IMG/VR virus record: IMGVR_UViG_3300043408_000073
Coordinates: 1 to 37,340 of that record
Length of the DNA: 37,340 nucleotides
Strand: one strand, 5' to 3'
Origin: a virus
Both the position numbers and the translations under genes were made by a program. Within the stretch, counting starts at the first letter, position 1, and every line of letters begins with the position of its first letter. The notes beneath the pieces are model-generated. The model did no database searches. It was given only the letters and a program-made list of their open reading frames with translations, and was not told the origin of the DNA. Below, piece by piece: positions 1 through 37,340 of this stretch.

Positions 1-123
1 GACTCCGTATTCTTCTTTTAGATTTTCGGCAAACTCGGAGTAATCAATTACTGTTGTCCACACCTCGTCTTCAGGTTTAAAGTTTTTCTGTAGGTCTTCT
101 ATAAGTGCTTTGATTGTTGTCAT
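1..123 (-). CDS. Small acidic protein, C-terminus cut off by the window edge
   Basis: An ATG at 123 opens 41 codons that run off the left edge without a stop. The visible N-terminus (MTTIKALIEDLQKNF...) is acidic and hydrophilic. It resembles the starts of two other proteins in the same operon, at 2083-2316 and 536-820: a short helix, then a 'NP/KPxDEV' turn and a beta strand. This suggests a small paralogous family. A GGAGG-type sequence (TCAAAGGAGGCTTAACCCCTA) lies upstream on the minus strand. The function is unknown. Confidence 0.6.
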   Translation of the reverse strand, partial: MTTIKALIEDLQKNFKPEDEVWTTVIDYSEFAENLKEEYGV

Positions 124-129
124 TAGGGG

Positions 130-327
130 TTAAGCCTCCTTTGATAGTCGTTGTTCTTCTTTAGAGATTAAATAGATAGCAAGACGAATGCCGTCTGCTT
201 TGCCGTCTGTGTAATGAAAGTTAGAATCTGCTCCGTCTTCAAGAGCATGGCTTATCTCCACAGTCTTTAATTCAGAACGTAACTTCTTTTTGATGTTATC
301 AAGCGGTAGTTGAATCTCTTTAATCAT
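130..327 (-). CDS. Hypothetical small protein (65 aa)
   Basis: The start codon overlaps the stop of the upstream gene in an ATGA arrangement (324-327), which indicates translational coupling in the leftward operon. The protein is charged, with a predicted helical N-terminus and no cysteine clusters or membrane segment. It contains a 'DGKADGIRLAIYLI' stretch, a pattern seen in small phage proteins of unknown role. I do not recognise the family. Confidence 0.65.
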   Translation of the reverse strand: MIKEIQLPLDNIKKKLRSELKTVEISHALEDGADSNFHYTDGKADGIRLAIYLISKEEQRLSKEA

Positions 328-539
328 GATTTGACCCCTTTCAGTTGGTCTTCTTTTTCGAATACAAGCGCATAGGTAAGTGCATAAACTTTTTGCATAG
401 CCTCTGCATAACCACGTTGATACTCACTTTCTTCTTTATCTTGTGAGTTTATGATTTCAAGTAATACTTCTCCCTGAATAACTTCATGGATAGGTATGTT
501 GAGTGCGAGCAGGTTTTTTTGTTGCGGAGTTGCATTCAT
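324..539 (-). CDS. Hypothetical small protein (71 aa)
   Basis: It is coupled by ATGA overlaps on both sides (536-539 upstream, 324-327 downstream). The protein is acidic and probably mostly helical; the middle 'EYQRGYAEAMQKVYALTYAL' reads as an amphipathic helix. A copy of the operon's poly-T/GTTGCGG motif lies inside its first codons (513-527). There is no recognisable domain. Operon position and codon use support it as real. Confidence 0.65.
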   Translation of the reverse strand: MNATPQQKNLLALNIPIHEVIQGEVLLEIINSQDKEESEYQRGYAEAMQKVYALTYALVFEKEDQLKGVKS

Positions 540-820
540 GCTGTTACCTCTTCTCTCTTTTTATTCATGATTGATACGTATTGTTCGTGAATCCAGTCAG
601 CGAAAGTGTTTCCCATTTCTTCCCATTCGAGAATGTTTTGAACAACTTCTACTAACTCTTTCCAAACTTCTTTTGGAACTTCTTGATAATCCATGGTGTC
701 TTCGAGAAACTCGCAACCCCATTCGTTATTGTCTGCATACTCTTTTGTAACCCATTCGATAATAATTTCTTCGTCAGGATTAAGTGCTTGTAAGTATTCG
801 ATTGCTTTAGATACTTTCAT
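536..820 (-). CDS. Hypothetical acidic protein (94 aa), paralog-like
   Basis: I start this gene at the ATG at 820. That gives MKVSKAIEYLQALNPDEEI and an ATGA overlap with the upstream DUF6011-like gene's stop (817-819). The longer open frame to 907 would add a cysteine-rich stretch that is only the shadow of the neighbour. The N-terminus, a helix followed by 'NPDEEIIIEW', matches the pattern of the proteins at 1-123 and 2083-2316. The C-terminal half is helical and Trp/Glu-rich. The function is unknown. Confidence 0.7.
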   Translation of the reverse strand: MKVSKAIEYLQALNPDEEIIIEWVTKEYADNNEWGCEFLEDTMDYQEVPKEVWKELVEVVQNILEWEEMGNTFADWIHEQYVSIMNKKREEVTA

Positions 821-1521
821 GATTGATACTTCCCAGCACACACAGCACCCATTCCTCTTGCAACAGATACTGCTCTTGTTAGAGCACGTCCACAATGAAC
901 ACAGCAACCAAACTGCACACTAAGTTCGATTGCTTTAGATAAAGTCAAACGATGTTCAGGCTTTAACTCAAAGAGCACCGATTGTTTTGTTGTGTCGTAA
1001 TCGAATCCGTCATGATTACGATTAATTGTCCATACTTGGAGTTTGCGACTATTCAAACCCATACGGATTTGATAGATAGAGTTATTAAGAAGATAAGCAC
1101 CAACTTCTTTTATCTCAGGTTCTAAAGAGGGTGCGTCTTTAAGTTGTGTAATTAATCCACTTACTGAATCAATAGACAACTGCTCTAAAACAGTTACTCC
1201 TTCTTTTGCAAGTGTTGCAGAAAGTAAGGCTTTGCCTTCTTGCCTGTCCTGCACCAGTTTCCCTAGCAACCAAAGTTGCTTTGCTGTTGCATGACGAACA
1301 ACGCCTGCTTTATTTGGGCACTTAAGAAGATTAGCAATTAACTCAGTTGCTCCTTGAACGTTGAGTAATGCAAAGTCAGGAGTGTCATAAGAATGTTGCT
1401 TTGTATCAAGTAACTTCTTTATAAAGTTGACTTGCTTCTCACTTGCATAACGAACCTTGTATTCGCCGTATTGATTACCACCACGAGCACCAGCCTTGCG
1501 ATGTTTTGTTTTTGTAGTCAT
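817..1521 (-). CDS. DUF6011-like zinc-binding protein (234 aa)
   Basis: The C-terminal 30 residues carry FGCCVHCGRALT...SVARGMGAVCAGK, the C-x2-C-G-R ... GxGxxC pattern that I associate with the DUF6011 zinc-binding module of actinobacterial and phage proteins (C207, C210 and C228, with C206 next to them). The first 100 residues contain two ATxKQ/ASEKQ 'xxFIKKLL' segments, a repeat often seen N-terminal to this module; the basic start suggests nucleic-acid contact. It has a GGGAGG ribosome site just upstream of the ATG at 1521. Upstream lies one copy of the repeated CCGCAACAAAAAATC element. The precise role is unknown. Confidence 0.75.
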   Translation of the reverse strand: MTTKTKHRKAGARGGNQYGEYKVRYASEKQVNFIKKLLDTKQHSYDTPDFALLNVQGATELIANLLKCPNKAGVVRHATAKQLWLLGKLVQDRQEGKALLSATLAKEGVTVLEQLSIDSVSGLITQLKDAPSLEPEIKEVGAYLLNNSIYQIRMGLNSRKLQVWTINRNHDGFDYDTTKQSVLFELKPEHRLTLSKAIELSVQFGCCVHCGRALTRAVSVARGMGAVCAGKYQS

Positions 1522-1536
1522 AGTTTTGCCTCCCTA

Positions 1537-1551
1537 GATTTTTTGTTGCGG
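1537..1551 (-). repeat. Copy of recurring CCGCAACAAAAAATC element
   Basis: This is an exact 15-mer match to 3435-3449 and 5511-5525. It is located immediately upstream of the GGGAGG ribosome site of the DUF6011-like gene that starts at 1521. Confidence 0.7.
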
Positions 1552-1557
1552 ATTGGA

Positions 1558-1713
1558 TTATGGATAGAGCAAGTCTTTGCAGAAGGAACTCATCTCTTCT
1601 ACAGGAACTTTGCATTCAGCAGGTGTAGTTGCATTGAACGCCCAAGCAATAAAGCATAAGAAGATTGCTAACACGACCAACCTTCTTATTCGGTATTTAG
1701 TTTGCATTCGCAT
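1558..1713 (-). CDS. Small single-pass membrane protein (51 aa)
   Basis: I place the start at the ATG at 1713 rather than the open-frame start at 1803, because a strong AAAGGAGG site (1721-1725 on the complement) lies 6 nt upstream. The product begins MRMQTKYRIRR, has one hydrophobic segment (about residues 11-27) and ends with a short tail containing two cysteines, probably outside the membrane. It overlaps the upstream 55-aa gene by 17 nt. The function is unknown; it could be a small membrane effector. Confidence 0.65.
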   Translation of the reverse strand: MRMQTKYRIRRLVVLAIFLCFIAWAFNATTPAECKVPVEEMSSFCKDLLYP

Positions 1714-1864
1714 GTGCTTCCTCCTTTGATTGAATTGATACAGGCGTTGCCATGTTCTTAAATCTAATTGCAACTTCTTTTGCTTTTGGATTGTTAGTTG
1801 CAATTAAAGATTGAAGAACAATAGTTAGTTGTTCATCATTGACTGAAAGAATGTGTAGTGTCAC
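1697..1864 (-). CDS. Hypothetical small protein (55 aa), GTG start
   Basis: The frame begins with GTG at 1864, in a GTGA overlap with the stop of the gene at 1861-2076, and ends at TAA 1697-1699. The translation starts MTLHILSVNDEQLTIVLQSL and is compositionally sensible (a beta start, then a helix and a charged end). No family is recognised. The coupled start and tight fit between two neighbours are the main support. Confidence 0.6.
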   Translation of the reverse strand: MTLHILSVNDEQLTIVLQSLIATNNPKAKEVAIRFKNMATPVSIQSKEEAHANAN

Positions 1865-2076
1865 CAGTTTGCCTCCACTTCTTCTATCTTCTCTTCATGC
1901 TGTGTTTGAATGAGTAGTGGAACAAGGTCTGTATCAACAAACGCTTCTCCCTTAAACCATTCTGTGTGACTTCCATACTCTGCACCAAACCAAGTGCGTG
2001 CCATGTAATCACCGAATGTCCATTCGTATTTAACCTCTGTTACTTCTGCGATTGATACTTCTTTTGTATTAGCCAT
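1861..2076 (-). CDS. Hypothetical small acidic protein (71 aa)
   Basis: The ATG at 2076 is preceded by GGAGTAAC on the coding strand. The product is acidic with a Trp/Tyr-rich core ('YEWTFGDYMARTWFGAEYGS') and no cysteine. Its stop codon overlaps the GTG of the following 55-aa gene. It resembles no family I can name. Operon context supports expression. Confidence 0.65.
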   Translation of the reverse strand: MANTKEVSIAEVTEVKYEWTFGDYMARTWFGAEYGSHTEWFKGEAFVDTDLVPLLIQTQHEEKIEEVEANW

Positions 2077-2082
2077 AGTTAG

Positions 2083-2316
2083 TTACTCCTTCTCATCTAG
2101 TTGTGTTGATAGTTCGTGTGCAATTTGGTCTTGGATAAGTGAATCTGCTTCTTCATCATCAACAAATGCAAGTGCCTGTTGCCATACTTTGTCAGTAACT
2201 TCTGAATCAAACTTATCTTCAAACTCTTCTTTAGAGAAGAAGAGAACGTAGATTGAATCTGTATCTTTGAAGTTGTCGTTGAGATTTATTTTTAGGTCTT
2301 TTACTGTAGTTATCAT
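2083..2316 (-). CDS. Hypothetical acidic protein (77 aa), paralog-like
   Basis: It starts with ATG at 2316, directly abutting the upstream stop (2317-2319), with a GAGGAGG ribosome site inside the end of the upstream gene. It is strongly acidic (many Asp/Glu in the C-terminal half). The N-terminus, 'xTTVKDLKINLNDNFKDTDS', mirrors the starts of the proteins at 1-123 and 536-820, suggesting tandem small paralogs in this operon. The function is unknown. Confidence 0.65.
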   Translation of the reverse strand: MITTVKDLKINLNDNFKDTDSIYVLFFSKEEFEDKFDSEVTDKVWQQALAFVDDEEADSLIQDQIAHELSTQLDEKE

Positions 2317-2541
2317 TTATTCCTCCTCAGTCGCTGTTACTTCTAGTAATTGAATTGCTGTGCCTACTGCAGACCACACGATTGCGTTGCGTAAATAAAG
2401 TTCTAAGTATCGTGTGAAGTCATCTGTTGCGATTATCTTCTTTAAGGTTTGCACCTGTCTCTCATTCCAGTTGATACGAACCGAAAGAGAGACAGGCGCA
2501 GTTAAAGAAGATTTAGATTTACTCCTTCCAGAGTTTTTCAT
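2317..2541 (-). CDS. Hypothetical small protein (74 aa)
   Basis: I choose the ATG at 2541 (MKNSGRSKSKSS...). The longer open frame to 2616 reads through the end of the upstream gene; an ATG at 2556 is an alternative. The start overlaps the upstream gene by about 23 nt. After a basic, serine-rich N-terminus comes 'SVRINWNERQVQTLKKII', a strand-helix pattern. The end is mixed hydrophobic/acidic. No family is recognised; a small DNA-binding protein is possible but unproven. Confidence 0.55.
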   Translation of the reverse strand: MKNSGRSKSKSSLTAPVSLSVRINWNERQVQTLKKIIATDDFTRYLELYLRNAIVWSAVGTAIQLLEVTATEEE

Positions 2542-2800
2542 CGTGCTCTTCTTCATCAACGAGGCGTTGAACGTCTTCAACAACTGAAGCCTTAGTTGTG
2601 TTGTAACGACTGACACCGCTTAAGTCGTTGTAGAAGAGTTCTTTAAGTGCATACCAACCCCACTCTGTGCTTGCAAACTTGTAAACAACAAACCGCAAGT
2701 CTTCTGTTACGTAAACAGAAGAAGATTGTTGTGCATTGGTTGGCAGATTTAGATTTGGGTATTTAGTTGAGTCATACTTCTTTATAACGATTGTAGACAT
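2519..2800 (-). CDS. Hypothetical protein (93 aa)
   Basis: The ATG at 2800 abuts the upstream stop codon (2801-2803). The predicted product is a mixed alpha/beta protein with an aromatic centre ('FASTEWGWYALKELFYNDL') and an acidic C-terminus. No cysteine pairs or membrane segment are visible. It sits in the middle of the leftward operon between two other unknown proteins, and I cannot assign a function. Confidence 0.65.
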   Translation of the reverse strand: MSTIVIKKYDSTKYPNLNLPTNAQQSSSVYVTEDLRFVVYKFASTEWGWYALKELFYNDLSGVSRYNTTKASVVEDVQRLVDEEEHDEKLWKE

Positions 2801-3397
2801 TTATGCCACCTCTTCTTTCTTGTCGTATACGAGTTCAATTAAACGTTCCATGTCACGCAACGCAATACTTACTTTTGCGTTTTGACTGTCTGAGTAATAA
2901 GGCACTTCGATAACAACTTCATCGAATAACTTTCCACCCAGTAGTGATTTGATTGTGTTTGGCATAGTTAACTTTGCACGTTCTGCATGTTCTTTTGCCT
3001 GACGTTTCTTTTCACGAATGATTTTCTCTTGTGCTTCTTGTTCTTCACGCAAACGCTTTTCTTCTGCTTCACGTGCATTCCACACACCTTGAACAACGTC
3101 ATGACGTGCAATAACACTTGCAAGTCGCGTTACGTAATAAAACGTTTCACCATTGTCATCGTTGATTGTAAATAACAAACCAACGCCTTTTGTTTCTTTC
3201 TTTGGTGCAGGAGAGAAGTCTGCTTCTTCTTTTGAAGGGCGAGAATCTTTCCAGTAATACTTATCTGTTGAGACAAGTTTTGCTTTCCATACTTGGTGTC
3301 TCTGTAGATTGTTTATGTCTGTGTTGTTGCGCTTTGTATAAGTAAAGGAGTTGAAGATTGCATACTCAACACCTGCTTCTAGTTCTGAAAGTTTCAT
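2801..3397 (-). CDS. Hypothetical protein with charged coiled coil (198 aa)
   Basis: The N-terminal ~95 residues look like a beta-rich domain ('VEYAIFNSFTYTK', 'GVGLLFTINDDNGETFYYV'). A highly charged helix rich in Glu/Lys/Arg follows (about 107-142) and probably forms a coiled coil, then a small C-terminal domain. It is the first gene after the double-hairpin gap downstream of the CobT-like gene, so its transcript level may be set there. Its leader contains a copy of the CCGCAACAAAAAATC element. I do not recognise the family. Confidence 0.7.
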   Translation of the reverse strand: MKLSELEAGVEYAIFNSFTYTKRNNTDINNLQRHQVWKAKLVSTDKYYWKDSRPSKEEADFSPAPKKETKGVGLLFTINDDNGETFYYVTRLASVIARHDVVQGVWNAREAEEKRLREEQEAQEKIIREKKRQAKEHAERAKLTMPNTIKSLLGGKLFDEVVIEVPYYSDSQNAKVSIALRDMERLIELVYDKKEEVA

Positions 3398-3434
3398 AAG
3401 AAGTTACCTACTTTCTTTTGTTTATTGATGTGCG

Positions 3435-3449
3435 GATTTTTTGTTGCGG
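3435..3449 (-). repeat. Copy of recurring CCGCAACAAAAAATC element
   Basis: On the coding (minus) strand this reads CCGCAACAAAAAATC. It is identical to the copies at 1537-1551 and 5511-5525 and close to 513-527. Here it lies about 40-50 nt upstream of the ATG at 3397. Confidence 0.7.
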
Positions 3450-3460
3450 TGAAAGTTAGT

Positions 3461-3490
3461 GCAGGGCAGAGAGGGAAGGCTCTGCCCTGC
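3461..3490 (-). terminator. GC-rich stem-loop A between CobT-like gene and downstream genes
   Basis: A perfect 11-bp stem (GCAGGGCAGAG / CTCTGCCCTGC) with an 8-nt loop. No uridine run follows on the minus strand, so it may be an attenuator, RNA-stability or processing element rather than a classical terminator. Confidence 0.55.
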
Positions 3491-3522
3491 GAGTTAGTTG
3501 GAGAGGCAACTACAACTAACTC
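3491..3522 (-). promoter_or_regulatory. Stem-loop B adjacent to stem-loop A
   Basis: A perfect 10-bp stem (GAGTTAGTTG / CAACTAACTC) with a nested GTTG/CAAC pair. It abuts hairpin A. The sequence AGTTAGT recurs at 3454-3460, so the ACTAACT arm could pair with either copy, allowing alternative folds. Confidence 0.5.
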
Positions 3523-3524
3523 CC

Positions 3525-5495
3525 TCATTGAGAAACTAAACGACGTGCGATTGCAGTTCGCACTAGTGATTGACCAAGAGACAAGATGTCTTTGGCTTCA
3601 CCAATTCGTTTGATTATCTCAAAGTTATGTCTGCACCTTTCTAATCCTTCTTTTGAAACTTCTTCAGGATAGAGAAGTGCTTGGCAAGTAAGAACACCTG
3701 CTTCTTTCATTCTTCTTACAGACTCTTCTGCTTTCTCTCCGCCCCATGCACCGTCAGTAATCATGAAGAGAATACGAATTGGCTTGTCTGTATTAGCGAG
3801 AATGTTTTGTGCATTTAAGATTGCGACTTCAGGTTGTGTTGTTCCACTAGCACCTGCGTCTCTTATTGTTGTATCCGCTTTTTCATCTGCGGAATAAAGT
3901 AAGTGAGTTCCTGAATCAAACGTGTAAACAGTTGTGCTTGCTTGCACTTTGTCTAATGAACGCTTGATAGCCCACAAACTTTTGTATGCTTCTTTTGCAT
4001 TGTGACCTTGCATTGAAGAAGAACGGTCAAGAAGAATAACTGCTTCGATTGCAGTTACGTCATCGCGACCACTTTGCCACTTATCAAACAAAGTGCGAAC
4101 ACTTGCACCTTGCATGTAACGCTTGGCATTTAATCTTCCGCTTCGTTGCTCAGTTAACCATGAAGGGTCATAGTTTGCTTTGAGTCTTTCCAACTCACGA
4201 GCAAACGCACGTTGCACCGATACTAAATCTGCAGTTGCAGAAACAGAACGGTAATCGGCACGTGAAACACTTTCAGTATTTACAGTTCCCATAAGAGGTT
4301 TACCGACAACCTGCATTGATAACTGATTTAAGTTATCCATGAGTTCTTCAGTAACTGATTGAATAATCTCTTCCATGGTATCTGTAACTTCTTTAGAGTT
4401 TGCAGTTTCACTCTTACCACCAGCACCAGCATGACGGCTTAAGTTGTCTGCTTGATAAGGAGTTTCTGAATCTGAATCATCGTCATCAGAATCTTCATCG
4501 AAAGTAACGTCACCAAAGTCAGAAGAAGAATCAGAATCTTCTTTTGAATCAGAATCTGAATCATCGTCATCTGAATCACCAGCACCGTTACCGTTTGAAT
4601 CTGAATCAGAATCTGAATCATCTGCAGAATCATTTGCAGAAGAATTAGATTGTGAATCCGAATCATCAGAATCTGAATCATCAGAATCAGAATCAGCAGA
4701 AGAAGATTGTGAATCTTCTTTATCTAATTCTTTTTCTTGCTTCTCAGCATTCTTACGGTCACGCTCTTGTTCTCTCTTTGGTGCAGGTCGTGAATCAGAA
4801 GACTCATGACCATGGAATGGTCTGCTCTCATGACCGTTTGGGTCTGCAAGATTATCGCCCTGAATTAATTCTGCGAATCGTGCAATTAATTCTTTTGCAC
4901 GTTCTGTATCTTCAGGGAATAACAACAAACGGTATTCGTCAATTACTTCTGCAAGTGCAACTATGTTTTCTTGTTTTCTATAGTGCTTACGTGCAAGTTG
5001 ACGAATCTCAAGAGGCAAGTATCTGCGACCGCGTAACAACGGATACGCATTCTCGATTGCTTCAGGAGTATTGAGAATGAATTGTGCAACAGTTGCAGTC
5101 AACCAATTAACAGTTGAAGGGAATCTGCCAACCATAAGTGTTTCAATACGTTGGTCTTCTAACGCATTGAATGCTTTCCAGTAATTATTTTCAATTACCC
5201 ATAAGCAGAGTTCAGAACCGTTACGTGGTGTGTAACGAACGTGTGCTAACTCGTGAAAGTCCAAGCCTTGGATTGATAACAAAGTCTCTGTATCAAACTC
5301 GTCATTAATCTTTGCTTCGTTGAACCATACGTCGTTAGCACCCGACCAAGCAGGTGCACCGTCAGGTTGATTAACGATGTGCACTTTGATTGGACGAAGT
5401 GCAATTACAGAATTAGCACGCTGAAACACTTGTGCTAATCGAAGTAATCTATCGCGCTTTGCGTTTTCCTTTTCTTTATCTGTTAGTTGTTGCAT
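3525..5495 (-). CDS. CobT-like VWA-domain protein with HExxH motif (656 aa)
   Basis: The layout follows CobT-type proteins: an N-terminal domain, a very acidic Ser/Asp linker (about residues 230-350) and a C-terminal von Willebrand factor A domain. The VWA domain carries a MIDAS-like DxSxS (D490-R-S-S-S). The N-terminal domain contains H81-E-L-A-H85, a zinc-metallopeptidase-type motif. I start it at the ATG at 5495, because a GAGAGG site lies just upstream; the open frame to 5549 crosses the intergenic repeat. It lies directly downstream of a CobS/MoxR-like AAA+ ATPase. In bacteria such ATPase-VWA pairs insert metals or remodel protein complexes. The true substrate in a phage is unknown, and cobaltochelatase activity is not implied. 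Confidence 0.85.
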   Translation of the reverse strand: MQQLTDKEKENAKRDRLLRLAQVFQRANSVIALRPIKVHIVNQPDGAPAWSGANDVWFNEAKINDEFDTETLLSIQGLDFHELAHVRYTPRNGSELCLWVIENNYWKAFNALEDQRIETLMVGRFPSTVNWLTATVAQFILNTPEAIENAYPLLRGRRYLPLEIRQLARKHYRKQENIVALAEVIDEYRLLLFPEDTERAKELIARFAELIQGDNLADPNGHESRPFHGHESSDSRPAPKREQERDRKNAEKQEKELDKEDSQSSSADSDSDDSDSDDSDSQSNSSANDSADDSDSDSDSNGNGAGDSDDDDSDSDSKEDSDSSSDFGDVTFDEDSDDDDSDSETPYQADNLSRHAGAGGKSETANSKEVTDTMEEIIQSVTEELMDNLNQLSMQVVGKPLMGTVNTESVSRADYRSVSATADLVSVQRAFARELERLKANYDPSWLTEQRSGRLNAKRYMQGASVRTLFDKWQSGRDDVTAIEAVILLDRSSSMQGHNAKEAYKSLWAIKRSLDKVQASTTVYTFDSGTHLLYSADEKADTTIRDAGASGTTQPEVAILNAQNILANTDKPIRILFMITDGAWGGEKAEESVRRMKEAGVLTCQALLYPEEVSKEGLERCRHNFEIIKRIGEAKDILSLGQSLVRTAIARRLVSQ

Positions 5496-5510
5496 GACTG
5501 CCTCTCTGTA

Positions 5511-5525
5511 GATTTTTTGTTGCGG
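5511..5525 (-). repeat. Copy of recurring CCGCAACAAAAAATC element
   Basis: This is an exact 15-mer match to 1537-1551 and 3435-3449. It lies just upstream of the GAGAGG ribosome site of the CobT-like gene (start 5495), in the gap after the ATPase stop. Confidence 0.7.
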
Positions 5526-5558
5526 ATTTTTTTTAAAAGAATGTTGCAAGAGTGCAGA

Positions 5559-6965
5559 TTAATTATCTGCACCCTTGTCAACGATAGGAGTATTAACTGC
5601 AACTTCAAACTCTTCTGCGATGTTTGAAGAGTAAGCCTCCAACAACAACTTAACACTTGGTCGCTCTTCTTCATTGAAGTGATTTAAGAAGCAACGAACA
5701 GCGAAGTCATAGTTGTAGTTGTATACGTGATACTGAAAGCCTTTAAGAAGTCTGAGACTGATTGGTGTCTCATACTCTCCGCGAACAGAATCAGAACGCA
5801 TTTGAGTTGCAAGTTCTAGTAACGACTTTGACTTAATGATTTTCTTTTCAATAGTCGAGTCGTATTCGTAAACTAATTGAGTTGTGAATCTATCTGCAAA
5901 CGCCTCATTTAATTTACGAGTTCCGCGATAACCTGCGTTGTATGCACCGATGATAAGAAGTTCATCATGACCTTGAATAACTTCATTGTCGTTGCCACGC
6001 AAAGTTATTTGGCGCAACTTATCAAGTGCATTGTGCATGTCAGCAGAGCAACCTTCTTTAATGAATGAAAGTTCATCAAGAAGAACAACACCGCCATACT
6101 TGAATGCAAGTGATAACTCACCGTAAACAAACTTGAGTGTGCCGTCTGATTGCGGTTCTAGTTGTCCTTTGTAATCTGAAGGTTCACTTGCAAGGTTCAT
6201 ACCGATTGCATAAAAAGGTAAACCTTTTGAAGAAGCGAATGCTTTTGCGGAAGTTGTTTTACCAGTTCCAGCATGACCTTCTAACAATACGTTTTCTTTA
6301 TTACGCAAAGCACGTTCGAAGATGTCAAACTCTTTGATACCGTCGAATGTTCGTTGAATGTAGTTTGCAACTTCAGGGTCAGAAGGTGAAGGGACATACT
6401 TGTTTTTAATTTCAAGTGGAATGTCCTCACGAACAGCAACAGTTGCAACAGGTGCAACAGGTGCAGTTCTGATTGGTGCAGAAGCGATGTTAATTGGCTT
6501 GTAGTTTGTAGTTGCAGTTTTATCTGCACGACCGTCACTACGAAACTTAACAAGCGAATTAATGTCAGTTGCTAAACAAGTATCAATGTCTGCAACAACG
6601 TCACTTAGTAATTGACCAGTAAGTGTTTTATCGCGTAGTGCGAATTGTTTTGTTAACTTCTGAATCATGTTGAATGCAGAGTTATTAGTGAATACGTCGC
6701 GAATGTCAGTTGGTGTAAGTGGTGAAGATAGAACAGAACCAACAACTAATTCGTTACCAAACTTATTAGTAGTAAACGAATCGTAGTTTGAATCAGTCCA
6801 TGCGTTTGATACACCGCGACCGCCGTTAGTAACACGTGTCCATACTTTTACACCGCGTTCGATGTCTGCAACAACTAGTTGTTGTCGAAGATAACCAAGT
6901 TCTGCTGTTTGCGATGTAACTAATACTGCGTAACCAGTTGTGATTGTTGTTGTTGTTGTTGTCAT
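5559..6965 (-). CDS. CobS/MoxR-like AAA+ ATPase (468 aa)
   Basis: Residues 180-420 form an AAA+ module. Walker A is G230-H-A-G-T-G-K-T-T238, Walker B is VVLLDE (293-298), and a sensor-like 'GAYNAGYRG' and a 'NEAFADRF' segment (as in MoxR/CobS) follow. The first ~175 residues are a separate domain with no family I can name, beginning with a run of threonines. CobS-like ATPases are common in cyanophages and other aquatic phages. The gene directly downstream is its likely VWA partner, which suggests a two-component remodelling machine. A GAGAGG ribosome site precedes the ATG, 3 nt after the upstream gene's stop. Confidence 0.88.
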   Translation of the reverse strand: MTTTTTTITTGYAVLVTSQTAELGYLRQQLVVADIERGVKVWTRVTNGGRGVSNAWTDSNYDSFTTNKFGNELVVGSVLSSPLTPTDIRDVFTNNSAFNMIQKLTKQFALRDKTLTGQLLSDVVADIDTCLATDINSLVKFRSDGRADKTATTNYKPINIASAPIRTAPVAPVATVAVREDIPLEIKNKYVPSPSDPEVANYIQRTFDGIKEFDIFERALRNKENVLLEGHAGTGKTTSAKAFASSKGLPFYAIGMNLASEPSDYKGQLEPQSDGTLKFVYGELSLAFKYGGVVLLDELSFIKEGCSADMHNALDKLRQITLRGNDNEVIQGHDELLIIGAYNAGYRGTRKLNEAFADRFTTQLVYEYDSTIEKKIIKSKSLLELATQMRSDSVRGEYETPISLRLLKGFQYHVYNYNYDFAVRCFLNHFNEEERPSVKLLLEAYSSNIAEEFEVAVNTPIVDKGADN

Positions 6966-6968
6966 TTG

Positions 6969-7142
6969 TTAGTTTGCCTCTCGATAGTTTTTGATTGCGA
7001 TGTTTAGTTCAGTTATTGACTCTTCTAAAAGAAGATTGTTCAAACGTATTTTGCGAATTGATGTGCGTTTTGTATAACTGCGTTCGATTAGTTCGTCAGC
7101 AGTTAGGTATTTATCTTTTGTATCTTTGTATGTGTTTGCCAT
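6969..7142 (-). CDS. Hypothetical small protein (57 aa), first gene of leftward operon
   Basis: The frame runs from ATG (7142) to TAA (6969-6971). It begins MANTYKDTKDKYLTADELIE and is basic and helical, with 'KRTSIRKIRLNNLLLEE' in the middle. A clear AAGGGAAG ribosome site precedes the ATG, and the stop lies 3 nt before the ATPase start. It may be a small regulator, but no domain is recognised. Two stem-loops lie in its leader. Confidence 0.7.
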   Translation of the reverse strand: MANTYKDTKDKYLTADELIERSYTKRTSIRKIRLNNLLLEESITELNIAIKNYREAN

Positions 7143-7159
7143 GACTTCCCTTTCATAGT

Positions 7160-7180
7160 GTGTAGTTCGATTAACTACAC
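7160..7180 (-). promoter_or_regulatory. Leader stem-loop next to the first leftward gene
   Basis: An 8-bp inverted repeat (GTGTAGTT / AACTACAC) with a 5-nt loop, between the putative promoter and the ATG at 7142. It adjoins the larger stem-loop at 7180-7224. It could be an operator or leader structure. Confidence 0.5.
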
Positions 7181-7224
7181 AAGGCGTATGACTAACAACG
7201 TGAAGTCGTTAGTCATACACCTTG
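7180..7224 (-). promoter_or_regulatory. Long imperfect palindrome in the leftward leader
   Basis: The arms CAAGGcGTATGACTAAC (7180-7196) and GTTAGTCATACacCTTG (7208-7224) pair with only a small internal mismatch. It lies directly downstream of the candidate promoter at 7240-7267. A dimeric repressor site or an attenuating RNA hairpin are both possible. Confidence 0.55.
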
Positions 7225-7239
7225 CGTATTTAATTTTGA

Positions 7240-7267
7240 AATGTAAATAGAATAAATAAGATTGCAA
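7240..7267 (-). promoter_or_regulatory. Candidate promoter of the leftward operon
   Basis: On the minus strand TTGCAA (7262-7267) and TACATT (7240-7245) are separated by 16 nt. They point at the leader of the gene starting at 7142. The match to sigma70-type consensus is moderate, and placement upstream of an operon of more than 7 kb supports it. Confidence 0.4.
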
Positions 7268-7322
7268 GTAACCGTTTGAGTTTGTCGCACTAGGCGTAGT
7301 TACTAATTATTTATTGTGCAGA

Positions 7323-7338
7323 TTAAGTGCACACTTAA
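7323..7338. promoter_or_regulatory. Operator-like palindrome TTAAGTG-CA-CACTTAA
   Basis: Perfect 7-bp half-sites around a 2-bp centre. It lies about 55 bp upstream of the candidate leftward promoter at 7240-7267. A protein-binding site is the simplest reading. Confidence 0.4.
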
Positions 7339-7441
7339 GGTCGTTACCGTTTTGCACTTGCTGTTGTATTAGCGTGTAAGTGTGTGAAGTAATTCGGTGT
7401 GTGAATTATTTTTAGATAGTTACTAAAGAAGTTCGTTTGAT

Positions 7442-7458
7442 TAAGTAATCACGTAACT
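7442..7458. repeat. TAAGTAATYACG repeat, copy 1
   Basis: Reads TAAGTAATCACGTAACT. Related copies are TAAAGTAATTACGTAACT (7707-7724) and TAAGTAATTACG (8121-8132). Iteron-like, with irregular spacing. Confidence 0.45.
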
Positions 7459-7495
7459 TGATTGTGTAAATAAAAATAATTTACTTCACTCTGTC

Positions 7496-7632
7496 CGCCA
7501 CGACTAAGACCCTCGGGCTAACGACCTGACGTAATTATTGCAGAAGGGGTAGCCCAACCGCAACTCGGGAAAAAGGGGCGTGTTTTGAGCGTAAACGCCA
7601 GCCCTTCCCATAGGTATTACTCCCCCATGGCG
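7496..7632. ncRNA. Candidate structured RNA (GC-rich island with closing helix and two hairpins)
   Basis: A GC-rich block inside AT-rich sequence. Three nested or adjacent helices can be drawn. CGCCA (7496-7500) pairs with TGGCG (7628-7632) as a closing stem. GGGCTA (7515-7520) pairs with TAGCCC (7550-7555). A long hairpin covers 7567-7609, with GGGAA/TTCCC at its base and GGCGTgTTT/AAACGCC at its top. The multi-branched layout is typical of structured RNAs, though the same pairings exist on either strand, so orientation is unknown. It does not match a tRNA, tmRNA or any riboswitch I can recall. Confidence 0.4.
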
Positions 7633-7706
7633 AATAAATTGTTAAAAAATTACGGGGCAACCAGAATGTTATTAATCGTATTAATTGTTAAAGAAGAATA
7701 GATAGA

Positions 7707-7724
7707 TAAAGTAATTACGTAACT
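7707..7724. repeat. TAAGTAATYACG repeat, copy 2
   Basis: Reads TAAAGTAATTACGTAACT. It shares GTAATYACGTAACT with 7442-7458. It is followed by further AT-rich sequence and GATA repeats. Confidence 0.45.
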
Positions 7725-8120
7725 GCATAACTAATTAACTGTAAGTAATTGTTATTGCACGTCAACTATTAATACAGCACACACTCGGTTGCTCGGCAGG
7801 GACTTATTGCTAGTAAAACTTAAAGTTTTTCGGGGTTACTAAAGAAGGTTGTTATTACTTCTTATAGATAAGAGATAGATAGATACATGTCATAGGTAGA
7901 TGATAGATAACCAATAGCACGTATCTATTGAATCAATTAATACGTAGTGAATAGTTATTGATTAGTAATGATTTAAAGTCGTTAGTAACAGCACCTGATT
8001 AAGTATCTGATAACAGCATTCTAAAGTGACTGTTTGGCTGGTGTTATTCGCACAGCCAATTAGTTATAAAACACAGTAGCCAATGCAACTATCAAACGCA
8101 CTATCAACAACTAATTTAAT

Positions 8121-8132
8121 TAAGTAATTACG
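8121..8132. repeat. TAAGTAATYACG repeat, copy 3
   Basis: Reads TAAGTAATTACG, the shared core of the other two copies at 7442 and 7707. Confidence 0.4.
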
Positions 8133-8271
8133 CGGAGATAGAACACGTAATACAAGTGTAAGAAACAAGTTATTTAAATTAATAAAGAAGATTGAACGTG
8201 ACCCCCCACCCTTAAAAAGTGGCTTGTTTTTGAACCCCCAGATGAGAACCACGGTTGAGGTCTGAGAAGGT

Positions 8272-8287
8272 AGGCAGTAGCCAAAGA
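8272..8287 (+). repeat. 16-mer AGGCAGTAGCCAAAGA, copy 1
   Basis: Identical to 8486-8501. It lies directly before the TGCTAAAGT -10-like box of the gene at 8303. Confidence 0.6.
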
Positions 8288-8296
8288 TGCTAAAGT
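8288..8296 (+). promoter_or_regulatory. Extended -10 (TGC-TAAAGT), leaderless start candidate
   Basis: The hexamer TAAAGT ends 6 nt before the ATG at 8303, so transcription would start at or next to the start codon. No Shine-Dalgarno sequence is present. Confidence 0.5.
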
Positions 8297-8302
8297 GGTC
8301 AC

Positions 8303-8482
8303 ATGGATAGAATTTTGCGGGGTGGAAGAGTTGTCCCAGAGTTAGAGGAGCCAGTCACACTAGAGGTCAGGACTAAGTGTCCTGCTAAGTGGGTGCTTAT
8401 TGACCTAGAGACAGGTGAAGCCTTTACTCCCTATGAGAACATCAACCTAGGTAGACATTGGAAACCAATTACACCTGAGTAG
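8303..8482 (+). CDS. Hypothetical small phage protein (59 aa)
   Basis: The frame goes from ATG 8303 to TAG 8480-8482. It has a C-terminal 'KWVLIDLETGEAFTPYENI' strand-turn pattern and ends 'HWKPI'. Small proteins with a 'KWVLIDxxTGExY' core are frequent in aquatic phages, where their role is unknown. It is the first rightward gene. It has no ribosome site, and a -10-like box lies 6 nt upstream of the ATG. Confidence 0.7.
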   Translation: MDRILRGGRVVPELEEPVTLEVRTKCPAKWVLIDLETGEAFTPYENINLGRHWKPITPE

Positions 8483-8485
8483 TTA

Positions 8486-8501
8486 AGGCAGTAGCCAAAG
8501 A
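8486..8501 (+). repeat. 16-mer AGGCAGTAGCCAAAGA, copy 2
   Basis: Identical to 8272-8287. It is again just upstream of a TGCTA-type -10 box and a start codon (8525), but with 8 nt more spacing. This argues for an operator or activator site rather than a -35 box. Confidence 0.6.
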
Positions 8502-8509
8502 ATCAGGGG

Positions 8510-8518
8510 TGCTACAGT
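8510..8518 (+). promoter_or_regulatory. Extended -10 (TGC-TACAGT), leaderless start candidate
   Basis: TACAGT ends exactly 6 nt before the ATG at 8525. It has the same geometry as the box at 8288-8296. Confidence 0.5.
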
Positions 8519-8524
8519 AGCAAC

Positions 8525-8917
8525 ATGGCTTCAGAAAACCTATCACCAAGACAGTTTGCTGCTGAGAAATTGGCACATTCCAAACTATCAGAAGAAGCAA
8601 CTAAGGGTGTTAAGTTGTATCACGTCTCTCCAAGAGAGAACAGAGAGCATATTGAAACTAAAGGGATAAAGGCTTCTAGACCTTGGGATGATGAACCGAA
8701 AGGTGTTTACCTAGGAAGAAGTGCTCCACATACAGAGTATGGGGATGATGTTTACGAGGTTACTCCTAAGAAGGGTACACCAATACATGAAGACACAGGT
8801 GACTGGTCTAACTCAGTAATGATTCCAAGGAATGTGTCACATAAAGAGATTAAACGGGTAGGTCACATAGTCAATGGGAAAGAAGTCCATTGGCATAAGG
8901 AAGAAGACTGTAAGTAA
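8525..8917 (+). CDS. ADP-ribosyltransferase-like candidate (130 aa)
   Basis: Residues 30-115 read like a small ART-fold toxin/transferase. A 'KLYHVS' strand with H33 is followed by a helix 'REHIETKGI', then 'GVYLG' with Y62, and a later 'YEV' strand. The H-then-Y order fits the H-Y-E class of ADP-ribosyltransferases, but I cannot place a convincing catalytic Glu, so activity is uncertain. T4 Alt and ModA show that phages use ADP-ribosylation on host RNA polymerase early in infection. This gene is at the start of the rightward region, which fits an early role by inference. It has no Shine-Dalgarno site and appears leaderless. Confidence 0.5.
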   Translation: MASENLSPRQFAAEKLAHSKLSEEATKGVKLYHVSPRENREHIETKGIKASRPWDDEPKGVYLGRSAPHTEYGDDVYEVTPKKGTPIHEDTGDWSNSVMIPRNVSHKEIKRVGHIVNGKEVHWHKEEDCK

Positions 8918-8951
8918 AAAATGGGCGGGATGTAAGACCCCTCTGACTAGA

Positions 8952-8960
8952 TGGTAGGAT
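8952..8960 (+). promoter_or_regulatory. Extended -10 (TGG-TAGGAT)
   Basis: TAGGAT ends 6 nt before the ATG at 8967. The intervening 6 nt are AGGAGG, so the same bases could serve as a ribosome site for a longer transcript from further upstream. Confidence 0.45.
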
Positions 8961-8966
8961 AGGAGG

Positions 8967-9110
8967 ATGAAACTCCTCGGTCTTAGTATCACAAAGGTCA
9001 CCAAGCCTGAACCAGAGACAGTCACTGTCAACTGTTACGGCTGTGCTCGTACCTTTACCCTTGGAGTCTCCCAAGTACGTGTATACAACTACTGTTCGAT
9101 GTGTAAGTAG
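8967..9110 (+). CDS. Cys-rich mini-protein (47 aa)
   Basis: The frame goes from ATG 8967 to TAG 9108-9110. It carries two CxxC pairs, 'CYGC' in the middle and 'CSMC' next to the C-terminus, suggesting a single zinc ribbon. It belongs to a local cluster of cysteine-rich mini-genes. A long minus-strand open frame across this region is discounted. Confidence 0.6.
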   Translation: MKLLGLSITKVTKPEPETVTVNCYGCARTFTLGVSQVRVYNYCSMCK

Positions 9111-9118
9111 CCCTGCTA
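9104..9118 (+). repeat. 15-mer TAAGTAGCCCTGCTA, copy 1
   Basis: Overlaps the stop codon of the 47-aa gene. It is identical to 9261-9275. Its AGTAGCC...TGCTA parts also occur in the 8272-8296 and 8486-8518 elements. Confidence 0.55.
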
Positions 9119-9134
9119 AGTAAAGGTAATCATT

Positions 9135-9263
9135 ATGACAATCATGCCCATTAACATTGGAAACGAAGAACCCACATGCGGATGTGGTGGATGCACCTGC
9201 GGAGCGACCGAGGTAGAGCAACCTTCTAAAGAAGATAAGTACCAAATCATCACTGAACTTTAA
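9135..9263 (+). CDS. Cys-rich mini-protein (42 aa)
   Basis: ATG 9135 to TAA 9261-9263, with AAAGG upstream as a plausible ribosome site. The core is 'TCGCGGCTCG', five residues of which are cysteine or part of CxC/CxxC spacings, followed by an acidic end. A metal-binding or redox role is possible. No family is recognised. An internal ATG at 9144 is an alternative start. Confidence 0.5.
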   Translation: MTIMPINIGNEEPTCGCGGCTCGATEVEQPSKEDKYQIITEL

Positions 9264-9275
9264 GTAGCCCTGCTA
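9261..9275 (+). repeat. 15-mer TAAGTAGCCCTGCTA, copy 2
   Basis: Begins at the stop codon of the 42-aa gene and precedes the His-rich gene at 9317. It is an exact match to 9104-9118. Confidence 0.55.
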
Positions 9276-9316
9276 TTTAGACTGTCGGGCGAACCGAGGT
9301 ATGACACCCTTATCTC

Positions 9317-9730
9317 ATGGAAGAATGCAAAGACCCATCCTGCTCCTCTGCAGGACGTAGCCACGAGCACATTAGACTAGATGAAGAGTCTATTGCTCAT
9401 ATCAAGGCTATTAGTAATGCAGCCAAGTTACACGCTGCAGGTGCTGAGATTGAACGCACTCGTACAGTAAACACACATAGTTACAATGATTTACTTGACC
9501 ACATGAAATCTCACAACGGTCATGGCATTGACTACGCTGAGTGGCGTTCAGGTCATGAGGGCTATGATGACCATATCCCTGGCGTGCGTCCTAAAGACCC
9601 TAATGGTGGAGATGGAGACTTAGACAAAATGTCTCATCGCGATTTAATTGCAGCCCACCACCACGACCATAACAAGTATGCAGCAGACTATCCTCATACT
9701 AATCTAGACGGGGAGCACTTCCATCACTAA
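9317..9730 (+). CDS. His-rich hypothetical protein (137 aa)
   Basis: Contains 20 or so histidines, with clusters 'AAHHHDH' and a C-terminal 'EHFHH', plus two cysteines near the start ('CKDPSC'). The composition suggests metal binding, with 'HSYNDLLDHMKSHNGH' as an amphipathic helix. Codon use is like the neighbours. No catalytic family is recognised. The start has no Shine-Dalgarno site. Confidence 0.6.
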   Translation: MEECKDPSCSSAGRSHEHIRLDEESIAHIKAISNAAKLHAAGAEIERTRTVNTHSYNDLLDHMKSHNGHGIDYAEWRSGHEGYDDHIPGVRPKDPNGGDGDLDKMSHRDLIAAHHHDHNKYAADYPHTNLDGEHFHH

Positions 9731-9818
9731 ATGTATTAAATGCGACCACGAGTTATATGATTCAACCTGTTGCTTTGAAGATAATTGTAAGTGTGTATGT
9801 GAGAGGACTGAACCGTAA
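9723..9818 (+). CDS. Cys-rich open frame without a canonical start codon
   Basis: In the +1 frame relative to the His-rich gene, an open frame encodes 'CIKCDHELYDSTCCFEDNC' and then 'CVC' before TAA 9816-9818. That TAA overlaps the ATG of the next gene (TAATG). The zinc-knuckle-like spacing and the coupling to the next gene look real. However, no ATG/GTG/TTG lies between the upstream stop and the cysteines, so an ATC/ATT start or a +1 frameshift from the His-rich gene would be needed. The 5' boundary given here is a guess. Confidence 0.3.
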   Translation: MTKCIKCDHELYDSTCCFEDNCKCVCERTEP

Positions 9819-10105
9819 TGGGTGATATGTCAATCAATTTAAACCCGCAGCAATTTAAATTAGGCGATGGTGCACCCGACCATATTGAGCCAGGCGCGGC
9901 GGTGCTTCCTAAATTTGAAAAGAGAGACCGTGCTCTTAAGGACCACATCTTTCATAGTCACATTCAAACAAAGACTTTTGCAGACGGGTCTGGTTCAGGT
10001 AAAATGTTCTCAGTACCAGAGGGCGTAACTGATGCTATTGCTTGGCATGAGTCTATGCATGCTAAGGGCGAGTTTGAGCACCGAAGGGCACATACTCACG
10101 AATAA
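9818..10105 (+). CDS. Hypothetical protein (95 aa)
   Basis: Starts at an ATG that overlaps the stop of the Cys-rich frame (TAATG). The protein is mixed charged, with histidines concentrated in the C-terminal half ('AWHESMHAKGEFEHRRAHTHE'), similar in flavour to the His-rich protein upstream. No domain is recognised. The two may act together, but this is only suggested by composition and adjacency. Confidence 0.6.
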   Translation: MGDMSINLNPQQFKLGDGAPDHIEPGAAVLPKFEKRDRALKDHIFHSHIQTKTFADGSGSGKMFSVPEGVTDAIAWHESMHAKGEFEHRRAHTHE

Positions 10106-10106
10106 C

Positions 10107-10115
10107 TGATAGGGT
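10107..10115 (+). promoter_or_regulatory. Extended -10 (TGA-TAGGGT), leaderless start candidate
   Basis: TAGGGT ends 6 nt before the ATG at 10122, with no ribosome site between. It could drive the 49-aa gene and, by coupling, the halogenase cassette. Confidence 0.45.
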
Positions 10116-10121
10116 TTACTT

Positions 10122-10271
10122 ATGATAACCCGAATCAAAGAAGTGGTAACACTTACCTTTTGCAAGCACAAAACAACAACTAGAGCATCTTGTCCTTATA
10201 CAATGAAGACATACGACATCTGTACTAAATGTAACTCTAAGAAGGTGGTCCATGAAATTTCGCAAAATTAA
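10122..10271 (+). CDS. Zinc-ribbon-like mini-protein (49 aa)
   Basis: ATG 10122 to TAA 10269-10271. Residues C14 and H16, another Cys and a 'CTKC' pair form a C-x-H...C...CxxC pattern typical of a single zinc ribbon. It overlaps the following gene by 20 nt and so appears to be the first gene of the halogenase cassette transcript. The function is unknown. Confidence 0.55.
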   Translation: MITRIKEVVTLTFCKHKTTTRASCPYTMKTYDICTKCNSKKVVHEISQN

Positions 10272-11028
10272 GTCTCCCGCAACAAAAACTATTGAGTTTC
10301 GTTTAAAGAAGGAACTAGACGCACGAGTCTATTTAACTCCGCAACCTGCTTATAACTTTGTACCTGAGTGGTTTAAAGATATGCCTAGGTATCAACACGG
10401 GGATAAAGAACTTCATCTTCAGCCATCAAACCTAACTGCTAAACATTGCGTTCCCTTAATGGATGCGTTTACAAGTGGCTATATGTTAGTAACTGCCTGT
10501 GACTTAGAGGTAAAGGCAGTTGAAAAAGTAATCCCTGCAGAAATGCTTAACGACCCAAATATCACTATTAATGCTCCAGCACCTATCATTCAACAGTCAT
10601 ACCCAAGTATGCCGATTATTCAACATCGAGAGTATGAGTTAGCAAAAGATATTCCTGCACCTGAAGGGTATTACCCAGGTGTGTGGACATGGAGCACACC
10701 AAATCAGATAATCACTCCTCCAGGTTATAGCGTTTGGTTTATGCACCCTGCAAATAGGTATGACTTACCGTTTATTACTAGTAGCGGAATTATCGATTGT
10801 GACAAAAATGGTGGCTATGGTGGGTATATTCCATTCTTCTTACGTAAGGGATTCGAAGGCATTATTCCTAAAGGAACCCCAATTATTCAGATTTTTCCTT
10901 TCAAAAGAGAAAATTGGGAAAAATACGACTCACCTGAGATAGAGAACTTAATGGGGCCAGTACAACAGACAACTGTTGGAGTTGGTTTCTACCGAAATAA
11001 CTCTTGGACAAAGAAGTCTTACAAGTGA
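10252..11028 (+). CDS. DUF6065-like protein, halogenase-flanking paralog 1 (258 aa)
   Basis: Clearly paralogous to the protein at 12625-13344. Shared blocks, in order: an N-terminal 'IEFR', 'P.WFKDMP.Y..G', 'C.PL.DA.T.GYM..T..D.EV', 'PGVW.W', 'ITPPGYS', a 'SSGIIDCD' segment, 'GFEGIIPKGTP' and 'P.KRENW', ending in a basic 'KKSYK'. I place it in the DUF6065-type family of phage and bacterial proteins from memory of these blocks. The C-terminal half resembles dUTPase motifs 3 and 4, suggesting a beta-clip-like fold. A ribosome site AAGGTGG precedes the ATG. Its stop overlaps the halogenase GTG. The biochemical function is unknown. Confidence 0.75.
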   Translation: MKFRKIKSPATKTIEFRLKKELDARVYLTPQPAYNFVPEWFKDMPRYQHGDKELHLQPSNLTAKHCVPLMDAFTSGYMLVTACDLEVKAVEKVIPAEMLNDPNITINAPAPIIQQSYPSMPIIQHREYELAKDIPAPEGYYPGVWTWSTPNQIITPPGYSVWFMHPANRYDLPFITSSGIIDCDKNGGYGGYIPFFLRKGFEGIIPKGTPIIQIFPFKRENWEKYDSPEIENLMGPVQQTTVGVGFYRNNSWTKKSYK

Positions 11029-12632
11029 AGACTGACTCTATCCTTATTGTAGGTGGTGGCACATCTGGTTGGATGACAGCCACCACTTTAATAAGAGCCT
11101 ACCCAAATAAAAAAATCACGGTTATTGAGTCTAAAGACGTTCCCACTATCGGTGTAGGAGAATCTACAGTCGGTGGTATTAGAAAATGGGCACAGTATGT
11201 TGGTTTACGTGATGAAACATTTTTTGCTAAAACTGATGCAACAATCAAGATGAGCATTAAGTTTAATGACTTTTACAAAAAAGACTCTGGTGGCTTTCAT
11301 TATCCTTTTGGTTTTCCACTACGCGATAGGGAACGCAATCCTTTTGCAGACTGGCATTTAAAGAAGTATTTCTACCCTAAAACACCCGTAGAGGATTTAG
11401 TCCGTTGCTTTTTTCCAGCATCTGCTTTGTTTGAGACTGGGAAGTATTCTGAAAACTTAAACAACGAGTTTGATAACTTTAACCCTAACGATGACATTGC
11501 GTACCATTTTGATGCTGCAAAGTTTGGTATTTATTTGCGTGATGAATACTGCGTTCCTAAAGGAGTTAAACACATTGTAGGAACTGTGGTTTCAACTATT
11601 CAAGATAAAGAAGGAATCACTGGTTTGGTAACAGACTCAGGAGAAACTCTTGTTGCTGACCTTTACATTGATTGCACTGGCTTTAAAAGCCTCTTACTTG
11701 GCGGTGCTTTTAAAGAACCGTTTGATTCTTATTCTGATTTACTTCCAAATAACCGTGCTTGGGCAGCACAACTACCTCATAAGAATCCTGATGCAGAGGT
11801 TCAAGGTTTTACTAATTGCACTGCAATTGAGAACGGGTGGTGTTGGAACACTCCTTTATTCTCTAGAATCGGTGCTGGCTATGTTTACTCAGATAAATTC
11901 GTTGACCCAGAGACTGCTAAGGAAGAGTTTAAGAAGTACTTAATGTCTGACAAAATGGTTGTTCCACGAACTCGTGAAGAGGTGGACGCTATAAAGTACA
12001 ACGACGTTCCTTTTAAAGTTGGCATGTATGAACGCACTTTTGTAAAGAATGTTGTTGCTATTGGATTATCTGCTGCCTTTATTGAGCCTTTAGAAAGTAA
12101 TGCTTTGTACAGTGTTCACGAGTTTTTGTTTTTGTTAGTAGACATTCTTTCTCGAGGAGAAATCTCTCAATGGGATAGAGATATGTACAACACAAGCACT
12201 AGAAAAACTTTTGATGGGTTTGCTAAGTTTGTTGCTTTACATTATGCATTATCTCACCGTGATGACACGCCATATTGGAAAGCCCTTATGGATAAAAACT
12301 ACGTTAACAAACAGGGAAACTCTCATTTCCCATCTGTAGACAAAGCGGATTATTTTTGGGATATGAACTGGCGGTATATGGATGCTTGGTATCACCCACT
12401 ATCCCAAGGTGGAAACACATACATTGCAACAGGGTTAAACTTAAATATGATTACGGAGTATCGTTTCTTAAATATTCAAAAAGAACAGAAACGAGACATG
12501 AAAAAAGAGATTGACGAACATATTGTTCTTTGGGAAGAAAGAAAGAACAAATGGGCTAAGAATGCTTTAGAGGCCCCTACACTTCGTCAGTATTTACAAG
12601 ACAAGTTCTATACAAAGGAGCAAGATGTTTAA
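11025..12632 (+). CDS. Flavin-dependent (tryptophan-type) halogenase (535 aa)
   Basis: The N-terminus gives the FAD-binding GGGTSGWM motif (G10-G15) and 'GVGES' (43-47). Lys75 in 'ATIK' sits where the catalytic lysine of PrnA/RebH lies, W272-x-W274-x-x-P277 corresponds to the halogenase WxWxIP motif, and E354 in 'IEPLES' matches the second catalytic residue. The family uses FADH2, O2 and halide to make a hypohalous acid that is passed to the lysine. I start at GTG 11025, which overlaps the upstream stop (GTGA); the ATG at 11004 would add seven residues ahead of the FAD strand. Phage relatives exist, including cyanophage VirX1, a reported iodinase. The flavin reductase must come from the host, and the substrate is unknown. 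Confidence 0.92.
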   Translation: MKTDSILIVGGGTSGWMTATTLIRAYPNKKITVIESKDVPTIGVGESTVGGIRKWAQYVGLRDETFFAKTDATIKMSIKFNDFYKKDSGGFHYPFGFPLRDRERNPFADWHLKKYFYPKTPVEDLVRCFFPASALFETGKYSENLNNEFDNFNPNDDIAYHFDAAKFGIYLRDEYCVPKGVKHIVGTVVSTIQDKEGITGLVTDSGETLVADLYIDCTGFKSLLLGGAFKEPFDSYSDLLPNNRAWAAQLPHKNPDAEVQGFTNCTAIENGWCWNTPLFSRIGAGYVYSDKFVDPETAKEEFKKYLMSDKMVVPRTREEVDAIKYNDVPFKVGMYERTFVKNVVAIGLSAAFIEPLESNALYSVHEFLFLLVDILSRGEISQWDRDMYNTSTRKTFDGFAKFVALHYALSHRDDTPYWKALMDKNYVNKQGNSHFPSVDKADYFWDMNWRYMDAWYHPLSQGGNTYIATGLNLNMITEYRFLNIQKEQKRDMKKEIDEHIVLWEERKNKWAKNALEAPTLRQYLQDKFYTKEQDV

Positions 12633-13344
12633 AAAACCTTCAAAAACAAGAATTGTTGAGTTTCGTCGTAGACCAAGACTACCTCAAGAGATTTTTCCTT
12701 TTCCAACTCCTTCCATCCGAGTCATCCCTTCTTGGTACAAAGACATGCCTTTGTATACACGTGGTGGAACAAAACCTCAACTAGAACCTGGAAATTCAAG
12801 CCCTAAAGCATGTATGCCTTTGTTAGATGCATTAACTGCTGGTTATATGTTTGTTACTCCTCATGACATAGAAGTGCGAATTTATGATAATCCTAATGAA
12901 CCTAAAATTGAATATGGTTACAAGGGACCCTCTATTATCAAAACTAGAGGAGTAGATTTAGCAGGAATGATGCCAAGTCCAAATGGATTTACACCAGGGA
13001 TATTTATTTGGCATACTGCTTTTGAAGCAATTACTCCTCCTGGATACAGCATGTTGTACACACACCCTTTAAACCAAGATAATCTTCCTTTTAGAACTTC
13101 TTCAGGAATTATGGATACAGATGTTTATGGACATTCTGGTTCTATCCCATTTTCTCTAAAAATTGGTTTTGAAGGAATCATTCCTAAAGGAACTCCGTTT
13201 TTACAGATGATTCCGATAAAAAGAGAATCTTGGAAAGCGGTTAACTCTCCGATTGAAGAAGATGAGGGAGTAACAGCAATTCCACGTACAACCATACGAG
13301 GGTATTATCGTGATGTGTGGTGGAAGAAAAAAGATTACAAGTGA
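12625..13344 (+). CDS. DUF6065-like protein, halogenase-flanking paralog 2 (239 aa)
   Basis: It has the same block order as the protein at 10252-11028, with 'P.WYKDMP.Y', 'CMPLLDALTAGYM', 'ITPPGYSMLYTHP', 'SSGIMDTD', 'GFEGIIPKGTP' and 'IKRESW', and a basic 'KKKDYK' end. It starts at an ATG with AAAGGAG upstream, overlapping the halogenase end by 8 nt. The paralogs flank the halogenase on both sides, which suggests a working unit such as a substrate carrier, a partner or two subunits, though this is inference. The C-terminal half resembles dUTPase motifs 3-4 but lacks other recognisable dUTPase residues. Confidence 0.75.
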   Translation: MFKKPSKTRIVEFRRRPRLPQEIFPFPTPSIRVIPSWYKDMPLYTRGGTKPQLEPGNSSPKACMPLLDALTAGYMFVTPHDIEVRIYDNPNEPKIEYGYKGPSIIKTRGVDLAGMMPSPNGFTPGIFIWHTAFEAITPPGYSMLYTHPLNQDNLPFRTSSGIMDTDVYGHSGSIPFSLKIGFEGIIPKGTPFLQMIPIKRESWKAVNSPIEEDEGVTAIPRTTIRGYYRDVWWKKKDYK

Positions 13345-13478
13345 GACACGAGTTTAAACTAGGTCGTTGGTGGTTTTCTTGGGGGTGGAAAACCAACGGA
13401 CTTGCTATTGGTTTTTCAATAGACAAGTACGGTTTTTCCTTAGATTTACCTCTTATTTGGTTTGGTGTTGAGTTTTAG
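13341..13478 (+). CDS. Aromatic-rich small protein (45 aa), GTG start
   Basis: GTG at 13341 overlaps the stop of the upstream gene (GTGA, 13341-13344), the same linkage as halogenase to paralog 1. It ends at TAG 13476-13478. The product is rich in Trp, Phe and Gly ('GRWWFSWGWKTNGL', 'WFGVEF'), with an alternating beta-strand look. Small proteins of this type occur in aquatic phages. It may be a fourth member of the halogenase cassette. Its end overlaps the convergent minus-strand gene by a few bases. Confidence 0.6.
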   Translation: MRHEFKLGRWWFSWGWKTNGLAIGFSIDKYGFSLDLPLIWFGVEF

Positions 13479-13756
13479 AGGAAATGTTTTGCTATAGCAA
13501 CTGTAGCAAGAATGCTCCAAGCAACATTAAAGTAAATAATTGTTGGTAGTGTCTTGATAGTTGATGTAAAAATCAATGCTAAAGAAGAAACTAATGCGAA
13601 GATATAGAGCCACCACCATTGTTTCCCAAATAACAATCCTGGAACAATGATGCATAGTTTTGTTGAAAAAGCCCAAAACTCAATAGTGTTAACCTTGGTC
13701 CAATAAGACTTGGTAAATAGTTGTTTTGTAACAACGGGGATTTCTTGAAGTTTCAT
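13475..13756 (-). CDS. Multi-pass small membrane protein (93 aa)
   Basis: Two or three hydrophobic segments: about 28-43, 46-63 and 70-90. The N-terminus ('KLQEIPVVTKQLFTKSYWTK') is soluble. It is coupled by ATGA to the upstream minus-strand zinc-ribbon gene. It is part of a two-gene leftward island inside the rightward region, which suggests independent acquisition. The function is unknown; a membrane effector is one possibility. Confidence 0.65.
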   Translation of the reverse strand: MKLQEIPVVTKQLFTKSYWTKVNTIEFWAFSTKLCIIVPGLLFGKQWWWLYIFALVSSLALIFTSTIKTLPTIIYFNVAWSILATVAIAKHFL

Positions 13757-13956
13757 AGGTTGTCTATACTCCTTGGGTTATCTACAGGGCAGGGAACTGT
13801 CACCAGTGCTCCACATTCGTAGCACTCACCTTCAGTTCCCCACATAGCAATATCGTAGTCCTCAAAAACAGCCATGACTTTAAACGTACGAGATTGACAC
13901 ACGGGACACTCATGTGTAGGAATTCCCCGAAAATCAATACCTGCCATATCAGCCAT
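13753..13956 (-). CDS. Zinc-ribbon protein (67 aa)
   Basis: Two CxxC pairs, 'CPVC' and 'CYEC' (about residues 17-20 and 45-48), form a typical zinc-ribbon spacing, with a further Cys near the C-terminus. It starts at ATG 13956. No ribosome site is visible, and TAGACT lies exactly 6 nt upstream on the minus strand, so it could be leaderless. It is the first gene of the minus island with the membrane protein at 13475-13756. Confidence 0.65.
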   Translation of the reverse strand: MADMAGIDFRGIPTHECPVCQSRTFKVMAVFEDYDIAMWGTEGECYECGALVTVPCPVDNPRSIDNL

Positions 13957-13962
13957 TTGCTC

Positions 13963-13968
13963 AGTCTA
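13963..13968 (-). promoter_or_regulatory. Minus-strand -10 (TAGACT), leaderless start candidate
   Basis: TAGACT on the minus strand ends 6 nt before the ATG at 13956. It lies within 10 bp of the plus-strand TGCTAGGAT at 13970-13978, forming a divergent pair. Confidence 0.4.
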
Positions 13969-13969
13969 G

Positions 13970-13978
13970 TGCTAGGAT
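13970..13978 (+). promoter_or_regulatory. Extended -10 (TGC-TAGGAT) for the gene at 14010
   Basis: Extended -10 box with a leader of about 25 nt that includes AAGGAG before the ATG at 14010. Confidence 0.45.
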
Positions 13979-14009
13979 TTTGTTTATCCCCGTTAACTAA
14001 GGAGAAGTT

Positions 14010-14252
14010 ATGAAAAAAACGTATTACTTTAAAGTAGCAAAAAATCTTGATAAAGGCGGAGCATGGCTTGCTTCTTACTCAATCAAAGAACCAGAAGTTC
14101 CAAATGATGGAGCAGTAAAAGGTTGTGCAGCCTTCTCAAGTGCAGCACCAGCCAAACGCTGGTCAGCAGGAGTAGTTGGGCGAAATCGCCTAACTTGGGT
14201 AGTTTCAGAGGATAAAAAGAGCATGACAGCCTCTTTAGAGGTAAAGGCTTAA
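14010..14252 (+). CDS. Hypothetical protein (80 aa)
   Basis: Preceded by AAGGAGAAGTT, a strong ribosome site. The N-terminus is a hydrophilic strand ('KKTYYFKVAKNLDKGGAW'), and the rest is Ala/Ser-rich with strands and a basic centre. There is one Cys. It is not membrane-bound by appearance. No family is recognised. Confidence 0.65.
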   Translation: MKKTYYFKVAKNLDKGGAWLASYSIKEPEVPNDGAVKGCAAFSSAAPAKRWSAGVVGRNRLTWVVSEDKKSMTASLEVKA

Positions 14253-14274
14253 GCCAAGCCACCCTTTAATTGTC

Positions 14275-14307
14275 AGGGGGTCAGGGTAGAATAGTCCTTG
14301 ACCCCCT
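14275..14307 (+). promoter_or_regulatory. Inverted repeat AGGGGGTCA/TGACCCCCT around TAGAAT
   Basis: A perfect 9-bp inverted repeat with a 15-nt loop that contains the -10-like TAGAAT (14287-14292). It could be an operator over a promoter, or a hairpin ending the upstream gene. The right arm (TTGACCCCCTA) recurs at 26279-26289. Confidence 0.45.
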
Positions 14308-14331
14308 ACCCAGATATTAAGGATACTTCCT

Positions 14332-14874
14332 GTGACAACAATAATTGGTTTGCAGCAAAAAGATAAATGCGTTATCTATGCAGATGCTCAAACCACAGAT
14401 GGTCAGGGTCGAATGTTTACTCACCCACAGATGTCAAAGATTTCTCGACGGGGTGACTTTTTAATTGCTGGAGCAGGAGAAGCCTTTCCTTGCGATGTAG
14501 CACAACATATTTGGAATCCACCTTCTCCCACAGAAAAAGACATTAAAGACCTCTATCACTTTATGATTGCAAAGGTAGTTCCGTCTTTGAGAACGTGTTT
14601 AATAGACAATGGCTACAAGTTTGATGAGGAGGGAGACGGTGAGTATCGTTTCCAATTTTTAATTGCTGTTGGCGGAACTTTATTTGCTATTGAAGACGAC
14701 TTATCTGTAGGAATTCGTAGCGATGGTCTTTACGGAGTAGGCAATGGTGCAAAATATGCAATTGGGGCACTTTCAGCAGGTGCTGCTCCTTTAAAGGCTA
14801 TGAAGATTGCAGAAACCCAAGATGCCTGGACTTCTGGACCTTTTCAGAAGAAAGAGCAGTACAAATACATTTAA
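14332..14874 (+). CDS. HslV/20S-proteasome-beta-like Ntn hydrolase (180 aa)
   Basis: A GTG start yields MTTIIGL, so removal of the initiator Met would expose Thr as the N-terminal nucleophile. D18 ('YADAQTT') sits at the HslV D17 position, and K36 ('MSKIS') is close to the catalytic lysine. Later segments 'FLIAGAGEAF' and 'GVGNGAKYAIGAL' match the beta-subunit core (HslV: IGSGG). The length is near that of HslV (about 175). No HslU-type ATPase is next to it, although a AAA+ ATPase is encoded in the left operon. A self-compartmentalising protease or a repurposed fold are both possible. It has AAGGA 8 nt before the GTG. Confidence 0.72.
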   Translation: MTTIIGLQQKDKCVIYADAQTTDGQGRMFTHPQMSKISRRGDFLIAGAGEAFPCDVAQHIWNPPSPTEKDIKDLYHFMIAKVVPSLRTCLIDNGYKFDEEGDGEYRFQFLIAVGGTLFAIEDDLSVGIRSDGLYGVGNGAKYAIGALSAGAAPLKAMKIAETQDAWTSGPFQKKEQYKYI

Positions 14875-14880
14875 AGCCCT

Positions 14881-14886
14881 TACAAT
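14881..14886 (+). promoter_or_regulatory. -10 box TACAAT, leaderless start candidate
   Basis: TACAAT ends exactly 6 nt before the ATG at 14893. No ribosome site is seen. Confidence 0.45.
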
Positions 14887-14892
14887 TCTTGT

Positions 14893-15228
14893 ATGGCAAA
14901 AAAAGTATCTACCAGAGAAGCATCTGGACCTATATCTCGTCGTGAGGCTTTTGTAAGCCACGGCGCATTATCTGCTCGTGGTCACTCAGGACCTGGCGAC
15001 CATTTATTATTTGGTAGAGCACAGGCAGGAACTGCTGCTGGTAATGCGTTTAAAGATGTACACGACGCTGATTATGTAGTTATGTCATATAACACACCAA
15101 TTGGTGTGCATAGCCATTCTCAAGGATGGGTAATACCAACTACAAAATATTCACGAACCACTTCAAAGCACCAGTCACAACTAAGAAAAGGTGCAGCAGA
15201 ATCTGGTAGCCCTGTTAGATACGTATAG
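14893..15228 (+). CDS. Hypothetical phage protein, 'SYNTPI' type (111 aa)
   Basis: The C-terminal half holds 'YVVMSYNTPIGVHS' followed by 'GWVIPTTKYSRTTSKHQSQ', a pattern I recall from DUF8033-like small phage proteins, with low certainty on the family number. The N-terminal half is Gly/Ala-rich and basic. No enzyme motif is visible. The likely role is unknown. It starts the lysis block. Confidence 0.6.
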   Translation: MAKKVSTREASGPISRREAFVSHGALSARGHSGPGDHLLFGRAQAGTAAGNAFKDVHDADYVVMSYNTPIGVHSHSQGWVIPTTKYSRTTSKHQSQLRKGAAESGSPVRYV

Positions 15229-15240
15229 TTAGGAACTACA

Positions 15241-15456
15241 GTGAAAAGTTTAAAAGTATTGACGGCACTTCTTTTAACAACAGTATTGTCTTTGTCTTTA
15301 ACCAGTTGTGGCTATAGTGGTTTCTTTAGATACCCTTGTCAAGACCCAAAAAACTGGGAACTAGCAGAATGCAAACCACCTATTTGCTCTGCAACACAGA
15401 CATGTCCTGTAGACTTAGTAAAGACACCTCAACCAGAAGGAACACCAAATGAGTAA
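15241..15456 (+). CDS. Small lipoprotein (71 aa)
   Basis: GTG start with AGGA upstream. An N-terminal signal (residues 4-20) is followed by the lipobox L20-T-S-C23. The mature part has five more cysteines ('YPCQDPKNW', 'CKPPIC', 'TC'). Similar Cys-rich small lipoproteins occur in aquatic phages next to lysis genes. A spanin-like or membrane-decorating role is conceivable, but a Gram-positive host would not need a spanin. Its end overlaps the next gene by 8 nt. Confidence 0.7.
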   Translation: MKSLKVLTALLLTTVLSLSLTSCGYSGFFRYPCQDPKNWELAECKPPICSATQTCPVDLVKTPQPEGTPNE

Positions 15457-15859
15457 AGAACGACTAACACCACAAGAACTAGACGCACGTTTAAAGTTTA
15501 TCCTTGGAATTACTTTAGGTTCCATTTTATTTTTTACAGCAATAGGAATTCTTTACGGACTTCTCTTTGTTACTCAACCAATTGGAGCACAGTCAGAAAA
15601 CGACAAAATGTTCTTTAACGTATTGGGTAGCGTAGCAACATTTATTACTGGAACTCTTGCTGGTCTTTTGATTGGTCAATCTGGTGCTAAAGATATTATG
15701 TCAGCACAGTTGGCAAACAAAGAGATGGATGCCAAAAATACACAAGCAGATAAAAAACTAGAAGCAGAAATTGATGCTACAGCAGCACGTCTTGCAGCAA
15801 AGCCAGACGGACAGATGCCAGCAGAACAGCCAGTTGACACAGATTGGGATAAAGACTAA
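15449..15859 (+). CDS. Two-TM membrane protein, holin candidate (136 aa)
   Basis: Hydrophobic segments at about 16-43 and 60-77 are separated by a short polar loop. The C-terminal ~55 residues are charged and helical. It is immediately upstream of, and overlapping, the CHAP endolysin (stop/start TAATG at 15857-15861), the usual holin location. The size and topology fit a holin, although the long soluble C-terminus could also suit a different membrane anchor. Confidence 0.6.
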   Translation: MSKERLTPQELDARLKFILGITLGSILFFTAIGILYGLLFVTQPIGAQSENDKMFFNVLGSVATFITGTLAGLLIGQSGAKDIMSAQLANKEMDAKNTQADKKLEAEIDATAARLAAKPDGQMPAEQPVDTDWDKD

Positions 15860-16407
15860 TGGCAGACCAAGGTACAGCAGCACGTTTAATTGAAGTTGCT
15901 ACAGCAGAACTAGGAACTATCGAAGGTCCTAAAGATAACGAAACAAAGTACGGCGCATTCACAAAAGCAAACTTCCAACCATGGTGCGGAAGTTTCGTAA
16001 TGTGGTGTGCGTCAGAGGCTGGCGTAAAAGTTCCTAACACTGTTTACACTCCAGGTGGTGCACAAGCCTTTAAGAAGGCTGGTTCATGGATTGATGGAGA
16101 TGTAGCAGACCCAGAACCAGGAGATATTGCCTATTTTGATTTCCCATCAGATGGTGTCGATAGAATTTCTCACGTTGGAATTGTTATCAAAGATAACGAA
16201 GATGGAACTGTTTGGTGTATCGAAGGAAACACTAGCCCAGATAAAAAGGGAAGCCAAAGAAATGGCGGACAGGTTTCCAAAAAACTTCGTGCATTTAAGA
16301 AGAACAAGGCTGGAGAACAAATCTCAATTGTTGGATTTGGTCGCCCTAAGTTCAAGGCAGCAGGAGCAGCAGCACAATCACCCAAGTGCCCTACTTGCGG
16401 TAAGTAA
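15859..16407 (+). CDS. CHAP-domain endolysin (182 aa)
   Basis: CHAP cysteine-histidine peptidase/amidase core: nucleophile C43 in 'PWCGSFVMWC', H105 in 'ISHVGIV', and a third polar pair E122/N124 in 'CIEGNT'. 'EPGDIAYFDF' is a typical CHAP strand. It cleaves peptidoglycan for lysis. The gene follows the holin candidate directly. There is no separate wall-binding domain. Instead the last residues are 'KCPTCGK', an unusual CxxC tail. A tail-associated wall hydrolase is the alternative, but the gene context favours lysis. Confidence 0.85.
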   Translation: MADQGTAARLIEVATAELGTIEGPKDNETKYGAFTKANFQPWCGSFVMWCASEAGVKVPNTVYTPGGAQAFKKAGSWIDGDVADPEPGDIAYFDFPSDGVDRISHVGIVIKDNEDGTVWCIEGNTSPDKKGSQRNGGQVSKKLRAFKKNKAGEQISIVGFGRPKFKAAGAAAQSPKCPTCGK

Positions 16408-16408
16408 A

Positions 16409-16693
16409 ATGACACTACCAAGCAAAAAGAAAAAAACCTACGGTCCTTACAAAGGGTCAAAGGCAAACGGTGGAAGAAGCATTGTTGTGCATTATGACCC
16501 AAAGTCTCAGAGCACTACTTCTCAAAATGCTGCCCGCCACAAAAAAGAAAAATCTCTTGGTAGAAAACTTTCTAAAAACGAACACGTTGACCATACAGAT
16601 AACAACCACAAGAATGAATCTGCCTCTAACCTTAAGGTAATGTCTGCTAAGAAAAATATCGGAAAAGGCAACCAAAACAGAAAGAAGAAGTGA
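16409..16693 (+). CDS. HNH endonuclease (94 aa)
   Basis: ATG at 16409 (MTLPSKKKKTYG...), directly after the endolysin stop; the longer open frame to 16127 is the shadow of the endolysin. Residues 48-80 form an HNH module: 'SLGRKLSKNEHVDHTDNN' with H59-V-D-H62, then 'SASNLKVMS'. This is the usual layout of phage homing or nicking HNH enzymes. It is basic throughout. A free-standing homing endonuclease or a packaging-associated nuclease are both possible. Confidence 0.75.
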   Translation: MTLPSKKKKTYGPYKGSKANGGRSIVVHYDPKSQSTTSQNAARHKKEKSLGRKLSKNEHVDHTDNNHKNESASNLKVMSAKKNIGKGNQNRKKK

Positions 16694-16875
16694 TGAACGC
16701 AAATGACCGTTGTGACCGTTGTTCTGCTGCTGCCAAGGTTCGTTTTGTTATGTTAAACGGTGAGTTGTTGTTTTGCGGACACCATGCAAAAGAGTTTGGT
16801 CCAGCCTTAAAGAAGGTTGCTTTAACTATTGAAGACCCAGACTCATTACTACACCCTGCCATGGCTTCTGTATGA
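16693..16875 (+). CDS. DUF7455-like Cys/His protein typical of Actinobacteria (60 aa)
   Basis: ATG at 16693 overlaps the HNH stop (TGATG). The sequence 'CDRCSAAAKVRFVM' followed by 'GELLFCGHH' is a CxxC...CxHH zinc-binding layout. I recall it as a small family widespread in Actinobacteria and their phages (DUF7455). The function of the family is unknown to me. Its presence is one of the better host clues in the window. The start GTG at 16690 is an alternative. Confidence 0.75.
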   Translation: MNANDRCDRCSAAAKVRFVMLNGELLFCGHHAKEFGPALKKVALTIEDPDSLLHPAMASV

Positions 16876-17147
16876 GTAACCTCAGTAGTTCACAATTTGC
16901 TCAAGCCGTTGCTGAAGAAGAGCGTATTAGAAAAAAAGGGCTAATGAACTCTGGAACAGGGTTTGTTGGTAATGGTTTTTACTGGGGAATGTATCCCACT
17001 TACACAGGTTCAACAAGTGGTTACGGTGGTTATTTAACTACTGCTCAAAACCCTCCTGTATCAGACTCAGGAAACGGTGCTTCTTCAACAGGAGATGCTG
17101 CTGGGTCTTTAGGTGCTGGTGACGTTGGTGGAAGCGGTGGGTTTTAA
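16872..17147 (+). CDS. Hypothetical Gly-rich protein (91 aa)
   Basis: Starts in an ATGA overlap with the preceding gene. The first third is helical ('SSQFAQAVAEEERIRKK'), the middle is aromatic and Gly/Ser/Tyr-rich, and the last third is 'GAGDVGGSGGF'-like and probably disordered. No domain is recognised. Its position at the end of the block suggests a minor structural or accessory protein. Confidence 0.6.
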   Translation: MSNLSSSQFAQAVAEEERIRKKGLMNSGTGFVGNGFYWGMYPTYTGSTSGYGGYLTTAQNPPVSDSGNGASSTGDAAGSLGAGDVGGSGGF

Positions 17148-17153
17148 ATAGGC

Positions 17154-17200
17154 CCTTGGCTTTTCCCCGAAAGACGTATGTTCACGCCGAAAAACCAAGG
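17154..17200 (+). terminator. Long stem-loop after the lysis block
   Basis: A 12-bp stem with one mismatch (CCTTGGcTTTTC / GAAAAaCCAAGG). It lies a few bases after the stop at 17147. A second hairpin CTTTTAG/CTAAAAG follows at 17210-17231. No long U-tract is seen, so termination strength is uncertain. Confidence 0.45.
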
Positions 17201-17258
17201 ACCTAACTTCTTTTAGCGGAAGCCCTAAAAGATTACCATACTTCTTTTGCAAAAGAGT

Positions 17259-17288
17259 TTGACTATCGGGACTTAGCCAGGTTATTCT
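17259..17288 (+). promoter_or_regulatory. Promoter TTGACT-N18-TATTCT, leaderless
   Basis: -35 TTGACT at 17259-17264. -10 TATTCT at 17283-17288 ends 6 nt before the ATG at 17295. It has the best -35 match of the leaderless set, and hairpins precede it. Confidence 0.6.
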
Positions 17289-17294
17289 GCTGCT

Positions 17295-17579
17295 ATGACT
17301 ATGAACCCGAAATTAGTTATTCCTTTGTTAGTTCTACCCCTTTTAACTGGGTGTTCAATGAACGCCCCTATGGACATAACAGTCCCAGTCGATGTACACG
17401 ACAACACTTTTAATAATGGTCCTGGAACAAGCCTTCCAAATGGAAACAATGGTCAGACCACTATTGACAATCCTATAGACGATATAGACCCAAATGCAGA
17501 ACAAGATATTCCAGATGCATGGAGTGAAGACAGTGTAGATACTCCAGAACCAGTTCCGTTACCGACACCCCAGGGTTAA
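17295..17579 (+). CDS. Small lipoprotein (94 aa)
   Basis: A signal peptide (residues 5-16) and lipobox L17-T-G-C20 are followed by an acidic, Pro/Asp/Asn-rich mature region without further cysteines. It is probably membrane-anchored outside the host cell, disordered, and expressed from its own promoter (17259-17288). A strong terminator follows directly. The monocistronic setting suggests a separate function such as superinfection exclusion, which is only inference. Confidence 0.7.
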   Translation: MTMNPKLVIPLLVLPLLTGCSMNAPMDITVPVDVHDNTFNNGPGTSLPNGNNGQTTIDNPIDDIDPNAEQDIPDAWSEDSVDTPEPVPLPTPQG

Positions 17580-17622
17580 AAAAATAACTTGTAGGTTTAA
17601 CTCACCTACAAGTTATTTTTTT
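17578..17622 (+). terminator. Strong bidirectional intrinsic terminator
   Basis: A perfect 19-bp stem including A7/T7 tracts (arms 17578-17596 and 17604-17622) with a 7-nt loop. It begins inside the stop codon of the lipoprotein gene. Confidence 0.85.
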
Positions 17623-17711
17623 GCTTTAATAAAACCCTAAATACATAATATGTAACTTAATTCCTAGAACTACCTCGAAATCACGTACATTAGTTGAGGG
17701 AGTTTTTTTAA

Positions 17712-20105
17712 TTGCTGAAAAAAGCATTTGCAGTAGTTTTTACTACCGTAGTATTTGTTTTTATCTACAGTATTTTAGGTGTAGAAACTGCTAGAGCAGA
17801 AGAAACCACTACTGTACAAGTTAGTCCAAGTCCTTCTGACTCCACATCAACTTCGAGTTCACCCTCTCCAAGTCCGACTCCAGAGCCAACACCCGAGCCG
17901 ACTTCCACTTCAACTCCGACTCCAACTGAACCAACTGCTCAGTCTGGTAGCACCGATTCTGCATCCACGACACAAACCACCCAGCAGCAAAACTCAACAG
18001 CAAACCCAATGCCCACCACTCCTGTTGCTCCATCTATAACCTCCGTTGAAACTAAAATTGAGGCAGCAACAGTAACAACTGCTGCAGCACAGGAAAGTCT
18101 AACCGCTACAACAACCTCTTTAGCACAACCTGTTGCAACTGATACTAGTGTCGTGGCTGCCGTGGCTACAGCACAAACAGCCATAACAGAAGCCCAAACA
18201 GCCATAAATGCAGCAACTGAGGCAAAAGAAGTAGCAGTTACAGCAACAGCCACAGTAGAGTCTCAAACCGCAGTTGTGGCTACAGCCACTACAGCCGTTG
18301 AGTCAGCAACAGCAGTTGTTGCTACAGCAACTACAAACTTAAGTAACGCTCAGGCTGATTTAAGTACCGCTCAAACAACCGCAACAACAGCCCAGGCTGC
18401 TGCCGATGCTTCAGCCGTTACAACTACAACTAATGGAATTCAGGTAACAACATACGCATCCCCTGGTGGACAGCAGCCACCGCTTCCAGCAGAAAATGCA
18501 ACACCACTTTCAACTACAACAGTCCCTTATATTGCCCACCAGTTTGGAAGCGGACAGGTGTTTAACTCTGGCAGAGTAGACAATGTAATTGTGAAATTTG
18601 AAGGAAAGATTACCGTTCCAGAAGAAGCAGTAAGCGTAAAATATGCAATCCATTCAGATGATGGCGCAAAGATGTATGTTGACGGACAACTTGCAATCAA
18701 TGAATGGATTGATAAGGGCGGAGGGTGGAGCCAGTATTCTCCAACATATAACACAACTACAGATAAACAACAGGATTTTGTTATTTGGTATTATGAAAAT
18801 GGTGGAGCCTCATCAGTCATACTTGGCTGGTTAATCACAAGAGCAAACGGAACTGGGTACTTTACTACTCCAGTCAATGAGGCATTTGCAACTACAACAG
18901 TAACAAAAGACCCGACATTAGTTGCTGCTGCCACTACCGCAGTTGCTGCTATACCTGTAGCACAAGCAGTTGTTACAGATAAGACAGAAGTGAAGCAAGT
19001 AGCAGAGACAGCACTTGCAACTGCTCAGACCACATTAACAACAGAAACTCAAACATTAAGCACCCTCCAAACAACTCAAGAAGTAGCAGTTGCTACTGCT
19101 AATACATTAGCGGATGTCGCAGTTGCTAAAGCAGAGGTCGCTACTTCCACAGTCGCTTCCGCCACTGCCGTAATTGCTTCAGTTCAGCAGTCCCAAGTCG
19201 TTCCGCCCACTCCCGTTCCCACTCCTGAACCAACACCAGAGCCACAACCACTCCCAACACCACAGCCAGAGCCAGCCCCAACACCAATCCCAACACCAAT
19301 CCCAGAACCATTACCTACTCCTTCACCTGAACCAGAGCCAGAACCAACTCCAGAACCAGAACCGCAACCAGAGCCACCAGTAGAGCCTGCACCAGAGCCA
19401 GAACCAGAGCCGTCCCCAGAGCCAGAACCAACACCACAGCCAGAACCAGAACCAGCCCCAGAACCGCAACCAGAGCCAGAACCAACTCCTGAACCTTCTC
19501 CAGAACCTGAACCATCCCCAGAGCCTACACCAGAACCTGAACCAACACCTGAAGAACCTCCTGCACCTGCTCCAGAACCTGAAGCACCTGCAACTGTTGA
19601 AGAGGCTGTTACTGAAGCACTTGCTGATGGAAAGTTAACGGAGGCTGAAAAAGAAATTGTTGCTGAAGCATTGATTGCTTCTGTTGCACCAGGTGAAGCG
19701 TTAAGTTCGGAAGCAATTAAAGAAGCAGGGTTAACTTACGAAGATTTACCACCAACAACTCCAGTTGACGTAAGAACTGACGAAAATGGAAATGCTGTCA
19801 TAATTACTGCAGAAGTTGCTGCTGCACTTACTGTGCTAGAAAATCCCGCAGAACTAATCGGTGCAATATTTGAAGACCCAGGTCAAGTTCTACTTGCGTT
19901 GGGAAGTATTGGTGCTGACATGTCACCAGAAGAACGAGAAGAAGCGACAGAAATGGTTGTTGCTACAGTCGTTGCTGCTGGTGCAGCCATGAATGCAATC
20001 GGTGCTGCTGGTGGAACCACAGGTGGTTCTACGGGCGGAGGAAGTTCTGGTGGCGGAGGTCCATCGGGAGATAGTAAAGGCGTTAGGAGAAGACCAAAGC
20101 CGTGA
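17712..20105 (+). CDS. Large secreted PA14-domain, Pro-rich protein (797 aa)
   Basis: TTG start after GAGGGAG. The signal peptide is about residues 1-29 (LGVETARA, then EE). A Ser/Thr/Pro linker (30-115) and an Ala/Thr-rich helical region (115-235) follow. A PA14-type carbohydrate-binding domain lies at about 240-380, with a '[13 protein letters not shown]' core. Another Ala-rich region (385-495) precedes a long PEPxPEP spacer (495-625). The end holds an acidic helical domain (625-760) and a Gly-rich basic tail. Secreted multi-domain proteins are unusual in phages. It could decorate the host surface or be a virion adhesin whose signal drives export. No sortase motif is seen. Terminators flank its transcription start. 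Confidence 0.7.
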
Positions 20106-20269
20106 AATTAATTAAAGACTTTATTGACCAATTATGGACACTTTTAGGCATGTTTATTGCTTGGGTAGTATTAGATGGCTCCGCAAAGACTATAGTTGGA
20201 TACGCAATTGTTGGAACAATTGTTGCTTGGGCTATTACTTACCCAATAAGAAATCGAGAAGAAGACTAA
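20102..20269 (+). CDS. Small two-TM membrane protein (55 aa), GTG start
   Basis: GTG at 20102 overlaps the stop of the PA14 protein (GTGA) and ends at TAA 20267-20269. Two short hydrophobic segments (about 11-24 and 29-46) flank a polar turn, and the end is acidic. The coupling to the large secreted protein suggests joint expression. A small holin-like or export-linked role is possible. Confidence 0.65.
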
Positions 20270-20309
20270 ACTATAAATAGTGTCTAACTGACACATTTAG
20301 GAGATATAG

Positions 20310-20591
20310 ATGAATAAAGCAGCACTTGAATCATACTTACGCAATTTACTTGGTCAAGTTATTGCAGCAGTTATGATTGTTATGCAAACTAGCAATCTTG
20401 CAACACCTTTAGAGTTTGGACAATCTGAATGGTTACTTGTAGCAAATGCTCTTTGGGGTTCAGTAATCCCAACAGCCCTTCGTTGGGTAAATAAGAAAGA
20501 CCCAGCATTTGGACGTATTGCAGAAGTTGCAGCAAAAGAAGTTTCCAAGAAACTTGCTAAAGCACCAGTAAAGTCAGTCAAAAAGAAGTAA
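20310..20591 (+). CDS. Membrane protein, holin-like (93 aa)
   Basis: The N-terminal helix leads into a TM segment (about 13-28), then a second less hydrophobic one (about 40-58). A basic tail of Lys/Ala repeats follows, typical of small phage holins with 'P.LRW.NKKDPAFG' near the end of the TM region. AGGAGATA precedes the ATG. It is one of three small membrane proteins in this region, so which is the true holin cannot be decided from sequence. Confidence 0.6.
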   Translation: MNKAALESYLRNLLGQVIAAVMIVMQTSNLATPLEFGQSEWLLVANALWGSVIPTALRWVNKKDPAFGRIAEVAAKEVSKKLAKAPVKSVKKK

Positions 20592-20611
20592 CTACAAAAA
20601 GGACCCTAGAA

Positions 20612-20980
20612 ATGTCAAAGTTAGAAACTGTTTCAATTATTGTTGGAATCGTGTTAGGAGGCGGGGCAATTCTAGGGTTCTTTATAAATAAACTTAATAA
20701 GTTATTTGCTACGTGGGGAAAATTTATTAGAGACTGGGAAGGAGAGGATGCTTCTGATGGTAGGGATGCCGTTCCAGGTGTTATGGCTCGGTTAAACAAA
20801 CTAGATGGAGAACTCTCCCATAATGGAGGCAAGTCTATAAAAGACATGGTTTTTCGTATGGAGGTTAGGCAGGACCGCTTAGAGCGTAAAATGGAGGAAG
20901 CAGAGATTGCTCGCCAACAGAATCAAGTCATTTTACTTGAAGCAATAAAGACGCTTAACCCACAAACCCAAGAAAAGTAG
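20612..20980 (+). CDS. Membrane-anchored coiled-coil protein (122 aa)
   Basis: One N-terminal TM segment (about 6-24) is followed by a hydrophilic part with 'DGRDAVPGVMARLNKLDGELSHNGGKSIKDMV'-type features, shown here in pieces: 'AVPGVMARL', 'NGGKSIKD', then a charged helix 'EVRQDRLERKMEEAE'. Such N-TM coiled-coil proteins with 'NGGKSLKD' motifs are common in actinobacteriophages near lysis genes. An accessory holin or virion role is possible. Confidence 0.65.
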   Translation: MSKLETVSIIVGIVLGGGAILGFFINKLNKLFATWGKFIRDWEGEDASDGRDAVPGVMARLNKLDGELSHNGGKSIKDMVFRMEVRQDRLERKMEEAEIARQQNQVILLEAIKTLNPQTQEK

Positions 20981-20994
20981 GGAAAAATACTCGT

Positions 20995-21594
20995 ATGAGT
21001 CTAAATCAAATTCAGTTTGGTGCTCCTCCAGGAGGACCAGGAGCAGATATTGTTCAACGTATTGGCGGTGCTGTAAATAAAGCACTAGGTAGCCAACAAA
21101 ACTCTCGAAACGCTGCACAAACAATGGTTGCACAACACGTTCTATCTAGTGTTCGTGCAGAAAGACAACACGGATACGATTTAGAAAAAATGGATGTAAA
21201 GCATTCACAAACACGTGAACTTCAAGAAGCAGGTAATGCTGCAAAAGCAGCGTCAGAAAAAGCAGGTCGTCGTCACGAAACACGTATGGCAAAGTTAACT
21301 CAAGGCCACGAGATTGCAAAAATGGGAGCAGCCTTTGCTGGCATTAGCCAATTAGGTGAAGGCGGTAAAGTTTCTGAATTTAAAATTGGTGACATGAGTG
21401 GAAAGTTCCACGCACCTCGTGAAACACCAGCACCAGTTGCTATGCCAACTGTTCCAGATACAACTCCAGAACCTGTTACTTCTACACCAAGTGGTCCTAA
21501 CCTTGTTGGTCGTGACCCAAAGACAGGTCGTGCTGTAAGTCTAAAAAAGTCTAGTGCAGCACCTGCATCTAGAAAAACTTCTCGAAAGAAGTAA
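20995..21594 (+). CDS. Hypothetical basic helical protein (199 aa)
   Basis: Residues 30-110 are Gln/Ala/His-rich amphipathic helices. The C-terminal 60 residues are Pro/Thr/Ser-rich and end in a basic Lys/Arg tail. No enzymatic motif. The composition suggests an internal virion or DNA-associated structural protein, which is inference only. The two following genes are tightly spaced. Confidence 0.6.
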   Translation: MSLNQIQFGAPPGGPGADIVQRIGGAVNKALGSQQNSRNAAQTMVAQHVLSSVRAERQHGYDLEKMDVKHSQTRELQEAGNAAKAASEKAGRRHETRMAKLTQGHEIAKMGAAFAGISQLGEGGKVSEFKIGDMSGKFHAPRETPAPVAMPTVPDTTPEPVTSTPSGPNLVGRDPKTGRAVSLKKSSAAPASRKTSRKK

Positions 21595-21596
21595 TA

Positions 21597-21860
21597 ATGG
21601 CAAAAACAGGAGCATGGCAACGTAAAGAAGGAAAAAATCCTAAAGGCGGTCTGAATGAAAAAGGACGTAAAGCCTATGAGCGTGAAAATCCTGGCTCTGA
21701 TTTAAAGCCACCAGTTTCAAGAGAAAGAGCAGCACGCTCTCCTAAAGATGCATCACGTCGTAAGTCGTTTTGTGCACGTATGGGTGGCATGCCAGGACCA
21801 ATGGAGAAAAACGGAAAACCAACGCGTAAGGCATTAGCATTACGCAAGTGGGATTGTTAA
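21597..21860 (+). CDS. DUF6321-like basic protein (87 aa)
   Basis: 'AWQRKEGKNPKGGLNEKGR' at the N-terminus, 'SPKDASRRKSFCARMGGM' in the middle and 'ALRKWDC' at the end form a layout that I associate with DUF6321 of aquatic phages. It is basic and glycine-rich with two Cys. It is probably a DNA-associated or virion protein. The start is 2 nt after the preceding stop. Confidence 0.75.
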   Translation: MAKTGAWQRKEGKNPKGGLNEKGRKAYERENPGSDLKPPVSRERAARSPKDASRRKSFCARMGGMPGPMEKNGKPTRKALALRKWDC

Positions 21861-21878
21861 TTTATTAAGGAGCACAAA

Positions 21879-22178
21879 ATGGTTGATAAAAAGACTTTAG
21901 ATGTAATTTGCGTTAATTGTGATAAACCAGGTTTTTACCTCTATAAGGTAAACAACGCTGTTCAACACTGGTATTGCCGTCAATGCTTACCAACCTTCTT
22001 ATACCCTCAACGAGATGCAGGTAACCTAGTTACCTCAGACGCTCTTGACGCTGCTCAAAAAGAAGTCCTTGACATTTTAAAACCAGAAATTCCTGAAATT
22101 AAAGATGAAGAGGCTTCTGTAAAGAAAACAGCCTCCGCCACAAAAAAGAAAATAACAGTTGAGCCTGATGAAGAATGA
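21879..22178 (+). CDS. Zinc-ribbon protein (99 aa)
   Basis: 'CVNC' and 'CRQC' (about residues 11-14 and 33-36) with aromatic residues between them form a zinc ribbon. The C-terminal 50 residues are acidic then basic and probably disordered. It has AAGGAGCACAAA before the ATG. It is coupled to the next gene by ATGA (22175-22178). Confidence 0.65.
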   Translation: MVDKKTLDVICVNCDKPGFYLYKVNNAVQHWYCRQCLPTFLYPQRDAGNLVTSDALDAAQKEVLDILKPEIPEIKDEEASVKKTASATKKKITVEPDEE

Positions 22179-22408
22179 AACTTATAAGAAAATTTGCAGT
22201 ACAGGGACACCCCGTTCCTGCAAGTTCAAGTAGGCCTCTAGGACCCTTTCCCCCTGAAGTTTTAAGTCAACCCCAGGTCGAATACGGTAACGAACATTCG
22301 GACTCCTTACATGAAGCACTCGATACCGTTCGTCTTTTCAGATGTCGCGACTGTGACGAGGTTCTTTACAGAGACCAACTTGATAACCACACATGTGAGG
22401 AAGAATAA
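22175..22408 (+). CDS. Small C-terminal zinc-finger protein (77 aa)
   Basis: Most of the protein is Pro/Ser-rich. The last 25 residues hold 'FRCRDCDEVLYRDQLDNHTC', a CxxC...HxxC knuckle. The start overlaps the previous stop. No family is named. It is probably functionally linked to the zinc-ribbon protein it overlaps. Confidence 0.6.
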   Translation: MKLIRKFAVQGHPVPASSSRPLGPFPPEVLSQPQVEYGNEHSDSLHEALDTVRLFRCRDCDEVLYRDQLDNHTCEEE

Positions 22409-22410
22409 AA

Positions 22411-22839
22411 ATGGCTGTAAATAATTCAGGTAAATTGCTTGATTCAAAGAATGAAATCGCTATCGATTTTGTATGGGGTAACATGCCTATGCAACCAGAT
22501 GACGACCGCACTACACGTCTTGACCGTTCTCTTGGTGACCACATTATTGAGTCAACCGCTTGGAATGGATACCCACAGTACACTCCAAACACAGATGGAG
22601 CATACGTAGCAGGAGTTGCGTACGCAGTTGTTCCAAACCTTGTTGGACTAACAGAAGCATTAGCAACTGATGCTCTATTGGATGCAGGTCTTGTTAAGGG
22701 AACTGTAACTACATCATCAGTTGGTTACGTTGCTGACCCTTCAAATGCTGGTTTAGTTAAGAGCCAGTCTGTTGCAGCAGATGCAGCATCAGTAGCATTT
22801 GGTTCATCAGTTAACTTAGTACTCTTTGTTGCACCCTAA
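22411..22839 (+). CDS. PASTA-domain protein (142 aa)
   Basis: Residues 71-142 form one PASTA domain ('VVPNLVGLTEALATDALLDA', then 'VKSQSV...GSSVNL'). The first 70 residues are a separate part with Trp/Tyr-rich 'ESTAWNGYPQYTPNTDG'. PASTA domains bind peptidoglycan or its fragments, as in actinobacterial PknB and PBPs. There is no signal peptide, so it is more likely a virion protein touching the cell wall than a secreted one. It lies among structural genes upstream of terminase. The start follows GAGGAAG. Confidence 0.75.
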   Translation: MAVNNSGKLLDSKNEIAIDFVWGNMPMQPDDDRTTRLDRSLGDHIIESTAWNGYPQYTPNTDGAYVAGVAYAVVPNLVGLTEALATDALLDAGLVKGTVTTSSVGYVADPSNAGLVKSQSVAADAASVAFGSSVNLVLFVAP

Positions 22840-22852
22840 TTAAGGAGTAATA

Positions 22853-23617
22853 ATGGCTCGGGTTACCTCCACAGGTGGTAGTGACGATAGACAAAGAAAC
22901 GCTGTGCGTGCTCGCACATCTGCTACTGAACTATCTGCGCTTTTAGACCCGACCCGCGAACTCTATGGAGTTGGCGAAAAAGAAGTAAAAGGCATGACAA
23001 GGATGCTGGGGGTGACTCCACAAACGGGTCGAATTAATCCGTTTCAGTCACTCCCAGTATCTCCAGGCTCTGACTTTTATGATGCAATTGAGATTTTTGA
23101 AGGTGATGAACAAGAAGAAGCGGGTGAGTTTTATTCACCTACTTCATACGCAAATTATGCAGATGAGCCTTTAGATAATTATGATGCTCCTGCACCGCTA
23201 ACAATCCTCCCTACATCAACTACTAATTACCAACGTCCTAGAACAGTTGCTGCAGGATATGACCCAAAACGTGAAACATTGACTGTTGTTTTTAGAGATG
23301 GTTTGTTTTACAACTACTACGACGTTAAGCCCTCTACATGGAGTGCTTTTAAAGCCACTATTTCTAAAGGACGTTTTATCAGGCAATACCTAGATAGCCA
23401 TGCTCGTGGTGACGCTGCTATGGGAAGTCTACCTACTTACGCTAGAGAAACCCTGTATCGAATTGTTCGTACTAATCAGATATACTTTGAAGGTAAACAA
23501 AGTCTTGTGCGAAGTGGTCCATCTACTTACGGAGTTACAAAACAACCTAAAACTAAAGCAAACAAACCTAAAACTACTGCCTTAAAGTCTAGTCGAGGTA
23601 ATAAAAAGAAACGGTAG
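22853..23617 (+). CDS. KTSC-domain protein (254 aa)
   Basis: Residues 127-185 match the KTSC pattern: 'VAAGYDPKRETLTVVFRDG' followed by 'YNYYDVKPSTWSAF' and 'SKGRFIRQYL'. The N-terminal 120 residues are acidic and probably disordered, and the C-terminal 50 residues are basic. KTSC domains occur next to nucleic-acid enzymes and in phages, with no established function. It has AAGGAGTAATA before the ATG. Confidence 0.75.
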   Translation: MARVTSTGGSDDRQRNAVRARTSATELSALLDPTRELYGVGEKEVKGMTRMLGVTPQTGRINPFQSLPVSPGSDFYDAIEIFEGDEQEEAGEFYSPTSYANYADEPLDNYDAPAPLTILPTSTTNYQRPRTVAAGYDPKRETLTVVFRDGLFYNYYDVKPSTWSAFKATISKGRFIRQYLDSHARGDAAMGSLPTYARETLYRIVRTNQIYFEGKQSLVRSGPSTYGVTKQPKTKANKPKTTALKSSRGNKKKR

Positions 23618-23620
23618 AAA

Positions 23621-23929
23621 ATGCCCAAGGCGCACAACATCGGAACAGAACGCTTCATTCAAATTATTAAACAACCATTAACATGGGGCAATAAGTTTGT
23701 AGTCCATGGTTGGACCCAAGAAATTGAAGAGCCATACCGTTTTGCAACCCCAATTATGGTTAGACTACCCTTAAGCCGTATCCTTGTTTTAGGAAAATGG
23801 CAAGGAACAAAATCTGAAGAGGAAGCACTAAATAGTGCGGTTTCTAGAAGGGACGTAACTTACGATGATTTTAAAGAAGAAAAGGGATGGATACCAGCCC
23901 CAGACGAAGATACAGAAGCGTATCTCTAA
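23621..23929 (+). CDS. Hypothetical protein (102 aa)
   Basis: It lies 3 nt after the KTSC gene. The product is mixed alpha/beta with a hydrophobic core ('TPIMVRLPLSRILVLGKW') and an acidic C-terminus. No motif is recognised. Position just upstream of the large terminase would suit a small terminase, but no helix-turn-helix is evident, so I leave it unassigned. Confidence 0.6.
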   Translation: MPKAHNIGTERFIQIIKQPLTWGNKFVVHGWTQEIEEPYRFATPIMVRLPLSRILVLGKWQGTKSEEEALNSAVSRRDVTYDDFKEEKGWIPAPDEDTEAYL

Positions 23930-24095
23930 GTTACCCACTCCAGAGTTAATTGGTTGGGTTGAGGCTTCTTTGTTTGCTATTGGAAGAGATACTTTTGCTT
24001 GGCAGAAGTCTAACGACACAGTGTTATTAGATGAGTTAGAGATGGGTGCAGAAGCACTTTTGGAAATAATGCGGGAATTAAAGAGAAGGTCTTAA
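23865..24095 (+). CDS. Hypothetical small protein (76 aa), overlaps the preceding gene
   Basis: Begins inside the preceding gene (65-nt overlap) in a different frame. The C-terminal 54 residues ('LPTPELIGWVEASLFAIG' and 'DELEMGAEALLEIMREL') look like a genuine helical domain similar to those in aquatic phages, so the gene is likely real. The start may be the ATG at 23865 or a non-canonical codon nearer the preceding stop. It sits directly before the terminase and its hairpin. Confidence 0.5.
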   Translation: MILKKKRDGYQPQTKIQKRISKLPTPELIGWVEASLFAIGRDTFAWQKSNDTVLLDELEMGAEALLEIMRELKRRS

Positions 24096-24100
24096 CTTAG

Positions 24101-24109
24101 TGATAGAAT
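24101..24109 (+). promoter_or_regulatory. Extended -10 (TGA-TAGAAT) upstream of terminase
   Basis: TGATAGAAT lies in the gap between 24095 and the terminase start, giving a leader of about 60 nt that contains the hairpin at 24140-24155. Confidence 0.45.
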
Positions 24110-24139
24110 TAAACGTCTCCCTCTCTCAGACGCGGGGTT

Positions 24140-24155
24140 GCCCACTTCGGTGGGC
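24140..24155 (+). terminator. UUCG-tetraloop hairpin in terminase leader
   Basis: GCCCAC-TTCG-GTGGGC followed by TTCTCTGTTT, only 19 nt before the terminase ATG. It is a strong hairpin and may act as a partial terminator/attenuator. Confidence 0.6.
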
Positions 24156-24174
24156 TTCTCTGTTTAGGAACTAA

Positions 24175-25776
24175 ATGGCTATTGATTTTAATGATGATAA
24201 GTTTGAGGAAATTAATCCCGAACTTTACGCAAGTGATGATGATGAAGAGGCTCCCCTACCGCCTGAAGAAAATGACCTTGATGAACTCTCTATTCAGTTT
24301 GTTGAAAAATTAATAAATAAAATTTTAGAGTTCCAAGAAGTTCTTGTTGGTTACCCTTTACACCCCTATCAAATGCCTTTGGCACGTCGTGTAATTGAGT
24401 CTGTTTTAATTAATGACGGAGAAGAAATTACAGCACTTGCTGCACGTCAGTCAGGAAAATCAGAAACAGTTGCAAACACTGTTGCAACTTTGATGATTCT
24501 TCTACCGCGTCTTGCAAAGTTATACCCAGATTTATTGGGTAAATTTAAAGACGGTCTTTGGGTTGGATTGTTTGCACCAACAGAAGGACAGGCAGAAACA
24601 CTGTTTGGACGTACTGTTACTCGGCTTACTTCTGAAAGAGCATTAGAAATTTTGGGTGACCCTGAAATTGATGATTCTGCTGCCCGTATTGGTGGAGTAA
24701 CCAGAATGATAAAACTAAAGAAATCTGGTTCAACAATTACGATGATGACAGCAAACCCACGTGCAAAGATTGAGTCTAAGTCGTTTCATCTTATTGTTAT
24801 TGATGAGTGTCAAGAAGCGGATGACTTTGTTGTTTCTAAGTCAATTTCCCCGATGCTTGCTTACTATGCAGGAACCATGGTGAAGACTGGAACTCCTACA
24901 ACGAGCAAAAATAACTTCTATCGTGCTATCCAGTTAAATAAGCGTAGACAAACTACACGTGGGGCAAAACAAAACCATTTCCAATGGGATTGGAAAGACG
25001 TTGCAAAGTTTAACGATAATTACTTAAAGTTTATAAAAAAAGAGACTTTGCGTATCGGAGAAGATTCTGATGAGTTTCAGATGTCCTATAACTGTAAATG
25101 GCTTCTTGAAAGAGGTATGTTCGTAACTTCAGGAATTATGGATGAACTTGGAGATACTTCTCAAGAGTTAGTAAAGGTTTGGCATAAGACTCCTGTTGTT
25201 GTAGGAATTGACCCTGCTCGTAAAATGGACTCAACTGTGGTGACTGTTGTTTGGGTTGATTGGGATAGACCTGACGAGTTTGGTTATTTTGAACACAGAG
25301 TTTTAAATTGGTTAGAACTTCAAGGAGATGACTGGGAAGAGCAATACTTTCAAATTGTTAACTTTTTAAGCAACTACGACGTTTTGGCTGTAGGAGTTGA
25401 TGCTAATGGTGTTGGAGATGCTGTAGCACAACGTCTTCGCCTTCTTTTACCAAGAGCAGAAGTAGCGTCTATAACTTCTAGTGCCACAGAACAATCACAA
25501 CGATGGAAACACCTTCAAGCCTTGATTCAAAGAAAAATGTTGGGATTTCCAGCCCATGCAAAAACACGAAGGTTACGTACTTGGAAACGGTTCTATCAAC
25601 AAATGGTAGACGCTGAAGTCCAGTACAAAGGACCTAACTTTCTTGTTGCAGCCCCTGATGAGTCGTATGCCCATGACGATTACGTAGATAGCCTCGCAAT
25701 TGCCTGCTCCCTAACTAAGGATTTAGTCATGCCAGAGGTAGTTCTGACAAGTAGCCCATTTTTTAATAAAAATTAA
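24175..25776 (+). CDS. Terminase large subunit (533 aa)
   Basis: The ATPase part has Walker A 'RQSGKS' (R91-S96, K95) and Walker B 'LIVIDE' (D210, E211). The nuclease part has an RNase H-like 'VGIDPAR' (D346), 'GVDANG' (D409) and 'HDDYVDSLA' (D501/D502/D505). Together these form the usual motor plus headful/cos-cutting nuclease of phage DNA packaging. The length is typical. It is followed by a structural gene and the portal in the standard order. The small terminase was not identified. Confidence 0.95.
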   Translation: MAIDFNDDKFEEINPELYASDDDEEAPLPPEENDLDELSIQFVEKLINKILEFQEVLVGYPLHPYQMPLARRVIESVLINDGEEITALAARQSGKSETVANTVATLMILLPRLAKLYPDLLGKFKDGLWVGLFAPTEGQAETLFGRTVTRLTSERALEILGDPEIDDSAARIGGVTRMIKLKKSGSTITMMTANPRAKIESKSFHLIVIDECQEADDFVVSKSISPMLAYYAGTMVKTGTPTTSKNNFYRAIQLNKRRQTTRGAKQNHFQWDWKDVAKFNDNYLKFIKKETLRIGEDSDEFQMSYNCKWLLERGMFVTSGIMDELGDTSQELVKVWHKTPVVVGIDPARKMDSTVVTVVWVDWDRPDEFGYFEHRVLNWLELQGDDWEEQYFQIVNFLSNYDVLAVGVDANGVGDAVAQRLRLLLPRAEVASITSSATEQSQRWKHLQALIQRKMLGFPAHAKTRRLRTWKRFYQQMVDAEVQYKGPNFLVAAPDESYAHDDYVDSLAIACSLTKDLVMPEVVLTSSPFFNKN

Positions 25777-25867
25777 AAAGGAGTTAACCATTACTTATGG
25801 GGAAAAATCAGAGAAAATCGTCTGTGGAATAGGCCATTCCGATTTACTAACCTTATAAGGAGTCATA

Positions 25868-26263
25868 ATGACACTAGCACCAAACCCACAGTTCCCTGAA
25901 AAGGGCACTAATGTTTATGAGATGAAGGCAGCAGGAAACGCAACACGTCGTGGTCCGCTTCGCTTTGAAGAAGGTATTGCAACTGATACTGATGTTCCAA
26001 ACGATTTTGAACTAGGAATGCAACAGGGCTTTGCTGCTGCTGCAGGTCGTCCAAATCGTAACGCTCCAGTTCACACAAAGACTGCTGCAGAAACTATGCA
26101 GGCACGTGCCCACGTTGGTTCTGCTGCATGGACAGAAGCACCAACATTCCTTGCTGAGTTCTCACACGGTTCCTTTACAGACTACGCAGAACAGAAGACT
26201 GAGGTTGTTGCACGTTCAGGTGGACGTACACAGCGCACTTCTCCAACCGTAGTAAACGACTAA
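25868..26263 (+). CDS. Hypothetical head-region protein (131 aa)
   Basis: Between terminase and portal, with AAGGAG before the ATG. The protein is Ala/Thr/Gly-rich with 'DFELGMQQGFAAAAGRPNRN' and 'RAHVGSAAWTEAPTFLAEF'. Both blocks look familiar from uncultured aquatic phages, but no domain name is available. A minor head or decoration protein would fit the location. Confidence 0.65.
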   Translation: MTLAPNPQFPEKGTNVYEMKAAGNATRRGPLRFEEGIATDTDVPNDFELGMQQGFAAAAGRPNRNAPVHTKTAAETMQARAHVGSAAWTEAPTFLAEFSHGSFTDYAEQKTEVVARSGGRTQRTSPTVVND

Positions 26264-26282
26264 AAGAGTTTTTTGTCTTTGA

Positions 26283-26305
26283 CCCCCTAGGATTGTCCTA
26301 GGGGG
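26283..26305 (+). terminator. Perfect hairpin CCCCCTAGGA-ttg-TCCTAGGGGG
   Basis: A 10-bp stem with a 3-nt loop, extended by CTTTG/CAAAG across 2 nt on each side (26277-26312). It is preceded by TTTTTTGTCTTT rather than followed by T's. Probably an attenuator or processing site. It shares TTGACCCCCTA with 14298-14308. Confidence 0.55.
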
Positions 26306-26329
26306 AACAAAGTTGTAAAGGAAATAATT

Positions 26330-26611
26330 GTGGCTGAAAAACCTGCTAATCCAAAACTTTGGGAAATGGTAATTGCTCAAGCAAAAGCCAAGTACTCAAC
26401 CTACCCAAATCCTGCAGCAAGTCATTGGGTTCGAGAGAGATACGTCCAAAGTGGTGGTAGATTTACAGACTCAAATAGTCCTATTGAGCAAAGAAAAAAA
26501 CTTAATGAAAAGCAGTTTGCAAAATTACAGAAAGAACGCGGAAAGAAAAAAGACGTAAAAGACGTAAAACATAAAAAGGATAAGGGCGGAAAAAAGAGTG
26601 ACACAAAGTAG
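26330..26611 (+). CDS. DUF5872-like basic protein (93 aa), GTG start
   Basis: GTG start with AAAGGA upstream. The N-terminal 45 residues ('PANPKLWEMVIAQAKAKY', 'YPNPAASHWVRERYVQSGG') match the DUF5872-like pattern from memory. The remainder is very Lys-rich, suggesting DNA or RNA contact or an internal virion location. It is immediately upstream of the portal. Confidence 0.65.
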   Translation: MAEKPANPKLWEMVIAQAKAKYSTYPNPAASHWVRERYVQSGGRFTDSNSPIEQRKKLNEKQFAKLQKERGKKKDVKDVKHKKDKGGKKSDTK

Positions 26612-26614
26612 GGT
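26609..26614 (+). promoter_or_regulatory. -10-like TAGGGT ending 6 nt before the portal ATG
   Basis: TAGGGT starts at the stop codon of the upstream gene and ends 6 nt before ATG 26621. It fits the leaderless pattern, but a -35 is not evident. Confidence 0.35.
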
Positions 26615-26620
26615 CATACG

Positions 26621-28360
26621 ATGAGTTTTGTTGACTTTTCTCCTCCATCATATAGAGCAGCCTCCTCTGATTTAACTATTTCAATTTCTCCACTTGGTTT
26701 AGTGGAACTTGCAGATGAAGAGTTTGAAGTACACGGTCCGCGTTTAAACCGTTACTCACTTAACTGGGCAATGTACCTAGGACATCACTGGGGTTATCGT
26801 CGTGAACAAGGCGAAATGCAGATTGCTGTAAATTACTATAGAGCATTTACAGATTATCTTTCTAGATTTACCTTCGGTAAAGGAATTCATTTCCGTAGTC
26901 CTAAAGCAACTGAAGCAATTGTTCCAGACCGTCTGCAAAGAGTTTGGGAAGTAGACAACGATAAAACTCGCGTCCTTTTAGAAATGGCACAGCAAGGCGG
27001 AATTTCTGGAGATTGTTTTGTCAAAGTAGCGTATGAAGAACCTTGGACCGATGCAATTGGTCGTGTACATCCTGGCAAGGTACGAATTCTTCCGCTTAAC
27101 TCTTCTTTTTCATTCCCAGAGTTTCACCCACATGACCGTAATCGTCTTCTAAGATTTAAACAAAAGTATCGTTTTTGGGGAACTTCTTTAGAGGGTACTA
27201 GACAAGTCTTTACTTATACTGAGATTCTTACAGATGACCTAATTGAAGAATACATTAATGACGAATTAATTGACTCTCGTCCAAACCCTCTAGGAACAAT
27301 CCCAGTAGTACATATTGCAAATATTCCAGTTGCTGGTTCTCCGTGGGGACTACCTGACTGCCATGACATTATTAGTATAAATCGTGCCTACAATGAAATT
27401 TCAACAGATGTTGCAGACATTATTAACTACCATGCTGCTCCTGTAACAGTAATTGTTGGTGCAAAGGCTTCTAACCTTGAAAAAGGTCCTAAGAAAGTTT
27501 GGGGAGGTCTTCCAAAAGATTCTCAAGTATTTAACCTTGAAGGTGGTGGGTCAGGAATTGAAGGCGCACTTAAGTACCTAGAGTTATTAAAGCGTTCTAT
27601 GCATGAGTTAATGAACGTTCCAGAAACCGCTCTCGGACAAGTTCAGCCAATTTCAAATACTTCTGGTGTTGCTCTGTCTATTCAGTATCAACCATTGATG
27701 AACCGTTGGACTCAAAAAACATCGCAGTACGGCGTGGGCATTGAGAAAATTAACGAACTAATTCTTTTAAACTTAGCGGTTAAAGAACCAGAAACAATGG
27801 TTTACAACCCAGAAGAAGATGGTCCAATTAAAGAAGGTCAGATGGTTAAACTGGACCCAAATGATTCTATTACCTATCAAAACTATGTTCAGTTCCCACA
27901 ACCTCTTCCACTAGATAAGTTAATTATCCTTAATGAGGTACAGACCAAACTTGGTATGGGGCTTGAGTCTAAAGAAGGTGCTCTTCGTACTTTGGGAGAA
28001 GAGTTCCCAGAAGAGAAGTTGCAAGAAATTAGGGCTGAACTTAAAGCAGAAGCACTTTCAGACGGTTCTCTAACCCTACTTAAAGTTCAAATTCAAAAAG
28101 AAATTCAAGATATGACTGGCATGATGCCAGGGCCTGGGGGAGAGGGAGCAGTTCCACTGCAACCTACTCAATTAGCCGATGGTGAAATCATGGGGGACAA
28201 CATGTCTGGTGTGCCTTCCCCAGAGGCTGCTGCTGACCCTGCTCAACAGGAACTAGCCATGACAGAGGCTGGTATGGAAATGGATATTCGGAACAAACTG
28301 CTAACCGAAGCCTATGGAACCAAAATTCCACAGAGACGAGCAGTAAATAGAGACCAATAA
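26621..28360 (+). CDS. Portal protein (579 aa)
   Basis: The size and overall pattern fit the SPP1 gp6/T4-unlike portal class of aquatic phages: an N-terminal 'YLGHHWGYRRE' start, 'NYYRAFTDYLSRFTFGKG', a long central helical and beta core with 'IPVVHIANIPVAGSPWG', and a helix 'AYNEISTDVADIINYHAA'. The C-terminal ~80 residues are acidic, Met/Gln/Pro-rich and probably disordered. It forms the dodecameric DNA gate at the head vertex. It lies between terminase and scaffold, as expected. Confidence 0.88.
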   Translation: MSFVDFSPPSYRAASSDLTISISPLGLVELADEEFEVHGPRLNRYSLNWAMYLGHHWGYRREQGEMQIAVNYYRAFTDYLSRFTFGKGIHFRSPKATEAIVPDRLQRVWEVDNDKTRVLLEMAQQGGISGDCFVKVAYEEPWTDAIGRVHPGKVRILPLNSSFSFPEFHPHDRNRLLRFKQKYRFWGTSLEGTRQVFTYTEILTDDLIEEYINDELIDSRPNPLGTIPVVHIANIPVAGSPWGLPDCHDIISINRAYNEISTDVADIINYHAAPVTVIVGAKASNLEKGPKKVWGGLPKDSQVFNLEGGGSGIEGALKYLELLKRSMHELMNVPETALGQVQPISNTSGVALSIQYQPLMNRWTQKTSQYGVGIEKINELILLNLAVKEPETMVYNPEEDGPIKEGQMVKLDPNDSITYQNYVQFPQPLPLDKLIILNEVQTKLGMGLESKEGALRTLGEEFPEEKLQEIRAELKAEALSDGSLTLLKVQIQKEIQDMTGMMPGPGGEGAVPLQPTQLADGEIMGDNMSGVPSPEAAADPAQQELAMTEAGMEMDIRNKLLTEAYGTKIPQRRAVNRDQ

Positions 28361-28490
28361 ATTTCAGATGAAAAATCTGATTTAGCCTGACAAACACTAC
28401 GAAATGTTGTGCAATTATCAGGTAAGAACGTGGGACACGCAGGTAAAACTGCATTCGGACAATAACCAAGGAAACGGATACTGAACTACT

Positions 28491-29249
28491 ATGGAAAACA
28501 CTGAAGTACAAGAAGTACAGATTGAGTCAGCAATGCAAGAGACTGCTACTCCTATCGTGGAAAGTAAGGCTTCTAAGGAAGCAACTGACTTTGGCTTTTC
28601 AGCCGAAGACTTATCTCGTGCTCGTGCACAAGAAAAAGAAAAGTTGTATCCGCAAATGGAAAAACTCAAAGAAGAACTTGCTGCCCTGAAGAAGGAGCGC
28701 GATGAGAAAGCCGAGCAGGAAGAACTTGCTCGTCAAAGGCAGGCTGAACTTGAGGAAAAGAAACTTGAAGAAGACATGGATGTTCGTCAACTTCTAGAAA
28801 AAAAGGAAAAGGAATTTCAGTCTCAGTTAGAGGCAGAGCGTATCGAAAGAGAACGTGCTTTTGCTCTACTTGAACAAGAAAAACATTTTCAAGAAATAAT
28901 GCAGTACCGTCAACAAAGAATTGAGCAGGAACGTGAAAACGTTATTCCAGAACTCATTGATTTGATTGAAGGTAACAACCGTGATGAAATCGAGCAGAGC
29001 ATCGCGTCATTGAAAGAAAAATCTGCTCGTATTCTCGACTCTGCACAGCAGGCTTTACAGTCTACTCGCAGGGAAATGGCAGGGACACGCATTACGTCTC
29101 CTGCATCAGGACCTCTCGATAATGATTCGGAACAACGTTCGTATTCTCCCGAAAGTATTCGGGAAATGTCATTGGCGGATTACGCGAAGCAACGAGCCAA
29201 ACTACTTGGCGAAGCAGCAGGTAATCGTGGTAAGGGACTGTTCGGGTAA
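28491..29249 (+). CDS. Scaffolding protein (252 aa)
   Basis: A central Glu/Lys/Arg-rich coiled coil (about residues 45-190) lies between a short acidic N-terminus and a Ser/Pro-rich linker. The C-terminal block is a basic helix ('MSLADYAKQRAKLLGEAA'), typical of scaffolds that bind the capsid protein through a C-terminal helix-turn-helix. It sits directly upstream of the major capsid gene. There is no protease motif. Confidence 0.82.
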   Translation: MENTEVQEVQIESAMQETATPIVESKASKEATDFGFSAEDLSRARAQEKEKLYPQMEKLKEELAALKKERDEKAEQEELARQRQAELEEKKLEEDMDVRQLLEKKEKEFQSQLEAERIERERAFALLEQEKHFQEIMQYRQQRIEQERENVIPELIDLIEGNNRDEIEQSIASLKEKSARILDSAQQALQSTRREMAGTRITSPASGPLDNDSEQRSYSPESIREMSLADYAKQRAKLLGEAAGNRGKGLFG

Positions 29250-29298
29250 GCCCAAACAAACTAAATTATCCATCTAACAGGAAAGGACTGATACCAAA

Positions 29299-30423
29299 AT
29301 GGCATCAGCGATTACAGGCACTAGTGAACTAGCAGGTGCTCCTACCGCATATAGCGGTTCGAACTCCAGCCTTTCAACAGCAATTCAGACCATCTGGTCT
29401 AAAGAAATTCTATTCCAAGCAATGCCAATTCTGCGTTTCGAGCAGTTTGCAGTTAAGAAGACTGAACTAGGTGTAGCACCTGGTCTTCGTGTGAACTTCC
29501 TTCGTTACAAGAACTTTGCTGTAGACCCAGCACCACTTACAGAAGGTGTACGTCTAACAACAAACGCTCTTACAGCAGAACAAATTGCAATCACAGTTGC
29601 AGAACACGGCTACGCAGTAGCAGTTTCTGAACTACTACTTAACGCATCATTCGATGACGTTATGGCATCATCTTCACGCCTTCTAGGTCGCCACATGGCA
29701 CAGTACCTAGATGTACAGGCACGTAACACACTAGGTGCTGCTACTTCTGCAGTATTCGGTTACGACCGTACAGGCGTATCAGCAGGGTCACAGTCATTCT
29801 ACGATGAAGGCTCAAAGGCAACATCTATCGCAACAATTACAGCAAACCACAAGTTGACTACTGGTGCTGTAAAGGATGCTGCACTTACCCTTGCTTCAAA
29901 GAACATTCCTCGCCTCGGTGAGACATACGTAATGTTCATCAATCCAAAGCAGTCACGTGATATTCGTTCGAACCCAGAGTTCATCGAAGTTACCAAGTAC
30001 GCTGCCCCAGGAAACTTCATGCTCGGTGAAATCGGTCGTCTATACGACGTAGTATTCATCGAAACAACTCAGGTTAAGTCATACGCATCAGGAGCAGTTA
30101 TTAACGAGACTGCAAATGTTGGTGCACCTGCTGACCAGACTGAAGTTCCAGTAAAGGCAAACACCAACCCAGGTTCAGGTGGAAACCCAACAGGTTCAAC
30201 TTCACCAAACCCTGCTGGTGGTTCTGGCGGAACTGCAGCAACAACTGTCTACGAATCAATCATGATTGGTGACAACGCATTTGGTCACGCAATTTCCCTT
30301 CCAGTTGAACTTCGCGATGGTGGCGTTCTTGACTTCGGTCGTGAGCACGCCCTTGCTTGGTATGCAATTTGGGGTCTTGGCGTTATCACAGACCAAGCAA
30401 TTTGCAAGGTCTTCACTGCTTAA
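29299..30423 (+). CDS. Major capsid protein, N4-gp56-like HK97 fold (374 aa)
   Basis: The N-terminal half matches the N4 gp56 family: 'TIWSKEILFQAMPILRFEQF', 'LRVNFLRYKNF', 'LTEGVRLT', then 'LLLNASFDDVMASSSRLLGR'. The C-terminal half ends 'LRDGGVLDFGREHALAWYAI', also typical of the family. A Gly/Ser/Pro/Thr-rich stretch of about 35 residues (roughly 280-315) looks like an inserted surface loop. AAGGA precedes the ATG. The codon set is enriched in optimal-looking codons compared with neighbours, as expected of the most abundant virion protein. Confidence 0.92.
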   Translation: MASAITGTSELAGAPTAYSGSNSSLSTAIQTIWSKEILFQAMPILRFEQFAVKKTELGVAPGLRVNFLRYKNFAVDPAPLTEGVRLTTNALTAEQIAITVAEHGYAVAVSELLLNASFDDVMASSSRLLGRHMAQYLDVQARNTLGAATSAVFGYDRTGVSAGSQSFYDEGSKATSIATITANHKLTTGAVKDAALTLASKNIPRLGETYVMFINPKQSRDIRSNPEFIEVTKYAAPGNFMLGEIGRLYDVVFIETTQVKSYASGAVINETANVGAPADQTEVPVKANTNPGSGGNPTGSTSPNPAGGSGGTAATTVYESIMIGDNAFGHAISLPVELRDGGVLDFGREHALAWYAIWGLGVITDQAICKVFTA

Positions 30424-30439
30424 TTAAATAAGCATTGGT

Positions 30440-30476
30440 CGGAAGAGTCCCATACTCCTTCTTTGGGACTCTTCCG
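30440..30476 (+). terminator. Stem-loop after the capsid gene
   Basis: A perfect 13-bp stem (CGGAAGAGTCCCA / TGGGACTCTTCCG) with an 11-nt loop, without a U-tract. It probably stabilises the capsid mRNA or partly terminates it. Confidence 0.6.
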
Positions 30477-30516
30477 CCACAAAAATTAACACAACCAATT
30501 TAGGAGAATAAACATC

Positions 30517-30888
30517 GTGGCAAACAAAGCAACTAGTCCTTTGGACGCAACAGGGCGTGCACAGGAAAAAGCAACAAGAGATAATGCAGAAGCACTTCGT
30601 AAGCGTAAGGAAGAAATTTCTGTCGCAAACAAGATTGAGGCTGAACTTCTGGAGACTGCGGTCTTTGACCCAAAGAGTCCAGAAAAACCAATTGTTCTAG
30701 ACGAAATCGTAGAAGTTGGCGTAACACTTGCAAATGACAAAGTTGTTATCCGTACCATCACAGACATCGAAGAGATGACTTGGGGTGTAGGAAACACTTA
30801 CAACTTTAAAGCAGGCGTTAAATACTCAGTTCCTTCAGAACTGGCTAACTATCTTGAAGGTCTAGGTTATATTTGGCGACCAAACTAA
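30517..30888 (+). CDS. Hypothetical head protein (123 aa), GTG start
   Basis: GTG start after TAGGAGAATAAACATC. The N-terminal part is a charged helix ('AQEKATRDNAEALRKRKEEI'). The C-terminal half is beta-rich ('KVVIRTITDIEEMTWGVGN', 'YNFKAGVKYSVPSELA'). It directly follows the capsid gene and precedes a terminator. Similar proteins follow the capsid gene in aquatic phages. A head-completion or decoration function is a guess. Confidence 0.68.
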   Translation: MANKATSPLDATGRAQEKATRDNAEALRKRKEEISVANKIEAELLETAVFDPKSPEKPIVLDEIVEVGVTLANDKVVIRTITDIEEMTWGVGNTYNFKAGVKYSVPSELANYLEGLGYIWRPN

Positions 30889-30915
30889 ACACTGTTTAGT
30901 CGTCGTCAATACTCT

Positions 30916-30962
30916 GGTTACTCCTCTAGTTTCTGCCCTCCTCCTAGAGGAGTAACCTTTTT
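30916..30962 (+). terminator. Intrinsic terminator at the end of the head module
   Basis: A 14-bp perfect stem (GGTTACTCCTCTAG / CTAGAGGAGTAACC, arms 30916-30929 and 30944-30957) followed by TTTTT. Confidence 0.88.
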
Positions 30963-31024
30963 AATGCTGATTAAATTTGCTTAATAAGGAATCATTAGCA
31001 TCTAAAGTTAAGCACGGAGGATAC

Positions 31025-32080
31025 GTGGCAACAACGTCTAACTTAGCCGACATGGTTAGGTCCGAAATAGGAGATTCCTCTAAATCTTTTGTTATGCAGT
31101 TTATTGCAGATGGAACAACAAACAGATTTGGTCTTCATTACTCTCCTGTAGATGCAGCGAGCCTTTACGTAAGATTTGATGACTTTAATGTCTCTAATGA
31201 CGTATCTGTAGAAGAAGCAACGGGCGTTCTCGTTACTGATGTAATACCACCAGACGGAACTGAAATTACAGTTGCAGGAAACTACTTCAGATACTTTACT
31301 CCAGCAGAAATAAATCGTTTTGTAGAAAATGCTCTTTTACAGCATTCAAATAATAGAACAGACTCTTTGGGAAGAGTACAAACAATCGAAACTCTCCCAG
31401 CAGTAGAGGTATACCCTGTTGCTCTTTTAGCAAGCACACTAGCACTTTATACTCTAGCAACAGATGCTTCTTTTGATATTAACGTATTTGCTCCAGACGG
31501 TGTGACCATTCCACGTTCTGAGCGTTACCGTCAGTTAATGGACATGATTCAAGCAAGAAAAGACCAGTACCGTGAATTGTGCATTTTATTAGGCATCGGT
31601 CTTTACAGAATTGAAGTATTTACATTCCGCAGAATTTCTAAAACAACAAATCATTACGTTCCAGTATATCGACCACAGGAGGTGGATGATTATTCCTACC
31701 CAGAAAGAATCGAACTTGCACGACCTACCTACGGCGACCAGCCCTCAGAGCGACCTTATGACTCTGTGGAACTTACTGCCTATCAAGATGTGGCGTTTAC
31801 GTACTCTATTCCGTACGTCGGAAACCTCACAGAAAAAGGCGTAGTAGCAAATATTCGTTGGAAAGCAGGGGTTTTACAAAGTCACATGCCGTTTACTGTG
31901 ACAGTAACTACCTCTCCAACCGATAATACAAGCCATACAATTACTATCAGTTTGACCAAAGAACAGACCAGGAGACTTGCACAGCGTATGTACTGGGACA
32001 TCGAATTTGTTTATAACGATGGACAAAGAACCACGTATAAGGCTGGCAAACTATTTACAGTGCGTGAGGTGACAACGTAA
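31025..32080 (+). CDS. Neck/tail-associated protein (351 aa), GTG start
   Basis: I choose GTG 31025, which follows GGAGG by 4 nt and gives [16 protein letters not shown]. The TTG at 30977 would add 16 residues. The N-terminal ~100 residues are beta-rich, the middle (about 105-215) is helical ('[20 protein letters not shown]', '[19 protein letters not shown]'), and the C-terminal ~110 residues are another beta sandwich ('[13 protein letters not shown]', '[14 protein letters not shown]'). The arrangement suits a head-tail connector or tail-associated protein. It is coupled by TAATG to the collagen-like fibre. Confidence 0.7.
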
Positions 32081-34224
32081 TGCCTATTGACCCAAATAGC
32101 CCTCTCTATCCAGAGATTGACCCTGCACTTTTACCTGGAGTTCCTACAACTAGAGGACCTCGTGGTTATCAAGGACCAACAGGTCCTACTGGTCCACAAG
32201 GACCAGCAGGTTCTGCTTCTGCAACTGGTGCAACAGGACCAACTGGTTTAACTGGTTCGACTGGTGCAACAGGACCAACAGGTCCTACTGGTGCAGTTGG
32301 ACCACAAGGTTTAACTGGATTTACTGGACCACAAGGACCAACAGGTCCTACTGGTGCTGACTCTCTTGTAACAGGTCCTACTGGTGCAGCAGGAGCAACT
32401 GGTGCTACTGGTGCTACTGGAGCAACGGGTGCTACTGGTTTGCAAGGAGCAACTGGACCTAGTGGTCCGCAAGGTATTCAAGGACCGCAAGGTATTCAAG
32501 GTCCTACTGGACCTACTGGTGCATCTGGTGTTGCTGGTAACATTGGTCCAACTGGTCCAACTGGTGCACAAGGTATTCAAGGTCCTACAGGTGCTACTGG
32601 TGCAACAGGTGCTGCATCTACTGTTACTGGTCCAACAGGACCTACTGGTGCACAAGGTGCAGTTGGTGCAACTGGTCCTACTGGTGCACAAGGTGTAACT
32701 GGTCCTACAGGTGCTGCATCTACAGTAACTGGTCCTACTGGTGCACAAGGTGTAACTGGTCCTACTGGTCCAACTGGTCCACAAGGAACTGCCGTAACAA
32801 TTAAGGGTGAGTATGCAGACCAAGCAACATTAGTTGCTGCTCGTCCTACAGGAAATTTTGGCGACGCATATTTAGTTGCAAATGGTGATTTGTATGTTTG
32901 GACTCCAAACTCAACCCCGCCAAACTTTGGTACATGGACCAACGTTGGAAATATTCAAGGACCAACTGGTCCATACGGTGCTACAGGAGCAACTGGTCCA
33001 ACTGGTGCTGCATCTAACGTAACAGGTCCAACTGGTTCAACTGGACCTACTGGTGCTACAGGACCTACTGGAGCAGCCTCTAACGTAACAGGTCCAACTG
33101 GTGCGATTGGTGCGACAGGACCTACAGGAGCAACAGGACCTACTGGTGCAGCCTCACAAGTAACAGGTCCGACAGGACCTACAGGAGCAACAGGACCTAC
33201 TGGTGCAGCCTCACAAGTAACAGGTCCTACTGGTGCTACTGGTGCAACTGGTCCTACAGGAGCCACAGGTCAAGATGGTACATCTATTAACCTTAAGGGA
33301 ACTGTTGCAGCAGTTGAAAACCTTCCTTCTACAGGAAATACAAATGGTGATGCTTACCTTGTAACTGCAACAGGAAATATTTGGATTTGGTCAGGAAGTG
33401 CTTGGACAGATGGTGGTCCATTCCGTGGACCAACTGGTCCAACAGGAGCGACAGGTCCTACAGGAGCAACAGGTGCTGCAAGCACTGTAACTGGTCCAAC
33501 TGGAGCAACAGGCCCTACAGGAGCAACAGGACCTACTGGTGCACAAGGTCCTACTGGTGCACGTAACGGAACAACTTTTAAGATTTCAAATAATGGTGCG
33601 GGAACACAATTCTTAGTTGAAGGTATCCCAGGAGATACCCCAACACTGGATGTTGTTCGTGGAGAAACTTACTACTTTGATTTAAGTTCTGTGCCTATTA
33701 CAGACTCTTTTACAATTCGATTTAACCTAACTGATACTGCAAACCCAATTCCTGGAATGGTTGGAAACAACATTTCTACAGGAGCATACGCTGGCAGTAC
33801 TCCAAATATAATTACTTACACAGTTCCTCTTGATGCTCCAGCAAATTTAATTTATCGAAGCGTTCAAGATGCAACTCAAGTTGGTGTAATTGCAATCTAC
33901 GATAAGCGAGGACCAACTGGACCTACAGGTCCACAGGGTGTAACTGGACCTACTGGTGCAGCATCAACAGTTCCTGGCCCTACTGGTCCAACTGGACCTA
34001 CAGGTCCAACAGGTCCTGTTGGTCAGTTTACTGCTTCAGCATCAGCACCTGCAGTTGAGAATTCAGAGCCAGGTGATGCTTGGTTTAACACTCAAACTGC
34101 AAAAACTTACGTATTCTTTAACAATGCTTGGACAGAGGTTGCTTCTGGAAATATTGGTCCAACAGGTCCACAAGGACAGGCTGGTTCTTTAGCACTCTCG
34201 ACAATGTGGTGGCTTGGAGCATGA
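32080..34224 (+). CDS. Collagen-like tail fibre (714 aa)
   Basis: Long Gly-X-Y tracts, mostly GPTGPTG and GATGPTG, are interrupted by globular inserts at about residues 238-293, 402-450, 495-610 and 648-691. The first two share the pattern 'IKGEY/LKGTV...GDAYLV..G...W....W'. The third is a beta-rich 'YYFDLSSV' domain. Collagen-like stretches usually trimerise phage fibres, with small domains inserted for host binding. The C-terminus ends 'STMWWLGA'. The start overlaps the upstream stop. Confidence 0.85.
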
Positions 34225-34298
34225 TGTTTATACAGTTAAATTCAAATTTACTTAGTAAAGTATGCACGATGATTAAAGAGAAGGATGGTCGTAACTAA
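34221..34298 (+). CDS. Tiny coupled open frame (25 aa)
   Basis: ATG ATG at 34221/34224 overlaps the stop of the fibre gene (ATGA), and its TAA overlaps the ATG of the next gene (TAATG). The product starts [19 protein letters not shown]. It may be a functional micro-peptide or only a translational relay to the next fibre gene. Confidence 0.4.
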
Positions 34299-37000
34299 TG
34301 CCTGGTTTTCTTGGTGGTAGTAGTGGTGGAAGTACTAGTTCTTCTGGCGTAGGCGGAGAAATTACTTTCCCATCGGCGTTTATTGACCCAGTAACTAAAC
34401 TCCGTATTTCACAGCCTGAAACACTGATTGATACTGACTTTGAATACGGTTTGCAGCCTACTAAGTGGGAAACTGTTGAACTTATTAATAACACACCATC
34501 GTTCTTTTCAAAGAGCGGTGACACAACAATTCCAAATATTTCATCAATCTTGTCTACTGAGCAATCTCGAGAAATTAAAGTTATTACTTCTCTTGCTCAC
34601 GGACTTGCTGTTGGTATTCCAATTAACGTTGCTGGAACTAAGTCTCTTACAGCAAACGGTTCTTTCATTATCAACTCAGTTCCAACTCCAACTTCTTTTA
34701 CATACCTATGTAAGCAAAATCAGGCACAAACTGCTTCTATTGAAGACTTGTATACATCTGTTATTACAGGTGAGTTTTTCCAAGGTTCACAAATTAGAAT
34801 TTCTGACTCTGAAGGTATTAAGACAGATGCGGGAACTATTTCAACACTTACAGTTAAAACAGATAGCCCACACGGTTTTGGTTTAAATACCCCATTTTAT
34901 TTCCTAAACCTAAACTCTTCTATCTCTCAAGAGTTTGACTCTTCAAATACAACTGGTAAGTCCTTTGATGCTTCTAACTCATCTACTGCACAAACATTTG
35001 ATGGTTCAAATACCCTCAATTATCTACCTGTTGATTTTGATAATAAAGCAAGTACAGGAAATATTACAAGTAGCATTCTTTCTGTTGACACATCTGCAGA
35101 CACAATCACAGTGTCACACCAAACTGGTGAAACATTTGTAAACGCTGTTGTTGGAACCCCTCTTTACTACAACGTAGTTGCTGGTTCAGGATTCTTCTTT
35201 AACAACCCTCGTGGAATTGTTTTCGTAAAGTCAACAGGAACTTTGAGTGCTTCTACCGCTACATTCTCTGTAAGCGAAGTTCCAAACGGAACTACTATCG
35301 ACATCGTAGGTTCAATGACAGGAACCTTCCAACTAGCAAACCTTGCAAAAACATTTGCTGGAAATAATCAAGGATTAGAAGCACCTGTAACAGTCCAACT
35401 TGGAACAGCAAAAACATTTGATGGTGCAAATACTGCTGGTGGTTCTGGAACGATTTCATCCTTTAGCGGTTCTTTGGTAAGTATGTTGTCTGATTCAGGA
35501 ATCTCAGACCTTGATTGGTACAACGGCACTATGGTGCAGTACACCACAACAGGAAATGCTGCTACAGGTTTGACAGCAAATGCAACTTACTTTATTGACA
35601 CATTCTTCTTTAACAATACTCCTGGACAATACTTCTTTACGCTAAAGAACCTTCCAGGAGCAGCAGGAAGCCCAATTACCTCTATGTCAGGAGGAACTGG
35701 AACTCAAAAATTTAGGCAAATTGGAGTTTCCGCAGACCTTGATATTGTTCACGTAAGAAACAACGGCTTTACTGATAAGCAGATGGTTAAGTACACTTAC
35801 CCAGCAAACGGACGTTTTACTACCCCTGGTTCTGAAGCAAAAGACTTCTACTTTGTTACTAATAAGTATGATGACCACAACTTCAAGTTAAACCATTTAC
35901 TGGCTTCTATTTTGCCTCTTACTGCAGCAATTAATGGTGAAGCGGTAACTAATAACATTGTCGCTGGTTCTCAACAGACATTAACTGCTCAAGGCTTTAC
36001 AGGAGCGGTTTCATACTCTATTTCTCCAGCGTTGCCTTCAGGTTTATCAATGAGCACATCTACAGGTTTAATTAGCGGAACACCTACAGGTGCTTATGCT
36101 GCTGCTCATACAATTACTGGAACTGATGCTTCTGGAGGTCAAGCATTCCAGACAGTTAACATTAACTTTACTGCTCCACCTCCACAAGGACAGTCAGCCT
36201 TTACATCACCTGGAACATACACATTTACAGTCCCTGCTCGTGTATCAACAATTTCAGCAATGGCTGTTGGTGGTGGCGGTGGCGGTTCTTATATTTGGTC
36301 ATACGGTGCTGGTGGCGGTGGAGGAACCGCTTGGATTGCAGGTCTTCCTGTAACTCCAGGAGAAACCTTTACTGTTGAAGTTGGCGGTGGCGGAAGCACT
36401 TGGTCTTACGAAGGTTCTCGCCCAGGAAACAACTCAGTATTACGCCGTAACTCAAGCGGAGTTAACCACATCATTGGTTATGGTTCAGGACAAGGTGGAC
36501 CTAACTCTGCTGGTGGTGCTTCTGGTGGATACACATTCACTGGTGGTTCATCTGGTGGTGGCGGTCGTGGTGGATACACTAACTGGAACTGGCCTTATGC
36601 TGGTGGCGGTGCTGGTGGTTACCAAGGTCATGGTGGCGATTACAACGGTGGTCAAGGCTATGGTGGCGGTGGCGGTGCTGGTGCTATGCACTCCTCATAT
36701 TGGGGAACACCTGCTGGTGGCGGTGTAGGTATTAACGGTCAGTTTAATGACGGTCAGGCTTCTTACTATGGTCATGGTGGTTTCGGTGGCTCTGGTGGAA
36801 CACAAGGTGGTTTCGGTGAGCCTTACCACTACTACGGTCGTGGAGATATTAACGGCGGTATTTATGGTGGCGGTGCTGGCGGTTCTGGCTCTGCTTACTA
36901 CGGTGGCGGAAACGGTGGCGGAGGAGCGGTTCGAATTATCTGGGGTCCAAACCGTGCTTATCCAAATACAAACACTACAGACCAGACAACAACCACTTAA
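34298..37000 (+). CDS. Tail fibre/receptor-binding protein with Ig-like and Gly-rich domains (900 aa)
   Basis: The first ~530 residues are beta-rich with repeated 'FDASN/FDGSN/FDGAN' motifs (about 215-240 and 370), suggesting a shaft of related repeats. Residues about 535-627 form a He_PIG-type Ig-like domain ('LPSGLSMSTSTGLISGTPT'). From about 630 a Gly-rich tail domain begins with 'FTSPGTYTFTVPA', followed by a long GGGG-rich region (to about 890), as seen in phage tail tips. This suits a receptor-binding fibre at the tail tip. Confidence 0.8.
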   Translation: MPGFLGGSSGGSTSSSGVGGEITFPSAFIDPVTKLRISQPETLIDTDFEYGLQPTKWETVELINNTPSFFSKSGDTTIPNISSILSTEQSREIKVITSLAHGLAVGIPINVAGTKSLTANGSFIINSVPTPTSFTYLCKQNQAQTASIEDLYTSVITGEFFQGSQIRISDSEGIKTDAGTISTLTVKTDSPHGFGLNTPFYFLNLNSSISQEFDSSNTTGKSFDASNSSTAQTFDGSNTLNYLPVDFDNKASTGNITSSILSVDTSADTITVSHQTGETFVNAVVGTPLYYNVVAGSGFFFNNPRGIVFVKSTGTLSASTATFSVSEVPNGTTIDIVGSMTGTFQLANLAKTFAGNNQGLEAPVTVQLGTAKTFDGANTAGGSGTISSFSGSLVSMLSDSGISDLDWYNGTMVQYTTTGNAATGLTANATYFIDTFFFNNTPGQYFFTLKNLPGAAGSPITSMSGGTGTQKFRQIGVSADLDIVHVRNNGFTDKQMVKYTYPANGRFTTPGSEAKDFYFVTNKYDDHNFKLNHLLASILPLTAAINGEAVTNNIVAGSQQTLTAQGFTGAVSYSISPALPSGLSMSTSTGLISGTPTGAYAAAHTITGTDASGGQAFQTVNINFTAPPPQGQSAFTSPGTYTFTVPARVSTISAMAVGGGGGGSYIWSYGAGGGGGTAWIAGLPVTPGETFTVEVGGGGSTWSYEGSRPGNNSVLRRNSSGVNHIIGYGSGQGGPNSAGGASGGYTFTGGSSGGGGRGGYTNWNWPYAGGGAGGYQGHGGDYNGGQGYGGGGGAGAMHSSYWGTPAGGGVGINGQFNDGQASYYGHGGFGGSGGTQGGFGEPYHYYGRGDINGGIYGGGAGGSGSAYYGGGNGGGGAVRIIWGPNRAYPNTNTTDQTTTT

Positions 37001-37015
37001 GGGAGTGAGTAGATA

Positions 37016-37340
37016 ATGCCAATTAATATTACTGCGTCGGGTTTAACAGGAACACACTCCTTCACACCCACAAATATAAATACTGCTGACTACTACCTCT
37101 ATTACCCAACAGACACAAGTGGTCAACCAACTATCCCTGCAGCGTTAAGAGATGGTTCTGCCTTTATTTATAATACTGGTCTAGGAACAATCAACGGACT
37201 TACAGATGGAAACCTTTACTACATTAAGCGTGTTGGAACTGCTCAAGTTTTCTTTAGTAATACAGCAGGTGGTACTGACGTAACATTAACAACCCCAAGT
37301 GCTGGTACTGCATTTTTTAACGCTCCTTACGTTTACCAAA
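37016..37340 (+). CDS. Probable tail protein, cut off by the right edge
   Basis: ATG 37016 after GGGAGTGAGTAGATA, open to the window end (108 codons). The visible sequence is beta-rich ('GLTGTHSFTPTNIN', 'LRDGSAFIYNTGLGT', 'NLYYIKRVGTAQVFF') and resembles the segment 'ATYFIDTFFF' of the preceding fibre. Its full length and role cannot be judged. Confidence 0.65.
   Translation, partial: MPINITASGLTGTHSFTPTNINTADYYLYYPTDTSGQPTIPAALRDGSAFIYNTGLGTINGLTDGNLYYIKRVGTAQVFFSNTAGGTDVTLTTPSAGTAFFNAPYVYQ

Follow-up and report, generated by a model that had tools for sequence, protein, structure and literature searches.

We analysed an IMG/VR viral contig of 37,340 bases (the window, which may be a genome fragment) and found that it almost certainly carries, judged from its sequence and from structure modelling, a functional gene for a threonine Ntn hydrolase. 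The best explanation, which we regard as moderately probable as a whole, is a phage-made, proteasome-like threonine protease that would form an unfoldase-independent ring with limited substrates and act late in infection. By analogy with HslV and with the beta-proteobacterial proteasome homologue (BPH), methionine aminopeptidase would remove the initiator Met and expose Thr1, identical subunits would build a double ring that encloses the active sites, and substrates would be screened by an acidic pore loop, not by an HslU-type ATPase. With less assurance, we propose that the protease is made late in infection, alongside the products of the lysis genes, and that it might benefit the phage by degrading a restricted range of host or phage proteins that are small or unfolded.

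The open reading frame covers positions 14332–14874 of the plus strand exactly (180 codons; Table 1), opens with GTG and reads Met-Thr-Thr. Its relatives start at the same codon position, with GTG or ATG; together with the AAGGA stretch 8 bases upstream, this indicates that the start is well placed and that Thr directly follows the initiator Met, in line with the N-terminal Thr of the mature protein predicted in an earlier note on this DNA. There is no propeptide, the start codon immediately preceding Thr1, whereas the leader of Streptomyces PrcB is long. The mature length of 179 residues (175 in E. coli HslV) also agreed with the HslV-like size given in that note. The antisense strand of the gene is not open and contains many stops, and the G+C content of the gene is 41.4%, compared to 42.0% for the window. 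Against five relatives with 75–88% nucleotide identity, dN/dS was 0.05–0.07; this is a real gene under strong selection.

Table 1. Features in and around the protease gene. Residues are numbered with Thr = 1, and conservation refers to distinct viral relatives.
Feature	Positions	Strand	Evidence
AAGGA ribosome-binding-site-like stretch, 8 bases 5′ of GTG	14319..14323	+	Sequence
Proteasome-like Ntn hydrolase gene (PHROG_1040), 180 aa, GTG start	14332..14874	+	ORF, profile match, predicted structure
Thr1 codon, predicted nucleophile exposed on Met removal	14335..14337	+	77/77 conserved
Asp17 codon, triad	14383..14385	+	77/77 conserved
Lys35 codon (= proteasome Lys33, BPH Lys37), triad	14437..14439	+	77/77 conserved
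Gly48 codon (= proteasome Gly47 position by alignment), oxyanion hole	14476..14478	+	77/77 conserved
Acidic loop after helix 2 (FDEEGDGEY), pore-loop position	14620..14646	+	Acidic > basic in 76/76 relatives
Asn137 codon (= proteasome Ser129 position)	14743..14745	+	Ser 64, Asn 12, Thr 1 of 77
Asp163 to Thr166 codons (= proteasome Asp166 and Ser169 positions)	14821..14832	+	Alignment of 77
Small gene directly downstream, same distance in 8 related loci, Streptomyces phage homologues	14893..15228	+	
Lipoprotein-like gene and two-helix membrane (putative holin-like) gene, neighbouring lysis region	15241..15859	+	Sequence; holin reading by inference
CHAP endolysin	15859..16407	+	Homologue near protease gene in 43/89 related loci

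Conservation was counted in an alignment of 77 distinct viral relatives. The suggestion that Asp and Lys occupy the positions expected of an Ntn hydrolase was borne out: Asp17 and Lys35 align with the triad residues of BPH and HslV, and the complete Thr/Asp/Lys triad is invariant among the relatives. At the Ser129 position, Asn is found in the window protein and its close kin (12 of 77, including the window), and the Asp166 position is variable (34 sequences have Asp, 33 have Thr and 10 have Ser), so that catalytic activity is not certain; Thr166, at the Ser169 position, is kept in 76 of the 77. In each of the 76 distinct sequences counted, acidic residues outnumber basic ones in the loop that follows helix 2. 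As this loop lines the pore in ring proteases and is acidic here as in BPH, it supports an unfoldase-independent ring like that of BPH, which the phage protein probably forms.

The PHROG_1040 profile (‘peptidase HslV family’) matched residues 2–173 (E 6.9e-23), and the top viral match was an uncultured phage protein named HslV. Matches to the Pfam Proteasome, NCBI HslV and archaeal beta models were weak and far under their cut-offs, the score with the HslV models being 14.2 bits against curated equivalog cut-offs of 137 and 157.75. The AlphaFold2 monomer (alignment of 38 relatives as input; pLDDT 94, pTM 0.89) displayed the Ntn-hydrolase alpha-beta-beta-alpha sandwich, the absence of which the earlier note had named as evidence against its assignment, and contained helices at residues 51–60 and 74–92, the latter long. 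Foldseek ranked BPH at the top (E 8.5e-11), followed by HslV and 20S beta subunits. VIA-align gave Z 18.3 for BPH 5ovt (rmsd 2.6, 164 residues) and Z 17.6 for an HslV (rmsd 3.1, 163 residues), scores that are tied within the stated error. From sequence alone, a profile of these 38 relatives searched against the PDB matched BPH (E 9e-8) more strongly than HslV (E about 3e-6 to 1e-5).

BPH (5ovs, 5ovt, 5ovu), the top structure and profile match, shares with the phage protease the Thr1/Asp17/Lys triad, the acidic loop at the pore position and the lack of an unfoldase. It differs in being a bacterial chromosome gene, in its identity of about 20–25% and in Ser129, which is replaced by Asn in the phage protein; in a maximum-likelihood tree with partial BPH sequences only and weak deep support, BPH and the window clade lay on separate branches. 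BPH is marked by its acidic loop, has no known unfoldase and was found with epoxomicin bound at Thr1 (PMC5777263). Its authors suggest a narrow substrate range (PMC5777263), and the activity of the phage protease may therefore be hard to show. HslV (E. coli and others) is alike in fold, triad and length, but with about 20% identity, scores far under the curated cut-offs and no HslU among the window genes scanned, we rejected the phage protease as HslV proper. Of the original description as an HslV/proteasome-beta-like hydrolase, membership of the proteasome-like family thus stands; ‘HslV’ is a fold-level name only, and BPH fits at least as well.

Proteasome homologues in phages have already been published as AAH and PPH (Fuchs, Alva and Lupas 2021; PMC8665760), and a Salmonella jumbo phage has been reported to carry one without HslU (PMC7823757). 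Phage members of PHROG_1040, for example those of phAPEC8, SPN3US and DSL-LC01, have Thr1, Asp17 and Lys in common with the window protein, but identity to the members in GenBank records is only about 25–40%, and the window protein sits in its own clade with environmental contigs. AAH is likewise of group I type, about 180 aa long and known in phages, and the window protein is about 30% identical to its members from Rhizobium and Streptomyces; the AAH-like bacterial set differs in carrying TSSFRM and GCG motifs and in forming a separate 100/100 clade. PPH (proteasome homologue of phages and their hosts; PMC8665760) is also phage-borne and of group I, but is about 140 aa long and lacks helix 2 (PMC8665760), and was rejected as the identity of a 180-aa protein with a helix at 74–92. 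We also discarded LuckySocke gene 42, a ‘peptidase’ that matches a crotonase-like and not an Ntn family, as a homologue, and dropped a Gloeocapsa plasmid match located in a protein of >1,100 residues.

A scan of viral contigs yielded at least 527 related stretches. In the maximum-likelihood tree, the window protein and 15 viral relatives grouped together against the AAH-like set, in which Rhizobium relatives, Azospirillum, Streptomyces, Frankia and Paenibacillus formed the other group, whose long branch received 100/100 support. We infer that this bacterial group is AAH from its taxonomic spread, which fits the AAH of PMC8665760; the window protein falls outside it. The proteins of Arthrobacter and Microbacterium phages and of DSL-LC01, a metagenome-assembled Dishui Lake phage (PMC10611076), lay outside both groups with weak support, and the poorly supported deep branches were left out of inference. 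No relative emerged when 84,980 species of bacteria and archaea were scanned with the window clade's own motifs, a scan with the plasmid-borne group as the query led to the bacterial AAH-like set, and a profile search of 396 actinobacterial genomes returned nothing but the centre genome's AAH-type gene and a single short fragment. Since no bacterial genome with a member was found, the window clade appears, in the collections that we searched, to be specific to phages.

Proteasome homologues are widespread among phages and have been both catalogued (PHROG_1040) and discussed (PMC8665760) before, and the window protein is a further member. Its clade is widespread and apparently unstudied; our literature search found no published work on it, and no phage proteasome homologue with known function. 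The clade is large, its conservation is strong and activity is predicted, which makes it well suited to asking why phages encode proteasome-like proteases of their own. The 2021 survey found no Actinobacteria-specific phage with AAH (PMC8665760). Our data touch this gap in that other homologues of group I type do occur in Actinobacteria phages, namely the window lineage and the deposited Arthrobacter, Microbacterium and Dishui Lake phages.

The genes of the window include terminase, portal, major capsid and tail-fibre genes; no tRNA genes were found in it. Its capsid and terminase are 61% and 53% identical, respectively, to those of the Streptomyces phages LuckySocke, Alone3 and BRock, the terminase-portal-capsid order (24175–30423) is common to the window and LuckySocke-type Streptomyces phages, and a DUF7455 gene follows the endolysin. 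An actinobacterial host, as the earlier note had assumed, is therefore likely, and the low G+C would point to a low-G+C freshwater actinobacterial group rather than Streptomyces. The common gene order and identities further tie these environmental phages to a cultured lineage.

The protease gene adjoins lysis genes, not capsid genes. Where an endolysin homologue is nearby in related loci, it most often lies just upstream of the protease, and DUF7455 homologues are near the protease gene in 33 of 89 loci; the protease–endolysin linkage may reflect only genome layout. Neither a link to capsid genes nor a consistently linked ATPase was seen in the related loci. The absence of an adjacent ATPase partner held up as well, as no HslU/Clp-type ATPase was found among the larger window genes scanned, and the sole AAA+ found among the genes scanned, about 7 kb away (5559–6965, minus strand), is MoxR/CobS-like (AAA_5). 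This ATPase lies beside a VWA-domain protein (3525–6965 for both, minus strand). Only tentatively do we extend our reading to the clade as a separate branch of the proteasome family, confined to phages, that would occur in many freshwater actinobacterial phages, be tied to the lysis region and act as an unfoldase-independent ring in late infection.

Other explanations have to be weighed against the unfoldase-independent ring. A protease or ligase specialised for one target or a few, which might mature a virion protein or cut a host protein and perhaps form no closed ring, seems rather unlikely to us. Connectase, a proteasome homologue turned specific ligase (PMC8665760), offers a precedent, and the activity of BPH seems narrow (PMC5777263); yet in connectase the first pair of helices is missing and an insertion covers the active site (PMC8665760), whereas helices 1 and 2 are present here, and the related loci connect the gene with no capsid gene. 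It is unlikely that the protein serves as the peptidase component of an HslVU-like machine and borrows a host AAA+ unfoldase (ClpX, ClpC or a proteasomal ATPase) during infection. HslV needs an unfoldase, the host's could serve the phage, and both the fold and the near-HslV length would suit such a role, but the low HslV score, the acidic loop resembling that of unfoldase-free BPH and the lack of an ATPase consistently travelling with the gene argue against it.

The same alignment that shows Asn for Ser129 in 12 of 77 sequences, as might be expected of a homologue that had lost catalysis and played a structural or regulatory role instead, shows the triad to be invariant, and with a dN/dS of about 0.05 we consider this role very unlikely. 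Even with a likely actinobacterial host, and with PrcB in many Actinobacteria (shown for one Streptomyces genome, the centre genome of the 396-genome search), it appears highly improbable that the phage protease mixes with, replaces or blocks the PrcB proteasome. The protein has no propeptide and no close or clear sequence match to PrcB, for which reasons we rejected an identity as actinobacterial PrcB, and the 396-genome profile search did not return PrcB; the earlier idea of mixing with or replacing the host PrcB was not supported.

Elsewhere in the window, a tryptophan-halogenase-like gene (11004–12632) has members of PHROG_7084, an uncharacterised family, on each side (10252–11028 and 12625–13344), arranged around it as if working together. 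Positions 17712–20105 encode a secreted-looking protein of 797 residues without a PHROG match, in which Thr/Ala and Pro/Glu repeats surround what appears by eye to be a PA14-like stretch. Finally, the frame of an HNH endonuclease (16127–16693) overlaps the end of the endolysin gene, and its true start is probably near 16400.
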